Positions 1-64,000 of a stretch of 64,000 bases of DNA are shown piece by piece. The stretch is from positions 811,564-875,563 of the forward strand of contig NZ_CP085324.1 in NCBI RefSeq assembly GCF_020614395.1, in the 5' to 3' direction. The DNA comes from Salarchaeum japonicum. GTDB lineage: Archaea; Halobacteriota; Halobacteria; Halobacteriales; Halobacteriaceae. A model generated the notes under the pieces. That model made no database searches. It had not been told where the DNA came from and was given only the letters and a program-made list of their open reading frames with translations. How positions within the stretch are numbered: the first letter of the stretch is position 1; every line of letters begins with the position of its first letter. Position numbers and translations under genes: made by a program.

Positions 1-103
1 CGTCGACGACCCAGTACTCGACCTCGACGCTCCGACGGACGGGTTCCGCGTCCGCGGCCGCCCGCGTGCGTCCCCGTCCGCCACCGCCGCCGTGTCGTGA
101 CAT
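1..103 (-). CDS. Glutamate-cysteine ligase-like protein, N-terminal part (cut by window start)
   Basis: Only the first 34 codons are inside the window. They read from an ATG at 103 on the minus strand through a Gly/Arg-rich stretch to RRSVEVEYWVVD. That last motif resembles the start of haloarchaeal COG2170-type carboxylate-amine ligases (GshA-like), which couple glutamate to an amine or cysteine using ATP. No other ATG or GTG exists in this frame inside the window, so this start is the only visible choice. The Gly/Arg-rich leader of about 20 residues is unusual and could mean the true start is a rarer codon further in. The gene is divergent from purF across roughly 220 bp. Family assignment rests on one short motif and is tentative. 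Confidence 0.45.
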   Translation of the reverse strand, partial: MSRHGGGGGRGRTRAAADAEPVRRSVEVEYWVVD

Positions 104-230
104 ACGTTACCAGATAACACAATTGGCCGGAGTTCCAAGAACGCTTCGCCGACTCGGACGAAATCGCCCCGACTCCTGGATGTGCGTTCCCGGTTCGACG
201 CGCTCCGCGTACGCACGCCCGACTCACGTT

Positions 231-252
231 AGTATGCACGATAATGCATACT
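231..252. promoter_or_regulatory. Perfect 8-bp inverted repeat upstream of purF (candidate operator)
   Basis: AGTATGCA at 231-238 and TGCATACT at 245-252 form a perfect inverted repeat with a 6-nt spacer. It lies in the divergent intergenic region, about 45 bp upstream of the purF TATA-like box (295-301). The geometry suits a dimeric regulator acting on purF, the leftward ligase gene, or both. The regulator is unknown. An ATG falls inside the repeat but is not a credible start. Confidence 0.5.
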
Positions 253-294
253 ATTTGGTGGTGTTGGCGGCAACTGAGGCACAATCACGGGTGT

Positions 295-301
295 TTTTAT
301 C
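295..301 (+). promoter_or_regulatory. TATA-like box of purF
   Basis: TTTTTAT is centred about 27 bp upstream of the ATG at 325, the spacing of a leaderless haloarchaeal promoter. This favours 325 over the downstream ATG at 364 as the purF start. Confidence 0.45.
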
Positions 302-324
302 TGTGGATGATTCAAGAACTATCC

Positions 325-1794
325 ATGGAAGATGGCGCTGGCGCGAGCCGCCCCGCGACCGGAATGACCGAGAAGTGCGGCGTCGTCGGCATCAGTCTCG
401 CGGAGCGGGACGCCGCGCTCCCGACGTACTACGCGCTGTACGCGCTCCAGCACCGCGGCCAGGAGTCGGCGGGCATCGTCACCCACGACGGCTTCCAGCA
501 ACACCAGCACGTCGAGATGGGGCTCGTCGGAGACGCGTTCGACGAATCCGATATCGACGCCCTCACCGGAAGCACCGGCCTCGGACACGTCCGCTACCCC
601 ACCGAGGGAAGCCTCGATAAGTCCTGCGCGCAGCCGTTCTCCGTGTCGTTTCGCGGGGGCGCGCTCGGCCTGAGCCACAACGGCAACCTCGTGAACGCCG
701 ACGAGGTTCGGGACGAACTCGCGGCGACCGGCCACGCGTTCACGAGCGACGGCGACACCGAAGTCATCGCGCACGACATCGCGCGAAACCTCCTCGAAGC
801 CGACCTCGTCCGGGCCGTCAAGCGAACGATGGAGCGCATCCACGGCTCCTACGCGCTCACCATCATGCACGACGACACCGTGATGGGCGTCCGCGACCCC
901 GAAGGAAATCGTCCGCTCTGCATCGGCGAACTCGACGACGGCTACGTCATCACCTCCGAATCCGCCGCCATCGACACCCTCGGCGGCGACCTCGTCCGGG
1001 ACGTCCAGCCCGGCGAACTCGTCGTCCTCCACGAGGACGGCACGGGGTTCGACGCCTACCAGCTGTTCGAGCGCGACCGGAGCGCGCACTGCTTCTTCGA
1101 GTACGTCTACTTCGCGCGCCCCGACTCCGTCATCGACGACGAACTCGTCTACGAAGTCCGCCGGGATCTGGGCCGCGAACTCTGGGCGGAGTCCGGCGTG
1201 GACACCGACGTGGTGATGCCCGTCCCCGACTCCGGGCGCGCGTTCGCCTCGGGGTACTCGGACGCCGCGCACGAGGACGGCGCGAGCGTCGAGTTCGCGG
1301 AGGGCCTGATGAAGAACCGGTACGTCGGCCGGACGTTCATCATGCCCACCCAGGAGGCCCGCGAGCGCGCCGTCCGCCTGAAACTCAACCCCATCCGCTC
1401 GACCGTCGAGGGGAAGTCCGTGACCATCATCGACGACAGCATCGTCCGCGGCACGACCTCGAACCAGCTCGTCGAACTCGTGCGGGACGCGGGCGCGGAG
1501 GAAGTCCACGTCCGCATCGGCGCGCCCGCCATCCTCGCGCCCTGCTACATGGGCATCAACATGGCCACACGGGACGAACTCATCGCCGCCGACAAGAGCA
1601 CCGACGAAATCCGGGAGGAGATCGGCGCGGACAGCCTCTCCTACCTCTCCGTGGACGCCGTCGCGTCCGCCATCGGGAAACGCCGCGACGACCTCTGCCT
1701 CGGCTGCGTGACCGGCGAGTACCCCTACGACATCGACGGGGAGACGACCGACCGCGAGGTCGAACGCCCCGGGGTCGCGTCCGCCGACGACTGA
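325..1794 (+). CDS. purF: Amidophosphoribosyltransferase
   Basis: First committed enzyme of purine synthesis: PRPP and glutamine give phosphoribosylamine. The N-terminal class II glutaminase domain starts TEKCGVVG, with the catalytic Cys at residue 18 (residue 5 if the ATG at 364 is used). Either way a propeptide must be removed to free the Cys, as in the Bacillus-type enzyme. The PRPP loop VTIIDDSIVRGTTS is near residues 366-379. Four cysteines (HCFFEYVYF, APCYMG and CLGC) sit where the Bacillus enzyme holds its 4Fe-4S cluster, so an Fe-S, oxygen-sensitive form is likely. I chose 325 because it fits a leaderless promoter; 364 is the alternative. purD lies 18 kb away, unlinked. Confidence 0.95.
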   Translation: MEDGAGASRPATGMTEKCGVVGISLAERDAALPTYYALYALQHRGQESAGIVTHDGFQQHQHVEMGLVGDAFDESDIDALTGSTGLGHVRYPTEGSLDKSCAQPFSVSFRGGALGLSHNGNLVNADEVRDELAATGHAFTSDGDTEVIAHDIARNLLEADLVRAVKRTMERIHGSYALTIMHDDTVMGVRDPEGNRPLCIGELDDGYVITSESAAIDTLGGDLVRDVQPGELVVLHEDGTGFDAYQLFERDRSAHCFFEYVYFARPDSVIDDELVYEVRRDLGRELWAESGVDTDVVMPVPDSGRAFASGYSDAAHEDGASVEFAEGLMKNRYVGRTFIMPTQEARERAVRLKLNPIRSTVEGKSVTIIDDSIVRGTTSNQLVELVRDAGAEEVHVRIGAPAILAPCYMGINMATRDELIAADKSTDEIREEIGADSLSYLSVDAVASAIGKRRDDLCLGCVTGEYPYDIDGETTDREVERPGVASADD

Positions 1795-1839
1795 GCCGAG
1801 TCAGCCGGTTTTTTGCGGGCGGTCGCGCTACCCCGACGC

Positions 1840-2697
1840 GTGACCCGCGCCCTCCCACTCACCGCGCTCTGCATCGCCCTCGTCCTCGCCGGCTGCGGCG
1901 CGCCCGTCGCGGACACCAGCACCACCGCTCCGCGGCCGACGACCGCCGAGACGTCCGAACCGACCACAATCGAGACGACGACCGCGCCCACACCGACGAC
2001 GACCGACGGGACGGCCGCGCCCGCCGACGCCGACTATCCGCCGGGCGTCACCGCCGAGGGCGTCGAGAACGCTAGTCGCCTGCTCGACGCGCACGAGGCG
2101 TCCGTTGCGGCGCAGGGCGCGCACGCGGTCGCGCAGACGACCATCGACGGCGTCGTCCGCGGGGAGGCGTTCGGCCTCGTCTCCCAGTCGGTCGTGCGGT
2201 TCGCGCCGAACGGCACTCGCGTCTACTGGACGAACGCGGGCGTGAACTCGATCGGGAACGAGACGAGCGTGCAGGACACGCGGTACTACGCGAACGAGAC
2301 CGCGGTCGCGACCCGGGTCGTCCAGCGGGGGAACGCGACCGTGCGCGAGCGCAACCGCAGTGACCTCTACGACCGCGTGCTCCGGAACGCCGCGACCCAG
2401 CGCCGACTGCTCCAGTCAGCGCTCGCGAACGCCGACTACGCCGTGGCGGGCGCCGAGGAACGGAACGGCACGACCGTGACGACGCTCGTCGCGGAGAACG
2501 GCACGTACGACGGCGACCAGCCGGTGACGGCGTTCGACGCGACGCTCGAACTCTCCGAATCGGGGCGCGTGCTGTCGGTCACGCGGACGCGAACCCTCCG
2601 CACCGACGCGTCCGTCGAACACCACCGAACGACGGTGACGTGGCGGCCGGTCGCCCTCCCGGTGTCGCCGCCCGCGTGGACGCCGTGGCGTCAGTAG
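1840..2697 (+). CDS. Haloarchaeal lipoprotein (DUF7537-like family)
   Basis: A signal peptide with lipobox LAGC (Cys near residue 19) is followed by a Thr/Pro-rich linker, typical of haloarchaeal surface lipoproteins. The mature part opens with YPPGVTAEGVENA and ends in a beta-rich region closing with PPAWTPW. The same head and tail motifs occur in the proteins at 13501-14283 and 54675-55427, so this is one of three paralogues in the window. A LolA-like fold is possible but not shown. The GTG at 1840 is preferred over a TTG at 1813 because it gives a compact signal peptide and lies about 28 bp after a T-rich box. Its stop overlaps the stop of the convergent DUF420 gene by 7 bp. Confidence 0.75.
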   Translation: MTRALPLTALCIALVLAGCGAPVADTSTTAPRPTTAETSEPTTIETTTAPTPTTTDGTAAPADADYPPGVTAEGVENASRLLDAHEASVAAQGAHAVAQTTIDGVVRGEAFGLVSQSVVRFAPNGTRVYWTNAGVNSIGNETSVQDTRYYANETAVATRVVQRGNATVRERNRSDLYDRVLRNAATQRRLLQSALANADYAVAGAEERNGTTVTTLVAENGTYDGDQPVTAFDATLELSESGRVLSVTRTRTLRTDASVEHHRTTVTWRPVALPVSPPAWTPWRQ

Positions 2698-3248
2698 ACG
2701 ACGTACAGGAGGAGGTAGACGACGATGCCGAGGAAGAATGAGACGAGCCAGAGCGACGCCGCGACCCGGCCGACGCGCGCGTGCGGCGTCCCGGGGAGTT
2801 CCGCCACGGAGTGCGTGCCGGCGAGGACGAGCGCGTACACCACGAGCGGGACGCACACCATCGCGAGCGCCATGTGCACTATCAGCACCGGGAGGTAGAG
2901 GAACTGGTACACCGCGTCGGGGCCGCCGAACTCGGTGGTGCCGTGGACGACGAGCCGGTAGAGGTAGAGTGCGAGAAAGCCCGCGAACAACAGCGTGCTC
3001 GCGCCCATCAGCGCGCGGTGCCGGGTGAAGTCGCGGTTCCGGGCGGCCCGCCAGCCGAGCGCGATGGTGGCGATGGCGGTCGCGCTGATGAGCGCGTTCA
3101 GCGACGGAATCACGGACACCAACGGCTCGTAGGTCGGGAGGAGGCCGGCGGGAATCACGCCGCGCACCGCGGCGACGACCACCGCGAGCGCGAGCGCGCT
3201 CACCACGCCCGCGACTCCGACCGTGTGACGCCGAACGAACGACTGCAT
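2691..3248 (-). CDS. DUF420 family membrane protein
   Basis: 185 residues with about five hydrophobic segments (near 10-30, 42-65, 78-98, 115-145 and 160-183). The composition and spacing match the DUF420 (YozB/CtaM-like) family, which is often linked to haem-copper oxidase maturation in bacteria. No oxidase gene is visible nearby, so the role here is open. The segment VVHGTTEFGGPDAVYQFLYL has conserved polar residues within the membrane region. The gene converges on the lipoprotein gene with a 7-bp overlap of stop codons, and its start faces the tRNA-Leu(GAG) promoter. Confidence 0.8.
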   Translation of the reverse strand: MQSFVRRHTVGVAGVVSALALAVVVAAVRGVIPAGLLPTYEPLVSVIPSLNALISATAIATIALGWRAARNRDFTRHRALMGASTLLFAGFLALYLYRLVVHGTTEFGGPDAVYQFLYLPVLIVHMALAMVCVPLVVYALVLAGTHSVAELPGTPHARVGRVAASLWLVSFFLGIVVYLLLYVVY

Positions 3249-3368
3249 ACCCGTGCTTGCGTCGCCCGCGCCAAAACACTACCGTGCGGCCGTCCCGCAT
3301 TCGGCCCGTGAATCGTAGGGGTTTTATTATGGCCGCGGCTACGGTGGAGTGCAGCGAGATACGCGCGA

Positions 3369-3450
<82 letters not shown>

Positions 3451-3453
<3 letters not shown>

Positions 3454-3490
3454 TCGCACCGGACGGACACACCGTCCAACGCTGCGATGC
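3451..3490 (+). terminator. Nested palindrome at the 3' end of tRNA-Leu(GAG)
   Basis: GCATCGCA (3451-3458) pairs with TGCGATGC (3483-3490). Inside, GGACGG (3461-3466) pairs with CCGTCC (3472-3477) around an ACACA loop. The outer stem begins inside the last three bases of the tRNA, so folding would compete with the acceptor end. It may be a processing or termination signal. It resembles the palindromes found after other tRNAs and genes here. Confidence 0.5.
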
Positions 3491-3662
3491 ACGGTGATAT
3501 CCCCCTACCGGGACATCACCCACGCACAACTTACTGACGACGTAACACCGACCAGCCACGGTGTCGTGTGTCGGCGTGGTGGTCGGCGGCGGTGTCGTGT
3601 TTTGTCCGCGCTCGTGCCGGTAAGCGAGGTGTTAAAATGGGTAGTCCATCATAGGGGTGTGT

Positions 3663-4160
3663 ATGGCCAAGTATTCGACCGGTGGGTCCTCCGGTGGGGG
3701 ATCCAGTGGGTCCTGTGAGCTCTGCGGGACCTCGTCGGAGTCGTTGACGACGGCGAGCGTGGCGGGCGCGGAGTTGCAGGTGTGTTCGAGTTGCGCGAAC
3801 CTCGACGAGTCGTCGAAGACCGAGCGCGAGGTGTCGGAAGAACAGCAGCGTCGCAAGCAGGCGGCGCAGAACACGGCGCGGCAGTTCGACGCGGCGTCGG
3901 GCGATTCGACGCGCTGGGAGGAGGAGGGGACGAGCTACGAGGGCGACCAGCTTCCCTATCTGTCGTCGGATTACGGGCGGACGATTCAGAAGGCCCGGCA
4001 GGCGGAGGGCTTGCAGTTGGAGGAGTTGGCGGACGAACTGGACATCGACGAGAACGACCTGCTGGCGGTCGAGCAGGGGCGGGCGACGCGCGCGGGCGTC
4101 GGCGGGTCGCTCATCGCGAAACTGGAGGACAGGCTCGGCGTGGACGTGACGCAGGAGTAG
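3663..4160 (+). CDS. Multiprotein bridging factor aMBF1
   Basis: Archaeal homologue of MBF1, a cytosolic HTH protein linked to TBP or the ribosome. The N-terminal zinc ribbon has CELC (near residues 18-21) and CSSC. A charged linker of about 40 residues follows, then a Cro/C1-type HTH (DYGRTIQKARQAEGLQLEEL to about residue 160), typical in order and length. The ATG at 3663 is preferred to a GTG two codons earlier. A TATA-like TTAAAAT at about 3631-3637 is 28 bp upstream, suggesting a leaderless transcript. It is a single gene after tRNA-Leu. Confidence 0.9.
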   Translation: MAKYSTGGSSGGGSSGSCELCGTSSESLTTASVAGAELQVCSSCANLDESSKTEREVSEEQQRRKQAAQNTARQFDAASGDSTRWEEEGTSYEGDQLPYLSSDYGRTIQKARQAEGLQLEELADELDIDENDLLAVEQGRATRAGVGGSLIAKLEDRLGVDVTQE

Positions 4161-4247
4161 TTCTCGCGGCGCGTACGCTGGCGCAGTGCTGAGTAGTCGC
4201 GGGTGCGGAACCCGGCGTTTTTTCTCGTCTTCCGGCGAGTATTGCGT

Positions 4248-5375
4248 ATGGAGCTCTCTGCGGAGCAGGAGGCGATTCGGGAGGTCGCGCGCGAGGTGGC
4301 CGAGGCGGAACTCGCGCCGGTGGCGGCGGAGGCCGACCGGACGGAGTCGTTCCCGGAGGACGTGTGGGACACGCTCGGCGACCTCGATTTGACGGCGATG
4401 ACGGTGCCCGAGGAGTACGGGGGGCTGGACGTGGAGAAACTCACGTACAGCGTGGTGAACGAGGAGTTGGCGTACGGGATGCTGTCGGTGGCGACGGCGC
4501 TGTCCGTGCACTGTCTCGCCACGTCCTGTCTGGCGGAGTTCGGGAACGAGGCCCAGAAAGAGCGCTGGCTCCCGGAGATGGCTGAGGGGCGTCCGGTGGG
4601 CGCGTTCGCGCTCTCGGAACCGCAGGCGGGGTCGAACCCGGCGGGGATGGAGACGGAGGCGCGCCGGGAGGGCGACGAGTACGTCATCAACGGCACGAAG
4701 CAGTGGATCACGAACGGCGAGCGCTCGGGCGTCGTCATCCTGTTCGCGAAGACCGACCGGAGCGACCCGGGGAGCGTCACGCAGTTCGTCGTGCCGAAGG
4801 ACACCGACGGCCTCTCAGTCGGCCCGCGCGAGGACAAACTCGGCCTGCGCGCGAGCGACACGACGACGCTGACGTTCGACGACGCCCGCATCCCCGCCGA
4901 GTACCGGTTGACGCCGGAGGGCGAGGGGTTGTCGGCGGCGCTCCACATCCTCACGGGCGGCCGCGTCGGCATCGCGTCGCAGGCGGTCGGACTCGCGCAG
5001 GCCGCGCTCGACGACGCGGTCGCGTACGCGAACGACCGCGAGCAGTTCGACCAGCCGATCGGCCAGTTCGGGAGCATCCGGGAGAAGATAGCGGAGATGC
5101 GAACCGAACTCCAGGCCTCTCGGCTCCTCTGCCGGGACGCGGCGGCGAAGGCCGACCGCGGCGAGAACTACCAGGCGGCGGCGGCGATGGCGAAGTACCA
5201 CGCGAGCGAGGCCGCCGTCGACATCACGAACGAGGCCGTCCAGATTCACGGCGGCTACGGCTACACGACGGACTTCGACGTGGAGCGCTACTACCGGGAC
5301 GCGAAGATAACGACCATCTACGAGGGCACCTCCGAGATTCAGAAGGAGGTCATCGCCCGCGGCCTCCTCGACTAA
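4248..5375 (+). CDS. Acyl-CoA dehydrogenase
   Basis: 375 residues with the full ACAD layout: helical N-terminal domain (MELSAEQEAIREVAREVAEA), central beta domain with FALSEPQAGSNP and WITNG, and helical C-terminal domain ending IYEGTSEIQKEVIARGLLD. The Glu in YEGTSEIQ is the usual catalytic base position. It is an FAD flavoprotein catalysing the first step of fatty or amino-acid-derived acyl-CoA oxidation; substrate chain length cannot be read from sequence. A T-rich box about 28 bp before the ATG supports the start. Its TAA overlaps the next ATG by one base (TAATG), so it is likely co-transcribed with the HAD gene. Confidence 0.93.
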   Translation: MELSAEQEAIREVAREVAEAELAPVAAEADRTESFPEDVWDTLGDLDLTAMTVPEEYGGLDVEKLTYSVVNEELAYGMLSVATALSVHCLATSCLAEFGNEAQKERWLPEMAEGRPVGAFALSEPQAGSNPAGMETEARREGDEYVINGTKQWITNGERSGVVILFAKTDRSDPGSVTQFVVPKDTDGLSVGPREDKLGLRASDTTTLTFDDARIPAEYRLTPEGEGLSAALHILTGGRVGIASQAVGLAQAALDDAVAYANDREQFDQPIGQFGSIREKIAEMRTELQASRLLCRDAAAKADRGENYQAAAAMAKYHASEAAVDITNEAVQIHGGYGYTTDFDVERYYRDAKITTIYEGTSEIQKEVIARGLLD

Positions 5376-5890
5376 TGGACGGCGTCGTCTACGACCTGGA
5401 CGGCACGCTCGTCTCCCTTCCCGTGGACTGGCGGGCGGTGACGGCCGACGTCCGCGCGCTCCTCGACGCTGCGGGCGTGAACGCCGCCGAGTACGCGACG
5501 TGGGGACTGCTGGACGCCGCCGAGTCCGCGGGCGTCGGCGACGAGGCCGAGCGAATCATCAGCGAGTACGAACGCGAGGGCGCGAAAACGGCCGAACGCC
5601 TCCCGTTGGCGGACGAACTCGCCGGGAGCGACGTTCCCGTGGCGGTGTGTTCGCTGAACTGCGAGGCCGCCTGCCGGGTCGCCCTCTCGCGCCACGGCCT
5701 GCTCGACAGCGTCGAAACCGTCGTCGGCCGGGATTCGGTCGCGGAGCGCAAACCTCACCCGGAGCCGCTGCGGGCGGCGGTGCGCGCGCTCGGCGTTCCC
5801 CCGGAGCGCGTGGTGTTCGTCGGTGACGCCGAACGCGACGAGGAGACCGCTCGCCGCGCGGGCACCGACTTCCGTTACGTCGAGGACTGA
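5375..5890 (+). CDS. HAD family hydrolase (phosphatase)
   Basis: 171-residue Rossmannoid HAD hydrolase. Motif I is DLDGT at residues 7-11, motif II CSLNCEA, motif III the Lys of ERKPHPEP, and motif IV VFVGDAERDEETA. A small cap of about 55 residues follows motif I, as in phosphoglycolate phosphatase-like members. The substrate is unknown. It starts one base inside the acyl-CoA dehydrogenase stop, implying translational coupling. Its 3' end overlaps the convergent DUF5822 gene by 16 bp. Confidence 0.85.
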   Translation: MDGVVYDLDGTLVSLPVDWRAVTADVRALLDAAGVNAAEYATWGLLDAAESAGVGDEAERIISEYEREGAKTAERLPLADELAGSDVPVAVCSLNCEAACRVALSRHGLLDSVETVVGRDSVAERKPHPEPLRAAVRALGVPPERVVFVGDAERDEETARRAGTDFRYVED

Positions 5891-6147
5891 AGCGCTTGCT
5901 TTCGCGCGTAGAAGAAGACGGGGACGGCGGTGAGAATCCAGACGACAGCGCCGACCCGTACGGCGAACATCGCCATCGACGCCCACGTTCTGAGGTCGGT
6001 GAACACGGAGAGCAGCGCGACGACGGGCGCGCCGACGACGATGGTGAGGACGAACGTCGTCTGCATCACCCACGCGTAATCCACGCCCTCGGTCTCGTGC
6101 GTCTCGACGCGCTCTGGCACACTCCTATTCTCGACGCGTGCCCGCAT
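5875..6147 (-). CDS. DUF5822 family small membrane protein
   Basis: 90 residues. A polar N-terminus is followed by VDYAWVMQTTFVLTIVVGAP and a second hydrophobic segment, giving two predicted membrane helices and a short KQALQSST tail. It matches the haloarchaeal DUF5822 pattern as I recall it; function is unknown. An upstream in-frame start 48 bp earlier is possible, but the ATG at 6147 gives the usual length. The 3' end overlaps the HAD gene on the other strand. It is divergent from panB. Confidence 0.75.
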   Translation of the reverse strand: MRARVENRSVPERVETHETEGVDYAWVMQTTFVLTIVVGAPVVALLSVFTDLRTWASMAMFAVRVGAVVWILTAVPVFFYARKQALQSST

Positions 6148-6203
6148 AAACCCCGCTCTTCCGGTTCGGAAACGCTTACCGGCCTGCTCGCGCATCTCGA
6201 CGT

Positions 6204-7016
6204 ATGCCGACCGTTCAGGACATCCGTCGGAAGGCGGGCGACGAGCCGATAACCATGCTCACGGCGTACGACGCGCCCACCGCGGCCGCCGTCGAAGCCG
6301 CGGGTCTCGACATGGTGCTCGTCGGGGACAGCATGGGGAACGCCGTGATGGGCTACGACTCCACGCTCCCCGTGACGATGGACGACGTGGTCAGTCGAAC
6401 CGGCGCGGTCGCGCGCGCGACCGAGGACACGCTCGTCGTCGCCGACATGCCATTCCTCAGTTTCGGCGCGAGCGAGGAGGCGAGCGTCGAGAACGCCGGC
6501 CGCCTCCTCAAGGACGCGGGCGCGCAGGCCGTGAAACTCGAATGCGGAGAGCACACCGTCGAACTGACCGACACCCTCACCTCGCTCGGCATCCCCGTGA
6601 TGGCTCACCTCGGCCTCACCCCCCAGCACGTCAACCAACTCGGCGGCTACACCCGCCAGGGAACCACCGAGGACACCGCGAGCGAAATCCTCCGCCTCGC
6701 CGAAGCCCACGCGGACGCCGGCGCGTTCAGCCTCGTCCTCGAACACGTCCCCGCGAACGTCGCCGCCCAAATCACCGACGCCATCGACATCCCCACCATC
6801 GGCATCGGTGCCGGCCCCGACACCGACGGCCAGGTGCTCGTCGTCACCGACGTGCTCGGGATGACCGACTGGAGTCCGCCCTTCGCCAAACAGTACGGCG
6901 ACCTCAAGGCGGAGATGGAGTCCGCCATCGCCGAGTACAAGCAGGACGTCGAGAACGGCGACTTCCCCGCGAGCGAACACAGCCACACCGCAGACGACCT
7001 CGACGACCTCTACTAA
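6204..7016 (+). CDS. panB: 3-methyl-2-oxobutanoate hydroxymethyltransferase
   Basis: Ketopantoate hydroxymethyltransferase, the first step of pantoate/CoA synthesis (ketoisovalerate plus methylene-tetrahydropterin). It is a 270-residue TIM barrel, the usual family length. Metal and substrate motifs are visible: MLTAYDAPTA, VLVGDSMGN, VVADMPFLSF, VKLECGE and MAHLGLTPQ. Its stop codon runs directly into a CCCAC-hairpin element (7017-7125). A pantoate kinase or phosphopantothenate synthetase is not in the window. Confidence 0.95.
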   Translation: MPTVQDIRRKAGDEPITMLTAYDAPTAAAVEAAGLDMVLVGDSMGNAVMGYDSTLPVTMDDVVSRTGAVARATEDTLVVADMPFLSFGASEEASVENAGRLLKDAGAQAVKLECGEHTVELTDTLTSLGIPVMAHLGLTPQHVNQLGGYTRQGTTEDTASEILRLAEAHADAGAFSLVLEHVPANVAAQITDAIDIPTIGIGAGPDTDGQVLVVTDVLGMTDWSPPFAKQYGDLKAEMESAIAEYKQDVENGDFPASEHSHTADDLDDLY

Positions 7017-7125
7017 CCCACCTTTTTACTGTGAGGGGTCGCTCCGCGACCCCTCCAGTAAAAACCTGGAGGGAAAAGGCCGGTCGCCTCCGGCGACCGG
7101 TGAACGGCGCATCGGAGATGCGCCG
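7017..7125 (+). repeat. Three-hairpin 3' element A after panB
   Basis: It begins CCCAC immediately after the panB TAA. Hairpin 1 (7023-7064): TTTTTACTG pairs with CAGTAAAAA and GAGGGGTCGC with GCGACCCCTC, about 19 bp in all with one bulged T. The linker CCTGGAGGGAAAA is at 7065-7077. Hairpin 2 (7080-7100) is CCGGTCGCC-TCC-GGCGACCGG. TGAA follows, then hairpin 3 (7105-7125), CGGCGCATC-GGA-GATGCGCCG. The same architecture with different stems occurs at 35799-35908. From 7126 to about 7325 I see no gene; the cdc48 operon promoter follows. Confidence 0.8.
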
Positions 7126-7328
7126 ACAGACAGCTCGTTCTATTCTCTTCTACCGTCGTCTCGGGCGAGCGCGGTCGGTGGAACTACCCCGTGGTGAGTG
7201 CTGGTGGCGATGGCGTTTAGGTCGGGGCGCGTGTACGTTGCGGTACGCAGTCGCTCCCCGGCGAGTGTGAACCGCAATTCTACCGTTAGTCGAAAACCGC
7301 CGCCCGTACCACCCACGCTGTAGGAAGC

Positions 7329-7360
7329 TTTAAATACTTAGCGTCCTAACTATGGGTTAG
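7329..7360 (+). promoter_or_regulatory. Hsp20-like/cdc48 promoter with CTAAC-N5-GTTAG motif
   Basis: A strong TATA box TTTAAATA (7329-7336) precedes the ATG at 7362 by about 29 bp, implying a leaderless transcript. The inverted repeat CTAAC (7346-7350), TATGG, GTTAG (7356-7360) covers the expected transcription start. The same CTAAC-N5-GTTAG consensus is what I recall for the heat-shock repressor HSR1 of Archaeoglobus fulgidus, whose own operon includes hsp20 and cdc48. Confidence 0.7.
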
Positions 7361-7361
7361 C

Positions 7362-7610
7362 ATGAACGAACGAACCTCCGTCAGCGAGAGCGGCACGATG
7401 GTCCGTCGCTACGACTACGACGACCGGACCGTGGTCGCCGCCGACCTCGGCACGAGCGCCGACGGCGTCTCCGTGGACGTCGTGGACGGCACGGCCATCC
7501 TCGTCGATGAGACCGGCGAGCGCCGCCAGCGCGAGTTCGACGTCCCCGCGGGCGACGTGGCGAAAGCAACTATTACGAACGGCGTCGTCACCGTCGAGGT
7601 GGAACGATGA
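7362..7610 (+). CDS. Short Hsp20-like (alpha-crystallin-type) protein
   Basis: 82 residues. The pattern [46 protein letters not shown] matches the later beta-strands of an alpha-crystallin domain, especially the NGVVTVEV strand. It is shorter than a normal small heat-shock protein and lacks an IxI tail. The last four bases overlap the cdc48 start (ATGA), so the two are translationally coupled. Gene order and the promoter motif mirror the HSR1-hsp20-cdc48 operon of Archaeoglobus, without the regulator gene. Likely role: small chaperone or Cdc48-linked factor; this is inference. Confidence 0.65.
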
Positions 7611-9877
7611 AACTCACGGTCAAACCCCTGAAGCAGAAGGACGCCGGCCGTGGACTGGCCGCCATCGACCGCCAGTCGATGCAGGAACTCGGCCTCGAAA
7701 ACGGCGACTACATCGTCATCAGCGGGAAGGACTCGGGTCGCGCCGTCGCGCGCGTCTGGCCTGGCTACCCCGAGGACGACGGCCAGGGCGTCGCCCGCAT
7801 CGACGGCCGCCTCCGCCAGGAGGCCGACGTGGGCATCGACGACAAGGTCGAAGTGGAGAAGGCGGACATCAAGCCCGCCGGCGCGATCACGGTCGCGCTC
7901 CCGCAGAACCTCCGCGTACGCGGCGACATCTCCCCGATGGTGCGCGACCGCCTGAGCGGCCGCCCCGTCACCGCCGGACAGACCGTCCACATCAGCTTCG
8001 GGTTCGGCGGCCTCGGGTCGTCGAGCGGCCAGCAGATTCCCGTGAAAATCGCGGACACGGAACCCGACGGCACGGTCGTCGTCACGGACTCCAGCGAGAT
8101 TCAGCTCTCCGAGCGGCCCGCCGAGGAGATTCAGACGGGCGGCGGCGAGAGCGGCGACAGCACGCCGAACGTCGCGTACGAGGACATCGGCGGCCTGGAC
8201 GAGGAACTCGAACAGGTGCGGGAGATGATCGAACTCCCGATGCGCCACCCCGAACTGTTCCAGCAACTCGGCATCGAGCCGCCGAAGGGCGTGCTCCTCC
8301 ACGGCCCGCCCGGAACGGGGAAGACGCTCATCGCCAAAGCGGTGGCGAACGAGATCGACGCGCACTTCGAGACCATCTCGGGCCCCGAAATCATGTCGAA
8401 GTACTACGGGGAGTCCGAGGAGCAACTGCGCGAGGTGTTCGACGAGGCGGAGGAGAACACGCCCGCCATCATCTTCATCGACGAAATCGACAGCATCGCG
8501 CCGAAGCGCGGTGAGACGAGCGGTGACGTGGAGCGTCGCGTCGTCGCCCAGCTCCTCAGCCTGATGGACGGCCTCGAAGAGCGCGGGGACGTGACGGTCA
8601 TCGCCGCCACCAACCGCGTGGACGCCATCGACCCCGCGCTCCGCCGCGGCGGCCGGTTCGACCGCGAAATCGAAATCGGCGTCCCGGACAAGGACGGCCG
8701 CAAGGAAATCCTCCAGGTGCACACGCGCGGGATGCCGCTCGCCGACGGCATCGACCTGGACGAGTACGCGGAGAACACGCACGGGTTCGTCGGCGCGGAC
8801 ATCGAGTCCCTCGCGAAGGAGTCCGCGATGAACGCCCTGCGCCGGGTGCGCCCCCAGATAGACCTCGAATCCGAGGAGATAGACGCGGAAGTCCTCGAAT
8901 CCATCCAGGTCACGGAGAGCGACGTGAAGGACGCGCTGAAGGGCATCGAGCCGTCCGCGCTCCGCGAGGTGTTCGTCGAGGTTCCGGACGTGACCTGGGA
9001 GAGCGTCGGCGGCCTCGAAGACACGAAGGAGCGCCTGCGCGAGACCATCCAGTGGCCGCTCGACTACCCCGAGGTGTTCGAGTCGATGGACCTCGAATCC
9101 GCGAAGGGCGTCCTGCTCTACGGGCCGCCCGGAACGGGGAAGACCTTGCTCGCGAAGGCGGTGGCGAACGAGGCGAACTCGAACTTCATCTCCGTGAAGG
9201 GGCCCGAACTCCTCAACAAGTACGTCGGGGAGTCCGAGAAGGGCGTCCGCGAGGTGTTCGAGAAAGCGCGGTCGAACGCACCGACAGTGGTGTTCTTCGA
9301 CGAAATCGACTCCATCGCGGGCCAGCGCGGCCAGAACATGAGCGACTCCGGCGTCGGCGAGCGCGTCGTCAGCCAGTTGCTCACCGAGTTGGACGGTATC
9401 GAGGAGTTGGAGGACGTGGTCGTGGTCGCGACGACGAACCGCCCCGACCTCATCGACTCCGCGCTCCTCCGTCCCGGCCGCCTCGACCGCCACGTCCACG
9501 TGCCCGTGCCGGACGAGGACGCGCGCCGCGCCATCCTCTCCGTGCACACGCGCAGCAAGCCGCTCGCGGACGACGTTGACCTCGACGAGGTCGCCGCGCG
9601 CACCGACGGGTTCGTCGGCGCGGACATCGAGGCGCTCGTCCGGGAGGCGACGATGAACGCCACCCGCGAGTTCGTGAACTCGGTCAGCCCCGAGGAGGCC
9701 GCGGAGAGCGTCGGGAACGTCCGCGTCACGATGGCGCACTTCGAGGACGCGCTCGACGAGGTCGGGCCGAGCGTGGACGAGGAGGTTCGCGAGCAGTACG
9801 AGGAGATAGAACAGCGCTTCGAGACGGCGGAGAGTCCCGAGGAAGAGGCGTTCGAGCCGGGACACGCCTTCCAGTAA
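7607..9877 (+). CDS. cdc48: Cdc48/VAT family AAA ATPase
   Basis: 756-residue protein-unfolding ATPase with the full N-D1-D2 layout. The N domain (about 1-185) has the double-psi barrel start [21 protein letters not shown]1 has Walker A GPPGTGKT near residue 232, Walker B IIFIDEID near 287, and an arginine-finger region. D2 has Walker A near 505 and Walker B VVFFDEID near 561. It probably feeds substrates to the proteasome, whose alpha subunit is at 51.9 kb. It is coupled to the Hsp20-like gene by a 4-bp overlap and shares its heat-shock-type promoter. The acidic C-tail ends FEPGHAFQ, without the eukaryotic HbYX motif. Confidence 0.96.
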
Positions 9878-9942
9878 GCCCGCGCTCGGCACGTTCTCGA
9901 TTTTTCGAAGGCCGTAAGGCGTCTCCCTCACTACGTCGGGGT

Positions 9943-11115
9943 ATGATTCCTCCCGGTGCGGACACCGTGCTCGTGCGACACGGGGACGTCGGGTCGAAGT
10001 CCGCGAAGGTGCAGTCCGACATGGAGCGCGTGCTCCGGGAGAACCTCGAACGAACGCTCGAATCGCGGGATATCGAGGCGGCCGTGGACGTGCGGTGGGC
10101 GCGGATTTTCGCGCGCGGCGACGACGTTGACGCGATAGCGGACGCCGCCACCGACGCCTTCGGCGTCGTCTCCGCCAGCCCGTGTCTCGTGGTCGACCCG
10201 TCGATGCGCGGCATCCGGCGCGCGCTCGCGAACACGGCCCGCGAACACTACGACGGCGGCGCGTTCGCCGTCGAGGCGCGGCGTGCCGGCAGCCACGACT
10301 TCACGAGCCAGGACATCGGCCGGGACGGCGGGGAAGCCGTCTGGGAGGCCGTCGAGAACGACTTCCAGCCCGAAGTAGACCTGGACGACCCCGACATCAC
10401 GTTCTTCGTGGAGTGCCGGGACGACGCCGCGTACGTCTTCCTCGAAAAGCGCGACGGCCCGGGCGGCCTGCCGCTGGGAACCCAGCGCCCGCTCGTCGCG
10501 CTCGTCTCCGGCGGCATCGACTCGCCCGTCGCGGCGTACGAAGCCATGAAACGCGGCGCTCCCGTGATTCCGGTCTACCTCGACCTCGGGCCGTACGGCG
10601 GCCCCGACCACGAGGCGCGCGCCATCGAAACCGTCCGCCGGCTCTCCGCCTACGCGTCCGGCCGCGACCTCACCGTCCACCGGGTGCCCACCGGCCCCGC
10701 CGTCGAGCGCGTCGTCGAGGCGACCGGCGCGGAGCGGATGCTCGTCTACCGCCGCCTGATGTACCGCATCGCCGAAGCCGTCGCCGAGGAGGCGGGCGCG
10801 GTCGGCGTCGTCACCGGGGAGGCGCTCGGCCAGAAGTCGAGTCAGACCGCCGCGAACTTCGCCGCCGTGGACGACGCCACCACGCTCCCGATTCACCGCC
10901 CGCTCTTCACGCGGGACAAACAGGACATCGTCTCCCAGGCCCGCGACATCGGGACGTTCGACACCGCCACCGTGAACGCCGGCTGTAACCGCATCGCGCC
11001 AGACTACCCCGAGACGAACGCCGACCCCGCCGCCGTGCGCGCCGCCGTCCCCGACGACCTCCCCTGCCTCATCGAGACCGCCGTCGAAGACCGCGACCTC
11101 GTGGAGGTACCATGA
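9943..11115 (+). CDS. thiI: tRNA 4-thiouridine synthase ThiI
   Basis: 390 residues: N-terminal ferredoxin-like/THUMP RNA-binding region (about 1-170) and C-terminal PP-loop ATP pyrophosphatase with SGGIDSP at residues 189-195. It makes s4U8 in tRNA, and possibly sulfur for thiamine. The C-terminal rhodanese domain of the E. coli enzyme is absent, as is normal in archaea; Cys in VNAGCNRIAP is the candidate sulfur-handling residue. It is followed one base later by the DUF5804 gene, so the two likely form an operon. The start sits about 30 bp after a T-rich stretch at 9901-9906 plus spacer, and is typical for the family. Confidence 0.93.
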   Translation: MIPPGADTVLVRHGDVGSKSAKVQSDMERVLRENLERTLESRDIEAAVDVRWARIFARGDDVDAIADAATDAFGVVSASPCLVVDPSMRGIRRALANTAREHYDGGAFAVEARRAGSHDFTSQDIGRDGGEAVWEAVENDFQPEVDLDDPDITFFVECRDDAAYVFLEKRDGPGGLPLGTQRPLVALVSGGIDSPVAAYEAMKRGAPVIPVYLDLGPYGGPDHEARAIETVRRLSAYASGRDLTVHRVPTGPAVERVVEATGAERMLVYRRLMYRIAEAVAEEAGAVGVVTGEALGQKSSQTAANFAAVDDATTLPIHRPLFTRDKQDIVSQARDIGTFDTATVNAGCNRIAPDYPETNADPAAVRAAVPDDLPCLIETAVEDRDLVEVP

Positions 11116-11116
11116 C

Positions 11117-11566
11117 ATGACTCGGGTCTGCCTCGTCGAGGACGACGACTCAAGCCTCCCACTCGACCTCTACGGCTACGACACCGCCCGCCGCGCGCTC
11201 GCCACCTACGACCTCACCGAACCCTGGGACAACACCGTCGTCCTCGACACCGTCAGCCTCGGCGCGGCCGTCAGCCTCCTCAACGACCTCAACTGGTACC
11301 TCGCCCGCCTCACCAGCGACGCCTTCGTCCAAGACCCCAGCGTCAGCCGCCACGAGTGGCTCTCCCGCCCCCTCGCCCGCGAAATCCGGGACGGAAACGT
11401 CTCCCCCGACGACCCGATCAACCGCCTCAAGGTCTACGGCGTCGAAAACGGCCGCCTCGTCGACCCGACCAACGTCCTCCGCGGCAGCGGTGGCGACGGC
11501 GACTACGAACGAAGCGAATACGACGACACCGTCGTCGTCAGAGTCACCCAAGACGAGTTCTTCTGA
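11117..11566 (+). CDS. DUF5804 family protein
   Basis: 149 residues. Conserved-looking blocks TRVCLVEDDD, ATYDLTEPWDNT, DTVSLGAAVSLLNDLNWYLARL and HEWLSRPLA match the haloarchaeal DUF5804 family, whose function is unknown. There is no signal peptide or membrane helix; the C-terminus is acidic. The start is one base after the thiI stop, so co-expression with tRNA thiolation is likely, but I see no catalytic motif. The stop codon is followed at once by a degenerate CCCAC-hairpin element. Confidence 0.75.
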   Translation: MTRVCLVEDDDSSLPLDLYGYDTARRALATYDLTEPWDNTVVLDTVSLGAAVSLLNDLNWYLARLTSDAFVQDPSVSRHEWLSRPLAREIRDGNVSPDDPINRLKVYGVENGRLVDPTNVLRGSGGDGDYERSEYDDTVVVRVTQDEFF

Positions 11567-11871
11567 CCCACCGTTTACGCTGCGCGCCGGCGATACCGGC
11601 GCGCTCGGAAAAAGCTGGACGAAACGCCGTCGTTACCCTCTTCGCGGGTTCCTCGGCCCGCGCTTCGCGCGGCGAATCTCTGCGCTCGGGCTCTTCGAGC
11701 CGTTACCAGAAACGCGATGCGTTTCTGGTTAGCGAACGAGACGCAACGCGTCTCGTCAACGCTCGCTTGAGAACGCTCCGACCGTGTCTGCTTGGGTTTC
11801 TGTGAGCGTTCGGATTTTACCGACGGAAATCGACGGCTTCTGGCTGCATAGCGAGACGCAACGCGTCTCGC
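11567..11871 (+). repeat. Hairpin cluster after DUF5804, including a degenerate 3' element
   Basis: It starts CCCAC after the stop, then GCGCGCCGG-CGATA-CCGGCGCGC (11582-11604), then GGAAAAAGCTGGACGAAA, a diverged form of the GGAAAAACCTGGAGGGAAA linker. Downstream are ACCAGAAACGC-GAT-GCGTTTCTGGT (11705-11729), ACGAGACGC-AAC-GCGTCTCGT (11736-11756) and GCGAGACGC-AAC-GCGTCTCGC (11851-11871). The last two share the hairpin core GAGACGCAACGCGTCTC. No credible gene is present from 11567 to 12108; from about 11890 the base composition becomes AT-richer. Confidence 0.6.
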
Positions 11872-12108
11872 GACTGGCGACTGGCTTTAACTGGTTTCCT
11901 TTGGCGACCCATCGAGAATCGGGTATCAGAGTTCAACGATATCACAGAACGAACGATGTAGTTGTTCTAGCGAAGTTGGAGGGCGTATTTCAGTGTACGG
12001 CATATCGGGGACTGGTATACTATTCAGATATTGGACAAGTTCTTTTGGGAGATACCATTCTCGACTCAGACTGCACGCACCAACTGAAGAGGAGTGGTTA
12101 GTCGGTGT

Positions 12109-12504
12109 TTACGGCCCAACGCAATCGTCGTAGGAGAGATCTGCCGCGTTTACCTTCAGGGTATCTCCATTGTGGTCAGTTGCGGTATCCCACGACCCGC
12201 CAGAACTCGACCAGCTGAGTGAGATAGCTCCGACTGAGATACTCAGCCCGTCCCAGGTGCCTTCGTACGTGTGTTCGTACTCCCCATAGATAGTGCGTTG
12301 AATGGCTGAATCGGAGGTGCCTTCATTCCAGCGGAGTTCACATCCGGCTGAACAAACTCCCTGTGTGTCGACTGATATGTCGTGAACGTTGAACGCGATC
12401 CCCTCGGGGCCCTCTGATTCGTAGCCGATATCGCTTGTACTAGTCCAGTACTCGTTGCCGTTCAGATCTGGTATCCAGAAGTGGCGGTCAGACCAGGTTA
12501 TTTC
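12109..12504 (-). pseudogene. 131-codon in-frame continuation after a TAG (C-terminal secreted domain, no start)
   Basis: Directly after the TAG (12505-12507) of the Tat-signal gene upstream, the same frame stays open for 131 codons to a TAA at 12109-12111. It reads like real protein: EITWSDRHFWIPDLNGNEYW at the start, VCSAGCELRWNEG in the middle, SLSWSSSGGSWD and LSYDDCVGP at the end. It is Trp/Ser/Gly-rich and beta-like, as expected of a secreted domain. There is no ATG, GTG or TTG in frame. Most likely it is the C-terminal half of the upstream gene, cut off by a nonsense mutation (CAG or TGG to TAG). Read-through or a sequencing error are alternatives. Confidence 0.55.
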
Positions 12505-13425
12505 CTAGCACTTTGCTCGGTCTTCCCCCTGTGGACAAGGAGTATCATAGTACCAGCAACCGTCAATATAATATCTCTGGCATCGTGGCCATCTCCTCGA
12601 AACAGGGGGTGAACAAGTCCCAATAACTGTTTGTGAACAAGATCCGGCTTGGCAATAAACACGAGCACGGATAGGCTGTCCGCTGGTCGGATTATAACAA
12701 TACGTAAATATGGAACCTTGTGTTACTACATCGTATTCATCTATTTTATGTATTTGGTCCTCACTGTTAACTGGTGATTCTTGCTTATTGCTTATATGGC
12801 GAATTATGCTATTGTTTTTCGTTCCGCTTACCTGGGAAAGTGGTTCTATGAGCGCATATGCGCGTTTCTCCCCCGGGGTTATGATTATAGATATACGGGT
12901 CTCGTCTTCAAAGTATCCGAGTTCACTCGGCTGGTGAAGGGTGTATTGAATTTTTGTTCGTTCTTCGCCCAGCCGTGAGCGGTAACCCAATACTATTCCA
13001 GATTCGGGTTTATCCAGATCAAACTTTGTGGATTCAAATGCCTGTCCACTTAGTAGGTCTTCTGCGTCAATACTGGCTACATCAAACACACCCTTGTCCT
13101 CTAACCGATATATGAGTTCGCTGGCTTGGTCTCTAATGTACTCGCCTAGATGATTCTGTTGCGAGTCAGAGAGTGTAATACTTGATCCGTTACGTGAATC
13201 GCCAAATATGTCTTCAAACGCGCTGTTTCTTTCTACCGGCGTCATGGTCAAGTTGCTTGGTGATTCAGCGCTAACTGACATTGGAACAGCTCCGACGCCT
13301 GATGTTGCTACAGCTCCCTTTAGAACCTTTCTCCGATTGACACTAACTTGCTCATCACCCGTGTCACTATTGTTATCGCTATTAGCCAAGCCAATACGAT
13401 TACGAATCCACCTGATGATTACCAT
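12505..13425 (-). CDS. Tat-exported protein of unknown function with Cys-rich C-terminus
   Basis: 306 residues from the ATG at 13425; a GTG at 13437 is possible but an AT-rich promoter (about 13449-13459) fits 13425 better. A twin-arginine signal NRRKVLKGAVATSGVGAVPM near residues 30-50 indicates Tat export. The mature part has no family I recognise. The last 65 residues contain about nine cysteines (YCQAGSCSQTVIGTC to CWYYDTPC), suggesting disulfides or metal binding outside the cell. It ends at a TAG followed by an open in-frame continuation. The surrounding DNA is AT-rich and codon use is unlike the core genes, suggesting transfer. Confidence 0.6.
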   Translation of the reverse strand: MVIIRWIRNRIGLANSDNNSDTGDEQVSVNRRKVLKGAVATSGVGAVPMSVSAESPSNLTMTPVERNSAFEDIFGDSRNGSSITLSDSQQNHLGEYIRDQASELIYRLEDKGVFDVASIDAEDLLSGQAFESTKFDLDKPESGIVLGYRSRLGEERTKIQYTLHQPSELGYFEDETRISIIITPGEKRAYALIEPLSQVSGTKNNSIIRHISNKQESPVNSEDQIHKIDEYDVVTQGSIFTYCYNPTSGQPIRARVYCQAGSCSQTVIGTCSPPVSRRWPRCQRYYIDGCWYYDTPCPQGEDRAKC

Positions 13426-13500
13426 ACAAAACCCCACACAATAATAACATAAATATATTACTATAGTTAGAAAGTAGTACTATATTAACAGTCGATATAA

Positions 13501-14283
13501 CTACGCGGTGGTATTTGAGGCCCTATGATACCAAGTTGGCTGTTTTACGGGATTAGAATCTACCATCTCAAACAAAATTGTACGGTGGACAGTGGACCCT
13601 CCGGCTCTGTAAGTGATATTAAGTTGTTGGATAACGCCTTCACTCGAAACGTGCATCTGGAACTCAACCCCGGTCACTCTTGAATTAGCGAATGTCACTT
13701 CATCGGTTGTCCCGTGGATGTGGATAAGGTCTGCTCCCGCGCGTTCAACGGTTATATTTGCGTTGGCAATCAATTGGTAGACAAGATTCCGCTCAAAGAC
13801 TTTCTCTGGCAGCACCCGCTTAGGTGGGACTGGTGGATCATCGGGGAAACTGTTTAACTGTGGAACGTGGTAGGTAGTATTCTTACCCCCATAGAGCCTG
13901 TATATCACGCGTTCTCCCTCAGTATATCCAATGACGGTTCCATTCGTTATGTTGAAGCCGATCGGAACTCCCTGACTAGTTCGGTTCCATCGCCAGTAGG
14001 ATTGGTTCGCGTAAGAAAGTCTAGATTCTCGGATTGACGTTGTGGTAGACCCATTAACAACCTCAAAGGTAGTTCGCTTCACGAATTGCCCCGATCGGAG
14101 GGTTGTCAGATGGCTATTCGCCAATTCCATCGCATCTGACACCCCCGAAGTTGTGATTCCAGGAGCGAGTTGTTCCGGTTCTGCCATTGTCGACTGGTTA
14201 TCGCTACCAGATAGGCCGGCACAACCAGCACAGGCAACAAGTATCATACACAAAATAACAGCCGTTACATTCCGGGAGCGCAT
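13501..14283 (-). CDS. Lipoprotein, DUF7537-like paralogue in the island
   Basis: 260 residues with a signal peptide and lipobox ACAGC (Cys near residue 18-21). The mature part starts LAPGITTSGVSDAMELANSH, parallel to YPPGVTAEGVENA and YPPGVTAAGVESG in the proteins at 1840-2697 and 54675-55427. The C-terminal VKQPTWYHRA parallels their P-W endings. Many NxS/T sequons (NQS, NRT, NIT, NGT, NTT) suggest a glycosylated surface protein. Base composition is much lower in GC than its two paralogues, consistent with horizontal acquisition. Function is unknown. Confidence 0.7.
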   Translation of the reverse strand: MRSRNVTAVILCMILVACAGCAGLSGSDNQSTMAEPEQLAPGITTSGVSDAMELANSHLTTLRSGQFVKRTTFEVVNGSTTTSIRESRLSYANQSYWRWNRTSQGVPIGFNITNGTVIGYTEGERVIYRLYGGKNTTYHVPQLNSFPDDPPVPPKRVLPEKVFERNLVYQLIANANITVERAGADLIHIHGTTDEVTFANSRVTGVEFQMHVSSEGVIQQLNITYRAGGSTVHRTILFEMVDSNPVKQPTWYHRASNTTA

Positions 14284-14500
14284 AGACTTACATTTGGCTT
14301 TCTAATAAGTAAAACCTTTCATTATTTGGGAGCCATTCACAGGTCCGTGGGAGCATATATCTGTGCTGTAGAAGTAGGTTCAATTAATTATATAACCTAT
14401 TAATGTGGAAATTGGATGGGGAATAGCCCGCTCCTAATCATATCCATTCGGGTCTGGACTTCCCAAAATTAATATTAATACGAACGATAGTACTGGCCGA

Positions 14501-15442
14501 ATGAAAGTTGATGTGGTGGATTTGCTCCACCAACCGGATTACACCGGTGAAAACAGATGTGAACCGTGCACGGTACTGAACCTCGCCATCGCCGGAATCG
14601 TCGGCTCGTTGGTCGCACGAAAGACCCGGCTTGGTAGCCTTGTCGCGGTAGGGATTTCCGTTGGACTCATCTATCTCCGTGGGTATCTTGTGCCGGGAAC
14701 CCCTGTATTGACGAAGCAATACCTCCCACCAACTGTTCTCGAGTGGTTCGGGAAGAACCCAGACCCAGACCTCGCGTCCGGATTCAATTCGAGCGCGACC
14801 AGAAGTTCGACGACAGGCACTCGTACGACTTTAGATACCACGCCGCAGACACCGTCGGAGCCAGCCTCGGAACTAGGTGACAACGGCAACAATGAGGTTG
14901 AACATGAACAGAACATTCCCGATAACGACCTTGAGGCGTTCTTTGTGAATCACGATATTCTTGAACCGTGCGCGGATTCCGACGACCTCTGTTTGACTGA
15001 TGAGTTTGCGAACGCGTGGACTGCTGCAACCGAAGCACTCGTCGATACAGACCTCACTGCGGAGACAGTTGCAGACGCCCTCGGTATCGACGAGGAAAAT
15101 CAGGCATTTGAACTTACCACCAACAACGAGGTACGAATCCTTCGATCAGAGACGGGTACCCTCGGACAGTGGCCCTCTCAGGCAGCGCTCGTCGCGGATG
15201 TCGCAGCGAGTCGCGTCCTTCAGCGCCGGATTCTAGGCTGGGATGAGTTTGATCCGGAAGAGCGGGGGCCGCTTCTGAACAGTTTGCGAATGTTCCTTGA
15301 GACGTGCCCGACGACGGGTGGCGATGTCCTACTCGGTGAGGAGGTCGTCGAGTCGTGTTGTAGTTCTCACAAAGTCCTCGCTGTCAGTTGTAAGGACTCG
15401 GGTGAACGTCTTTTCGAACACCCATTCCCAGAGTCTGAGTAG
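14501..15442 (+). CDS. Membrane-anchored protein of unknown function
   Basis: 313 residues. The N-terminus MKVDVVDLLHQPDYTGENRC has an RCEPC CxxC pair at about residues 19-22, followed by two hydrophobic segments (about 25-40 and 46-62). A Thr/Ser-rich linker (about 95-135) leads to a soluble C-terminal domain containing FFVNHDILEPC, LVDTDLTAETVADALGI, SCCSSHKVLAVSC and GERLFE. Cys pairs at both ends suggest metal or redox sites. I do not recognise a characterised family. A TATA-like TTAATATTAATA at 14468-14479 is about 28 bp before the ATG. It lies in the AT-richer island. Confidence 0.55.
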   Translation: MKVDVVDLLHQPDYTGENRCEPCTVLNLAIAGIVGSLVARKTRLGSLVAVGISVGLIYLRGYLVPGTPVLTKQYLPPTVLEWFGKNPDPDLASGFNSSATRSSTTGTRTTLDTTPQTPSEPASELGDNGNNEVEHEQNIPDNDLEAFFVNHDILEPCADSDDLCLTDEFANAWTAATEALVDTDLTAETVADALGIDEENQAFELTTNNEVRILRSETGTLGQWPSQAALVADVAASRVLQRRILGWDEFDPEERGPLLNSLRMFLETCPTTGGDVLLGEEVVESCCSSHKVLAVSCKDSGERLFEHPFPESE

Positions 15443-15506
15443 TGTTCCCGGTGTATATAGCAGGCTGGGTTGCATACTTATGTTGATAGAGCCATAGATA
15501 TGAAAC

Positions 15507-15767
15507 ATGCCGATGCGAAATCAAACTGGTAAACTCCGGTTTCCGGCTAGTGTTGCCGGACTTATTCTCATTGCATTCCTCCTCGACGCCGGTATAATGT
15601 GGCTCTCAGATTCGATTATGGCCGGCACAGCATCTTGGATTCCAACTGTTGGAACAGTTGGCCAAACTATACTCCTCTACAGCTCGGCTGCAACCCTGTT
15701 TGCGTTCGTTATCGTTCCAGTCATGGCCTTCTGGCTCGGTAAAAAATACGGACAAGAAGCTGAATGA
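15507..15767 (+). CDS. Small two-helix membrane protein, unknown
   Basis: 86 residues: a short basic N-terminus (MPMRNQTGKLRF), a hydrophobic helix (about 13-33), a loop, and a second helix (about 52-77) ending in WLGKKYGQEAE. The positive N-terminus and KK after helix 2 suggest both ends face the cytoplasm. An alternative ATG lies two codons downstream. No family is recognised. It follows the preceding island gene by 64 bp on the same strand. Confidence 0.45.
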   Translation: MPMRNQTGKLRFPASVAGLILIAFLLDAGIMWLSDSIMAGTASWIPTVGTVGQTILLYSSAATLFAFVIVPVMAFWLGKKYGQEAE

Positions 15768-15922
15768 TTTGCCACAGGGTGTATTGAGCACACAGGTATC
15801 GTTTATTACACGGAATTGGTAGTGGCCCCTCGTTCGGTAGGTGCGCCGTCACGAGGTCGCGTTCGTCCGTCGCAACGGACTACCCGAGCAGGCTGGGAAC
15901 GGACGTATCGCCTTCCTCTTCC

Positions 15923-16186
15923 GTGACCGACGTTCCCGGGAGCGTTCTGGATCGGAACTGCCAGAACGATCTCGAAATCGCGCTTGCGCAGGTCGACCAC
16001 GAGCGGTTCGAGAAACTCGCCGCAGATATCGTGAGTGAACGTAGGCACGCGGTCTCCCCGACCGAAGGAAGCGGGGCGGACGGGGGCCGTGATGCCGACC
16101 TCCGACGCGGCGAGAGGATTAGCCTGTGTGTTCAGCACAGCCTCTCCAACCTATCCGTACAGAGGACTTCAACAGACGCGAAACGT
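15923..16186 (+). pseudogene. Remnant of a restriction-endonuclease-like domain protein
   Basis: The frame encodes DLEIALAQVDHERFEKLAAD, then SPTEGSGADGGRDADL, then LCVQHSL and DAKRSIE. This is the layout of Mrr/REase-like N-terminal domains found on STAND-type NTPases: FExL helix, GxDGGRD catalytic Asp, and a later (V/C)Q strand followed by Lys. The homology fades where the convergent cysK gene begins (16187), so the rest of the protein is missing. It sits at the right edge of the island and is probably a decayed defence gene. No convincing start or promoter. A long open frame continues antisense to cysK but is not coding. Confidence 0.4.
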
Positions 16187-17143
16187 TCAATCGAAGGTGC
16201 CGGCGCTGAGGTAGCGTTCGCCGGAGTCGGGGAGGATGGTGACGACGAGCGGGCAGTCGTCGTACTGGCCCCCATCGGCGAGCGCGGCGGGGGGTTCGGG
16301 GCAGTCGAGTTCGGGTTGGGCGAGGCGGTCGGCGACGCGGGTGGCGGCGATGGATGCCGCGCCGCTGGACTGGCCGACGAGGATGCCTTCCTCGCGGGCG
16401 AGCCGGCGGCATTCGGCTTCGGCGTCGTCCAGCGGGACGGTTTCGACCGAGTCGAGGAGGTCGGTGTCGAGGAGGTCGCTGACGAACCCGGGCCCCATTC
16501 CCTGGTAGTCGTCCTCGCCGGGTTCGCCCGTGGTGAGCACGGGGTTCTCGGCGGGTTCGACGCCGACGACGTCCATGTCGGGGTATTCTTCGAGGAGGCG
16601 GGTGGCGGTTCCGGTGATGGTGCCGCCGGTGCCGATGGCGGCGACGAGCGCGTCCACCTCACGGCCCTCGACCTGTTCGATGATTTCCTCGGCGGTGGTG
16701 CGGTAGTGCGCGCGGGGGTTGGCTTCGTTCTCGAACTGGCTGACGAGGTAGGTGTCGGGGTTCTCGCGCGCCATCTCGGCGGCGCGGTCGTTCGCGTCCG
16801 CCATCTCGCCCGCGACGAGTTCGAGGTCTGCGCCGTACGCGGCGAGGAGATGGCGGCGTTCCTCGGACTTCGACTCGGGCATGACGATGGTGAGGTCGTA
16901 GCCGCGGGCGGCGCACACCACCGCGAGGCCGATGCCGGTGTTTCCGCTGGTCGCCTCGACGAGTCGGTCGCCCGGCCGGATGTCGCCGGCTTCCTCGGCG
17001 GCGCGAACCATCTCGCGCGCGGGCCGGTCTTTCGCGGAGCCGCCGGGGTTGAAGGATTCGACTTTCGCGGCGACGGTCGCACCCTCGGGCGACGACAGGC
17101 GAACCAGCGGCGTGCCGATGGTGTCGAGGATGCTGTCTCTCAT
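16187..17143 (-). CDS. cysK: Cysteine synthase family PLP enzyme
   Basis: 318 residues, fold type II PLP enzyme making cysteine from O-acetylserine (or O-phosphoserine) and sulfide. PLP Lys38 lies in NPGGSAKDRPA. ATSGNTGIGLA is the substrate loop near 64-74, and GTGGTITG near 173-180 binds the PLP phosphate. QSSGAAS is near the C-terminus. Length and motifs are typical of CysK/CysM. A GGAG sits 5 bp before the ATG and a TATA-like GTTTAGG about 30 bp before. Its 3' end abuts the nuclease-like remnant, marking the edge of the island. Confidence 0.92.
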   Translation of the reverse strand: MRDSILDTIGTPLVRLSSPEGATVAAKVESFNPGGSAKDRPAREMVRAAEEAGDIRPGDRLVEATSGNTGIGLAVVCAARGYDLTIVMPESKSEERRHLLAAYGADLELVAGEMADANDRAAEMARENPDTYLVSQFENEANPRAHYRTTAEEIIEQVEGREVDALVAAIGTGGTITGTATRLLEEYPDMDVVGVEPAENPVLTTGEPGEDDYQGMGPGFVSDLLDTDLLDSVETVPLDDAEAECRRLAREEGILVGQSSGAASIAATRVADRLAQPELDCPEPPAALADGGQYDDCPLVVTILPDSGERYLSAGTFD

Positions 17144-17241
17144 TACTCCTACTGACGCTCCCCAGTCCTAAACACGTACTGGACGCCGGCAGGGAGTGCC
17201 GGGACACACGCGTTAAGCCCCCCGAGCGCGTACCCCGGGGT

Positions 17242-17625
17242 ATGACGCTCGACTGCATGACGCCAGCCCCCGAGTGGGACGAGTCCGCCCACGAGGACGC
17301 CGTGAAGACGCTCGCCTCCCTCGACGACTCCACGCACTTCCGGGTGTGGGGCGCGGACTGGTGTCCCGACTGCACCGAACAACTCCCCGCGTTCGCCGCG
17401 GCGCTCGCCGCCGCCGACGTGTCCGACGACCGCGTCTCCACCTACCCCGTGGAGCGCGAGAACGGCGTGAAGACCGGCGAGAAGATGACCGAGTACGAGG
17501 TCTCGCTCATCCCGACCGTGCTGGTGGAGGACGCGGACGGCGACGAACTCGCGCGGTTCGTCGAGGAAGAAGACCAGCCCATCGCGGAGTTCCTCGCGAG
17601 CGAACTCCGCGCGATTACGGCCTGA
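17242..17625 (+). CDS. Thioredoxin-fold protein with WCPDC motif
   Basis: 127 residues with a thioredoxin fold; the active site is WCPDC at 40-44 and the cis-Pro is in SLIPTVLVEDADG. CPDC rather than CGPC suggests a different redox potential or partner. There is no signal peptide, so it is cytosolic. A TATA-like GTTAAG lies 28 bp before the ATG. It converges on the DUF255 thioredoxin-domain gene with an 11-bp overlap of 3' ends, and cysK is divergent on its other side, giving a small thiol-related neighbourhood. Confidence 0.85.
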   Translation: MTLDCMTPAPEWDESAHEDAVKTLASLDDSTHFRVWGADWCPDCTEQLPAFAAALAAADVSDDRVSTYPVERENGVKTGEKMTEYEVSLIPTVLVEDADGDELARFVEEEDQPIAEFLASELRAITA

Positions 17626-19711
17626 ACTCCCGAACCCACTCCTCGATTTCTCCGGCGGTCGTGAGCGGCGGCGAGCACGCGCGCCGACACACGTACGCCG
17701 TCGCCCCTGCTCCCGTCTTCCCGCTGGCTTCCCGGCCCGCCCAAATCGGCGGGGCGTCCGCAACGCCGAGGTCGTTTAGCCACCCCGCGAGCGCGCCGTC
17801 GGTCGGCGGTCGCCGGGAGAGCAGGCGGTCGGGGAGGTAGGTGTCTGCGAGTACTCGCCGCCAGTCTTCTGGAAGTTCGTCGGCGGCGACGGTGAGTTCG
17901 AGGTGGCCGGTCTCGTGGGTGTCCGCGGCGAGCGCGAGCGACGCGTGCCCGAGCGGCGACTCCCGTATCTTCGCGCCCTGCGTCTCCAGCGCTCGCTCCG
18001 CCACCTCCGCGAACCCCTCGTCGGGCGCGAACGCGTCCAGCGCGAGCAGGGTCTCGCAGGCGACGCCGACCGGCGAGGGCGTGGAGCGGTCTTCGGTCTC
18101 CTGCGGGCGCGCGAGCGGCGTGTCGGGCGTGCTGAAGTAGAGCGCGCCCGTTCCCGAATCGTAGAACTGTTCGACGAGTTCGCGGGCGAGCGACAGCGCG
18201 AACGCGAGGTGGCGGTGGTCGCCCGTCGCCTCGTACGTCGTGAGCGCGCCGCGCGCGAGGAAGGCGTAGTCGTCGAGGTAGCCCGGCCCCGAGCGCTCGC
18301 CGTCCAGCCACCGACGCGCGAGCACTCCATTTCCGTCCCAGAGTTCCTCGCGCGCGAAGTCGAGCGCCGCGGCCGCCCGCTCCGCGTACGCGTCGTCCAG
18401 CACCAGTCCTGCCTCGGCGAACGCCCGTACGGCGAGGCCGTTCCACGCCGAAATCACCTTCTCGTCGCGGGCGGGCCGCGTCCGTTCCGCTCGCGCCTCG
18501 AAGACCTGTTCGCGGGCGCGGTCGAGGCGCTCCGCGACCGCGGAGTCGCGCAGGTCGTGCTCGTCCGCCAGCGCCGCCACGGACTCAGCGACGGTGAGCA
18601 CGGTGTCTCCCTCGAAGTTCCCCGTCTCGGTGACGCCGTAGCGCGCCCGGAACAGCGCGGCGTCGGTGTCGTCCGCGACGGCGGCGTCCACCTCGTCGGG
18701 CGTCCAGACGTAGAACGACCCCTCCTCGTCGCCGCTTCGCGCGTCCAGCGTCGCGTAGAACCCGTCGCCGTCGCTGAGTTCGCGGTCGATGAAGTCGAGT
18801 GTCTCCCGCGCAATCTCCGCGTACCGGTCGCCGTCCGCGACCTGGTGGGCGGCGGTGTAGGCGCGCGCGAGTTCGGCGTTGTCGTACAGCATCTTCTCGA
18901 AGTGCGGGACCGTCCAGTCCCTGTCCACGCAGTACCGGTGGAAGCCGCCGCCGACGTGGTCGCGGAGGCCGCCGTCCGCCATCGCGTCCAGCGCCCGGGT
19001 CGCCGTGTCGAGGGACGAGCGGTCGCCGGTGCGGTCGGCGGCGCGGAGGAGCGCGTGCACCCGGCCCGGCTGGGGGAACTTCTGCTGGCCGCCCCAGCCG
19101 CCGTGCTCGTCGTCCGCGCGCTCCCGGGCGGCGTCCGCGACCGCGGTGAGCGCGTCGCTCCCCGGCGCGTCGTCGAGGGGGTCGGGAACGTCCTCCAGTT
19201 CGCCTCGGGCCGCCGCCGTCCACTGGTCGGCGCGCGCCTCGATGTCCTCGCGCTCCGTCCGCCACGACTCCGCGATGTCGTCCAGGAGCTGTCGGAACCC
19301 GGGCTGGTTCCGACTCGCGTCCGGCGGGAAGTACGTCCCGACGTAGAACGGCTTCAGGTCGGGCGTGAGCCAGACGGAGAGCGGCCACCCCCCGCCGCCG
19401 CGCACGAGCTGGCAGACCGTCATGAACACGTCGTCCAGGTCGGGGCGCTCCTCCCGGTCTATCTTCACGGGCACGAACTCGTCGTTCAGCTTCGCGGCGA
19501 TGTCGGGGTCGGAAAAGGACTCCTCCTCCATCACGTGACACCAGTGGCAGGCCGAGTAGCCGATGGAGACGAACAGCGGGCGGTCGCGCTCCCGGGCGGC
19601 GTCGATGGCGGCGGCGTCCCACGGCTGCCAGTGAACGGGGTTGTCGGCGTGCTGGCGGAGGTAGGGGCTTCCCTCGTCGTCCAGTCGGTTCCGCGCGAGC
19701 GGGTCGGTCAT
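17615..19711 (-). CDS. DUF255 thioredoxin-domain protein (YyaL/SPATA20-like)
   Basis: 698 residues. The N-terminal DUF255 thioredoxin-like domain starts RNRLDDEGSPYLRQHADNPV and carries ACHWCHVM (CHWCH at 55-59). The rest is an alpha/alpha-barrel resembling six-hairpin glycosidases or N-acylglucosamine epimerases, with FHRYCVDRDWTVPHFEKMLY and SAWNGLAVRAFA. This is the usual full length for the family; biochemical function is not established. The ATG at 19711 is chosen over one 33 bp upstream because it matches the conserved start. The 3' end overlaps the thioredoxin gene. Confidence 0.9.
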   Translation of the reverse strand: MTDPLARNRLDDEGSPYLRQHADNPVHWQPWDAAAIDAARERDRPLFVSIGYSACHWCHVMEEESFSDPDIAAKLNDEFVPVKIDREERPDLDDVFMTVCQLVRGGGGWPLSVWLTPDLKPFYVGTYFPPDASRNQPGFRQLLDDIAESWRTEREDIEARADQWTAAARGELEDVPDPLDDAPGSDALTAVADAARERADDEHGGWGGQQKFPQPGRVHALLRAADRTGDRSSLDTATRALDAMADGGLRDHVGGGFHRYCVDRDWTVPHFEKMLYDNAELARAYTAAHQVADGDRYAEIARETLDFIDRELSDGDGFYATLDARSGDEEGSFYVWTPDEVDAAVADDTDAALFRARYGVTETGNFEGDTVLTVAESVAALADEHDLRDSAVAERLDRAREQVFEARAERTRPARDEKVISAWNGLAVRAFAEAGLVLDDAYAERAAAALDFAREELWDGNGVLARRWLDGERSGPGYLDDYAFLARGALTTYEATGDHRHLAFALSLARELVEQFYDSGTGALYFSTPDTPLARPQETEDRSTPSPVGVACETLLALDAFAPDEGFAEVAERALETQGAKIRESPLGHASLALAADTHETGHLELTVAADELPEDWRRVLADTYLPDRLLSRRPPTDGALAGWLNDLGVADAPPIWAGREASGKTGAGATAYVCRRACSPPLTTAGEIEEWVREFRP

Positions 19712-19828
19712 ACCCGCTGGTTCGGGGGCCACGCGGAAAAACACGGAGTTCGAAGATACGCACGAACGCGCATACTCGCCCGCTCGTTAAGAGGAACCTT
19801 TACACTCCTTTGCTGACTGTCGTCGGGT

Positions 19829-21115
19829 ATGACCGAGACCGTGCTCCTCGTCGGCGGCGGCGGCCGCGAACACGCCGTCGCGCGCTCGCTCGCCCCGGAC
19901 TGCGACCTCCACGCGTGCGCGAGCAACCGCAACCCCGGCATCGACGCGCTCGCCGAGTCCTTCGAGACGCTGGACGAAACCGACCCGGACGCGGTCGCCG
20001 CGCACGCCGAGGCCGTCGGCGCTGACCTCGCGGTCGTCGGCCCGGAGACGCCGCTCGCCGCCGGCGTCGTGGACGCGCTCGAAGCCGCGAACGTGTACGC
20101 GTTCGGCCCGCGGGAGGCCGACGCCCGCATCGAGACGGACAAGGCGTTCCAGCGCGAGTTCATGCGCGAGCACGACATCCCGGGCTGTCCGGACTTCGAG
20201 ACGTTCACCGACACCGAGGCGGCCTGCGAGTACATCGACGCCTACGACGGCGACCTCGCCGTGAAACCCGCGGGCCTCACCGGCGGGAAGGGCGTGAAGG
20301 TCACGGGCGACCAGGTCACCAAGGAAGAGGCGAAGGCGTACCTCCGCGAGGAGGACTACGACGAGGTCGTGCTTGAGGAGCGGTTCGTCGGCGAGGAGTT
20401 CACGGTGCAGGCGTTCGTCGCGAACGGCGACGTGCGACCGACGCCCGCGGTCCAGGACCACAAGCGCGCGTTCGAGGGCGACGAGGGCCCGAACACGGGC
20501 GGGATGGGGAGTTACTCGGACGCCGCGCGCACGCTCCCGTTCATGACCGCCGAGGACTACGACGACGCCGTCGCGGTGCTGGAGGCCGTCGTGGACGCCC
20601 TCCCCACGTACCGCGGCGTGCTCTACGGCCAGTTCATGCTCACCGCGGACGGCGTCAAAGTGGTCGAGTTCAACGCGCGCTTCGGCGACCCCGAAGCGAT
20701 GAACACGCTCCCCGTCATGGAGACGCCCTTCCTGGACGTGCTCACGGCCGCGCGGGACGGCGAACCCCTCCCCGAACTCGCGTTCGACACGACCGCCACC
20801 GTCTGCAAGTACGCCGTCCCCGCCGGCTACCCGACCGACCCCGAAGCGGGCGCGCGCGTCACCGTCACCGAGGACTCGGTGGGCGAGGACGCCATCCTCT
20901 TCTACGCGAGCGTGGACGCCCGCGACGACGGCGTCTACACCACCACCTCCCGGAGCTTCGCCGTCGTCGGTCTCGGAGAAACAATCGCGGACGCCGAAGA
21001 CCGCGCGAGCGACGCGCTCGCGGGCGTGACCGAGGGGTTCCGCATCCGCGAGGACATCGGAACCGCGGAGCTCGTGCAGCGCCGCATCGACCACGTCGAA
21101 CGCCTCCGCGACTAA
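19829..21115 (+). CDS. purD: Phosphoribosylamine-glycine ligase
   Basis: GAR synthetase, the second step of purine synthesis; it takes the phosphoribosylamine made by PurF. 428 residues: N-terminal GGGGREHA (P-loop-like, residues 8-15), an ATP-grasp core with KPAGLTGGKGVKV and GPNTGGMGSY, and a C-terminal barrel domain. ATP-grasp metal ligands are in EFNARFGDPE. A TATA-like TTTACAC is 28 bp before the ATG, suggesting a leaderless message. It is not linked to purF or other pur genes. Confidence 0.95.
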   Translation: MTETVLLVGGGGREHAVARSLAPDCDLHACASNRNPGIDALAESFETLDETDPDAVAAHAEAVGADLAVVGPETPLAAGVVDALEAANVYAFGPREADARIETDKAFQREFMREHDIPGCPDFETFTDTEAACEYIDAYDGDLAVKPAGLTGGKGVKVTGDQVTKEEAKAYLREEDYDEVVLEERFVGEEFTVQAFVANGDVRPTPAVQDHKRAFEGDEGPNTGGMGSYSDAARTLPFMTAEDYDDAVAVLEAVVDALPTYRGVLYGQFMLTADGVKVVEFNARFGDPEAMNTLPVMETPFLDVLTAARDGEPLPELAFDTTATVCKYAVPAGYPTDPEAGARVTVTEDSVGEDAILFYASVDARDDGVYTTTSRSFAVVGLGETIADAEDRASDALAGVTEGFRIREDIGTAELVQRRIDHVERLRD

Positions 21116-21171
21116 CCACGAGACGGCGTAGCGATTAACTCTAAGTAGCGCGCACGCGTCTTTCTTCCTGT

Positions 21172-21627
21172 ATGTCGAGCGACGAAGTCACCCGGTTGTT
21201 GAAGCAGGCGTACCAGGACGAAATCGAGACCGTGATGAACTACATGTCGAACTCCATCGTGCTGGACGGCGTGCGCGCCGAGGAGATCAAGGAGTCCCTC
21301 CAGACGGACATCCAGGAGGAACTCGGGCACGCCGAACAGCTCGGCGAACGCCTCAAACAGCTCGACGAGTCCCCGCCCGGCTCCGGCGAGTTCGAGGCGC
21401 ACCAGGACAGCCTCCAGCCGCCCGCGGACACCACGGACGTGCTCTCCGTCATCGAGGGCGTCATCGAGGCGGAGGAGGACGCCATCTCGACCTACCGCGA
21501 CCTCATCGACGCCGCGGAGGACGCGAACGACCCCGTGACGGAAGACCTCGCGGTGACGCTGCTCGCGGACGAGGAAGCCCACCGCACGGAGTTCCGCGGC
21601 TACCGCAAGGAGTACAAGAACGACTAA
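21172..21627 (+). CDS. Ferritin-like diiron protein
   Basis: 151 residues forming a four-helix bundle. Diiron ligand motifs are visible: E19 in DEIET, E50xxH53 in QEELGHAEQ, Glu in VIEAEED, and ExxH in ADEEAHRTEF. This is the rubrerythrin/bacterioferritin-like spacing without a rubredoxin domain. Probable iron storage or peroxide detoxification in the cytosol. The next gene (XapX) follows 24 bp later on the same strand and may be co-transcribed. Confidence 0.85.
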   Translation: MSSDEVTRLLKQAYQDEIETVMNYMSNSIVLDGVRAEEIKESLQTDIQEELGHAEQLGERLKQLDESPPGSGEFEAHQDSLQPPADTTDVLSVIEGVIEAEEDAISTYRDLIDAAEDANDPVTEDLAVTLLADEEAHRTEFRGYRKEYKND

Positions 21628-21651
21628 CCCCTCGGACGCCCCAGGTGGCGT

Positions 21652-21846
21652 ATGAACGCTATCTACGTCGTCCTCGCGCTCCTCACGGGCGCGATTACGG
21701 GCGCGCTGTTTCGCTTTCTGGACGTGCCGATTCCCGCGCCGCCCAGCCTCGCGGGCGTGATGGGAATCGTCGGTATCTACGTCGGGTACAAGCTCGTGGA
21801 GTACGCGGGCGTCGAGTACGATATCGTGGAAGCGCTCGGCCTCTAG
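21652..21846 (+). CDS. XapX domain small membrane protein
   Basis: 64 residues with two hydrophobic helices separated by [24 protein letters not shown], the signature of the XapX domain: a proline-rich turn before a glycine-rich helix. Function is unknown. It follows the ferritin-like gene closely and ends in a 4-bp overlap with the convergent DUF63 gene. Confidence 0.8.
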
Positions 21847-22964
21847 ATGCCGAAGGTCGCGCGGAGCATGTCGCGGGTTCCGGGGCCGAGTCCGACCGCG
21901 AGCACGGCGACGAGGAGGAGGACGGCGAACCGCGGGTTCTCCTCGTAGAGCTCGTCGTTGAACAGCCAGACGACGAACGTCGCCGCGACCAGTTTCAGGA
22001 GCAGGAAGCCCCAGGCGTCACCGATGACGGCGGTGATGCTCTGCGGGACGTACTGCTGGGTGAGGTCGACGACGGCGCTGTTCACGGGGTGTTTCGGGAC
22101 GAGGTCGCCGTTCGGGTAGCCGAGTTCCGCGCCCCAGTCGAGGCCGATGACGTTCGACACGCCGTCGACGGCGTGCCCCCAGATGACGACCGCGCCCGCG
22201 AGCCCCGTCCCGTAGTTGATTTCGGGCGCGAACGCGTCCGCGCCCTTGTAGACGGCGACGGCGAGCACGGTGGCGATGCCGATGGTGAGCACCGTGAACA
22301 CGGGGAGGAAGTGGACGCGGTCGGTGGTCGCCGCGAGGTAGCCGAGGTAGGCGAGGGACGCGGCGAGCACGGCGCTCCCGATGGCGGCGAGCGGCCGATA
22401 GTAGTCGTCCGTGTAGTCGCGCCGGGCGATCCAGACCGCGAGGACGAGCGCGCCGACCGCGAGGAAGAAGACGGTGAAGTAGATGAGCGGACTGATGATG
22501 AACGAGTTCCACGGGTAGGGGACGGCGCTCCCGCCGAGCGCGTCGTTCGCGTCCTCGACGACGCGGAGCGCGCCGCCGAAGAACATGAACGGCAACAGCG
22601 CGAACAGCAGGCGGCGGTTCTCCCCGACGTTCAGGCGGTCGAGCAGGAAGACGACGCCGCTGAGCATCACGATGAGCGTCACCATGTATCCGACTTCGCT
22701 CACGAGCGTGTATCCGGGGTACGCCACGGGCTCCGTCGCGCTCGCGCACTGGACGGCGCTGTCGAGGAGGACGGGACTGCCGCCGTTCCACGCCGCGCAC
22801 GCCGCGCCGTGGGCGTCCGCGTACACCGGCCCCCAGAAGTAGTGCCAGACGAACCCGCCGTACACCGTGTCGTAGAAGAGGAGCGACCCGCCGACGAGCG
22901 CAAGCACGGCGGCACCGACGCCGGCCGCCCACGTTCGCTCGCGGTCGGTCTCCGGGAAAGTCAT
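21843..22964 (-). CDS. DUF63 family membrane protein
   Basis: 373 residues with about eight to nine hydrophobic segments, typical of the archaeal DUF63 family. Conserved-looking blocks are [55 protein letters not shown] and [14 protein letters not shown]. Polar and charged residues inside membrane segments (His, Asp) suggest an enzymatic or transport role, but none is known to me. The start faces the Lrp gene end. It converges with XapX. Confidence 0.85.
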
Positions 22965-23005
22965 GTGCGAGAAATCGTCTCAGGGGCCGCTTTACGCTTC
23001 CGGTC

Positions 23006-23455
23006 TCAGACGGGGAGTTCGTGCGTTCGGTACTCGGTGTCGAGGACGACCATCGTCTGCGAGCGCGCGAACCCGTCCACCTGGGCGATGCGGTCGAACA
23101 TGAGTTCGCGGAGTTTCGACGTGTCCGGCGCGTACACCCGCATCACGATGTCCCACTCGCCCGTCGTGAGCGTTATCTCCTGCACGCCGTCGATGCTCTT
23201 CAGGAGGTCGAGCGCCTCGTCCTCCCGGCCCTGCTCGACTCGCAGTCCGACGATGGCGGAGAGACCGTACCCGATGGCTTCCGGGTCGACGTCGGCGTGG
23301 TAGCCGCGGATGACGCCCTCTTCTTCCATGCGTTTCACGCGGTCGTGGACGGTCGCGCTCGACATGTCGATGCGCCTCGCAATCTCGCTGAACGCCACGC
23401 GCGCGTCCTCCTGGAGCGCCTGGAGGATTGCGCGGTCCGTGTCGTCGAGGTCCAT
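23006..23455 (-). CDS. Lrp/AsnC family transcriptional regulator
   Basis: 149 residues: N-terminal winged HTH (MDLDDTDRAILQALQEDARV to about residue 55) and C-terminal RAM ligand-binding domain (GLSAIVGLRVE, TGEWDIVMRVYA). It probably forms octamers sensing an amino acid. The ATG at 23455 is preferred over one 48 bp upstream because it gives the canonical start. It lies 34 bp downstream of the inositol monophosphatase-like gene on the same strand and may share its transcript. The target is unknown. Confidence 0.9.
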   Translation of the reverse strand: MDLDDTDRAILQALQEDARVAFSEIARRIDMSSATVHDRVKRMEEEGVIRGYHADVDPEAIGYGLSAIVGLRVEQGREDEALDLLKSIDGVQEITLTTGEWDIVMRVYAPDTSKLRELMFDRIAQVDGFARSQTMVVLDTEYRTHELPV

Positions 23456-23489
23456 ACGCCCCGTGGGGTTCGGGAGCCCAATACGTTTG

Positions 23490-24281
23490 CTACTCGATTG
23501 CACGCCGCGCGGCGGCGAGCACCTCCTCGTGGCGGGTGTCGTTCGACGCCACCAGGCCCGTGCTCTCCGGCGTCCACTCGTCGCCCTCGATGTCGGTCAC
23601 GCGCCCGCCGGCCCGCCGAATCATGTGCACGCCCGCGACCGTGTCCCAGGGGTGCGTCTCGACGTTCGTCACCGTCGCTTCCAACTGGCTTGCCGCCACC
23701 ATCGACAGCGTCACCTGCGCGCTCCCGAACCGACGCATGTCCCCGAACCGCTCGACGACGCCCTCGCAGATGCCCGCGTACTCGTCGCGGTCGGCGAACG
23801 CCCACCAGACCGTCGGCGACACCGTGAACGCCTCTGGGTCGTCCTCCTCGCTCACCGACACCGGGTCGCCGTTCACCCACACGCCCTCCGCGTTCGAGAC
23901 GTAGGTGTCGCCGAGCGCGGGCAGGACGTTCGCCGCCGCCACCGCCTCACCGTCCTCCACCGCCGCGACGCTCGTCGCCCACAGCGGAATGTCCCGCACG
24001 TAGTTGTTCGTCCCGTCGATGGGGTCGATGACCCACACCGGCCCCCGTCCCGGCACCTCCTTCAGTTCGTCCTCCTCCTCCCCCACGATAGCGTCCTCCG
24101 GGAACGACTCCCGAACCACCTCGATGACCTCGCGCTGGGCGTCCCGGTCGGCGTGCGTCACCACGTCCGTCTTCCCGTCCTTCGTCTCCACCTCGATGTC
24201 CGTCCGGAAGAACTCGTCCGCCACGCGCGCACCGGCGCGCGCCGCCGACTCCACCACCGACGCCCTATCGCGTTCGCTCAT
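23490..24281 (-). CDS. Inositol monophosphatase family protein
   Basis: 263 residues. Metal-binding motifs are GEEE at 67-70, WVIDPIDGTNNY at 83-94 and HPWDTVAG near 207. This is the IMPase/FBPase superfamily fold; archaeal members can act on inositol phosphate, fructose 1,6-bisphosphate or both, so the substrate is not assigned. It is upstream of the Lrp gene. Upstream of it lie tRNA-Leu(CAA) and its palindromic flank. Confidence 0.9.
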   Translation of the reverse strand: MSERDRASVVESAARAGARVADEFFRTDIEVETKDGKTDVVTHADRDAQREVIEVVRESFPEDAIVGEEEDELKEVPGRGPVWVIDPIDGTNNYVRDIPLWATSVAAVEDGEAVAAANVLPALGDTYVSNAEGVWVNGDPVSVSEEDDPEAFTVSPTVWWAFADRDEYAGICEGVVERFGDMRRFGSAQVTLSMVAASQLEATVTNVETHPWDTVAGVHMIRRAGGRVTDIEGDEWTPESTGLVASNDTRHEEVLAAARRAIE

Positions 24282-24347
24282 ACTCGGTGGAACGACGGCA
24301 CCGGCAAGAAAACGTCGATAAAGCGACCGCTACCGAGCACGTGAGTT

Positions 24348-24414
24348 TGCGGGGGAAGTCCGCCTCGCGGACTTCCGCGCATGTTCGCGCTTTCGCGCAC
24401 ACATGCGGGGGAAG
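24348..24414. repeat. Direct repeat of the tRNA-Leu(CAA) 3' end flanking two palindromes
   Basis: TGCGGGGGAAG at 24404-24414 is the acceptor 3' end of the tRNA. An exact 11-bp copy lies at 24348-24358. Between them are GGAAGTCCGC-CTC-GCGGACTTCC (24354-24376) and a second imperfect palindrome CATGT, GCGC-TTTC-GCGC, ACATG (24380-24405). The order tRNA end, hairpins, tRNA-end copy resembles the arrangement after the FUN14 gene. Confidence 0.5.
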
Positions 24415-24488
24415 GGATTCGAACCCTTGAACTCCTACGAGAGCGGGGCTTGAACCCGCCGCCGTTGACCAGGCTTGGCGACCCCCGC
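24404..24488 (-). tRNA. tRNA-Leu (CAA anticodon)
   Basis: 85-nt class II tRNA on the minus strand. Acceptor GCGGGGG pairs with CCCCCGC and the discriminator is A. The anticodon stem-loop GCGGG-TTCAAGC-CCCGC places CAA at 24450-24452. A long variable arm is followed by the T-arm AAGGG-TTCGAAT-CCCTT. No CCA is encoded. A TATA-like CTTAAG at about 24519-24524 lies about 31 bp upstream. Confidence 0.95.
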
Positions 24489-24618
24489 ACGCGTCCCTGA
24501 ATCGGGGTGTGGCGCGCTTAAGGACTGCGGATTACGGCGTGGGCGCGCCTCGTCGGATGTCGCAGGTCGCGTGGGGGAGCGCAACGCACTTCCCGAGCGC
24601 GCCCCTCCGTTCTAGCGA

Positions 24619-25455
24619 ATGCGCGTCGAACAGTTGGGCGACGGCGACCCCGAGTTGGCCGTCGTCGGCGGAGTGCACGGCGACGAACCCTGTGGGGTTC
24701 GCGCGATCGAGCGACTCCTCGACGACGACCCGGACGTCGAACGCCCCGTGAAGTGTATCGTCGTCAACGAGAAAGCCCTGGAGCGCGGCGTCCGGTACGT
24801 GGACGCCGACCTGAACCGGTCGTTCACGCCGGACACGCCCGCGGACGCCCACGAGCGGCGACTCGCGCAGGAGCTCGCGGAGGAAGTGCAGGGGATGACC
24901 GTGTTCTCCATTCACTCCACGCAGTCCCACGCCGACCCGTTCGCGGTGAGCGACGGGCGCGCCGAGCACGTCCAGCGCATCGTCCCGCGGCTCTCCGTCG
25001 TGGCGCTCGTGGACACGCAGGACTTCGGGGAGGGCCGCATCTTCGCCGCGGACGCCGACATAGTCGAGGTCGAGGCCGGCCTCCAGGGGTCGGAGACCGC
25101 GGCGGAGAACGCGTACACGCTCACCCGGGAGTTCCTCACCGTCGAGGGCGCGCTCCCCGGCGACGCCGTCGCGCGCGAACTCCCCGCGTTCACGATGGGC
25201 GACCCGATTCCGAAACCCGCGGCCGACGAGTACGAGGTGTTCGCGGAGAACTTCTCGTTCGTCGAGGAGGGCGACCCCGTCGCCGCCGCCGACGGCGAGG
25301 TCATCCGCGCCGACCGCGACTTCTACCCCGTGCTCCTCTCCCCGTACGGGTACGCGAACCAGTTCGGCTACCACGGGCAGAAACAGGAGTCGCTCGGTCA
25401 GTCGCCCTCGGGCGCGAACTCCACGAGCGTCAACTCGCGGCCGAGCGCGCAGTAG
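24619..25455 (+). CDS. Succinylglutamate desuccinylase/aspartoacylase family protein
   Basis: 278-residue zinc carboxypeptidase-like deacylase. Zinc ligands are His20 and Glu23 in GGVHGDEP and His99 in FSIHSTQS; ADLNRSF near 63-69 is the substrate Arg motif. The substrate is unknown; the family removes acyl groups from amino acids or related small molecules. It is one of two such proteins in the window (the other at 31254-32276). Its last 58 bp overlap the 3' end of the UPF0179 gene on the opposite strand, an unusually long convergent overlap. Confidence 0.85.
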   Translation: MRVEQLGDGDPELAVVGGVHGDEPCGVRAIERLLDDDPDVERPVKCIVVNEKALERGVRYVDADLNRSFTPDTPADAHERRLAQELAEEVQGMTVFSIHSTQSHADPFAVSDGRAEHVQRIVPRLSVVALVDTQDFGEGRIFAADADIVEVEAGLQGSETAAENAYTLTREFLTVEGALPGDAVARELPAFTMGDPIPKPAADEYEVFAENFSFVEEGDPVAAADGEVIRADRDFYPVLLSPYGYANQFGYHGQKQESLGQSPSGANSTSVNSRPSAQ

Positions 25456-25841
25456 TCGTGGGGCGGGTCGCCGACGATCTCCTCGATTTTCCGGTTCTCG
25501 TCGAAGTCCACGCCCATCGGCTCGCAGTACTCGTGGCTCGGGCACTCGGTGTGCGGACACGGCCCGAGCAACTGGCCCTTGCTCCCGGCGTACGCGCCCT
25601 TCGACGGGACGTTCGCGCGGACGCTCGCGGGTTCCACGTCCACGGCGACCACGCCACCGTCGTGCACGCCGCAGTCGAGTTCCTGGCCGTTCTTTCGGAC
25701 GTCGGTCACCTCGTACCGGACGCCCTCGGTGAGGTTCAGGCACTGCTTGCGGTACGGACAGCCCTCGCAAGTGCTCGCTTCGCCCCGGTAGACGAACTCC
25801 GTCCCGGGGTCTGCGAGCCGCGTCCCGACGAGCGTCAACAT
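25398..25841 (-). CDS. UPF0179 family protein
   Basis: 147 residues from the ATG at 25841, which matches the family start (LTLVGTRLADPGTEFVY). Cysteine clusters STCEGCPYRKQC and CPHTECPSHEYC suggest an Fe-S cluster or zinc site. UPF0179 is archaeal and uncharacterised. An in-frame start 27 bp upstream is possible. The 3' 58 bp overlap the aspartoacylase-family gene, so one of the two C-termini may be variable. Confidence 0.85.
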   Translation of the reverse strand: MLTLVGTRLADPGTEFVYRGEASTCEGCPYRKQCLNLTEGVRYEVTDVRKNGQELDCGVHDGGVVAVDVEPASVRANVPSKGAYAGSKGQLLGPCPHTECPSHEYCEPMGVDFDENRKIEEIVGDPPHDYCALGRELTLVEFAPEGD

Positions 25842-25885
25842 ACTCCGGGATTGCCGGCGAACACGCATAAGCCTCCCGTCACCGC

Positions 25886-26338
25886 ATGAGCCTGCTCGTC
25901 GCCTTCGGCCCGCCGGCCGCCGGGAAGACCACGCTCGCGACCCGACTCGCCGCCCGATTCGACGCCCCCGTGCTCCACTCCGACGACTACACCACTCGCA
26001 CCTACGAGCGCCTGCTCGACGACGCCCGCCACCTGCTCCGCGAGCACGCGCTCGTCGTGCTCGACGGCACGTTCCACGACCCCGACTGGCGAGCGTGGGC
26101 GCGCGACAGCGGCGACACCTACTTCCTGTACGCCACCGCCGACCTCGACACCTGCCTCCGCCGCGACTGGGAGCGCGCGGACTCGATAGGCGAACCGGGC
26201 GTCAGAACCATCCACCGCGCGTTCCGCGAGCAGGACGCGACCGCGGACGCCGACTTCACCGTGGACACGCGAATCCTTCCCGAAGAAACGACGTTCTCGC
26301 TCGCCAGCCGGCGAGTCGCGGACTGGCTCAGTCCGTGA
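25886..26338 (+). CDS. P-loop kinase-like protein
   Basis: 150 residues. Walker A GPPAAGKTT is at 8-16. LHSDDYTTR and VVLDGTFHDPDWRAW fit the adenylylsulfate kinase/zeta-toxin-like P-loop kinase group that phosphorylates small molecules. YATADLDTCLRRDWER could be the lid. The substrate is unknown. It is divergent from the UPF0179 gene with 44 bp between starts, and converges with the DUF5820 gene 6 bp away. Confidence 0.75.
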   Translation: MSLLVAFGPPAAGKTTLATRLAARFDAPVLHSDDYTTRTYERLLDDARHLLREHALVVLDGTFHDPDWRAWARDSGDTYFLYATADLDTCLRRDWERADSIGEPGVRTIHRAFREQDATADADFTVDTRILPEETTFSLASRRVADWLSP

Positions 26339-26344
26339 GCCCTC

Positions 26345-26728
26345 TCAGTTCGTGAGCCGGTCGAGTTCGTCCAGGTAGTCCTCGCGGGGCACCTGGTAGG
26401 CGTCCCGGTACGTCACCTCGCCGTTCGCGAAGCGTTCCGCGAGCCGGGTGGCGGCCGCGACGGCCTCCCGGCGCGTGTCCACGGTCTCGTCCGCGGCATC
26501 GACGCGAACCTCTGGTTCGAGCGAGAGCGAGACGTGCCACGGCCCCGTTGTTCGGTCGCGCTGTCGGAGCCGTTTCTCGGGACTGCGACGGCTCACGTAA
26601 ATCGTCGGCATGCAGGGCGCGGGGAAGTCAGCGCCGTCGAACACGTCCGGCCGGAACACCAGCACGGCGCGCCCGCCGTCCTCGTCGCTCCACACCGTCC
26701 AGCCGTCGGGCAGCGACCACTCCGTCAT
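26345..26728 (-). CDS. DUF5820 family protein
   Basis: 127 residues, soluble and acidic, with a beta-rich N-terminus (LPDGWTVWSDEDGGRAVLVF) and MPTIYVSRRSP. It resembles the haloarchaeal DUF5820 family as I remember it; function is unknown. Two adjacent ATGs (26731 and 26728) are equivalent starts. It converges with the P-loop kinase gene. Downstream of its start lies the duplicated tRNA-Glu trailer region. Confidence 0.65.
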   Translation of the reverse strand: MTEWSLPDGWTVWSDEDGGRAVLVFRPDVFDGADFPAPCMPTIYVSRRSPEKRLRQRDRTTGPWHVSLSLEPEVRVDAADETVDTRREAVAAATRLAERFANGEVTYRDAYQVPREDYLDELDRLTN

Positions 26729-26776
26729 CACTCTACGATTGTACCGGATTCCGGATAAGGCGTTCGGGGAACGTCG

Positions 26777-26947
26777 CCACTACAAAGAATAGCTCCGTGA
26801 GAATGCTCGATAGGGGAGTCTGAACCTCGGTCACTCCGCTTCGCTTCGTTCCCTGGTTCAAATCCCCGCCGACTCTCTCGTTTCTCGGGATGTTCGGAAA
26901 TAGATTCCACTACCGAGAATAGCTCCGTGAGAATGCTCGATAGGGGA
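26777..26947. repeat. Duplicated 3' end and trailer of tRNA-Glu
   Basis: A 41-bp segment at 26907-26947 (tRNA-Glu acceptor end plus about 27 bp of trailer) is repeated at 26777-26817 with two differences. Beyond it the T-arm copy has decayed. Between the copies, GGGGA, GAACC and then GGTTC, TCCCC form a long palindrome built from T-arm sequence, and GAGTC/GACTC form another. No gene is present from 26732 to 26933. Confidence 0.65.
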
Positions 26948-27008
26948 TTTGAACCCCTGTCGGGGGCTCGAAAGGCCCTCATGATTGGCCGGACTACACC
27001 AATCGAGC
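26934..27008 (-). tRNA. tRNA-Glu (TTC anticodon)
   Basis: 75-nt tRNA on the minus strand. Acceptor GCTCGAT pairs with ATCGAGC and the discriminator is A. The D-arm TGGTGTAGTCCGGCCAATCA is typical of archaeal tRNA-Glu. The loop CTTTCGA gives anticodon TTC; the anticodon stem AGGGC/GCCCC has an A-C mismatch at its outer pair. T-arm AGGGG-TTCAAAT-CCCCT. A TATA-like TTTAA at about 27039-27043 lies upstream. Confidence 0.95.
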
Positions 27009-27120
27009 GTTCGCATTCTGAGTGAGAGGATACGGACTCTTAAATCTCTCTAATCGGAACGAGCGTGAAAGGCGTCGGCACACCGCGGTCGCTCGCGGAA
27101 AATCGGGGACTGCGAGCGGC

Positions 27121-29091
27121 TTACTTGCCCTGGAAGTCGGGGTCGCGGTCGCCCATGAAGGCGGTGACGCCCTCCATGAGGTCGTCGGTGTTCATGAGCT
27201 GGCCGAACGCCTGCGCTTCGGCTTCGAGGCCGGCTTCCGTGCTGTCGCGGCCGGCGCGCATCGCGCGCTTCGTGTACTTCTGGGCGAGCGGCGGGCCCTG
27301 CGCGAGCTTCTTCGCGAGGTCGAACGCCTCGTCTTCGAGGCTGTCGTTCTGCGTGACCTCGTTCACGAAGCCGTAGGACTCCATCTCGGCGGCCTCGTAG
27401 CGGTCGGCGGTGAAGATGATCTCCTTCGCGCGGCCTTCGCCGACGATGTTCTTCAGTCGCTGGGTGCCGCCCCAGCCGGGGAGCAGGCCGAGGTTGTGTT
27501 CGGGCTGGCCGAACTCGCTGCGCTGGCTGGCGACCCGGAGGTCTGCGCAGGTCGCCATCTCCATGCCGCCGCCGAGGCAGTAGCCGTCGATACCGGCGAC
27601 GACGGGGAGGTCGACGCGTTCGAGTTTGCCGAACGTGGACTGGCCGAGACGGGAGAGTTCGACGGCGTCGAGGGGGTCGGCGCTCCCCGCCATGGACTGG
27701 ACGTCCGCGCCGGCGCTGAACGCCTGGTCGCCCGCGCCCGTGATGAGGATGGCGCGCGCGTCCTCGTCGTCGTCCAGCACGTCCACGGCGGTGCCGAGTT
27801 CGTCCAGCAATGCCTCGTTCACGGTGTTCATGCGGTGCGGGCGGTCGAGCGTGATGTGCCCGACGTTCTCCGTCACCTCGATGCTGATGGTGTCGAAGTC
27901 CTGCTCGGTCTCCTCGCCGCCGTGCTCGGGGTGGAAGGTTCCCTCCGAATCGGCGAGTTCGACGAGGTAGTCGGCGGGCGCGTAGCGCTCCGCGCCGGTC
28001 TCCTCGTGGAGGTCGTCGAGCGTGTCGCGGAGCGTCGCGAGGTCGGACTCGTCCGCGAGGCGCGCGGGGCCGTCCGGGAAGCCCGCGCCGAGCATCACGG
28101 CCTCGTCGATTTCGGCGGGGTCGGCCACGTCGTTCCCGACGAGCTTCGCGACCTCGTTCGCCATCACGGCGGTGAGGCGGAGGCGCACGTCCTCCGAGGA
28201 CTCGTCGGTCGGGATGTCAGCGCCGCCGTCCTCGTAGTCGTAGAAGCCCTGGCCGGACTTCTTCCCGAGTTCGTCCGCCTCGACCTTCTCCACGAGGAGC
28301 GGGCACGGCTCGTACGCCGCGCCGAGCACGTCGTTCATGTATTCGAGCACGTCGAGCGCCACGTCGATGCCGACCTGGTCTGCGAGCTCGAACGACCCCA
28401 TCGGGAGGCCCATGTCGTACTTCGTCGTGGAATCGACCTCCGCGATGGTCGCGTCCTCCTCGTGAACCGTCCACGCCGCCTCGTTGAGGAGCGGGACGAG
28501 CACGCGGTTCACGATGAACCCCGGGCTGTCCTTCCGGACGCGCACGGGCGTCTTCCCGAACTGGCGCGCGAGGGCCTCGGTGAGGTCGAGCACCTCGTCG
28601 TCGGTGTGCTCGCCCGAGATGACTTCCACGAGCTGCATCCGGATGGGCGGATTGAAGAAGTGCATCCCGCAGAAGCGCGCGGGTCGCTCCGTCACCTCGG
28701 AGAGCTCCGTGATGGAGAGCGAGGACGTGTTCGTCGCGAACACCGCGTCGTCGGGCGCGTGGTCTTCGAGCTCCCGGTAGACGTTCTTCTTGATGTCCAT
28801 CTTCTCCGGGACGGCCTCCACGACGAAGTCCGCGTCGCCCGTCGCGTCCTCCATGTCCACCACGGGAGTCACGCGGTCGAGCGCGCTGTCGGCCTCGTCC
28901 TGGGTTATCTGACCGCTGTCGGCGAGCTTGTCGAGACTCCACTCGATTTGCTCGTAGCCGTTCTGCACGAACTCCTCCTTGATGTCCCGCAGGTTCACGT
29001 CGTACCCCGCGAGCGCGGCGACCTCCGCGATGCCGTGGCCCATGTTTCCGGCGCCAAGCACCGCGATGGTGTCGATGTCTTCGACGTCCAT
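27121..29091 (-). CDS. Bifunctional 3-hydroxyacyl-CoA dehydrogenase/enoyl-CoA hydratase
   Basis: 656-residue fusion for two consecutive beta-oxidation steps. The N-terminal NAD-binding HCDH domain has GAGNMG at 13-18, then CGMHFFNPP, and the HCDH C-terminal region near 185-370 (DSPGFIVNRVL). The C-terminal crotonase domain starts near 385 (ISIEVTENVGHITLDRP) with oxyanion-hole blocks FSAGADV and GYCLGGGMEMA and QPEHNLGLLPGWGG. The order HCDH then ECH is reversed relative to bacterial FadB but is common in archaea. Likely used with acyl-CoA dehydrogenases such as the one at 4.2 kb. A TATA-like TTCAAT lies about 31 bp before the start. Confidence 0.93.
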   Translation of the reverse strand: MDVEDIDTIAVLGAGNMGHGIAEVAALAGYDVNLRDIKEEFVQNGYEQIEWSLDKLADSGQITQDEADSALDRVTPVVDMEDATGDADFVVEAVPEKMDIKKNVYRELEDHAPDDAVFATNTSSLSITELSEVTERPARFCGMHFFNPPIRMQLVEVISGEHTDDEVLDLTEALARQFGKTPVRVRKDSPGFIVNRVLVPLLNEAAWTVHEEDATIAEVDSTTKYDMGLPMGSFELADQVGIDVALDVLEYMNDVLGAAYEPCPLLVEKVEADELGKKSGQGFYDYEDGGADIPTDESSEDVRLRLTAVMANEVAKLVGNDVADPAEIDEAVMLGAGFPDGPARLADESDLATLRDTLDDLHEETGAERYAPADYLVELADSEGTFHPEHGGEETEQDFDTISIEVTENVGHITLDRPHRMNTVNEALLDELGTAVDVLDDDEDARAILITGAGDQAFSAGADVQSMAGSADPLDAVELSRLGQSTFGKLERVDLPVVAGIDGYCLGGGMEMATCADLRVASQRSEFGQPEHNLGLLPGWGGTQRLKNIVGEGRAKEIIFTADRYEAAEMESYGFVNEVTQNDSLEDEAFDLAKKLAQGPPLAQKYTKRAMRAGRDSTEAGLEAEAQAFGQLMNTDDLMEGVTAFMGDRDPDFQGK

Positions 29092-29150
29092 ACACGACGA
29101 CTCACACGGACGCCGATTGAAGGTTTCCCTCCCGCCCGACGTGAACGATT

Positions 29151-29178
29151 CGCGGGTTTACACGGGTTTTCACGGGTG
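29151..29178. promoter_or_regulatory. Threefold CGGGT repeat between the beta-oxidation and glycosylase genes
   Basis: The divergent 124-bp intergenic region contains three near-tandem CGGGT units (GCGGGTTTA, CACGGGTTTT, CACGGGTGAC) about 10-11 bp apart, one helical turn. This could be a multi-site operator or a promoter with repeated elements. No known regulator matches. Confidence 0.3.
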
Positions 29179-29215
29179 ACGTAACGCCTATTCTCGCGGC
29201 CCTCCTTCGACGGGT

Positions 29216-29821
29216 ATGGGAGAGCCCCACGACTTCCTCCGCGACGACCCCCACCTCGGGCCGCTGGTCGAGGCGCACGGCGAACTCACCATCGACCCCG
29301 CCGAGGACATCTTCGCGCGGTTCGTCACCTCCGTCATCCGCCAGCAGGTGTCGATGGCGTCCGCCGCCGCGACCCGCGAACGCCTCTTCGACGCCGTCGA
29401 GGTCACCCCGGCGGGGATTCGGGAAGCCGACGACGCCGTCCTTCGGGACGCCGGGCTGTCCCGGCAGAAGACGCGGTACGTGAACAACATCGCCGACGCG
29501 TTCGCCGAGAACGACTACACCAGGGAGTTCTTCGAGGAACTGAGCGACGACGAGGTACGGGACGAACTCACCGCGATTACGGGCGTCGGCGAGTGGACGG
29601 CGGACATGCAACTACTGTTCTCGCTCGGCCGCGAGGACGTGTTCCCCGTCGGCGATTTGGGCGTTCGGAAGGGTATGGAGGCCGTGTTCGAGGACGACCT
29701 CACGCGCGCCGAGATGCGCGAGCGCGCCGAGCGCTGGAGTCCGTACCGGAGTTACGCGAGCCTCTACCTCTGGCGCGCCGAGGAGGACATCGCCGAAGCC
29801 GTCGCGGAAGTCGAGGACTGA
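29216..29821 (+). CDS. AlkA-like DNA-3-methyladenine glycosylase (HhH-GPD)
   Basis: 201 residues of the HhH-GPD superfamily. The helix-hairpin-helix is ITGVGEWTADM at about 121-131, followed by Gly/Pro and the catalytic Asp147 in VFPVGDLGV. VIRQQVSMASA is the conserved early helix of the AlkA branch. It removes alkylated bases in base excision repair. The N-terminal AlkA domain is absent, as in the short archaeal and yeast Mag1-like forms. It converges on the RimK fusion gene one base away. Confidence 0.88.
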   Translation: MGEPHDFLRDDPHLGPLVEAHGELTIDPAEDIFARFVTSVIRQQVSMASAAATRERLFDAVEVTPAGIREADDAVLRDAGLSRQKTRYVNNIADAFAENDYTREFFEELSDDEVRDELTAITGVGEWTADMQLLFSLGREDVFPVGDLGVRKGMEAVFEDDLTRAEMRERAERWSPYRSYASLYLWRAEEDIAEAVAEVED

Positions 29822-29822
29822 A

Positions 29823-31157
29823 CTACTCCTCGGAGAGCTCTTCTTCCTCCGCTTCCTCGCTGTCCGTCGTCCGCGTCACGTCCACCTGGTAGTGCTTGAG
29901 GATATCCCGGCCGAGCAGGAGCGGGTAGTCCATGTGGCCGCGGTCTTCGAGGCTCGCGGCGACGGTGTGACGGTCGCCGTTCACGCTCACCACGATGTCC
30001 ACGACGGGCCGCGCCTTCCCCTGCTTCAGGCTCCCCGACTTCACCTTCGTCATGCGCTTGATTGGGCCCGCGCCGATTTTCGCCGCGAACGACGTGTCGA
30101 GGCTCGTGCGGGACGCGCCCGTGTCCGACTTCGCGAGCGTGCGCTCGGTGCCGCTCGTCCCCGAGACGAGGACTTCCTCCGTGTACCCGATGACGCGGCG
30201 CTCCGTCGGTTCGCTCGGCGTCCGCGGCGCGCCCGACGGCATCGACGTGTCGAACTGGCCGCGGAGGCGCTCGACCGCGTCGTCGCTCACCGCGCCGCCC
30301 GCGCGCTGCACCGCGAGCCGCGCGATGTCCGGCGCGGGACTCGTGCCCGTCGCCTTGAACAGGCCCTTGAAGCCCGCGGTGGGATTGACTTCGAGGACGT
30401 ACCAGCCGTCCTCGCCCTCCACGAGATCCACGCCCGCCATGTCGAGGCCGAGCGTCGTCGCCGCGTCCCGCGCGAGCGTCTCGGCGTCCGCGGGGAGGTC
30501 GGGGACGCCCTCCACGTCGCCGCCGAGCGCGACGTTCGTCCGCCAGTCGTTCTCGGGCGCGAACCGCCGCATCGCGCCGATGACCTCGCCGCCGACGACG
30601 TACACGCGGAGGTCGCGGTGTCTGTCCTCGTCGCGGTCGATGAGCTCCTGGAGGAACGCGTACCGCTCGCCCACGCGCGGGTTCACGTCCTCGTCCGCCC
30701 CGACCTTCCACGTGCCGCCGCCGTGCGTCCCGATGGCGGTCTTGAACACGGCCTCCTCGCCGAACCGCGGGCGCTCCTCGTTCAGGCGGTCGGCGGACAG
30801 CGAGAGGAAGGCGTCCGGCACCGACAGCCCCGCCGCCGCGAGGTGGGTGGCGGTCGCGTACTTGTGGAACGCCGTCAGCACGCTCGACGGCTCGTTCAGC
30901 ATCGGCGTCACGCCTTCGAGGGTGTGCGCGAGCCCGAGCAGTTCCGCCGGCTGCTCCGTGTTCGAGAGCAGGAGCCGGTTCACCACCACGTCCACGTCCG
31001 GGTCTATCGACACCTCGCCGTCCCGCACGTCCACCGACAGCGTCTCCTCGCGCAACCACGTCCCCTGATGGCCGAGTTCCTCCACCGCGTTCAGAATCGC
31101 CTTCGTCTCCTTCGACGTGTGGAGACTCAACACCCCCACGTGTACCGAATCAGTCAT
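29823..31157 (-). CDS. RimK-type ATP-grasp ligase fused to a RimB-type retropepsin domain
   Basis: 444 residues in two parts. Residues about 1-290 form a RimK-like ATP-grasp ligase (FKTAIGTHGGGTWKV near 138-152, metal ligands in LEVNPT at 255-260), a family that adds glutamates to a protein or small molecule. Residues about 320-430 match the retropepsin-like domain once called ATP-dependent zinc protease (PF05618): RRVIGYTEEVLV, the aspartyl active site SDTGAS at 344-349, and PLLLGRDIL. In bacteria RimK and RimB are separate partners; here they are one polypeptide. The divergent neighbour is an aspartoacylase-family deacylase, suggesting a build-and-trim system. The acidic tail ends SEEAEEEELSEE. 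Confidence 0.88.
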   Translation of the reverse strand: MTDSVHVGVLSLHTSKETKAILNAVEELGHQGTWLREETLSVDVRDGEVSIDPDVDVVVNRLLLSNTEQPAELLGLAHTLEGVTPMLNEPSSVLTAFHKYATATHLAAAGLSVPDAFLSLSADRLNEERPRFGEEAVFKTAIGTHGGGTWKVGADEDVNPRVGERYAFLQELIDRDEDRHRDLRVYVVGGEVIGAMRRFAPENDWRTNVALGGDVEGVPDLPADAETLARDAATTLGLDMAGVDLVEGEDGWYVLEVNPTAGFKGLFKATGTSPAPDIARLAVQRAGGAVSDDAVERLRGQFDTSMPSGAPRTPSEPTERRVIGYTEEVLVSGTSGTERTLAKSDTGASRTSLDTSFAAKIGAGPIKRMTKVKSGSLKQGKARPVVDIVVSVNGDRHTVAASLEDRGHMDYPLLLGRDILKHYQVDVTRTTDSEEAEEEELSEE

Positions 31158-31253
31158 ACCCGACGTGACTCGCGGGCGGGCTAAAGGCGTGCCGCATCAC
31201 GTCCGCTCGACCGCCCGCACACGTTTTTACGTGCCGCGCGCCGAGGAACGGGC

Positions 31254-32276
31254 ATGACAGACGGGGCGTTCACGTACAACGGCGGCCGAGTCGACCCCGG
31301 GGAGACCGCCGACATCCGGTACAGCATCAGCGAGACCTACCTCGGCGACCCCATCCGCGTCCCCGTCACCATCGTCAACGGCCCCTACGACGGCCCGACC
31401 GTCTTCCTCTCCGCCGCCGTCCACGGCGACGAACTCAACGGCATCGAGGTCGTGCGGGAAGTCGCCCAGGACTGGCCGCACGACAACCTCCACGGCACCC
31501 TCGTCTGCCTCCCCGTCGTGAACGTCCCCGGATTCACCGCCCAGCAGCGCTACCTCCCCATCTACGACCGCGACCTCAACCGCTCCTTCCCCGGGAACGA
31601 CACCTCCACGAGCGCGAAACGGATGGCCCACCAGCTGTTCACGAACTTCGTCGAACCCTGCGACTACGGCGTGGACTTCCACACCTCGACGCGCGGCCGG
31701 TCGAACATGCTCCACGTCCGCGCCGACATGGAGAACGACGACGTGGCGGCGCTCGCGCGCGCGTTCGGGTCGAACGTCATCATCGACAGCACCGGCCCCG
31801 ACGGGACGCTCCGCCGCGAAGCGAGCGACGCCGGCGTCCCCACCGTCACGGTCGAGATGGGGGAAGCCCACCGGTTCCAGCGGCAGTTCATCGACGAGGC
31901 GCTCGACGGCGTCGCGAGCGTGCTCGCCCAGTACGGCCTCCACCCCGCCGCGCCCGTGGACTGGCCGGGCTGGCGAACCGTCATCGACTCCGGCGAGAAG
32001 ACGTGGTTGCGCGCGGACGCCGGCGGCATCGTCGAAACCCACTACGCGCACGGCGACCTCGTCCGCGAGGGCGACCGAATCTGCACAATCACGAACCCCT
32101 TCAAGTCCACGCGGGACGAGGTCGCCGCGCCGTTCACGGGCCTGCTCGTCGGCCTCCTCGAAAACCCCGTCGTCTACCCCGGGAACCCGCTCTGCCACCT
32201 CGTCGAACTCGACGAACCCACGCGGCGCGCGTACGAACGCGACCGCTCCGGCACGATGCCCGAGCGCCCCGCGTAG
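31254..32276 (+). CDS. Succinylglutamate desuccinylase/aspartoacylase family protein (RimK neighbour)
   Basis: 340-residue zinc-dependent deacylase. Ligands are His57 and Glu60 in SAAVHGDELNG and His in VDFHTSTRG near 142; RDLNRSFPG is the substrate motif and TVEMGEAH carries the catalytic Glu. The C-terminal beta domain (VREGDRICTITNPF) is biotinyl-like. It is divergent from the RimK-retropepsin fusion by about 96 bp. Such linkage recurs in archaea and proteobacteria, suggesting it acts on the glutamylated product. The substrate is unknown. Confidence 0.88.
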   Translation: MTDGAFTYNGGRVDPGETADIRYSISETYLGDPIRVPVTIVNGPYDGPTVFLSAAVHGDELNGIEVVREVAQDWPHDNLHGTLVCLPVVNVPGFTAQQRYLPIYDRDLNRSFPGNDTSTSAKRMAHQLFTNFVEPCDYGVDFHTSTRGRSNMLHVRADMENDDVAALARAFGSNVIIDSTGPDGTLRREASDAGVPTVTVEMGEAHRFQRQFIDEALDGVASVLAQYGLHPAAPVDWPGWRTVIDSGEKTWLRADAGGIVETHYAHGDLVREGDRICTITNPFKSTRDEVAAPFTGLLVGLLENPVVYPGNPLCHLVELDEPTRRAYERDRSGTMPERPA

Positions 32277-32327
32277 GATGCGGGGTTAGTAACTTCTATG
32301 TGGAGCGGGGTCAGAGATTCACGTGGT

Positions 32328-32753
32328 ATGAGTCAGTCGTACGACCGGGGCCTCATCGAGGACTTCGGCCGATGGCGGGAGTTCTCGGCCGGCATGTGGG
32401 CCTGGGTGTTCCATAAGTTCACGGGATGGGTACTCATCGCGTACCTGTTCACGCACATCGCCGTTCTCAGCACGTCTATCGAAGCGGCGGACGCGTCCGC
32501 CGCCGTCATCGCGAACGGCGAGGACGTCTACACCCAGACGCTCCACGGCCTCGAAAGCATCGTCATCGTCCGATTCCTCGAGGTCGGACTGCTCGCGGTC
32601 GCCGTCTTCCACATCCTGAACGGCGTTCGCCTGCTCCTCGTGGACCTCGGACTCGGACTCGAACAGCAAGACAAGAGCTTCTACGCGTCGCTCGTCCTCA
32701 CCGGCGCTATCGTCGTGGCGAGCGTCCCGACGTTCCTCACGGGGGCATTCTAA
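32328..32753 (+). CDS. sdhC: Succinate dehydrogenase cytochrome b556 subunit
   Basis: 141 residues with three membrane helices (about 30-48, 82-105 and 118-138). [17 protein letters not shown] holds candidate haem-ligand histidines. First gene of sdhCDBA, anchoring the complex that oxidises succinate and reduces menaquinone. The ATG at 32328 (MSQSYDRG) is chosen over an ATG 30 bp upstream because it matches the family and lies about 28 bp after a TATA-like stretch. sdhD begins one base after the stop. Confidence 0.92.
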
Positions 32754-32754
32754 C

Positions 32755-33126
32755 ATGGCAGAACGCTACTCCTCGTTCAGTCGCGGCGGCCTGGCGTGGT
32801 TCCTGCAGCGAGCAACCGCGGCGTTCCTCGTTGTGACGCTCGCGTTCCACTTCTTCCTCCTGCACTTCTACAACCACGCGCCCGAAATCACGTTCGCGGG
32901 CAGCATGGGCCGAATGGAGGTACCGGCGTACTGGCTGACGATGGTGTTGTTCCTCGGAACGGCGACGTTCCACGGCGTCAACGGCGTCTACAACGCGCTC
33001 GTCAACCAGGGAATCAGCGGCACGCCGAAGCGCGTCGCGAAGTGGGTGCTGGTCGTCGCCGGAGTCGCGCTGTTCGTGCAGGGACTCCGCGTCTCGTTCG
33101 CACTCGCCGGAGGTAGTCTACTATGA
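32755..33126 (+). CDS. sdhD: Succinate dehydrogenase hydrophobic membrane anchor subunit
   Basis: 123 residues with three membrane helices. GLAWFLQRATAAFLVVTLAF and FHFFLLHF include His residues suited to haem b, and ATFHGVNGVYN is conserved among archaeal SdhD. It pairs with SdhC in the membrane. One base after sdhC, with a 4-bp ATGA overlap with sdhB, showing translational coupling. Confidence 0.92.
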   Translation: MAERYSSFSRGGLAWFLQRATAAFLVVTLAFHFFLLHFYNHAPEITFAGSMGRMEVPAYWLTMVLFLGTATFHGVNGVYNALVNQGISGTPKRVAKWVLVVAGVALFVQGLRVSFALAGGSLL

Positions 33127-33965
33127 GCACGCAATCACCGGACACGCAGACGGAGTCGGAGACGGATCCGCAGGCTGAACGCCTCGAACGCAAGGAAGAA
33201 CGCGCGGACGAAGCCGCGTCCTCGACCACCGAGACGGCGGAGGACACGGTCGAACTGAAGGTCTTCCGGTACGACCCCGAAATCGCGGACAAACAGGAAC
33301 CCCGCTTCGACACGTTCCACGTCCCGCGAAAACAGGGGATGACGGTGCTGGACGCGCTGATGCACGCGCGCGACCACTTCGACTCCAGTCTCACCTTCCG
33401 GCACTCCTGCCGGCAGGCGGTCTGCGGGTCGGACGCGCTGTTCATCAACGGCAGTCAGCGCCTCGGCTGTCAGACCCAGATTCAAGACCTCAACAACTCG
33501 GACACGGTGCGGGTCGAACCGCTCCCGCACGCGGACGTCGTGAAAGACCTCGTCGTGGAGATGGAGCACTTCTACGACCAGATGGAGTCCGTGGAGCCGT
33601 ACTTCGACCCGAGCGAGGAACCGGAGGGCGAACAGCTCCAGTCCCGCGAGAACCGGGAGAAGATCAAGATGAGCACGCGCTGCATCTGGTGCGGTGCGTG
33701 CATGTCCTCCTGTAACATCGCCGCTGGCGACAACGAGTACCTCGGGCCCGCGGCCATCAACAAGGCCTATCGCTTCTACTTCGACGAACGCGAGGGCGAG
33801 GAACGCCAGCAGGAACGCCTCGAAATCATCGAACAGGAACACGGCGTCTGGCGCTGCCAGACCCAGTTCTCCTGTACCACGGTCTGTCCGAAGGACATCC
33901 CGCTCACGGAACACATTCAGGAGCTCAAGCGGGAGGCCGTGAAGAGCAATCTCAAATTCTGGTAA
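33123..33965 (+). CDS. sdhB: Succinate dehydrogenase iron-sulfur subunit
   Basis: 280 residues. An acidic, disordered N-terminal extension of about 45 residues precedes a plant-type ferredoxin domain with SCRQAVCGSD and GCQTQ (2Fe-2S, near 97-118). The C-terminal domain has CIWCGACMSSC near 187 and FSCTTVCPKD near 248 for the remaining Fe-S clusters. It transfers electrons from SdhA FAD to quinone. The extension is longer than in bacteria, a usual halophilic feature. Confidence 0.95.
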   Translation: MSTQSPDTQTESETDPQAERLERKEERADEAASSTTETAEDTVELKVFRYDPEIADKQEPRFDTFHVPRKQGMTVLDALMHARDHFDSSLTFRHSCRQAVCGSDALFINGSQRLGCQTQIQDLNNSDTVRVEPLPHADVVKDLVVEMEHFYDQMESVEPYFDPSEEPEGEQLQSRENREKIKMSTRCIWCGACMSSCNIAAGDNEYLGPAAINKAYRFYFDEREGEERQQERLEIIEQEHGVWRCQTQFSCTTVCPKDIPLTEHIQELKREAVKSNLKFW

Positions 33966-33968
33966 ATC

Positions 33969-35798
33969 ATGTACGAACACGACGTACTCGTAGTCGGTGC
34001 AGGCGGTGCCGGCCTCCGTGCGGCCATCGCGGCGCACGAGGAAGGCGCGGACGTGGCGCTCGTCACGAAACTCCACCCGGTTCGCTCCCACACGGGCGCG
34101 GCCGAGGGCGGTATCAACGCCGCGCTGCGGAACGGCGACTCGTGGCAAGACCACGCGTACGACACGATGAAGGGGTCGGACTACCTCGGTGACGCCCCCG
34201 CCGTCGAAACGCTCGCGCAGGACGCCCCTGAGAACGTCATCCAGCTCGAAAACTGGGGGATGCCGTTCAGTCGCGAGGACGACGGCCGCGTCAGCCAGCG
34301 GCCGTTCGGCGGTCTCTCCTTCCCCCGCACCACGTACGCGGGCGCGGAGACCGGCCACCACCTCCTCCACACGCTCTACGAACAGGTCGTCAAGCGCGGC
34401 ATCGAGGTGTACGACGAGTGGTACGTCACGAACCTCGCCGTCACGGACGAGGACGACCCGAACGAACGCAGCTGTCACGGCATCGTCGGCTACGACGTGC
34501 AGACCGGCGAACTCGCGGGCTTCCGCGCGAACGACGGCGTCATCCTCGCGACCGGCGGGATGGGGCAGGTGTTCGACCACACCACGAACGCGGTCGCGAA
34601 CACCGGAGACGGCGTCGCGATGGCGTACCGCGCGGGCGTCCCGATGGAGGACATGGAGTTCATCCAGTTCCACCCGACGACGCTCCCCTCGACGGGCGTC
34701 CTCATCAGCGAGGGCGTGCGCGGCGAGGGCGGCATCCTCTACAACACGGAGGGCGAACGCTTCATGTTCGAGTACGGGTACGCGACCAACGACGGCGAAC
34801 TCGCCAGCCGCGACGTGGTCGCGCGCGCCGAACTCACGGAAGTGAACGAAGGCCGCGGGTTCGAGGACGAGTACGTGATGCTCGACATGCGTCACCTCGG
34901 CGAGGAACGCATCCTCGACCGCCTGGAGAACATCCTCCACCTCGCGGAGGACTTCGAGGGCGTCGACGGCCTCGAAGAACCGATGCCCGTCAAGCCCGGC
35001 CACCACTACGCGATGGGTGGTATCGAGACGGACGAACACGGCCAGACGTGCATCGACGGCCTCTATGCCGTCGGCGAGTGCGCGTGCGTGAGCGTGCACG
35101 GCGGGAACCGCCTCGGCGGGAACGCCCTCCCCGAACTCATCGTGTTCGGGAAGCGCGCCGGCTCGCACGCCGCCGGCCGCGACCTCGGCGAACCCAAAAT
35201 CGAGACCGGGAAACCCGCGAACCCCGAACTCGAAGACCTCGACACCACCGCCTCCCTCGGCACCGTCGGCGACGACGAAGCCGCCGCGGACGGCGGACTC
35301 GCCGCGGAAGACCCCGAAACCGTCGTGGACGCCGCCGTCGAACGCGAGGACGAGCGCATCACGCGCCTCCTGGAGAAGGACGAAGGCACCCAGCACGCCG
35401 AAATCCGCTCCGACATCCAGAAGACGATGACCGCGAACGTCAACGTCTTCCGGGAGGAGGACGCGCTCGAAGAGACGCTCCACGACATCCGGGACGCCCG
35501 GGAACGCTACGAGGACGTGTACGTCGCCGACAAATCCCGGACGTTCAACACCGACCTCCAGCACACCCTCGAAACCCGGAACATCCTCGACATCGCCGAA
35601 GCCCTCACCATGGGCGCGCTCGCCCGCGACGAGTTCCGCGGCGCACACTGGCGCAAGGAACACCAGGAGCGCAAGGACGACGAGTGGCTCAAACACACCA
35701 TGGTCTCCTGGAACGACGGCCAGCCCGAACTCTGGTACCGCCCCGTCATCCTCGACGGCGAAAACAAGACCTACGAACCCAAAGAACGGTCTTACTAA
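33969..35798 (+). CDS. sdhA: Succinate dehydrogenase flavoprotein subunit
   Basis: 609 residues. FAD-binding GAGGAG is at 10-15, and VRSHTGAAEGG includes His43, the covalent FAD site. MEFIQFHPTTLP and GEGGILYN are substrate and catalytic regions, and HGGNRLGGNALPE is the second FAD contact near 378. Last gene of sdhCDBA, three bases after sdhB. The stop is followed immediately by the three-hairpin element B, which may terminate or stabilise the operon transcript. Confidence 0.97.
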   Translation: MYEHDVLVVGAGGAGLRAAIAAHEEGADVALVTKLHPVRSHTGAAEGGINAALRNGDSWQDHAYDTMKGSDYLGDAPAVETLAQDAPENVIQLENWGMPFSREDDGRVSQRPFGGLSFPRTTYAGAETGHHLLHTLYEQVVKRGIEVYDEWYVTNLAVTDEDDPNERSCHGIVGYDVQTGELAGFRANDGVILATGGMGQVFDHTTNAVANTGDGVAMAYRAGVPMEDMEFIQFHPTTLPSTGVLISEGVRGEGGILYNTEGERFMFEYGYATNDGELASRDVVARAELTEVNEGRGFEDEYVMLDMRHLGEERILDRLENILHLAEDFEGVDGLEEPMPVKPGHHYAMGGIETDEHGQTCIDGLYAVGECACVSVHGGNRLGGNALPELIVFGKRAGSHAAGRDLGEPKIETGKPANPELEDLDTTASLGTVGDDEAAADGGLAAEDPETVVDAAVEREDERITRLLEKDEGTQHAEIRSDIQKTMTANVNVFREEDALEETLHDIRDARERYEDVYVADKSRTFNTDLQHTLETRNILDIAEALTMGALARDEFRGAHWRKEHQERKDDEWLKHTMVSWNDGQPELWYRPVILDGENKTYEPKERSY

Positions 35799-35908
35799 CC
35801 CACTTTTTCTCGTGAGGGGGTCGCTTCGCGACCCCCTCCGGAAAAACCTGGAGGGAAAAATGCTCGCTCGCTCCGCGAGCGAGTGAATCGCGGCGCGACG
35901 CGCCGCGA
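35799..35908 (+). repeat. Three-hairpin 3' element B after sdhA
   Basis: CCCAC follows the sdhA TAA. Hairpin 1 (35804-35846) is closed by TTTTT/AAAAA with GAGGGGGTCGC-TTC-GCGACCCCCTC. The linker CCTGGAGGGAAAAA is at 35847-35860. Hairpin 2 (35862-35884) is GCTCGCTCGC-TCC-GCGAGCGAGT with one G-T end pair. TGAA follows, then hairpin 3 (35888-35908), TCGCGGCGC-GAC-GCGCCGCGA. The layout matches element A base for base in the linkers while the stems differ. The rest of the gap to 36056 contains no gene I can support. Confidence 0.8.
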
Positions 35909-36056
35909 ATGCCGGCGTTTATTTTGCTATTTGTGCACTCCGAGCGTTCAAGTACGATAGCGCGGCCAGCGGTCGGTATGTCCTGAGTAGTGGGGCGCGC
36001 CGCACTCGCGAAAGTCGGGGACGGCCGGCGCGCTCGCAGAAGTCCTCGTGTTCGCC

Positions 36057-36911
36057 CTAGAACGTCTGCACGCCGTCCTCGGTGACGACGCGGTCGAGGA
36101 GGCGGGTCGGCGTCTCGTCGTACGAGGGGTTCGCGACCTCGAACCCCTCCGGGGGTTCGCGGATGACTTCGCTGGCGGTGCGGAACTCGTTCTCGAACCG
36201 GAACCCCTCGCTATCGACGATTTTCGCGCTCGACCCCGCCACCGTAACGGGCGTGTCCGTGTCGTTCGCGGTCGCGCAGAGCGGGTACGTTCCGACGCGG
36301 TTGTAGAGCGTGTCGTCCACGATGCAGTCCATCCCGACGAGCACCTCGTCGCAGTCGTCGAGGTAGTAGCCCGCCGCGCCGTCCACGATGAGCGTCGGCG
36401 TGACGCGGTCGATCTCCGCGAGCACGCGCGCCGCCTTCCGGCCGAGATGACGCGGCCGGGCCTCCGTGACGTACACGTCGAGGTACGTTCCGTCCTCCGC
36501 CGCGAGCTCGATGGCCTCCAGGACGGTCGTCGAGTAGTCGTGCGTCAGGATCGTCGCGCCGTCGTCGAGGTCGTCCGCGACCTGTTCTGCGGCCGCGTGT
36601 TTCGCCGATTCGACGCGCTCGACCACGCGCTCGACCGCCGCGCGCGTCGCCTCTTTCGCGTCCTCAACGGACTCGGGGTCGGCGTCGTGAATCGCGTCCA
36701 CGATTTCGCGCTGCGTCGTGACGAGACTCGCGTGCGAGGGGCTGGCTCGCCGGAGCGCGCGGCTGTTCCGCTCCAGCGCCCGCACGTACTCCTCCACGGT
36801 CGGAAACTCCTGGTCGTCGAGTTCGCGGAGCGCCCGCGCGGCCTTCACGGCGACGACCGAGGAGGAGTGCGTTCGCATCTCCCGAATCTCCTCGGCGGTC
36901 TCGTCTATCAT
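36057..36911 (-). CDS. eIF2B alpha/beta/delta family protein (sugar-phosphate isomerase-like)
   Basis: 284 residues from the ATG at 36911 (MIDETAEEIREM). The helical N-terminal half and Rossmann-like C-terminal half match the eIF2B/MTNA/ribose-1,5-bisphosphate isomerase superfamily. Recognisable blocks are THSSSVVAVKAARAL, ILTHDYSTTVLEA, VYVTEARPRHLG and VLVGMDCIVDD. The Asp in GMDCI is the isomerase-type acid. In archaea such proteins are often R15P isomerases of AMP metabolism; a translation role is doubtful. The long upstream in-frame extension lacks coding character. It is divergent from the zinc-ribbon gene by 59 bp. Confidence 0.82.
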   Translation of the reverse strand: MIDETAEEIREMRTHSSSVVAVKAARALRELDDQEFPTVEEYVRALERNSRALRRASPSHASLVTTQREIVDAIHDADPESVEDAKEATRAAVERVVERVESAKHAAAEQVADDLDDGATILTHDYSTTVLEAIELAAEDGTYLDVYVTEARPRHLGRKAARVLAEIDRVTPTLIVDGAAGYYLDDCDEVLVGMDCIVDDTLYNRVGTYPLCATANDTDTPVTVAGSSAKIVDSEGFRFENEFRTASEVIREPPEGFEVANPSYDETPTRLLDRVVTEDGVQTF

Positions 36912-36970
36912 ACTCGGGGCGTCGCCGCCGCGGGGGAAATGCGTTTCGCCACGCGGCCCCAGCATCGGGT

Positions 36971-37318
36971 ATGGCCGACGTGACGTACTACTGTCCGCGC
37001 TGTGAGACGCTCGCCACTGTCGAGCGGGACGCCTACCTCGCCGACAAGTCGGTGACGCCGTACCCATTGGAGGGCTGGTCGTACGACCCGCCCGGCGCGC
37101 TCCCCGACGCTGACGCCGCCGGAATACGGTTCGTCTGCGGGGAGAGCGAGGGCGTCGAGTGGAGCGCGGACGGCTGCGGGGAGCCGTTCTACCTGAACTT
37201 CGTTCGGCACGACGACGGACGGGAAGTCGAGTCGGAACCGGAGTCGGAGTTCGTCGAACTGAACGTCGGGCCGAGCGAGCCGCGCGGCCCGCAGGGCCCG
37301 GGCGGCCCTACCCCTTGA
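36971..37318 (+). CDS. Small zinc-ribbon-like protein, unknown
   Basis: 115 residues. Cys pairs YYCPRCETLA (near 8-11) and FVCGESEGVEWSADGCG (near 56-70) could bind zinc. PLEGWSYDPPGALPD and EPFYLNFVRHDDG look conserved. The C-terminus is acidic, then Pro/Gly-rich. I do not recognise a named family. Its last 11 bp overlap the 3' end of rtcB on the other strand. Confidence 0.6.
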   Translation: MADVTYYCPRCETLATVERDAYLADKSVTPYPLEGWSYDPPGALPDADAAGIRFVCGESEGVEWSADGCGEPFYLNFVRHDDGREVESEPESEFVELNVGPSEPRGPQGPGGPTP

Positions 37319-38768
37319 TGTTGCAGACGGGGAAGGTTCGCGCGACCTTGTCGCCGATGCCGAGGTCGTCGGAGACCCGGATGACTTCGTCCACGTCCTT
37401 GTAGACGCCGGGCGCTTCCTCCGCGATGGTCTCGCCGCTCTGCGCCTTCACGTAGATGCGGTCGTGTTCCTCCAGTCCCGTCTGCACGTCGTCGGCGTCG
37501 AACTGCTGTTTCGCGCGAGTGCGACTCATCAGGCGGCCCGCGCCGTGCGCGGTGGAGCCGAACGTCACGTCCAGGGAGTCCGCGCCGCCGCGGAGCACGT
37601 AGCTCCCCGCGCCCATACTCCCCGGGATGATGACCGGCTGACCGACGTCGCGGTACGCGGGCGGGACTTCTTCGCGGCCCGCCGGGAACGCGCGCGTCGC
37701 GCCCTTCCGGTGGACGTAGAGTTCGCGCTCCGCGCCGTCGACGGTGTGCGTCTCCTTCTTCGCGATGTTGTGCGCCACGTCGTAGAGGAGTTCCATCCCG
37801 AGTGCTTCCCACGAGGTGTCGAACACGTCCGCGAACACCTCCCTGGTCTGGTGCATGATGAGTTGGCGGTTCACCCACGCGAAGTTGATGGCGGCGCACA
37901 TCGCGCCGTAGTACTCGTCGGCGAGCGCGCTCCCGGCGGGCGCGGCGGCGAGGTTCTTGTCCGGGAGGCTGTCGAGGAAGTCCGGGTGTTCGTCCTCGAT
38001 GCGCCGCAGGTAGTCCGAACACACCTGGTGGCCGAGGCCCCGCGACCCGCAGTGGATGAGCACGACGAGTTGGTCTTCTTCGAGGCCGTACGAGTCTGCC
38101 ACGTCGTCTCGGAAGACATCGGTGACGCGCTGGACTTCGAGGAAGTGGTTCCCGGAGCCGAGGCTCCCGATCTGGTTCGCGCCGCGGTCTTTCGCCTTCT
38201 GACTCACCGCGCTCGGGTCGGCGTCCGGCCGCCGCCCCTCGTCCTCGCAGTGTTCGAGGTCGTCGGGCACCGCGTACCCCTCGCGGAGCGCCCACTCCAT
38301 GCCGTCCTCCAGAATCTCCTCGACCGCGCTGTGACTGGAGTCCACGACGCCGCCGCCGCCGAGGCCCGTGGGGACGGCGTCGAACAGCGCGTCCACGAGT
38401 TCCTCCTCGCGGCCCGCCACGTCCTCATAGGTGAGGGTCGTCTTCACCATCCTGACGCCGCAATTGATGTCGAAACCCACGCCTCCAGGGCTGATGCAGC
38501 CGTTTTCGGCGTCCATCGCGGCGACGCCGCCGACCGGGAAGCCGTAGCCCTGGTGGCCGTCCGGCATGCAGAGCGCGTTCGTGACGACGCCGGGGAGGTG
38601 GGTGACGTTCGCTATCTGGTCGAGCGTGTCGTCGTCTTTGATGTGTTCGAGGAGTTCCTCGCTGGCGAGCACGCGCGCGGGAACGTTCATGCCGTCCTCC
38701 TGGGGGAGTTCCCAGACGTGTTCGCGGACGCGTTCGAGGGTGCGGCCGTCGGCGTCGAACGTGGTCAT
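37308..38768 (-). CDS. rtcB: RNA-splicing ligase RtcB
   Basis: 486 residues, the archaeal tRNA ligase that joins exon halves after intron removal (3'-phosphate or 2',3'-cyclic phosphate with 5'-OH). The metal Cys is C103 in FDINCGVRMV; PDGHQGYGFP and GSLGSGNHFLEV hold further metal histidines. The guanylylated His is near 408 in STAHGAGRLMSR. No intein is present, unlike in some archaea. It sits 39 bp downstream of the archease gene, its activator, on the same strand. Confidence 0.96.
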   Translation of the reverse strand: MTTFDADGRTLERVREHVWELPQEDGMNVPARVLASEELLEHIKDDDTLDQIANVTHLPGVVTNALCMPDGHQGYGFPVGGVAAMDAENGCISPGGVGFDINCGVRMVKTTLTYEDVAGREEELVDALFDAVPTGLGGGGVVDSSHSAVEEILEDGMEWALREGYAVPDDLEHCEDEGRRPDADPSAVSQKAKDRGANQIGSLGSGNHFLEVQRVTDVFRDDVADSYGLEEDQLVVLIHCGSRGLGHQVCSDYLRRIEDEHPDFLDSLPDKNLAAAPAGSALADEYYGAMCAAINFAWVNRQLIMHQTREVFADVFDTSWEALGMELLYDVAHNIAKKETHTVDGAERELYVHRKGATRAFPAGREEVPPAYRDVGQPVIIPGSMGAGSYVLRGGADSLDVTFGSTAHGAGRLMSRTRAKQQFDADDVQTGLEEHDRIYVKAQSGETIAEEAPGVYKDVDEVIRVSDDLGIGDKVARTFPVCNIKG

Positions 38769-38807
38769 ACTCGTCGGTGGGGCCGGGACGGAAGAATACG
38801 TTTCGTC

Positions 38808-39215
38808 CTACACGTCGAAGACGACGTACGCTCGCCAGCCCGTTTCGGTCTCCGCGACGTCCATCTCGGAGTACGTGACGGCCTTCAGGTCGCGGGCGTG
38901 CACGTCCGCGAGCGGGACGCCGCGCGCGCTCCCGGTGAGCCGGTAGCCGTCCGCGGTGTCGGTGACGGTGGCGGCGTTGTCCACGGGGAGGACGCCGCGC
39001 ACGTCGCGTTCGTAGATGAGGCGGTCGAGGTAGTCGTAGAGCAGGCGTTCGCGCGAGTTCGCGGTCTCCGCGACCTTGAAGCGCTCGCCGCCGTCGGGAA
39101 CGTCCTCGCACATCGCGGCCGCCATGCCGTCCGCGGCGGCGGCGAACGCGTCGCCGAGCGTCTCCCCGCCGGCTTCGACGGCGACGTCGGCGGTGTGTTC
39201 GCGGAGTTCGTACAT
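38808..39215 (-). CDS. Archease
   Basis: 135 residues, the usual archease length. HTADVAVEAGGETL near residues 7-20 and the C-terminal LKAVTYSEMDVAET carry the acidic metal-binding residues of the family. Archease accelerates RtcB guanylylation. It begins immediately after the stop of the DUF502 gene and precedes rtcB, so the three form one operon. Confidence 0.93.
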   Translation of the reverse strand: MYELREHTADVAVEAGGETLGDAFAAAADGMAAAMCEDVPDGGERFKVAETANSRERLLYDYLDRLIYERDVRGVLPVDNAATVTDTADGYRLTGSARGVPLADVHARDLKAVTYSEMDVAETETGWRAYVVFDV

Positions 39216-39968
39216 CTACTCGTCGTCTGAGAGCGCGTCCGCCATGTCGCTTCCGGTGAGCCGCGAGAGTTCCTCCTGTGAGAGGCCTTCCGTGTCGTCG
39301 CCGGCGACGGCGACGCCCGTGGTGACGACGGCGCGCATCCCCTCCTCGACGGTCATGTCCACGTCCATGATGCGTTCTTCGGGGATGTGCGCGAGGAACC
39401 CGCCCATGACCGGGTTCGGGGCGAGCGGGAGGAAGAGCGTGCGGAGTGTGTCGTCGCTCGCGGCGTTCCGGAGCGGCTTCGGCGTGCGCGTGGTCTCGAA
39501 CCCGAGCGTGTACGTGCCCTCGTGGGGGTACTCGACGAGCTTCACTTCCTGGAAGTTGTTCGCGTCGGATTCGAGCATCACGTCGCTCATCTGCCGGAAG
39601 CTCTTGTACACCGCGCCGATGCCGGGGACGCGCTCGACGAGTTTGTCGAAGTACGCGATGGCTTTCTGGCCGTACGAGAACGAGGCGGTGAACCCGACGG
39701 CGAAGATGACGGCGACGAGCAGGACGACGGCGGTGAGTTCGATGAGGAGCGTGGACGCGAACGGCGCGACGTCCGCCTGCAGCATCGCCTCCCGCACGGG
39801 TCGCAGCATGTCCTCGAACACGCCGATTGCGGCGGTGAGGACGTAGATGGTGATGAGGAGCGGGATGATGACGGCGACACCGGTGAGCGCCGCTTCCCGG
39901 ACTTTCGCGTAGGCGTTCTCCCCGGCTTCTTGCACGCGATCCGGCGGCGGCATCGAGTCGGCGGACAT
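39216..39968 (-). CDS. DUF502 family membrane protein
   Basis: 250 residues with two long membrane helices (about 27-50 and 70-95) and a soluble C-terminal part. Typical DUF502 blocks are TGVAVIIPLLITIYV, VPGIGAVYKSFRQMSD, VKLVEYPHEGTYTLGFET and LFLPLAPNPVMGGFLAHIPEERI. Function is unknown. Its TAG is directly followed by the archease ATG, so it heads the archease-rtcB operon; the link to RNA ligation is probably only transcriptional. Confidence 0.88.
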   Translation of the reverse strand: MSADSMPPPDRVQEAGENAYAKVREAALTGVAVIIPLLITIYVLTAAIGVFEDMLRPVREAMLQADVAPFASTLLIELTAVVLLVAVIFAVGFTASFSYGQKAIAYFDKLVERVPGIGAVYKSFRQMSDVMLESDANNFQEVKLVEYPHEGTYTLGFETTRTPKPLRNAASDDTLRTLFLPLAPNPVMGGFLAHIPEERIMDVDMTVEEGMRAVVTTGVAVAGDDTEGLSQEELSRLTGSDMADALSDDE

Positions 39969-40054
39969 GTACCTCTCCCAACGCCGCGGGGTGCCGAAAG
40001 GATTGTGGCAGGGGGACGGTGGAATTATATTCGACTACGGCGTACGCGTGGGTA

Positions 40055-40534
40055 GTGAGCGTCACCGTCGAGAAGCGCGTCGTTCCCCGGGGCGACGACG
40101 ACTACCTCCAGGAGGCCTGGGAGTTGAAGGAGGAGATTCGGGAGGACGAAGCCCTCCTGAAGCAGCGGTGGCGGTTCTTCGCGGACGCCTACGAGCGCGC
40201 GACCGTGTACGCGTACGTCGCGGGCGACGACACGCTCGTCGGGTTCGCGGCCGCGCGCCGCGACGGCTACATCCTCTTCCTCGCGGTCTCGCCCGACTAT
40301 CGCGGCGAGGGGTTCGGGGAGCGCCTCGTCGCGGCGGTTGCGGAGGACGCGGAGACCGTGTCGTGTCACGCCCGCGCGTCGAACGAGAACGCGCTCGCGT
40401 TCTACAAGCACCTCGGGTTCGAGGTGGAGCGCCGCATCGAGAACTACTACGAGGACGGCGGCACCGCGTACTACCTCCGTCTCGGGGAGCGCGGGAAGTT
40501 CCGGGACAAACTCAGCGAGTTCCTGCGGCGGTAA
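40055..40534 (+). CDS. GNAT family N-acetyltransferase
   Basis: 159 residues. Acetyl-CoA motif A is LAVSPDYRGEGFGERLVAAV; ALAFYKHLGFEVERRIENYYEDG is the RimI-like C-terminal motif. It may acetylate a protein N-terminus or a small molecule; the substrate is unassigned. The GTG at 40055 is chosen because a clear TATA-like TTATATT at about 40024-40030 lies 28 bp upstream and the product then begins SVTVEKRVV. A GTG at 40019 would start upstream of the TATA box. Confidence 0.85.
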   Translation: MSVTVEKRVVPRGDDDYLQEAWELKEEIREDEALLKQRWRFFADAYERATVYAYVAGDDTLVGFAAARRDGYILFLAVSPDYRGEGFGERLVAAVAEDAETVSCHARASNENALAFYKHLGFEVERRIENYYEDGGTAYYLRLGERGKFRDKLSEFLRR

Positions 40535-40575
40535 CGACACGTCTTTTACAGCGGCCGCGGTAGGGTTCGAGAAGT

Positions 40576-41751
40576 ATGGAGGAGCGGACGCGAGCCTACC
40601 TGCGGGGCCGGTTCCGGGACTACTACCGGAACGTGAGTCTGTCGCCGCCGCCGGGCGCGGACGACCGCGAGTGGGGGTACATCCCGTGGACGTCCGGCCC
40701 GGACACGACGATGGTTCGGCATAAGTCCCTGCTCGACCTCGGCGACCTCGACGAGTTCGCGCGCCGGGAGCGCCCGCGCCACGTCTACTTCTCCGCGGGC
40801 TACTACGACGAACCGAGCGCGAGTTCGATGGACGCGAAAACGTGGCGGGAGTCCGACCTCGTCTTCGATTTGGACGCCGACCACCTGCCGAACGTGACGC
40901 TCGGCGAGGACTCCTACGGCGAGATGCTGGCGAAGTGCAAGGACGCGCTCTACCGCCTCCTCGACTTCCTCGACCGCGACTTCGGGTTCGACGACCTCGA
41001 ACTCGTGTTCTCGGGCGGCCGCGGTTACCACGTCCACGTCCGCGACCCCAGCATTCGGGGGTTGGAGCGCGAGCAGCGCCGCGAGGTCGTGGATTACGTG
41101 CTCGGGAACGGCCTCGAACTCGACTCGCTCGTTCGGGAGGAGACGGTGAGCGGCGTCGGCCTGAAGAACCCGACGACGAAGCGCACGCTCCCGACGGACG
41201 GCGGGTGGGGGCGGCGCGCGGTCGACCACATCAGCGCGTTCGTGGACGACCTCCTCGAACTCGACGAGGAGGAGGCCGTGTATCGGTTGCAGACGTTCGA
41301 CGGTATCGGCGAGAAGTCCGCGCAGGCCATCTACAACGTCCTCGAAAACAACACGGCGGAGGTCAAGGCGGGGAACGTGGACGTGCATCCGGCGTTCCTG
41401 AAGCTCGCGCGGAAGCTCGTCGCGGAGGCCGTCGAAGACCAGCAGGCCGCCATCGACGAACCCGTGACGACGGACACCCACCGCCTGATTCGGTTCCCGG
41501 GCACGCTCCACGGCGGGAGCGGCCTCGCCGTCCAGCGGCTCTCCCGGGCGGAGTTGGACGACTTCGACCCGCTCGTGGACGCCGTCCCCGAGACGTTCGT
41601 CGGGCACGACATCACGGTGGAGGCGACGCGGGAGTACGAGTTCTCCCTGCTGGGCGAAACGTTTAGTGTGGAGCCGGGCGTGGTGTCGCTACCTGAGTAC
41701 GCGGGCATCTTCCTGATGGCTCGCGGGTGGGCGGAGAAAGGCCAAGAATGA
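40576..41751 (+). CDS. priS: DNA primase small (catalytic) subunit
   Basis: 391 residues, archaeo-eukaryotic primase. Catalytic acidic residues are D98 and D100 in FDLDAD; FSGGRGYHVHV near 148-158 is the nucleotide motif; TDTHRLIRFPGTLHGGSGL is the C-terminal conserved block. It starts RNA and DNA primers with PriL, which is not in the window. Its TGA overlaps the gins51 ATG by 4 bp, the common archaeal priS-gins pairing. Confidence 0.96.
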   Translation: MEERTRAYLRGRFRDYYRNVSLSPPPGADDREWGYIPWTSGPDTTMVRHKSLLDLGDLDEFARRERPRHVYFSAGYYDEPSASSMDAKTWRESDLVFDLDADHLPNVTLGEDSYGEMLAKCKDALYRLLDFLDRDFGFDDLELVFSGGRGYHVHVRDPSIRGLEREQRREVVDYVLGNGLELDSLVREETVSGVGLKNPTTKRTLPTDGGWGRRAVDHISAFVDDLLELDEEEAVYRLQTFDGIGEKSAQAIYNVLENNTAEVKAGNVDVHPAFLKLARKLVAEAVEDQQAAIDEPVTTDTHRLIRFPGTLHGGSGLAVQRLSRAELDDFDPLVDAVPETFVGHDITVEATREYEFSLLGETFSVEPGVVSLPEYAGIFLMARGWAEKGQE

Positions 41752-42557
41752 ACTTAGAAGACCTCCGCGCGGTGCGCTCGCGCGAACGCGCCTCGGACAG
41801 CCTCCAGGATCTCCGCGACTCCTTCTACGAGGAGGTCGCGGACTACATTCAGTCGCGGAAGGACGAGCGCGAGCGGGCGGCCGAGGCGGCCGACGACCCC
41901 TTCTCCTCCGGGGAGGTGCAGACGCTCACCGACGAGATAGAGACGGCGGAGCAGGTCGCGGAAGCCATCTACGAGCGCCGGATGGGGAAGCTCGTGAAGC
42001 AGGCGAGCCTCGCGGCCGCGGGCATGACGGGCGACACGGAGGGGTTGACGAACGAGGAGCGCCGGCTGTACGACGACCTCGTCGCGCGCATCGAGGAGAA
42101 CAAGTCTCACGTCCTCGACGTGCTCGCCGGCGAGGCCGACGCGCGCGAGGAACCCGCGTCCGCGAGCGGCGACGCGACTCCCGACCCCATCGACGCGTCC
42201 CACGCGAACCCCGACCCGGGCGACGGCCCCGAACCCGACCGGGACGCGGCCGATACCGGCGAGCCGACGCCGTCCCCGGAGCCGGATGAGTCGAGCGCCG
42301 CGGCGGCGATGGGCGGCGGTCTCGACGCGCCCGAGGAGTCGCCGTCTCCGGACGGGGCGAGCGGCGACGAAATCGCGGACGGGGACGACGAGGGGGACGC
42401 GGGCGCGGAGCGGACGACGGTTCGCATCACGCGGGACGTGGGTGACGTGTTCGGCGTGGACGAACGCCAGTACTCGCTTGAAGCCGAGGACGTGGTCGTG
42501 CTCCCGGAGGAGAACGCGAAACCGCTCGTGGAGAAGGACGCCGCGGAAGAACTCTAG
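41748..42557 (+). CDS. GINS complex subunit Gins51 (archaeal GINS15-type)
   Basis: 269 residues. The N-terminal helical A domain (MNLEDLRAVRSRERASDSLQ to about residue 125, with VAEAIYERRMGKLVKQAS) and a short C-terminal beta B domain (RTTVRITRDVGDVFGVDERQ onward) follow the A-B order of the Gins51 type. Between them is a halophile-type acidic, Pro/Ser-rich linker of about 90 residues, much longer than in thermophiles. GINS joins MCM and GAN/Cdc45 in the replicative helicase. Coupled to priS; converges on the MAT gene with a 4-bp overlap. Confidence 0.88.
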   Translation: MNLEDLRAVRSRERASDSLQDLRDSFYEEVADYIQSRKDERERAAEAADDPFSSGEVQTLTDEIETAEQVAEAIYERRMGKLVKQASLAAAGMTGDTEGLTNEERRLYDDLVARIEENKSHVLDVLAGEADAREEPASASGDATPDPIDASHANPDPGDGPEPDRDAADTGEPTPSPEPDESSAAAAMGGGLDAPEESPSPDGASGDEIADGDDEGDAGAERTTVRITRDVGDVFGVDERQYSLEAEDVVVLPEENAKPLVEKDAAEEL

Positions 42558-43759
42558 AACGTCGTCAGTTCGCCGTCGATGACGCGTTCGGTGATGTCCG
42601 TGACGTGTTCGAGGTGGTGGTCGATGCGCTCGCGGACGTCGTCCTCGATGTCTTCGATGTCGGTGTCGTCGGTGGTGACGAGGTGGGCGTCCGCGACGTG
42701 TGGTTCGTCGATGGGGCGGCCGATCTGACTGAGGAGGCGGATGCGGAGGTCGCGGATGCCGTCTACCTCGTGCACCACGTCGTGCGCGATTTCGGTGGAG
42801 AGGAGGTTGTATATCTTCCCGATGTGGTTCACGGGGTTCTTCCCGGAGGTGGCTTCCATGCTCATCGAGCGGTTCGGCGTGATGAGGCCGTTCGCGCGGT
42901 TCCCGCGGCCCACTGAGCCGTCGTCGCCCTGTTCGGCGCTGGTGCCGGTGGTGGTGAGGTAGATGGAGCCGTCCTCGTAGTCGTCTGCGGTGTTGACGTG
43001 GACGGTCACCTCGCGGTCGGTGTACTCGGCGGCGAGGTCGGCGACGAACTCGCGGATGGACTCCACTTCGGCCTTGTACGCGTCCATGTCGGGGACGTGT
43101 TCGTCCACGAGGGCGGCGGCGACGGTGAGGTCTATCTGGTCGCCCTCGCGCTTTCCCATGACTTTCACGTCCTGGCCGAGCGCGGGGTTCTCGTCGTGGT
43201 ACTCGGTGTTGAGTCGGTACTCGGTCTGGTGGACGAGCGTCTCCGTCTCCGTGAGCGGGGCGTGGCCGACGCCGAAGCTCGTGTCGTTCGCCATCGGCAC
43301 GGCCTTTCCTTCTTCGCCGAAGACGGTCTGGAGGTCGCCGGAGCCTTCACCGAGTTTCACGTCCACGATGACGTCGGTTTCGAGGTCGAGCGCGGGCAGG
43401 GTCTCGCGGAGATAGTTGCGGGCGGCGTCGAGCGCGATGGCGTCCACGGGGATGCGCTGGCCCTCGTACTCCTTCGTGGCGCGCCCGACGATGAGGACGT
43501 AGATGGGTTCGATGACTTCGCCGCCGCCGAACGCGGGCGCGGCGGTGCCGGCGACGAGCTGGGTCTCGTCCGTGTTGTAGTGGAGAACCTTCCCGACCCG
43601 GTCGAGGTAGGCCTGTGCGAGCGCCTGGGAGACGCGTTCGGCGATGCCGTCACAGATGGAGTCGGGGTGGCCGAGGCCCTTTCGCTCCACGATTTCGACT
43701 TCCTCGTCTTCGACCGCGTCCCTGTCGATGGGGCGGACGCGAATATTGCGCTCCGTCAT
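42554..43759 (-). CDS. mat: Archaeal S-adenosylmethionine synthetase
   Basis: 401 residues of the archaeal MAT family (distinct from bacterial MetK). Start [18 protein letters not shown], then [44 protein letters not shown] and [17 protein letters not shown]. It makes SAM from ATP and methionine. A TATA-like TTATAGAA (43783-43790 on this strand) lies 28 bp upstream, and a 12-bp palindrome lies just beyond it. Confidence 0.96.
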
Positions 43760-43811
43760 TACCCGAGATACCCGACAGCCGCTTCTATAACTTGCGGAAA
43801 CGACCGACCCC

Positions 43812-43823
43812 GGGAATATTCCC
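43812..43823. promoter_or_regulatory. Perfect palindrome GGGAATATTCCC upstream of the MAT promoter
   Basis: A 12-bp perfect palindrome about 53-64 bp before the MAT start, just upstream of its TATA-like box and just after the stop of the CYTH gene (43829). It may be a regulator site for MAT or part of the CYTH terminator. Confidence 0.4.
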
Positions 43824-43828
43824 CGTGG

Positions 43829-44395
43829 TTATTCGAGGAGGAGGCCGAGGTAGGAGGTTCGAATCTGGTCGTTCGGGTCGAGGCCGAGGTCGCGGAGCAC
43901 GCCGTACGCGCGCTCCCGGGCGTCCGAAATCTCGGGTTCGGACTCGACTTCGAGTTCGACCTCGACGTACTCCCCGAGGTCGCGCACGTCGTCCAGCGTC
44001 ACCGTCACGCCCTCCAGCGTGTAGTACGACCGCACCTTCCGCACGCGCGCCGCCTCCGCGAACCCGAGACCGTCCAGCACCGCCCGCATCTCCGCCCCCG
44101 ATTCGACGCTCGTCTCGTGTTCCTCCCGCGTCTTCGACTCGTCGTCCACGAGCGGGCCCTTGTAGGTCACGCGGGAGTCCGCGCCGTCCAGCGCCTCGCT
44201 CGGGGACTCGCCCTCGCGCACGGTCGCCTGCTCGCGCACCCGGAGCGCCTCGTCCGTCTCCGCGAAGTCCCGGTGGGGCGCGTCGAAGTACGTGTCCTCC
44301 TGCACCACCGTCTCCCCCGCGCCCGCGCCCCGCTCGTTGAGTTCGCGGCGCACGCGCTCGTGGGTCGCCTCCACCTTCACCTCGACTTCGTACAT
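43829..44395 (-). CDS. CYTH domain protein (class IV adenylate cyclase/triphosphatase-like)
   Basis: 188 residues forming a CYTH triphosphate-tunnel fold. The ExExK signature is E3, E5, K7 in YEVEVKVE. DTYFDAPHRDF, RVTYKGPL and EVELEVESEPE provide further tunnel acidic and basic residues. The family covers CyaB-type cyclases and inorganic or thiamine triphosphatases; in archaea a triphosphatase role is more likely. It lies upstream of MAT on the same strand with 69 bp between. Confidence 0.85.
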   Translation of the reverse strand: MYEVEVKVEATHERVRRELNERGAGAGETVVQEDTYFDAPHRDFAETDEALRVREQATVREGESPSEALDGADSRVTYKGPLVDDESKTREEHETSVESGAEMRAVLDGLGFAEAARVRKVRSYYTLEGVTVTLDDVRDLGEYVEVELEVESEPEISDARERAYGVLRDLGLDPNDQIRTSYLGLLLE

Positions 44396-44508
44396 ACCCC
44401 GTGGTCGCGGCCGTGCCGCCGAAAGCCTGCCGACTCCGGACGGCTCCCGAGACCTATACGCGTCACATAGCAGGGCTCTTCCCCGTTCCGCGGCCTTCCA
44501 CGCGTGTC

Positions 44509-44697
44509 GTGACTCACTCCACGCACCCGGCCGGCACCGGTGACGCGATTCCCCCGCTGCGCGCGCAGACGGTGCGCTCGACCGACGGCCCCGCCCGCTG
44601 CACGCTCTCGCCCGCCGACGCGAGCGACGACGAGCGCACGACCGCCTGGCTGACGGTGAACGCGTCCGTCCTGCGTTCGCTCGACGAGTTCCGGTAA
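44509..44697 (+). CDS. DUF7511-like small protein
   Basis: 62 residues from a GTG at 44509: MTHSTHPAGTGDAIPPLRAQ then VRSTDGPARCTLSPADASDD and ERTTAWLTVNASVLRSLDEF. It resembles a haloarchaeal family of about 65 residues (DUF7511 as I recall) with a conserved DGP-RCTL and TTWL. Function is unknown. Upstream in-frame codons have weak coding character, so the GTG is preferred. It is followed 48 bp later by the FKBP gene with its own promoter. Confidence 0.6.
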   Translation: MTHSTHPAGTGDAIPPLRAQTVRSTDGPARCTLSPADASDDERTTAWLTVNASVLRSLDEFR

Positions 44698-44745
44698 CGC
44701 ACCGGAACCGTGCTTCTTAAGGATAGAACGGCAGTCCATTGGGGT

Positions 44746-45660
44746 ATGAGCGACGAAACCGAGGCCGACACGGCCGACGAATCCGCCGAAGGACTGCAGG
44801 AAGGCGACTTCATCGAACTCGCCTACACCGCCCGCACCGTCGAGGGCGGCGAACTCGTCGACACGACCGACGAGGAAGTCGCGGAAGAGGAAGGCGTCGA
44901 CACCGAAGAACAGAACTTCGCGCCCCGAACCATCATCCTCGGCGAAGGCCACATCTTCGAACCCGTCGAGGAGGACATCGTCGGCAAGGACGTCGGCGAC
45001 GAGGGGAGCGTCGTCGTCGACCAGCCGTTCGGCGAGTACGACGAGGAACAGGTTCGCACCGTGAAGTCGGACAAGATTCCCGAGGACTCCCGGTTCCCCG
45101 GCGCGCACGTCGATATCGACGGCGAGCACGGTCACGTCGAAACCATCGTCGGCGGCCGCGCCCGCGTCGACTTCAACCACGCGCTCGCCGGCCAGGACGT
45201 CGAGTACGACTACGAGATTCTCGGCGAGGTCACCGACCGCCTGGAGAAGGCCCAGGGCCTCCTCTCGATGTACTTCGACGTCGACCTCGACATGCACCTC
45301 GAAACGGACGAAGTCGAGGAGGACGTCGAGAACGACGAGGGCGAGACCGAAACGGAGACGGTCGAGAAGGAGACGCTCTACATCGACCAGAACCCCCAGC
45401 TCCAGTTCAACCAGCAGTGGATGATGGGTAAGCAGCAGATCCTCCAGCAGGTCATCGACCAGCTCGACATCGACCGCGTCATCGTCCAGGAAGTCATCGA
45501 CGGCTCCGGCATGGGCGGCATGATGGGCGGCATGGGCGGTATGATGGGCGGCGGCGCAGGCGGCGAAGACCTCGGCGACATCGAGGACGCGCTCGAAGAC
45601 GCCGACGTGGACGCCGACGAAATCGCGGAAGAGCTCGAAGCCGAAGAGCTCGAAGAGTAA
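44746..45660 (+). CDS. FKBP-type peptidyl-prolyl isomerase (SlyD-like, long form)
   Basis: 304 residues. The N-terminal FKBP domain (EGDFIELAYTARTVEGGELV to about residue 170) has an IF-type insert (KSDKIPEDSRFPG to FNHALAGQDVEYDYEIL). A C-terminal domain follows, with acidic linker EEDVENDEGETETETV, helical LQFNQQWMMGKQQILQQVI, and a Gly/Met-rich GMGGMMGGMGGMMGGG before an acidic helix. The Gly-Met tract recalls chaperone tails and may bind hydrophobic substrate or metals. A TATA-like CTTCTTAAG is 28 bp upstream. The stop lies inside the first copy of a duplicated hairpin repeat. Confidence 0.9.
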   Translation: MSDETEADTADESAEGLQEGDFIELAYTARTVEGGELVDTTDEEVAEEEGVDTEEQNFAPRTIILGEGHIFEPVEEDIVGKDVGDEGSVVVDQPFGEYDEEQVRTVKSDKIPEDSRFPGAHVDIDGEHGHVETIVGGRARVDFNHALAGQDVEYDYEILGEVTDRLEKAQGLLSMYFDVDLDMHLETDEVEEDVENDEGETETETVEKETLYIDQNPQLQFNQQWMMGKQQILQQVIDQLDIDRVIVQEVIDGSGMGGMMGGMGGMMGGGAGGEDLGDIEDALEDADVDADEIAEELEAEELEE

Positions 45661-45737
45661 GTGAAGCCGCAGGCTTCGCTGGACGAACGAGCGCCGAGTC
45701 GGAGCGGCGCGAGTAAGCGAAGCCGCAGGCTTCGCTG
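45655..45737 (+). repeat. Duplicated stop-codon hairpin after the FKBP gene
   Basis: A 27-bp unit that begins with the last codon and stop (GAGTAA) and contains the AGCC/GGCT palindrome GAAGCC-GCA-GGCTTC lies at 45655-45681. It recurs at 45711-45737 with one change. Between them is GCGCCG-AGTCGGAG-CGGCGC (45691-45710). A further hairpin GCGGC-GAC-GCCGC follows near 45748. The gap to 45782 holds no gene. Confidence 0.65.
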
Positions 45738-45782
45738 AATAGACGGGCGGCGACGCCGCGAGCGCCCTGTCGATTCTCTCGT

Positions 45783-46343
45783 TTATTCCCTCGGTGAGCG
45801 GCGGGGCTGGAGTGCGGCGGCGAGGGCGTCGTAGGCGGCGGTGGCGTCCGCGTTCTTGAGCGGGGGGTCGCGTTCGGGGATTGCGACGGCGGTCGTGGTG
45901 TCAAGGGTGGCGGTGAGTCCGTCGGGGACGGTGTGGTGGCGGGTGACGACGACGCCGGCTATCGGGGTGTTGACGGCGCGCGCGAGTTCGGCGGTTTTGA
46001 CGGCGTCCTCGATTGCTTCGCGGTCGCGGGTGGTGACGAGGACGGCGCGGTCGGCGCGGCGGAGCGGGGTGACGGCGTCGGGGCCTGCGCCGGCGGGGCA
46101 GTCCGCGAGCACGGGGCCGCGCGGATGCCGGGGGAGCAGGTCGTCGATTGGGCGGCCGCCCCGGTTCGCCACCACGTCGATGCCGGTGACGCCCGCGGTG
46201 TCGGCGGCGATGGCGAGGTTCGGCATGTCGCGGTCGGCGTCCACGACGGTGGGGCGGCGGCGCTGGCGGGCGTACGCGGCCGCGAGGCCGAGCGTGGTCG
46301 TTGTCTTTCCCGTTCCGCCCTTTCCGCCGGTGACGGCGAGCAC
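45783..46343 (-). CDS. ParA/MinD-family P-loop ATPase
   Basis: 186 residues from a GTG at 46343, beginning [16 protein letters not shown] with the deviant Walker A at 6-15. [16 protein letters not shown] is the switch region and [12 protein letters not shown] the Walker B region. No MinD-like membrane-targeting tail and no plasmid partner gene. The frame stays open upstream to a GTG at 46406, but third-position GC falls sharply there and this would leave only 13 bp to the divergent pyrB ATG, so I prefer the shorter start. Role unknown; haloarchaeal MinD-like proteins affect motility positioning. Confidence 0.75.
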
Positions 46344-46419
46344 GCCCCCGGCTGGGTCGGCTTCCCACTTGAACTCCGGGTCGGGGGATTCAAGGTATCG
46401 GCGCACCCCCTACTCGGTG

Positions 46420-47322
46420 ATGCGTCACGACCACTTGCTGACCGCCAAACAACTCTCGCGCGCCGACATCGAGGCCGTGCTCGACCGCGCGAGCGAGTTC
46501 GCGGCCGACCCCGCGGCGTTCCGGGAGCGACACCCCGAGTTGTTGCTCGCGCTCTGCTTCTTCGAGCCGAGCACGCGCACGAAGATGAGCTTCGAGACCG
46601 CGGCGAAGCGCCTGGGCGGCGACATCGTCGATATGGGGAGCGTGGAGTCGTCGTCGGTGAAGAAGGGCGAGTCGCTCGCCGACACGGTGCGCGTCATCGA
46701 GGGGTACGCGGACGCTATCGTCCTCCGGCACCCCAAGCAGGGCGCGGCCCAGCTCGCGAGCGAGTACGTGGACGTGCCCGTGGTGAACGCGGGCGACGGC
46801 GCGGGCCACCACCCGAGTCAGACGCTCCTCGACCTCTACACGATTCGGGAGAACGCCGGGCTGGACGACCTCTCCATCGGCATCCTCGGCGACCTGAAGT
46901 ACGGCCGAACCGTGCACTCGCTCGCGCACGCGCTGACGAAGTTCGACGCCCGCCAGCACTTCATCAGCCCGGAGTCCCTGAAACTCCCGCGGAGCGTCCG
47001 GTACGACCTCCACGAGGCCGGCGCGAACGTCCGCGAACACGAGAGCCTCGAAGACGTCCTGCCGAACCTCGACGTGCTGTACGTCACGCGCATCCAGCGC
47101 GAGCGCTTCCCCGACGAGGAGGAGTACCGGAAGGTCGCCGGGAAGTACAGCATCGACGCCGACACGCTTGAACACGCTCGGGACGACCTCTCCATCATGC
47201 ACCCGCTCCCGCGCGTGGACGAAATCGCGCCCGAACTCGACGACACCGAGCACGCGACGTACTTCAGTCAGGCGCACAACGGCGTTCCCGTCCGAATGGC
47301 CCTCCTCGACTCCCTGCTATGA
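46420..47322 (+). CDS. pyrB: Aspartate carbamoyltransferase catalytic subunit
   Basis: 300 residues. Carbamoyl phosphate motif [12 protein letters not shown] (STRT at 51-54), carbamate binding [15 protein letters not shown] near 127-141, and C-terminal [10 protein letters not shown]. It commits carbamoyl phosphate and aspartate to pyrimidine synthesis. The start is about 27 bp after a TATA-like TTCAAGGTAT. Coupled to pyrI by a 4-bp ATGA overlap, so the regulated dodecamer is expected. Confidence 0.96.
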
Positions 47323-47777
47323 CAGACACCGAACTCCGCGTCAGCAAGATCCGCAACGGCACCGTCATCGACCACGTGAACGCGGGCGAAGCCCTGCACG
47401 TCCTCGCGCTCCTCGAAATCGACGGATCGGGCGGCGAGACAGTGAGCCTCGGGATGAACGTTCCGAGTCAGACGATGGGGAAGAAGGACGTGGTGAAGGT
47501 CGAGGGCCGGGAGTTGAGTCAGAACGAACTCGACGTGCTGTCCCTCATCGCGCCGGACGCGACCATCAACATCATCCGCGAGTACGAGGTCGCGGAGAAG
47601 AAGCACGTCGAACCCCCGGAGACGGTCGAGGGCGTGCTCTCGTGTCCGAACCTCGACTGCATCACGAACGACGACGAACCCGTTCAGCCGCGCTTCGACG
47701 TGCTCTCCGAGGGCGTGCGGTGTGCGTACTGCGAGACCATCGTTCGCGACGACCTCACCGACCACCTGCTCGCGTAA
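47319..47777 (+). CDS. pyrI: Aspartate carbamoyltransferase regulatory subunit
   Basis: 152 residues. The N-terminal allosteric nucleotide domain ([19 protein letters not shown]) and C-terminal zinc domain with C109, C114, C135 and C138 match PyrI. It confers feedback control by CTP on PyrB. Overlaps pyrB by 4 bp. The small membrane protein gene follows 38 bp later. Confidence 0.96.
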
Positions 47778-47815
47778 GCCCTAACACTAAGGGGGGTGGC
47801 GGTCTACTGTCAGGT

Positions 47816-47926
47816 ATGGCACGCAAACTCCTGAAGGTCGGTATCGCCCTCATCCTGCTCTACGTCGCGGTGAAGTTCCTCACGGGGAGCGACGAGGGCG
47901 AGGAAGCCGTCGACCGCATCGACTAA
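47816..47926 (+). CDS. 36-residue single-helix membrane protein
   Basis: A short frame from ATG 47816 encodes MARKLLKVGIALILLYVAVK followed by FLTGSDEGEEAVDRID. This is one membrane helix with a positive N-terminus and an acidic tail, a credible small membrane protein topology (N-in). Third codon positions are GC-rich as in neighbours. It lies 38 bp after pyrI on the same strand and could be co-transcribed. Function is unknown; such genes are often missed. Confidence 0.55.
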   Translation: MARKLLKVGIALILLYVAVKFLTGSDEGEEAVDRID

Positions 47927-47963
47927 CGAACCACTTACCCTTCCTGGAGCCCTCCGATTCTTT

Positions 47964-48791
47964 ATGTACGGCGTCGTCACGCGGAACGCCGAGGAACTGG
48001 ACTGGCCGGAGTTCGACCGCGGGTTCTACGAGGTGAAGGACGTCACGGGCCGCCACACCGACCCCGTGGAGAACGGCGTGAACATGGTGTCCTGTTTCGG
48101 CGACACCGCCACCGCCGAGACCGACCCGGGTCTCGTGCCCGTGGACGACGAGGGGAAGCGGGCGACGAAAGAGCGCACGTACTTCGACTGGGGTTACATC
48201 TGCCCGAGCGCAGGCCACTACAAGAACGGCCTCGTCGAGGTCGTGGAGGCCTGCACCGACGCGAACGACGACCTCCGACTCGACGACGTGGGCTTCCCCC
48301 GCGGCGAGTACTGTCACTGCGAGCGTTGCGAACAGGCGTTCGCGGAGAGCGACTACGACGACTGGGGCGAGTGGCGCGCGTCGGTCATCACGGAGTTCGT
48401 CGCCGAAATCCGCGACCGCGTCCCGGGGAGACTCTACCTCACCCTCCACCCCGACCCCTATCCCGGCCACCTCTACGAGCGCAGCGGCCTCGACATCGAG
48501 GCGCTCTCCGAGTACGTGGACGAGTTCGTCGTCCCGCTCTACGACACGAACTACGGCACGACCTACTGGCTCGAAACCATCGCCTCGGGCTTCCAGTCCC
48601 TCCTCGACACGCCGTTCAGCGTCGAACTCTACGCCGTCGATATCGACATCGACAACCTCCTCCACGCCGCCGAAGTCGCCGAGGAGTACGCGGAAGACGT
48701 GTTCTTCGGGTACCACGCCGGCAACGCCCGCGCTGCGCTCCGGCGCATCGACGCGGAGACGCGAGAGGGCGTGGAGTTCGGCGCGGAGTAA
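47964..48791 (+). CDS. Uncharacterised protein, probable TIM-barrel enzyme with Cys motif
   Basis: 275 residues. ICPSAGHYKNGLVEVVEAC, DVGFPRGEYCHCERCEQAF, RLYLTLHPDPYPGHLYE, EYVDEFVVPLYDTNYGTTYW and FFGYHAGNARAALRR repeat strand-helix units like a TIM barrel of the glycosidase type. The CHCERC cluster near 114-119 could bind metal. I do not recognise a characterised family. A TATA-like TCTTTATG abuts the start. Confidence 0.6.
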   Translation: MYGVVTRNAEELDWPEFDRGFYEVKDVTGRHTDPVENGVNMVSCFGDTATAETDPGLVPVDDEGKRATKERTYFDWGYICPSAGHYKNGLVEVVEACTDANDDLRLDDVGFPRGEYCHCERCEQAFAESDYDDWGEWRASVITEFVAEIRDRVPGRLYLTLHPDPYPGHLYERSGLDIEALSEYVDEFVVPLYDTNYGTTYWLETIASGFQSLLDTPFSVELYAVDIDIDNLLHAAEVAEEYAEDVFFGYHAGNARAALRRIDAETREGVEFGAE

Positions 48792-48800
48792 GGAGTTGCG

Positions 48801-49361
48801 TCAGGCGAGCACGCGGTTGCGCCACTGTTCGAGGTCGTCTCTATCCCGGGTGTCGTCGGGGAGGTCGTCGAACCAGCGGGCGGCGCTGATTTCGTCGTCG
48901 GGGTCGCTGATTTCGGGTTCGGTGCAGTCGGTGGCGTCGGCGGCGAACACGGGGAGGACGCCCCGGGTCTCGTAGGGGCCGGAGCGCACCGTGATGCGGG
49001 TAAGCATCGCGAGGCCGCGGTAGGCGGCGTCCACGCCGGCTTCCTCGTCGAGTTCGCGTTCGGCGGCCTCGCGGTACGTTTCGTCGGTTTCGACGCCGCC
49101 GCCGGGGAGCACCCAGAGGTCGACGCCGTCGTGGCGGACGAGGAGGAGTTCGCCGGACGGCCGGTAGACGATGGTGTGCGCGCCGAACGGCGCACCCGTT
49201 TTCTCGATGCGTTCGGCGAGCGTGCGGAAGCGCTCGCGGCCGACGTGGCGGGTGCGGGAGAACTCTACGAAGTCGTCGTGGGCGTCGCTGATGCGGTGGT
49301 AGGCGCGTTCGGCGGTCTGTTCCGCGCGTTGCGCGAGGAACCACGTGTCGTCAATCGGCAT
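48801..49361 (-). CDS. NUDIX hydrolase
   Basis: 186 residues. The Nudix box is visible near 86-108: GGGVETDETYREAAERELDE then EAGV, with all key Glu residues. The N-terminal helical region (about 1-55) is typical of a haloarchaeal subgroup. It hydrolyses a nucleoside diphosphate linked to X; substrate unknown. It converges on the uncharacterised gene 9 bp away. Confidence 0.88.
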   Translation of the reverse strand: MPIDDTWFLAQRAEQTAERAYHRISDAHDDFVEFSRTRHVGRERFRTLAERIEKTGAPFGAHTIVYRPSGELLLVRHDGVDLWVLPGGGVETDETYREAAERELDEEAGVDAAYRGLAMLTRITVRSGPYETRGVLPVFAADATDCTEPEISDPDDEISAARWFDDLPDDTRDRDDLEQWRNRVLA

Positions 49362-49516
49362 TGCTCGGTGGTTCGTGCGCGTGACTCCGGGGGCGGTTCG
49401 GCGTGCGCGTGGTGTGGGCGTAAAGTATCATGGGTTTCTGTTGACGACAAGGCGGCATAACGTTTCTGTCGGGGCGAACCGGGGGGCTTTTGGCCGGGCC
49501 GCGGGAATCCCGAGGT

Positions 49517-49696
49517 ATGAGCTTCGAAGAAGGTGACACGGTCGTCCTGCACGACGAGCACAGCGACTTCGACGGTGAGACGGGCGAAATCACGCAGAAG
49601 GTCGAGACGATGTTCGGCGACGCGAACTACACGATTTCCTTCGAGGACGGCCAGGAGGCCGGCGTCCCCGAGGACAACCTCGAAGCCGCGGAGTAA
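49517..49696 (+). CDS. DUF1918 family small protein
   Basis: 59 residues, a small beta-barrel (SH3/KOW-like) protein: MSFEEGDTVVLHDEHSDFDG, then ETGEITQKVETMFG and YTISFEDGQEAGVPEDNLE. It matches DUF1918-type proteins; role unknown, perhaps nucleic acid binding. The ATG at 49517 lies about 30 bp after a CTTTTGG box. It is followed 60 bp later by the RNA-processing superoperon. Confidence 0.75.
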   Translation: MSFEEGDTVVLHDEHSDFDGETGEITQKVETMFGDANYTISFEDGQEAGVPEDNLEAAE

Positions 49697-49756
49697 TCTT
49701 CGAGAGCGGTTCCGCGAACAACCGCGTTTTTCTCCCTCGGGTTCGTAGAGCGAGTA

Positions 49757-50173
49757 ATGAGTTCGGTTCCGTTCCACTACATCGACCTCCGCGCGTTCTG
49801 TTACGAGACGGAGGCTGACGACCGCGTCGAGTCGGCGCTCCGCTACTTCCTGCCGGAGGACGCGGAGGTACAGCGCGCGGAGAGCCGCGGGCACAACGGC
49901 GACCGCATCGTGGTGTTCTCGGCGCGCGTGGAGCTGGCGGACGACCTCCGCCACGTGCTCGAACGCCTCCGAGAGGGCGCGGACATCGACCGACTGCGCG
50001 ACGAACTGGACGACCGGGTGACGGAGAACTGCGAGTTCTTCGCGCACCTCGACAAGCAGGCCGCGTTCGACGGTGAGGCGGAACTCGGGGACGGCATCTC
50101 GCTGCGCGCGAAGGTCGAGGCGTACCCGGCGAAGCGCGAGGCGGCGCTGGAGAACGCGCGGGAGGCCCTGTGA
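49757..50173 (+). CDS. RNA-binding protein (COG1325, exosome-associated)
   Basis: 138 residues. VPFHYIDLRAFCYETEADDR, RYFLPEDAEV and GHNGDRIVVFSARVELADDL match the archaeal COG1325 proteins encoded with exosome and RNase P genes. A predicted RNA-binding protein. First gene of the cluster with RNase P proteins, a methyltransferase, proteasome alpha and SBDS. A T-rich box 28 bp upstream supports the start. Its TGA overlaps the next ATG. Confidence 0.82.
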   Translation: MSSVPFHYIDLRAFCYETEADDRVESALRYFLPEDAEVQRAESRGHNGDRIVVFSARVELADDLRHVLERLREGADIDRLRDELDDRVTENCEFFAHLDKQAAFDGEAELGDGISLRAKVEAYPAKREAALENAREAL

Positions 50174-50868
50174 TGTACGAGGCCGTGTTCGCACATCCGG
50201 ACGGCGCGAGCACGGTCTCGCGGTTCGCGGACGCGCTCGCGGGCGTCGAGTACGACGGCGTCGTCGTCCGGAGCAGGGCGGGCGACCGCCCCGAGTTCGA
50301 CGCGGAGCGCGTGCGCGAGGAGCACGGAATCGACGTGGTCGATGGGGTGACGGTGGCGGCCGACGACCCGACGGGGGCGAGCGGCGCGGTGGCGAACCTC
50401 CGGTCGGACGCGACGGTGCTCTGCGTGCGGGGAGGGGACGCGACGATGAACCGGTACGCGGTCGAGGAGGAGAAGGTGGACGTGCTCTCCCGGCCGGGGA
50501 GCGACGTGAACCACGTGATGGTGAAGGCGGCGAAGCGCAACGCCGTCCGGCTGGAGTTCGACTTCGGGCCGGCACTGCGCGAGTCCGGGGGCGAGCGCGT
50601 GCGGGCGCTCCGCGGCCTCCGGAAGCTCCGCGAAATCGTCGAGCACTACGACGCGCCGTACGTCGTGAGCGCCGCGCCCGCGAGCCACCTGGACGTTCGC
50701 GCGCCCCGGGAACTCGTCGCCGTCGCGGAACAGGCGGGGTTCGGCGAGGCGTGGGTTCGCGCGGGTCTCCGGGAGTGGGGGGTTCTCGCGGCGCGGAACC
50801 GGGAGCGGATGTCCGCCGACTTCATAGCGCCCGGCGTGCGTAGGGGACGGTATGAAGAAGACGCTTGA
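50173..50868 (+). CDS. rnp3: Ribonuclease P protein component 3 (Rpp30)
   Basis: 231 residues of the Rpp30 TIM-barrel-like fold: MYEAVFAHPDGASTVSRFAD, then VDVLSRPGSDVNHVMVKAAK, VRLEFDFGPAL and SAAPASHLDVRAPREL. It supports the RNase P RNA in 5' tRNA maturation. The ATG at 50173 overlaps the previous stop (TGATG). It overlaps the methyltransferase gene by 17 bp. rnp2 is two genes downstream. Confidence 0.9.
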   Translation: MYEAVFAHPDGASTVSRFADALAGVEYDGVVVRSRAGDRPEFDAERVREEHGIDVVDGVTVAADDPTGASGAVANLRSDATVLCVRGGDATMNRYAVEEEKVDVLSRPGSDVNHVMVKAAKRNAVRLEFDFGPALRESGGERVRALRGLRKLREIVEHYDAPYVVSAAPASHLDVRAPRELVAVAEQAGFGEAWVRAGLREWGVLAARNRERMSADFIAPGVRRGRYEEDA

Positions 50869-51460
50869 CGAGCACGCCGCGCGTTTCGACGACATCGCCG
50901 CGGAGTACGACGAGAACAAGAGCGAGGAGTACAACGAGTGCGTCCGCCTCGTCGTCGAGCACGCCACGGCCGGTCTTTCGGGCGACGAGACGGTGCTCGA
51001 TTTGGCGACGGGGACGGGCGCTATCGCGCTCGCCGTCGCGGACGCGGCGGGCCGCGTGGTCGGCCGCGACATCAGCGAGGGGATGATGGCGGAGGCGCGC
51101 GCGAAGGCCGACGAGCGCGGCGTCGAGAACGTCGAGTTCGGCGAGGGGCGGTTCCGGAGTCCGAACTACGACGGCTCCGTGGACGTGGTGACGTCGAACT
51201 TCGCGATGCACCACCTCGCGGACGACGAGAAGCGCGAGGCCATCGACGTCATCGCCGGCCTCGACCCCGAGAAAATCGTGCTCGGGGACGTGATGCTATT
51301 CGGGGAACCGAACCCCGAGGAACCCTTTTTCAGTCCCGACGTGGACGACCCGGCGACGGTGGGCGTGCTCGCGGACGCGTTCACGGACGCCGGCTACGCG
51401 CTCACGGCGGTCGAGATGGTGCACGACCACGTCGGCGTGCTGGTCGCCGAGCGCGCATGA
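50852..51460 (+). CDS. SAM-dependent methyltransferase
   Basis: 202 residues, class I Rossmann methyltransferase. Motif I is VLDLATGTGAIALAVADA near 47-64; GRDISEGMMAEAR is motif II and FAMHHLADDEK a later motif. The substrate is unknown; its position inside the RNase P/proteasome operon suggests an RNA or ribosome target, which is inference. It starts 17 bp inside rnp3 and its stop overlaps rnp2 by 4 bp. Confidence 0.85.
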   Translation: MKKTLDEHAARFDDIAAEYDENKSEEYNECVRLVVEHATAGLSGDETVLDLATGTGAIALAVADAAGRVVGRDISEGMMAEARAKADERGVENVEFGEGRFRSPNYDGSVDVVTSNFAMHHLADDEKREAIDVIAGLDPEKIVLGDVMLFGEPNPEEPFFSPDVDDPATVGVLADAFTDAGYALTAVEMVHDHVGVLVAERA

Positions 51461-51936
51461 AGCACCTCCCGAAGCACTTGCGGCCGCGCTGGCGGTACCT
51501 CGCCGTGGAACTCGAAGGCTGGCCGGACGCCGCGTTCTCGCGGGGGGCGTTCCAGCGCGCGCTCTGGTACGCCGCGGGCAACCTCCTCGGCGACCCGGGG
51601 AGCGCGGACGCCGACCTGCGCGTGTTCTCCTTCGCGTTCGCGGACGGAACGGGGGAAGCCATCGTGCGGGCGCGCCGCGGCCACGTGAGCGAGGCGCGGG
51701 CGGCGCTCGCGTGCGTGACCGCCGTCGACGGCGAGGCCGTTCGCGTCGCCGTCCGCGGGGTTTCGGGGACGGTGCGTGCCGCGGAAGAAAACTATTTAGG
51801 ACGCGCGAGTTTAAGTACGGGCGAGGAAGAAGTCGTGTTCAGGAACGCCACCCGGCGCGCCGTCGCTCGCGACGGCCGCATCGACATCGACGTCGAGGGT
51901 GCGTACGTGGGCGCGACCCGCTCTGATTTGGACTAA
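51457..51936 (+). CDS. rnp2: Ribonuclease P protein component 2 (Pop5)
   Basis: 159 residues. LPKHLRPRWRYLAVELEGWP at the start and FSRGAFQRALWYAAGNLLGD match archaeal Pop5; VRVAVRGVSGTVRAAEENYL is the later conserved block. It pairs with Rpp30 on the RNase P catalytic domain. Overlaps the methyltransferase by ATGA. A locally AT-rich stretch (51790-51816) lies inside the gene and could hold an internal promoter for psmA. psmA starts 3 bp after the stop. Confidence 0.88.
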   Translation: MKHLPKHLRPRWRYLAVELEGWPDAAFSRGAFQRALWYAAGNLLGDPGSADADLRVFSFAFADGTGEAIVRARRGHVSEARAALACVTAVDGEAVRVAVRGVSGTVRAAEENYLGRASLSTGEEEVVFRNATRRAVARDGRIDIDVEGAYVGATRSDLD

Positions 51937-51939
51937 ACT

Positions 51940-52698
51940 ATGCAGGGTCAAAACCAGCAGCAAGCATACGACCGAGGTATCACGATCTTCTCCCCGGACG
52001 GTCGGCTCTATCAAGTGGAGTACGCCCGGGAGGCCGTCAAACGAGGCTCCGCGTCCATCGGGGTGCGCGCCGAGGACGGCGTCGTCCTCCTCGTGGACAA
52101 GCGCATCCGCTCCTCCCTGATGGAGGAGACGAGCGTCGAGAAGATTCACAAGGCAGACAACCACATCGGCATCGCGTCCGCGGGCCACGTCGCCGACGCC
52201 CGCCAGCTCATCGACTTCGCGCGCCGGAACTCCCAGGTCAACCGCCTCCGCTACGACGAGGCCATCGGCGTGGAGACGCTGACGAAGGACATCACCGACC
52301 ACATCCAGCAGTACACGCAGGTCGGCGGCGCGCGGCCGTTCGGCGTCGCGCTCCTCATCGGCGGCGTGGACGAGGACGGCAGCCCCCGGCTGTTCGAGAC
52401 CGACCCGTCCGGCACGCCGAACGAGTGGAAGGCGCTCGCCATCGGCTCCGGCCGCGACGACATCCAGAGCTATCTGGAGGAGAACTACCAGTCCGACCTC
52501 GAACTCGACGAGGCCGTCGGCCTCGCGCTCCGCTCGCTCGCGGAGAGCCACGAGGAGGGTCTCACCGCGTCCGGCATCGGCGTCGCCACCGTGGACGCCG
52601 AGTCCCGGAGTTTCGTCGAACTGACGAACGACGAGATAGACGAGTACCTCGACGACTTCGACCTGCAGGCCGAGTCCGACGACGAGAGCGAGGAGTAA
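51940..52698 (+). CDS. psmA: Proteasome alpha subunit
   Basis: 252 residues. Alpha-type signature YDRGITIFSPDGRLYQVEYA near residues 10-29 and no N-terminal catalytic Thr. It forms the outer rings and gate of the 20S proteasome, which Cdc48 or PAN would feed. The acidic tail LQAESDDESEE is typical of halophiles. Three bases after rnp2, before SBDS, the conserved archaeal order. Confidence 0.97.
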   Translation: MQGQNQQQAYDRGITIFSPDGRLYQVEYAREAVKRGSASIGVRAEDGVVLLVDKRIRSSLMEETSVEKIHKADNHIGIASAGHVADARQLIDFARRNSQVNRLRYDEAIGVETLTKDITDHIQQYTQVGGARPFGVALLIGGVDEDGSPRLFETDPSGTPNEWKALAIGSGRDDIQSYLEENYQSDLELDEAVGLALRSLAESHEEGLTASGIGVATVDAESRSFVELTNDEIDEYLDDFDLQAESDDESEE

Positions 52699-52776
52699 TC
52701 CCGTCGCTTTCTTTCGCTTTCCGCTCCGGGAGCGACGGCTACCACCTTTTTCCCGTCCGGGGGCGTAGCGGCTGGT

Positions 52777-53502
52777 ATGATTTCGCTCGACGAAGCCGTA
52801 ACAGCGCGGTTGGAGTCTCACGGGGAACGCTTCGAGGTGCTCATCGACCCGGACGCGGCGCTCGCGATGAAGCGCGGCGAGTTCGACGGCGACCTGGAGG
52901 ACGTCATCGCCGCCCGGGACGTGTTCGAGAACGCCAGTCGCGGCGACCGGCCCGCGGAGGAAGACCTCGAAACCGTGTTCGGGACGACCGACCCTCTCGA
53001 AATCATCCCCGAAGTCGTCGAGCGCGGGGAGATTCAGATTACGGCGGAACAGCGAAAGGAGATGCAGGAGCAAAAGCGCAAGCAGCTCATCAACACCATC
53101 GCGCGGAACGCGGTGAACCCCCAGATGGACAACGCGCCGCATCCGCCCGACCGCATCGAGAACGCGCTGGAGCAGGCGGGGTTCACGGTCGACCCGATGG
53201 AGCCGGTGGAGAACCAGGTTGACGACGCGCTCGACGCGCTGCGGCCCGTGATTCCGATTCGGTTCGACGAGGTGACGGTGGCGGTGCAGGTGCCCGCGGA
53301 CTACGCGGGGAGCGCGCAGGCCCAGATTCGGCAGTTCGGCGACCTGGAGCGCGAGGAGTGGCAGGCGGACGGCTCCTGGGTCGGCGTGCTGACGTTCCCG
53401 GCGGGGATGCAGAACGAGTTCTACGACCTCGTGAACGAGCACACGAGCGGCGAGGCGGAGACGCGCATCATCAAGGAGAAGGACGAACTCTCGACGCGCT
53501 AA
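52777..53502 (+). CDS. Ribosome maturation factor SBDS
   Basis: 241 residues in the three SBDS domains: FYSH-like N-terminus ([20 protein letters not shown] to about 85), helical middle ([20 protein letters not shown] and the [18 protein letters not shown] block), and ferredoxin-like C-terminus. It helps release aIF6 from the large subunit in late ribosome assembly. It has its own T-rich box 29 bp upstream, so it may be transcribed separately as well. It converges on the HTH regulator with a 4-bp overlap. Confidence 0.93.
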
Positions 53503-54125
53503 CTGTCGAGGTGGGCGTGGACGAGCGCGCGCTCGGCGCGGTGGAGGATACCGCTCACTGTCGATTTTGCGAGGCCGACGTCTTCGGCGACGTCCGTGAG
53601 CGAGCACGCCCGGGGTTCGTCGTAGTAGCCCGCGGCGGCCGCCGCCTCCAGTACGTCCCGTTGGCGGTCGGTCAGCGGGTCGCGCTCTCCGGTCGCGTCC
53701 GCGTCCACGCGCTCCAGTCGGTAGTCCACGCCGCGCGCGTCGAGTTCGTCGCCGAGCCGCGAGAGGCGTTCGTGGGTGGCGGTGAGCGTCCAGCGCGCGA
53801 CGCCGTCGCTGACCTCGAACGGGAAGTCGAGCGGGAGTTTCGCGGAGCGGGTCGCGGAGAGCAGGGTGGGGGTGCGCGTCTCGAACTGCACGAGCACGCC
53901 GTCCTCTGCGGGGAGCACGTCACCGTCGCGGAGCGCGTCGCTCGACGCGACAACCGCCGCCATCTCGTCTGACGGGATGCCGCGCGCTTCGACGAGGCCG
54001 ACGCCAGCGCCGTCCTCGGCCGGGAGCGCGGAGAGCACGCGGAACGTCGCGTCGGGGTTCTCGCGGGTGACGGGGGCGAGCCACATCTCGTCGGGGAGCG
54101 TGATGGCGAGCGTCGCGCGGGTCAC
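53499..54125 (-). CDS. Bat-type HTH regulator (HTH_10 family)
   Basis: 208 residues. The C-terminal HTH_10 domain is [20 protein letters not shown], then [20 protein letters not shown], as in bacterio-opsin activator relatives. The N-terminal 140 residues are the usual Bat-type sensor-like region without a PAS or GAF domain I can recognise. The target is unknown; the adjacent globin gene, 45 bp upstream on the same strand, is the nearest candidate. It converges with SBDS. Confidence 0.85.
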
Positions 54126-54170
54126 GGCCGCGGATAGGGGGGTCGCGGAAAAAACTCCGCCGATGCCGGC

Positions 54171-54557
54171 CTACACTGCGCCCGCGGGCGCTTCGACGTC
54201 CTCCTCGACGACGGGGTCGCGGAGCGCCTCGACCTCGTCCAGAATCGCCTCGACGTGTTCGTCGGGCACGTCGTTCTCGCGGAGCGCGGCTTCGAGGTTC
54301 TCCGCGGTTCGGTCGAACGCTTCGTGCGTGATACCCATGCCGTCGTGCGCGGATTCCATGTCGTCGCCGTCGTACTCGACGGGGCCGCCCGCGACGGCGC
54401 TGATGAACTGTACCTGGTGGGCGAACAGCGCTTGCTTGTCCACGCCGTCGAAGTACGGCGTGAGGTCGTCGTCGGCGAACATGCGGTCGTAGAAGTCGGA
54501 GACGACGGACTCGACGGCGTCGCGGCCGCCGATGTCCGCGTAGATGCTCTGAGCCAT
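54171..54557 (-). CDS. Truncated haemoglobin (group 1 globin)
   Basis: 128 residues of the 2-over-2 globin fold: SIYADIGGRDAVESVVSDFY, RMFADDDLTPYFDGVD, the E-helix block ALFAHQVQFISAVAGGP, and GMGITHEAFD with the proximal His near 78. It binds O2 or NO for detoxification or sensing. The ATG at 54557 gives the canonical start; an upstream in-frame start adds a basic leader unlike the family. It precedes the Bat-type regulator on the same strand. Confidence 0.9.
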   Translation of the reverse strand: MAQSIYADIGGRDAVESVVSDFYDRMFADDDLTPYFDGVDKQALFAHQVQFISAVAGGPVEYDGDDMESAHDGMGITHEAFDRTAENLEAALRENDVPDEHVEAILDEVEALRDPVVEEDVEAPAGAV

Positions 54558-54674
54558 TGCAGTCGGTACTCGGGGCGCGCGACCGGAGTACCTACGCCCG
54601 AACGTGTTCGCACTGCGGGACGCTACCACGGCTCACGAGCGGTGGTGCGAAAGAAGAATCGGTCGCGGGCGGGG

Positions 54675-55427
54675 TTACGCCCAGGCGGGTTTCGTGACGG
54701 TCACGTCCCCGCGCTCGAACGTGAACTGCTTCGAGACGGTCGCGGGTTCGCCATCGATGGTGGTCGTGTAGCTCACGGAGATGTCGGTGACGAAGCCGTT
54801 CGGCGTGACGGTCGCACTCAGAGTTTCCGTGGCGGCCTCGCCGTACTCGGTGCTGACGTTGACGGCGTCGGTCGCGCGGAGCTCGACGTTCCCGTCGTCG
54901 GTCTCGGAGACCTCTAGCTGGCCGGCCGCGAGGAGCGTGTAGAGGTACTCGCTCCACTGGTCGGGCGTGCGGACGAGGTCGGTGTCACCCGGGCCGCCGA
55001 CGGTCGCGGTGGTGGTGTTGCCGTCGTCGTGCGTGTACTGGACGGTGCCGGTGGTGGCGTTCGACCAGAACGCGACGCTACTGTAGTCGTTGCCGGGCGG
55101 GGTGGCGCTGTAGCCCCGGGACGCGGATAGCGTGTCGCCGCTGGCCTTCGTGGTCTGCATGTAGGCCTCGTAGCCCGAGCCGTTGACGCGGACGGACGTG
55201 ATTTCGGTAACCTCGTAGTCGGACGTCCGGAGCGCCTCGGCGTGCGCGTCCGTGAGGTCGAACCCGCTCTCGACGCCGGCAGCGGTGACGCCCGGCGGGT
55301 AATCGACGGACGCCTGGGTCGTGGTGGTGTTCGTGGTCGGTGCGGTCGTGCTCCCGCCGGTGCCGCCGCAGCCCGCGAGTGCGAGCATGGCTGCGAGCGC
55401 TACCGCGAGGAGGGCAGTCCTTCGCAT
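54675..55427 (-). CDS. Haloarchaeal lipoprotein (DUF7537-like family)
   Basis: 250 residues. Signal peptide with lipobox LAGC (Cys near 19), Thr-rich linker, then YPPGVTAAGVESGFDLTDAH and a C-terminal ending in VTKPAWA. These head and tail motifs match the proteins at 1840-2697 and 13501-14283. Probably membrane-anchored and surface exposed; function unknown. The ATG at 55427 gives a compact signal peptide. The promoter has a TATA-like CTTACTTATCC and an overlapping inverted repeat. Confidence 0.8.
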   Translation of the reverse strand: MRRTALLAVALAAMLALAGCGGTGGSTTAPTTNTTTTQASVDYPPGVTAAGVESGFDLTDAHAEALRTSDYEVTEITSVRVNGSGYEAYMQTTKASGDTLSASRGYSATPPGNDYSSVAFWSNATTGTVQYTHDDGNTTTATVGGPGDTDLVRTPDQWSEYLYTLLAAGQLEVSETDDGNVELRATDAVNVSTEYGEAATETLSATVTPNGFVTDISVSYTTTIDGEPATVSKQFTFERGDVTVTKPAWA

Positions 55428-55456
55428 GCTTTCGAATCGAAGCACCCCTCGGATAA

Positions 55457-55478
55457 GTAAGTTCTCTTACAGTACTGT
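55457..55478. promoter_or_regulatory. Inverted repeats overlapping the lipoprotein promoter
   Basis: GTAAG-TTCT-CTTAC (55457-55470) overlaps the TATA-like region of the leftward lipoprotein gene, and the 10-bp palindrome ACAGTACTGT (55469-55478) adjoins it. Such placement fits an operator. No regulator is known. Confidence 0.35.
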
Positions 55479-55548
55479 TATGGGTACACATACCACGAAA
55501 ATACGGCCCGAAACCGACCGAACCCGCAGAAAAGAACCCGCCGAATAC

Positions 55549-55683
55549 TATCCGCGCCGGAACCCGACGAGGAAACCGCCCGTGAAGCCCCACTTTTTCC
55601 GGGCGCTGGCACGCGCCCGGAAAACCTGGAGGAAAAACCGTTATCCGCGCCGGAATCCGACGAGGAAACCGCCCGTGAAGCCC
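55549..55683. repeat. 3' element C flanked by 42-bp direct repeats of the FUN14 gene end
   Basis: The last 42 bp of the FUN14 coding region (55642-55683) are repeated at 55549-55590 with one mismatch. Between them is a 51-bp insert (55591-55641). It contains TTTTCCGGGCGC-TGGCAC-GCGCCCGGAAAA and the linker CCTGGAGGAAAAA, with CCCAC at the left junction. These are the conserved parts of elements A and B. Here the element is inverted relative to the gene. The outer copy also ends in a stop codon (TAG). Confidence 0.8.
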
Positions 55684-55961
55684 GCGGAGATGGAGAGCGT
55701 GGAGAGGATGGTGTTAATCCACTCGGGCGGGGTGCCGTTCTGTGCGGCCTCGCTGGCCTGCACCGCGCCGGCAGTGAGGCGTTCCCAGTCCACGGTGAGG
55801 ATGCCGCGGGATTCGAGGAACTTGAACAGCGCGAGCTCGATGCCGACGAGGACGGCGATGAGTTTCGCGACTTTCTTCGCCGCGAACCCGATGATGCCGC
55901 CGATGACCGCGCCGCTCCCGAACTCGATGCCGAGGGAGGTCGGGTCGATGTTGACTGCCAT
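55641..55961 (-). CDS. FUN14 family membrane protein
   Basis: 106 residues with three hydrophobic glycine-rich segments: LGIEFGSGAVIGGIIGFAAK, LIAVLVGIELALFKFLESRG and SISAGFTGGFLVGFRRG at the C-terminus. This is the FUN14/FUNDC1-like layout found across archaea; function is unknown outside mitochondria. A TATA-like CCTTAAAAG is about 25-28 bp before the ATG, back to back with the hflX promoter. The stop codon TAA is at the edge of an inserted element, and the final 13 codons are duplicated downstream. Confidence 0.85.
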   Translation of the reverse strand: MAVNIDPTSLGIEFGSGAVIGGIIGFAAKKVAKLIAVLVGIELALFKFLESRGILTVDWERLTAGAVQASEAAQNGTPPEWINTILSTLSISAGFTGGFLVGFRRG

Positions 55962-56042
55962 ACCGTATCCGTCGCCGTCCGCTTTTAAGGCTCTTGTGCC
56001 GCGCCCGGTGCTTAAGTATTCTCGGCCCCTACCCTCGTGTAA

Positions 56043-57350
56043 GTGACAGGCGCACGTACACCTGACACGGCCGTCGTCGCGAAGCGCGTCGATTCGGGCA
56101 CCGCGGACACGGACGAGGTTCGCGACCTGGTTCGGGCGGCGGGCTACGACGTCGTCGGCGAGGTCACGCAGGCACGGAAAGCCGACCCCGCGCTCCAGCT
56201 CGGCGAGGGGAAGGTCGAGGAGCTCGCGACGCTGGTGCGGGACACCGGCGCGGACACGGTCGTGTTCGACAACCGGCTCGGCCCCTACCAGATCTTCAAC
56301 CTCGGCGGGAAGCTCCCGGACGGGGTGGAGGTCGTCGACCGGTTCACGCTCATCCTCGACATCTTCGGCCAGCGCGCGCACACCCGGAAGGCCCAGTTGC
56401 AGGTCGAACTCGCGGAACTCCGGTACGAACTCCCGCGCGCCGAGGCGAAGACGAGTCTCGCGAAGCGCGACGAGAAACCCGGGTTCATGGGGCTCGGCGA
56501 GTACGACGAGAGCCGCGAGCAGGACATCAAAGACCGCATCAGCCGCATCCGGGACGAACTCGCGAACATCGAGAAGACGGAGGAACACCGGCGCGACCAG
56601 CGCCGCGAGTCCGGGTTCGACCTCGTCGCGCTCGCCGGGTACACGAACGCCGGGAAGAGCACGCTGATGCGGTCGCTCGCCGCCGACCTCGACGTGGACG
56701 AGAACGAGGAGCGCCACCCCGACCTCGACACGACCGCGGAGTCCCGCGACATGCTGTTCACGACGCTCGGAACCACCACCCGGCGACTCGACATGGAGAA
56801 CCGGGACGTGCTCCTCACGGACACCGTCGGGTTCATCAGCGACCTCCCGCACTGGCTCGTCGAGTCGTTCAAGTCCACGCTCGAATCGGTCTACCAGTCC
56901 GACCTCGTCCTCCTGGTGGTGGACGCAACCGAGTCCGTCGAGGACATCCGGGAGAAGCTGGTGACGAGCCACGACACGCTCTACGAGCGCAACGAAGCCC
57001 CCATCGTCACCGTCCTCAACAAGGTGGACGAGGTGCCCGAGGACGAACTCGCGGAGAAGCGAGCGGCGCTCTCCGCGCTCGCGCCGAACCCCGTCGCGGT
57101 CTCAGGGAAGGAGGAACTGAACCTCGACGCGCTCCGCGAGCGCATCCACGACGAACTCCCCGACCGGGAGCGCGAACGCCTCGTGATGCCCCTGACGGAC
57201 GACACGATGAGCGTCGTCTCCTGGGTGCACGACAACGCGCACGTCCGCGACGTGTCCTACGGCGACGACGAAGTGGTCGTGGACTTCGAGGCCCGACCGA
57301 GCATCGTGGAGAAGACGCGCTCGAAGGCGAGCAACCTCGCGGAAGCCTAG
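56043..57350 (+). CDS. hflX: GTPase HflX
   Basis: 435 residues. The N-terminal HflX domain (KADPALQLGEGKVEELATLV, VVFDNRLGPYQIFNLGGKLP), a coiled-coil linker (about 120-185), and a G domain with G1 GYTNAGKST near 199-207, G3 DTVGF and G4 NKVD follow the family order. A ribosome-associated GTPase that splits or rescues ribosomes under stress. It starts with GTG at 56043, 28 bp after a TATA-like CTTAAGTATTC; I see no better ATG. Converges on moaC with a 4-bp overlap. Confidence 0.93.
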   Translation: MTGARTPDTAVVAKRVDSGTADTDEVRDLVRAAGYDVVGEVTQARKADPALQLGEGKVEELATLVRDTGADTVVFDNRLGPYQIFNLGGKLPDGVEVVDRFTLILDIFGQRAHTRKAQLQVELAELRYELPRAEAKTSLAKRDEKPGFMGLGEYDESREQDIKDRISRIRDELANIEKTEEHRRDQRRESGFDLVALAGYTNAGKSTLMRSLAADLDVDENEERHPDLDTTAESRDMLFTTLGTTTRRLDMENRDVLLTDTVGFISDLPHWLVESFKSTLESVYQSDLVLLVVDATESVEDIREKLVTSHDTLYERNEAPIVTVLNKVDEVPEDELAEKRAALSALAPNPVAVSGKEELNLDALRERIHDELPDRERERLVMPLTDDTMSVVSWVHDNAHVRDVSYGDDEVVVDFEARPSIVEKTRSKASNLAEA

Positions 57351-57820
57351 TTCTTCTCCTTCGCCACGACCTCGACGTTCTCGATGCGCGTCCCCGGGTA
57401 CTGGCCCGATTCGTCCTTCTCGGCGGCTTTCACCATGTCCCAGACGACGTTCAGCCCAGTAGTGACGCCCTCCAATGCCTCCATCTCGCAGCCGGTCTTT
57501 CCCGTGGTTTCGACGGCAACCTCCAGCACGACGCGGTCGTCGCGCACGTCGAAGTCGGTGTCCACGTTCGTGATGGGTATCTGGTGGCACATCGGAATCG
57601 TCTCCCACGTGTGCTTCACGGCCTGTATCGCGCCGACGCGCGCGGTGGCGAGGACGTCGCCCTTCCCGATTTCGTCCGCGCGAACCGCGTCCACCGTGGA
57701 CTCGGAGAGGTGAATCTCGCCGCGCGCGACCGCGCGGCGCTCGCTGTCCGGCTTCTCGCCCACGTCCACCATCTGCACGTCGCCCTCGTCCGTGGTGTGC
57801 GTCAGGTCGTCGTCAGTCAT
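57347..57820 (-). CDS. moaC: Cyclic pyranopterin monophosphate synthase
   Basis: 157 residues. MVDVGEKPDSERRAVARGEI, IPMCHQIPITNVD and GCEMEALEGVTTGLNVVWDM carry the active-site residues, including the terminal Lys/Asp region. It converts 3',8-cH2GTP to cPMP in molybdenum cofactor synthesis. It starts 8 bp inside the end of the nnr gene, so the two are translationally coupled. Confidence 0.95.
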   Translation of the reverse strand: MTDDDLTHTTDEGDVQMVDVGEKPDSERRAVARGEIHLSESTVDAVRADEIGKGDVLATARVGAIQAVKHTWETIPMCHQIPITNVDTDFDVRDDRVVLEVAVETTGKTGCEMEALEGVTTGLNVVWDMVKAAEKDESGQYPGTRIENVEVVAKEKN

Positions 57821-59240
57821 CGTCGTAGAGTGCGTGCGGGAGCCTCGTAAGCAGGTCGCTCGCGAGCAACCCGTAGCCGTTCTCGGCGACGGCGTCGTCG
57901 CCCGCGCGACCGTTCGCGTACGCGGCGAGCGCGCCGGCGTCCACGGGCTCGGTGACGGAGAGGAGCGCGCCGGTCGCGCCCGCGAGCACGTCCCCGGTTC
58001 CGCCGACGGTCATTCCGGGGTTGCCCGTGCGGTTCGCGCGCGTCGCCTCGCCGTCCGTGACGATGTCGTACGCGCCCTTCACGAGTATCGTGTGCCCGAG
58101 GTCGGCGGCGAACGACTCTACCGCCGCCATGCGGTCGCGCCACTCGGACTCGCGCGGGCCGCCCATTTTCACCAACTCGCCCTGATGGGGCGTGCAGACG
58201 AGCGTCGCCTCGGTGTCGACGTCCGGAACGACCTGGAGGGCGTCGGCGTCCACGACCGCGCGCCCCTCGTAGTCGGCGAGGAACTGGCGGACGGCGCGCA
58301 GGGTGTCGTCCGCGTCGCCGAGCCCCGGCCCCAGCACGACCACGTCGCGCTCGCTCGCGCGGTCGAGGAGCGTCTCGACGTGCGTCGGCTGGAGGCGCGT
58401 GCCGACGAACGGTTCGACGATGAGGTCTTCGCTGTACCCCTGCACCTCGTCCGCGACCGGTTCGGGGCAGGCGACGTACGCGAGGTCAGCGCCCGCGCGG
58501 AGCGCCGCCTGCGCCGACAGCGCCGGCGCGCCCGTGTACGGCCCGCCGCCGATGACCGTCACCTTCCCGAAGTCGCCCTTGTGCGCCTGCGGGTCGCGCC
58601 CGAGGACGTTACGGTCGCCCGGCCCGACGAACAACTCGGCCGCCTCGGGGATGCCGATGTCAGCGACCGTGACGGTCTCCCCGTCCAGTCCGGGTTTCGC
58701 GTCGTGGAAGGTGACGACGCGGTCGGCGTCCACGACCGCGCCCGGCGTCTCGCCCGTGTCCGCGTCCATGCCCGACGGCACGTCCACGGAAACGACGGTC
58801 GCCTCGGACTCGTTGATGGCGTCGATGGCGGACGCCTCGGGTTCGCGGGGCGCGCCCGACACGCCCGTTCCCAGCAGGGCGTCCACGAGCACGTCCGGCT
58901 CCCCGAAGTCGAGCGCGCGCGAGTCCGAGACTTCTTCCGCGGGGATGTCGCTCTCCGCGAGCGCGCCCCAGTTCTCCCGACTGATCGCGGTGGTGATGGT
59001 CTCGCGGCGGCCGAGAAGGTGGACGGACACGTCGTGGTCGGCGAGGAAGCGCGCGGCGACGAACGCGTCCCCGCCGTTGTTCCCGCGGCCCGCGACGACC
59101 GCCACGGACGCGCCCGGGTCGGCGACCTCGCGCACCTCGCGCGCGACCGCGTTCCCGCTCGACTCCATCAACTGCTTGCGTGAGACGCCGAGCGCCTCCG
59201 CGTTCTCGTCCACGGCGGCCATCCGCCTGCTCGAAATCAT
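57813..59240 (-). CDS. nnr: Bifunctional NAD(P)H-hydrate epimerase/ADP-dependent dehydratase
   Basis: 475 residues repairing hydrated NAD(P)H. The N-terminal YjeF epimerase domain (MAAVDENAEALGVSRKQLME, AGRGNNGGDAFVAARFL near 50-67) is fused to the C-terminal ribokinase-like dehydratase (IGGGPYTGAPALSA, VVLGPGLGDADD, TLVCTPHQGEL, MTVGGTGDVLAG). Both active-site regions are intact. It heads a two-gene unit with moaC. The start at 59240 is preferred; an ATG six codons later is possible. Confidence 0.94.
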   Translation of the reverse strand: MISSRRMAAVDENAEALGVSRKQLMESSGNAVAREVREVADPGASVAVVAGRGNNGGDAFVAARFLADHDVSVHLLGRRETITTAISRENWGALAESDIPAEEVSDSRALDFGEPDVLVDALLGTGVSGAPREPEASAIDAINESEATVVSVDVPSGMDADTGETPGAVVDADRVVTFHDAKPGLDGETVTVADIGIPEAAELFVGPGDRNVLGRDPQAHKGDFGKVTVIGGGPYTGAPALSAQAALRAGADLAYVACPEPVADEVQGYSEDLIVEPFVGTRLQPTHVETLLDRASERDVVVLGPGLGDADDTLRAVRQFLADYEGRAVVDADALQVVPDVDTEATLVCTPHQGELVKMGGPRESEWRDRMAAVESFAADLGHTILVKGAYDIVTDGEATRANRTGNPGMTVGGTGDVLAGATGALLSVTEPVDAGALAAYANGRAGDDAVAENGYGLLASDLLTRLPHALYDDD

Positions 59241-59278
59241 ACTCTACTCCTCTGTCTCGGCCGCCGTAAATCCGCGGG

Positions 59279-59557
59279 CTACCGCCGAATCTCGAACGAC
59301 TCGACGCCCGCCGGCTCCCCGTACTCCACGGATACGTCCGTCACGTCGGCCCGACGACTCCCTGTGTGACACCACTCCACCATCTCTTCCACGGCGTCCT
59401 CGTCGCCCTCGAAGACGGCTTCGACGCGGCCGTCCGCGAGGTTCTTCACCCAGCCGTCCACGCCGCGCTCGCGGGCGGCGTCCCGCGTGCTCGCCCGGTA
59501 GTAGACGCCCTGCACGGTTCCGGAGACGAAGACGTGCGCGCGGATTCGCTCGCTCAT
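59279..59557 (-). CDS. Acylphosphatase
   Basis: 92 residues, the standard length. The active-site loop GTVQGVYYRASTRDAA includes the catalytic Arg, and VKNLADGRVEAVFEGD contains the catalytic Asn. It hydrolyses acyl phosphates in the cytosol. A Tyr replaces the more common Phe in VQGVxYR. It lies between nnr and the OGG-like glycosylase on the same strand with short gaps. Confidence 0.93.
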   Translation of the reverse strand: MSERIRAHVFVSGTVQGVYYRASTRDAARERGVDGWVKNLADGRVEAVFEGDEDAVEEMVEWCHTGSRRADVTDVSVEYGEPAGVESFEIRR

Positions 59558-59582
59558 ACGTCGCTCTGGTGGCGGGTCGGAC

Positions 59583-60473
59583 TTAGTTCCCGCCGCCGTT
59601 GCGCAGGTGATGGAACAGATACGTCTGGGTGTAGCCGGCGTACGGTCCGAACTGTTCGCGGAGCGCGCGCGAGGTGTCGGCGTAGTTCCCGCGGGCGCAG
59701 TCGGGGTAGTAGTCCTCGATGGCGGTGCGAATCCAGGTGTCGAGCGGGACGGCGTCGAGGTAGTCGAGCGAGAAGAGCAGGACGCAGTCCGCGACCTTCT
59801 CGCCGACGCCGACGAACCCCGTCATCGCGTCGCGGGCGTCCTCGTAGTCCAGTCCACGGATGTCGTCTCTGGTGAGTTCGTCGGACGCGACGAGTTCGGC
59901 GGTGCGCTGGACGTAGGGCGCGCGGTAGCCGAGGCCGAGGTCGCGGAGTTCGTCCTCGGTCGTCTCGGCGAGCGCGTCGGGCGTCGGGAACGCGTGGTAG
60001 GTGCGGCCGTCGAACTCGATGCGCTCGCCGTACGCCTCCCGGAGGGACTCCTGCATGGCGAAGATGCGTTCGACCCGCATCTGCGCCGAGCAGATGAACG
60101 ATATCAGGCAGCCGAAGAATGGGTCGGAGACGATGCGCATCCCCCAGTAGCGGTCGTACGCGGCGTCCACGAGGTCGTCGGTGTTCGCGGCGGCGCGTAT
60201 CGCGTCGAGGTCGTCGTCCAGTCGGAGGAGGTCGTGGAGGCGGGCGTCGGCGTCGGTGGTGGCCTCCCAGACGAGTTCGTCGTCGGTCTGCCGCACCCGA
60301 ATCACGTCGCCGTCGGCGACGGTGGCGTACCAGGCGTCGCCGCCGTGCGCGCCGTCCGTCTCGTAGGTCGCGCCGTCCTCGCGCGTCCAGAGGTAGGACT
60401 GGCCGGATTCGAGGGTGGACTGGAGGTCGAACGCTGACGCGAGGGAGTCGAGGGGTATCGACCCGGTTTCCAT
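59583..60473 (-). CDS. 8-oxoguanine DNA glycosylase/AP lyase (OGG type)
   Basis: 296 residues. The N-terminal domain (LQSTLESGQSYLWTREDG) and the HhH-GPD domain (FICSAQMRVERIFAMQESLR) match the OGG1 family. Catalytic Lys is in FVGVGEKVADC and the Asp in AVPLDTWIRT. It excises 8-oxoguanine and nicks the abasic site. The ATG at 60473 (METGSIPL) is chosen; an upstream one adds nine non-family residues. It is the second HhH-GPD glycosylase in the window. Confidence 0.9.
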   Translation of the reverse strand: METGSIPLDSLASAFDLQSTLESGQSYLWTREDGATYETDGAHGGDAWYATVADGDVIRVRQTDDELVWEATTDADARLHDLLRLDDDLDAIRAAANTDDLVDAAYDRYWGMRIVSDPFFGCLISFICSAQMRVERIFAMQESLREAYGERIEFDGRTYHAFPTPDALAETTEDELRDLGLGYRAPYVQRTAELVASDELTRDDIRGLDYEDARDAMTGFVGVGEKVADCVLLFSLDYLDAVPLDTWIRTAIEDYYPDCARGNYADTSRALREQFGPYAGYTQTYLFHHLRNGGGN

Positions 60474-60567
60474 ACCTCCTCTCGGTCGCGTCCCGGCCAA
60501 GTGTCCGTCGGTCTCGCGTGCTAACGCGGGGCAAAGAACTATAGCGGCGTGGGAGAGACGCCCCGCT

Positions 60568-60903
60568 ATGGACTGCCGCGTCGTCCTGGAGGCCGCCGTC
60601 CCCGTCTACGACGTCGAGACGCCCGACGAAGCCGTTCGCATCGCGGTTTCGAAGACGGGCGAACTCCTCAACCCCGACCTGAACTACGTCGAAATCGGCC
60701 CCGCGACCCGCGAGTGCCCGAACTGCGGCGACTCCGAGGACGCCGCGTTCGTCGCCGCGGACGAGGGACTGGTCGCGCTCGAACTCGAACTCACCGTCTA
60801 CAACGTCGACCGCGACGAACACGCCGCCCGCATCGCGCGCTCGGAGCTCGGCCAACACCTCACGGACATCCCGCTCGCCGTCAGTCGCGTGACGGACGCG
60901 TAG
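60568..60903 (+). CDS. UPF0212 (DUF555) family protein
   Basis: 111 residues. MDCRVVLEAAVPVYDVETPD, the zinc-type pair ECPNCGDS near 49-55 and LVALELELTVYNVDRDEHAA match UPF0212. Function is unknown. A TATA-like ACTATAG lies 28 bp before the ATG, so the message is probably leaderless. Confidence 0.85.
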   Translation: MDCRVVLEAAVPVYDVETPDEAVRIAVSKTGELLNPDLNYVEIGPATRECPNCGDSEDAAFVAADEGLVALELELTVYNVDRDEHAARIARSELGQHLTDIPLAVSRVTDA

Positions 60904-60941
60904 CTACGTCGTGTGCGTGTACCGCGAGAACTCTCGATGGG

Positions 60942-61175
60942 TTAGTCAGCCTGCGCAGCGACCTTCTCGGTCTCGGGCTCCACGGACGTCGTGATGCCGG
61001 ACGCCAGTGCGAACACTGCTGCTTTGTGTTCGGTTTTCGATTTGTGGATGGATGTCGGTCGCACCCCCAGATCCTGGTATTCGTCGAGCGTGACGCCGTC
61101 GTCTTCCACGCCCTCGTAGAAGTTGCTTACTTCGGCGAGCAGTCCGTGCAGGTGGATGAGCTCCTGCTTCTTCAT
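60942..61175 (-). CDS. UPF0058 family protein
   Basis: 77 residues: MKKQELIHLHGLLAEVSNFY, then LDEYQDLGVRPTSIHKSKTE and HKAAVFALASGITT. This is the UPF0058 pattern of small archaeal helical proteins; function is unknown. An ATG two codons into an alternative frame is not supported. It converges with the UPF0212 gene across 38 bp. Confidence 0.82.
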   Translation of the reverse strand: MKKQELIHLHGLLAEVSNFYEGVEDDGVTLDEYQDLGVRPTSIHKSKTEHKAAVFALASGITTSVEPETEKVAAQAD

Positions 61176-61301
61176 GACAGCACATTCTAACGGCTACGGG
61201 GACTTAGTAGTATCTTGAGGAAGGTTAACACACTTCTCTGTGGGTGGCTCAGCGCGTCTCGTGCCGAACCGCTTTTACGTCCTCTCGCCCCATTTCCCGG
61301 T

Positions 61302-61700
61302 ATGGATTACGAGGAGCAACTCGACCGAGCGATGAGCGAGAAGCCCGACGTCGCCGGGAGCGAGAGCCGGTTCGACGTCCCCGAACCCACCGTCCGCAAG
61401 GAGGGGAACGTCACTGTCTACGAGAACTTCCAGGCGACCATCGACCGCCTCGGCCGCGACGAGGAACACGTCCTCAAGTTCATCCAGGACGAACTCGCGA
61501 CGAGCGCCCAGATAGACGAGAGCGGCCGCGCGCGCTTCACCGGCGAGTTCGGCGGCGACCGCGTCGAAGCCGTGCTCGACGACTACGTCGATACGTACGT
61601 CCTGTGTCCCGAGTGCGGCCTCCCGGACACGAACCTGGAAACGGAGAACGGAACGGAACGCCTCCACTGCGAGGCGTGCGGTGCGCGCTCTGCGGTCTAA
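61302..61700 (+). CDS. Translation initiation factor aIF2-beta type protein
   Basis: 132 residues. The N-terminal helix (MDYEEQLDRAMSEKPDVAGS), central alpha-beta domain (RLGRDEEHVLKFIQDELATS) and C-terminal zinc ribbon (YVLCPECGLPDTN, LHCEACGARS) match aIF2-beta. Halophiles often carry a second short paralogue, and this may be either. It forms aIF2 with alpha and gamma to deliver initiator tRNA. A TATA-like CTTTTACG is 27 bp before the ATG. Converges with the next gene by 4 bp. Confidence 0.85.
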   Translation: MDYEEQLDRAMSEKPDVAGSESRFDVPEPTVRKEGNVTVYENFQATIDRLGRDEEHVLKFIQDELATSAQIDESGRARFTGEFGGDRVEAVLDDYVDTYVLCPECGLPDTNLETENGTERLHCEACGARSAV

Positions 61701-61882
61701 CTCTGGAGTTCTTTGAGGTTTTCGAGGTCGCGGTCCGTCCGCATGAACTCGGCCGTGCGGCGGGTCGCGTGACAGTCCGGACAACTGTAGTTCTCGTCGT
61801 GTGCGGGGAGTTCGCTCGGCGTCATCTCCCAGTCCTTACTGCATTCCGGACAGAGCAACTGCACGTACGCTTCGTGTGCCAT
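61697..61882 (-). CDS. Small zinc-ribbon protein (DUF7836-like)
   Basis: 61 residues. Two CxxC pairs, LLCPECSKDW (near 10-13) and YSCPDCHATR (near 33-36), form a zinc ribbon, followed by TAEFMRTDRDLENLKEL. It resembles a conserved haloarchaeal putative zinc-binding family (DUF7836 as I recall). Function is unknown. Its 3' end overlaps the aIF2-beta-type gene by 4 bp. Confidence 0.75.
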   Translation of the reverse strand: MAHEAYVQLLCPECSKDWEMTPSELPAHDENYSCPDCHATRRTAEFMRTDRDLENLKELQS

Positions 61883-61925
61883 ACGTCTGCGTGTGCACGG
61901 TGCTCGGAAAAAGATTACCGCCGCA

Positions 61926-62318
61926 CTACTCGTAGTAGTCCTCGCCGACGAGGTCGAAGAGGTCGTCGTATTCCTCGGGGAGCTGGCTCGTCACGTCGAG
62001 CAGTTCGGTGGACTGCGCGGATTCACCAACTACGTCCGTCACGACCTGCGCGTAGTAGTGCGCGTCCGCGGGGTCTGCGTTCGCGCGCTCCGCGACGCGT
62101 TGCGTGAACTCCTGGTAGTCGAATAGCTGTCCCGAGTCCGCGTTGTGGAGGAAGTAGTCGATTTCGAGCGGGAGTTCGGCGGCGAGGTCGCTCGCCTCGT
62201 TCGGCTGGAGGCGCTCGCCGAGCGTCGTCAACACCGCCCGGGTCGCCCGGATGGCGCGCCCGCGGGACGGGAGTTCCGCTCGATGCTGGACTTCGCCCAC
62301 GAACTCGTCGTGCTTCAT
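61926..62318 (-). CDS. DUF2267 family protein
   Basis: 130 residues, all-helical. MKHDEFVGEVQHRAELPSRG, RATRAVLTTLGERLQPNEAS and ELPLEIDYFL match DUF2267, a repeat-like helical family of unknown function seen in many haloarchaea. Cytosolic and acidic. Short gaps (43 and 46 bp) separate it from neighbours on the same strand. Confidence 0.85.
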   Translation of the reverse strand: MKHDEFVGEVQHRAELPSRGRAIRATRAVLTTLGERLQPNEASDLAAELPLEIDYFLHNADSGQLFDYQEFTQRVAERANADPADAHYYAQVVTDVVGESAQSTELLDVTSQLPEEYDDLFDLVGEDYYE

Positions 62319-62364
62319 GACAGCCGTTCGTTTCCGCCCTCGACCGAAAGAAGTGGTGGCCGGA

Positions 62365-62649
62365 CTACTGCGTGAACAGGTGGCCGTCGGTGGGAACGTC
62401 GAACACGCCGATGCGCGCGCCGGCGTCCATCCAGCCGTGGCCGTACGAGAAGGACGCGAGCGCGTTCACGAGGTCGTCCTGTTCGCGGAAGTGCCGGCCG
62501 TCTTCGAGGTAGGACTGCGCCATCTCCTCGAACTCCAGCGCGGCCTCCCCGAGCGGCGTGTCCGCGGGCGGCGCGACCTCCGCCGCGTCGAGCGCCTCCG
62601 CGAGCAGTCGCTCGTACCGGTTCGTCTTCTCTTCGAGGTCTGCGGGCAT
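62365..62649 (-). CDS. DUF357 family protein
   Basis: 94 residues from the ATG at 62649 (MPADLEEKTNRYERLLAEAL). Helical; DALASFSYGHGWMDAGARIG-like residues (here NALASFSYGHGWMDAGARIG) are the DUF357 signature. Function is unknown; the fold resembles a small helical bundle. An in-frame start 81 bp upstream adds an Arg-rich leader that I reject. Confidence 0.82.
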   Translation of the reverse strand: MPADLEEKTNRYERLLAEALDAAEVAPPADTPLGEAALEFEEMAQSYLEDGRHFREQDDLVNALASFSYGHGWMDAGARIGVFDVPTDGHLFTQ

Positions 62650-62747
62650 ACGGGATACGCCGCGAGTGCGGCGGGTAAGCGCTTCGACTGTCGGCGGGAC
62701 TCCGCGCCAGCGCAACCTACATACTTCCACGGGCCCGAATTCACGGT

Positions 62748-64000
62748 ATGAGCGAGCAGCCCCACGTGGAGATATACACGAAGACGGACTGTCCCTATTG
62801 CGAGAAGGCGATGGATCTCTTCGACGCGAAGGGCGTCGAGTACGTGACGTACAACGTCACCGGCGACCCCGAGAAGTTCGAGGAGATGAAGGAACGCGCG
62901 AACGGCCGGGAGACGGCTCCCGAGGTGTTCATCGACGACGAACTCATCGGCGGTTGGGACGACACGCACGAACTCGACCAGACCGGCGAACTCGACGAGA
63001 AACTCGGCATCGCGGACGACGCACCCGACGGCGTGGAAGAACACCGGAAGCTCGTCATCACGGGCACGGGCATCGCGGCGCTGACCGCGGCCATCTACGC
63101 GGCGCGTTCGAACAACGACCCGCTCCTGTTCGAGGGCGACGAACCGGGCGGCCAGCTCACCCTCACCACGGAGGTCGAGAACTATCCGGGGTTCCCGGAG
63201 GGCATCTCGGGGCCCGACCTCATCAACAACATGAAGGAGCAGGCCCAGCGCTTCGGCGCGGAACTGAAACACGGCGTCGTGGAGAACGTGGAGCGGGCCG
63301 AGCGGCTGTTCCGCGTCGAACTCGCGAACGGCGACGTGTACACGGCCGATTCGGTCATCGCGGCGTCGGGCGCGAGCGCGCGGACGCTCGGCATCCCGGG
63401 CGAGGACGAACTGATGGGGTACGGCGTCTCGACGTGCGCGACGTGCGACGGCGCGTTCTTCCGCGGCGAGGACATGGTCGTCGTCGGCGGCGGCGACGCG
63501 GCGGCCGAGGAGGCGTCGTTCCTGACGAAGTTCGCGGACACGGTCTACCTCGTGCACCGCCGCGACGAACTCCGCGCGGAGGACTACTGGCAGGAACGCA
63601 TCGAGGAGCACGTGGAAAACGGCGACATGGAAGTCCTCTGGAACACGGAAGCCACCGAAGTCCACGGGTCGCCCGAGGACGGCGTGGAGTCCGTGAGCCT
63701 CGTGCGGAACCCCGCCGGGCATCCGTCGGAGAAACCGGACGACCCCGAGACGGAGTCGTTCGACCTCGACGTGGGCGCGTTCTTCGTCGCCATCGGCCAC
63801 ACGCCGAACACGGACTACCTCGAAGGAACCGACGTGGAACTGGACGACGAGGGCTACATCGTCACGCAGGGCGGCGCGGGCGGCGGGCAGACCGCGACCG
63901 GCGTCCCCGGCCTGTTCGGCGCGGGCGACGTGGTGGACTACCACTACCAGCAGGCCGTCACCGCGGCCGGGATGGGGTGTAAGGCCGCGCTCGACTGCGA
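62748..64000 (+). CDS. Glutaredoxin-thioredoxin reductase fusion (cut by window end)
   Basis: 417 codons are visible and the frame is open at the window edge. Residues 1-80 are a glutaredoxin domain with TKTDCPYCEKAMD (CPYC near 15-18) and VFIDDELIGGWDD. From about 100 a thioredoxin-reductase-like FAD/NADPH enzyme follows: LVITGTGIAALTAAIYAARS (FAD motif, GTGIAA instead of the usual GSGPAG), VENYPGFPEGI, CATCDGAFF with the redox Cys pair near 226-229, and VVVGGGDAAAEEA (NADPH motif). The C-terminal FAD motif GLFGAGDVVDYHYQQAVTAA is present, so little is missing. A TATA-like CATACTT lies 28 bp before the ATG. Confidence 0.88.
   Translation, partial: MSEQPHVEIYTKTDCPYCEKAMDLFDAKGVEYVTYNVTGDPEKFEEMKERANGRETAPEVFIDDELIGGWDDTHELDQTGELDEKLGIADDAPDGVEEHRKLVITGTGIAALTAAIYAARSNNDPLLFEGDEPGGQLTLTTEVENYPGFPEGISGPDLINNMKEQAQRFGAELKHGVVENVERAERLFRVELANGDVYTADSVIAASGASARTLGIPGEDELMGYGVSTCATCDGAFFRGEDMVVVGGGDAAAEEASFLTKFADTVYLVHRRDELRAEDYWQERIEEHVENGDMEVLWNTEATEVHGSPEDGVESVSLVRNPAGHPSEKPDDPETESFDLDVGAFFVAIGHTPNTDYLEGTDVELDDEGYIVTQGGAGGGQTATGVPGLFGAGDVVDYHYQQAVTAAGMGCKAALDC

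Follow-up and report, generated by a model that had tools for sequence, protein, structure and literature searches.

The sequences that directly follow panB and sdhA in a 64,000-nt stretch of the Salarchaeum japonicum genome (NZ_CP085324.1, 811,564-875,563, hereafter the window; the whole genome is 2.34 Mb) belong to a family of structured repeated DNA elements which, going by Rfam and the open-access literature and as far as we could find, had previously gone unrecognised. Judging from the sequence and position of its copies, we lean towards seeing in this family a haloarchaea-wide bidirectional U-tract transcription terminator or mRNA 3′-end element. A whole archaeal class, with Haloferax (which carries one subtype) among its model genera, appears to use a recognisable structure at many of its gene ends. 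Through the family, transcription termination and 3′ UTR biology in haloarchaea become open to direct tests; it also supplies a candidate bidirectional terminator for genetic tools and is a natural system for gene conversion and gene-end duplication in archaea.

Results

Anatomy of the elements in the window

Past the TAA of panB and of sdhA one reads CCCAC(C), a T5 run, hairpin 1 with a bulged T, an A5 run, CCTGGAGGGAAAA, hairpin 2, TGAA and hairpin 3 (elements A, 7017-7125, and B, 35799-35908; Table 1), and the layout common to both is CNNACC-T5-[hairpin 1]-A5-YCTNNA..-A5-hairpin 2-TGAA-hairpin 3. This layout, the bulged T and the likeness of the linkers had been described in a sequence-only reading of the window, and direct reading as well as folding bears them out: against 200 dinucleotide shuffles, element A (-72.3 kcal/mol) has a z of -9.65 and element B (-69.5 kcal/mol) one of -6.99, with no shuffle folding as well. 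The T5/A5 pairs that were said to close hairpin 1 are present but form the outer part of the hairpin itself, and further out, across a CC/CC internal loop, lies a 3-bp helix, CCA:TGG. The three hairpins likewise hold for A and B but are not a fixed set, as hairpin 3, and sometimes hairpin 2, is optional among copies; the longer copies continue through hairpin 2, TGAA and hairpin 3 into a terminal ATGC-like sequence. Nor are A and B, both of them real, the only elements in the window, which holds two more members, a short form and a weak copy. Also in the window, a predicted 256-aa protein (54675-55445, minus strand) gave no Pfam match and has an N-terminus that looks lipoprotein-like by eye.

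Table 1. Elements and adjoining features in the window
Feature	Position	Strand	Evidence
panB (ketopantoate hydroxymethyltransferase), gene closed by element A	6204..7016	+	PF02548, E 1.5e-104
Element A core, CCCACC-TTTTT-hairpin 1-AAAAA-CCTGGAGGG-AAAA; first base after panB stop	7017..7077	+	covariance model 62.5 bits, E 7.3e-14 (member of the training set)
Element A hairpin 2, 10-bp stem, 3-nt loop	7079..7101	+	folding
Element A hairpin 3, 9-bp stem, 3-nt loop; 3′ of TGAA linker	7105..7125	+	folding
Weak fourth copy, directly 3′ of the TGA of a DUF5804 gene (11117-11566)	11567..11624	+	27.4 bits, E 7e-5; DUF5804 is PF19120
sdhA (succinate dehydrogenase flavoprotein), gene closed by element B	33969..35798	+	PF00890 and PF02910
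Element B core; first base after sdhA stop	35799..35859	+	covariance model 54.9 bits, E 6.3e-12
Element B hairpin 2	35862..35884	+	folding
Element B hairpin 3	35888..35908	+	folding
Direct repeat, second copy of the FUN14-family 3′ end, adjoining the CCCAC end of the third copy	55549..55588	.	40 bp, 98% identical to 55642-55681
Third copy, short form (core only), reversed relative to the gene before it	55589..55637	+	50.1 bits
FUN14-family gene, 3′ end duplicated across the third copy	55641..55961	-	PF04930, E 2.7e-19
Direct repeat, first copy, the FUN14-family gene's own 3′ end	55642..55681	.	repeat comparison

Fixed blocks and covarying helices

The 2.34-Mb genome contains the exact 13-nt linker 11 times, and not once when read backwards; ten of these occurrences sit in the CCCACC-T5-hairpin-A5-linker layout, and the remaining one (L008) is a chance match within a coding region. 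Alignment of the exact-linker copies with copies in other genomes gives two fixed single-stranded blocks that enclose variable stems. A covariance model built from both sets (R1) found about 40 sites in this genome, divergent ones included; our genome census relies on model searches.

In the divergent sites the last block varies in step with the first (CCA:TGG, GGA:TCC, GCA:TGC, GAA:TTC, GTA:TAC). Indeed, the NN:N′N′ bases of this basal NNA:TNN helix are complementary in 111 of 113 parsed sites (shuffles: mean 44, maximum 60), and in the outer helix of a 35-copy MAFFT alignment 98.9% of cells are paired, with 31 double changes where shuffles give 8.1, and pairing is worse in any shifted register; the divergent copies were found by a structural model, so some bias in these counts is possible, and orthologous sites are not independent. 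Counts of covarying cells also overstate the independent events, because a stem change is often the replacement of a whole cassette. The claim that paired stem changes betray a selected structure is supported, since the outer helix does covary, with the refinement that much of the change is whole-cassette replacement and not stepwise compensation. Within hairpin 1 a 4-bp helix is variable, with 129 of 148 pairs kept, and its neighbour is a TC/NCTC internal loop whose T, free in a search pattern that fixed part of the loop, is T in 37 of 37 partly pattern-selected sites. The parts of the family anatomy are an NNA:TNN base helix, an internal loop rich in C, the T5:A5 helix, which is invariant, the 4-bp helix, the TC/NCTC internal loop and a GC hairpin.

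The sequence of the T5:A5 helix hardly varies, while the helices beside the T runs change in pairs. In 76 distinct stop-adjacent sites, element positions 7-10 are T in 87-99%, next to an NN that is CC, GG, GC, GT or GA, and the T5 runs on the reverse strand are as fixed as those on the forward strand.

Other structural candidates were rejected. The ACX direct repeat between left loop and right trailer mainly reflects subtype linkage (41 of 53 parsable two-base cases identical, 39.5 in shuffles). In A and B the linker GGAGGG could pair with the 3′ arm of hairpin 1, which it cannot do in the subtypes with ACC or ACT trailers, and the loop sizes, judged by eye, do not suit a bulge-helix-bulge splicing motif. 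Two variants (L057 and L064, 1501-1543 in each) have no basal NNA:TNN helix and carry the linker GTTACATAAAAA / GTAACATAAAAA before hairpin 2; both still lie 1 nt past a stop codon.

Distribution

Further genomic copies had been predicted, together with a covariance model from linker-anchored copies as the means to find them, and such a search did yield the sites in this genome and many more in other haloarchaea. With a second model (R2, matches counted at E<=1e-6) the family is present in 194 of 242 haloarchaeal genomes (about 80%) and 66 of 74 genera, and in 24 of 26 genomes of the window's own family. In a phylum-wide sample of 148 genomes, 16 matched, all in the window's order, and none of the genomes from outside the haloarchaea did. 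The exact pattern of one subtype was found in Halobellus, Haloferax and Halospeciosus; in one genus (g3) 22 of the 28 sites are of the GT subtype, which is almost missing elsewhere. Among 2.9 million viral contigs the exact pattern had three matches for one subtype and none for another.

The layout had been thought to resemble no described haloarchaeal element, and our searches turned up none either. At the gathering score, Rfam 15 returns only tRNAs from the window, five element loci searched at E<=1 gave no relevant Rfam match, and no description of the element was found in the open-access papers that were searched.

Cassette exchange

Twelve sites could be matched by their genes between two species of the genus. 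Most keep hairpin 2 and the coding sequence nearly identical, and at most of the twelve, sdhA included, another cassette, its arms matching, occupies the core of hairpin 1. Two unlinked genes of this genome (L006 and L034) carry an identical hairpin 1; in the sister species, the orthologue of L034 carries a different one. This pattern looks like concerted evolution and would be best explained by conversion between dispersed copies. Gene conversion occurs in polyploid haloarchaea. Our best reading is that the element turns over by cassette exchange and duplication.

Placement at gene ends

With genes called by a codon-usage model made from the window (gene limits outside it are approximate), 83 of 164 sites begin at -3 to +6 nt relative to the stop codon of a same-strand gene. 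The commonest offset is 0 (28 sites), and in 22 of the 83 the stop codon overlaps the element, within the stem or at its base. At three of the 164 sites the element directly abuts the 3′ end of a tRNA gene, tRNA-Pro and tRNA-Leu among them. The placement relative to stop codons is thus as non-random as the sequence-only reading supposed for half of the sites, but there are also reverse-oriented copies after genes. The copies are neither lacking elsewhere, nor unpaired, nor scattered at random. Of 82 stop-adjacent sites only 2 have a co-directional gene within 80 nt past the element, whereas 30 of 63 ordinary gene ends in the window are followed that closely by one; element sites therefore look like operon ends.

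The genes that precede forward elements have their own peculiarities. Their last residue is Phe or Tyr in 27 of 80 cases (34%; L004, L005, L009 and L047 are examples), against 5% of other genes (p about 5e-11), TAA is commoner as their stop codon, and their last two codons are T-rich.

Duplicated gene ends at reverse-oriented copies

About 40 sites are reverse-oriented or repeat-flanked, and 33 of them have direct repeats of 20-97 bp, mostly made up of the 3′ end of the adjacent gene and as a rule including the stop codon. None of the 83 forward stop-adjacent sites has such repeats, and only 4 of 371 control gene ends do. Two repeat pairs are 100% identical (46 bp at L087, 55 bp at L126). Where repeat copies differ, the third codon position accounts for 41 differences, the first for 17 and the second for 6, a poor fit to simple neutral decay of the second copy; hence coding constraint persisted on one copy or both, or the copies differ in allelic origin. 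At the citrate synthase and asparaginase genes, some related genomes have the element with a duplicated 3′ end and others a single 3′ end and no element. In one genome (L077) a second, truncated element lies past the second repeat.

A tandem array at L063 (1501-1632; genome C1:66378-66509) reads repeat-element-repeat-element-repeat, with repeats of about 32 bp and identical 50-bp elements. At L091, L098 and L131 a sequence like a tRNA 3′ end stands right before the element and the full tRNA gene at another place in the same locus, as would be expected had the ends of tRNA genes also been duplicated.

Discussion

What leads us to the terminator reading is that T5 is fixed on each strand at gene and operon ends, together with published termination at T5C. 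In Haloferax, termination at such a stretch reaches 95%, and a T stretch accompanies the 3′ ends that lie between genes (PMC7237163). With such archaeal U-tract terminators, which depend on FttA/aCPSF1, the element shares a T5 directly past genes, intergenic location and operon ends; its T-rich tract lies at about +6 to +11 past the stop, at the end of the transcription unit. It differs from them in that its T5 runs sit, in both orientations, within a conserved, repeated and covarying composite structure. Polymerase arriving from the forward gene would terminate at U5, some 6-11 nt past the stop codon, and polymerase from the opposite side would meet hairpin 2 and then U5 and U5. The hairpin might afterwards stabilise or mark the 3′ end, gene conversion between dispersed copies would keep copies alike within a lineage, and strand switching at the base of the hairpin could yield the duplicated gene 3′ ends.

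Two points speak against a terminator: the median 3′ UTR of Haloferax, 97 nt (PMC7237163), exceeds that implied by a stop at +11, and on the forward strand U5 is 5′ of the hairpin, the opposite of the bacterial hairpin-then-U order. Moreover, a plain U-tract terminator needs neither conserved internal loops nor a basal helix, and the structure therefore probably does more than terminate. Termination alone leaves unexplained the internal loops, the exact stop-codon spacing, the Phe/Tyr enrichment and the orientation-specific gene-end duplications.

It is possible, though on the unlikely side, that the family is a selfish or domesticated haloarchaea-wide structured element, copied into gene ends by a mechanism free of Y1 transposase, with forward copies placed precisely at stop codons and the ends of tRNA genes, reverse copies duplicating the host gene's 3′ end, and hairpin-1 cassettes exchanged at fixed sites. 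We consider it unlikely that the family is primarily a non-autonomous mobile element of REP or MITE kind, inserting near gene ends with a long target duplication, its terminator effect being secondary and explaining only why insertions survive. The repeats at reverse or repeat-flanked sites and their rarity at control ends, the two identical pairs, the presence/absence polymorphism at citrate synthase and asparaginase and the tandem states at L063 and L077 all fit such an element. However, the Y1 (IS200/RAYT) transposase (PF01797) has no match in this genome, the same search matching control genomes that include Haloferax volcanii; the duplication is not short and constant but variable in length; forward sites never carry a duplication; and viral contigs hold almost no copies. 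We know of no transposase with a fixed stagger that gives such variable duplication length. As a hypothesis for the duplications we prefer strand switching or conversion at the base of the hairpin to the action of a transposase, given the missing Y1 transposase, the varying duplication length and the tandem intermediates.

In a different proposal the element would not be a terminator but a site, on RNA or single-stranded DNA, to which a dedicated haloarchaeal protein binds in order to control the decay, processing or translation of mRNA at the stop; the conserved internal loops (CC/YC; TC, NCTC) inside variable helices speak for it. On the reverse strand the loops GA/GG and GAGN/CGA could form sheared G-A pairs, the stop codon lies within the stem or at its base in 22 of the 83 stop-adjacent sites, and Escherichia coli offers a precedent, since its REPs within 15 nt of stop codons affect mRNA decay, processing or translation (cited in PMC12306157). 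This strikes us as somewhat more doubtful still, as copies also directly follow tRNA genes or lie a little upstream of promoters, where translation is irrelevant, the internal-loop sites are partly pattern-selected, and the partner protein is purely putative. Very improbable, finally, is that the paired changes arose with no structural selection, palindrome repair by template switching and conversion making the arms match. DNA-level processes do act here, as the block replacement of cores and the loop flips between orthologues (GGA to TCT, L003/L023) show; but blind correction would give perfect palindromes, whereas internal loops stay unpaired and conserved within this one, T5 is not exchanged for A5, and the architecture is kept across the 66 genera.

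Nor does the element coincide with a known class of repeat. Like REPs and BIMEs with RAYT it is a short palindromic extragenic repeat, some of those also lying within 15 nt of stop codons, but its stop placement is far stricter, it duplicates gene ends, and no GTAG or CGTC tag stands at the palindrome end in the aligned copies, whose ends are CNNACC and YCTNNA. As the genome has no Y1 transposase, the element is not a REP or PATE mobilised by RAYT/IS605. The PATEs and SMRs of Haloquadratum are, like it, haloarchaeal, transposase-free, about 50-110 bp long and made of palindromic or inverted repeats; PATEs are relatives of IS605 ends that do not duplicate their target, and SMRs are near-identical copies, of which the A type targets PATEs (PMC3119063). 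The stems of the present element diverge, it is placed at gene ends and its gene-end repeats are long; its 33 repeat-flanked sites do not agree with the PATE trait of no target duplication. Neither do repeats of 20-97 bp, mostly including a gene 3′ end, agree with the short constant target duplication of a classical MITE. Att sites of integrative elements at gene 3′ ends carry a direct duplication of the gene end, often with synonymous differences. The duplicated gene 3′ end and its often synonymous differences are common to both, but only about 50-150 bp separate the element's repeats and its target genes are unrelated in sequence. Integron attC sites, CRISPR-type repeat duplication, retrotransposition and diversity-generating retroelements were set aside by reasoning (variable repeat length, no adenine-specific change).

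Two observations concern the flanks of the element. Seven sites (L001, L003, L080, L113, L124, L138 and L140) lie next to an opposite-strand gene: their CNNACC end precedes its start codon by 39-41 nt, presumably at the outer edge of its promoter. In several genomes of one other family, seven sites (L232, L233, L235, L236 and L014-L016) have a near-identical GGATACCG(T/C)GGGG(G/T)CAGACTTCAAA to the left of the element; this sequence, in which no stop codon, tRNA or Rfam match was recognisable, is possibly an unannotated stable RNA.
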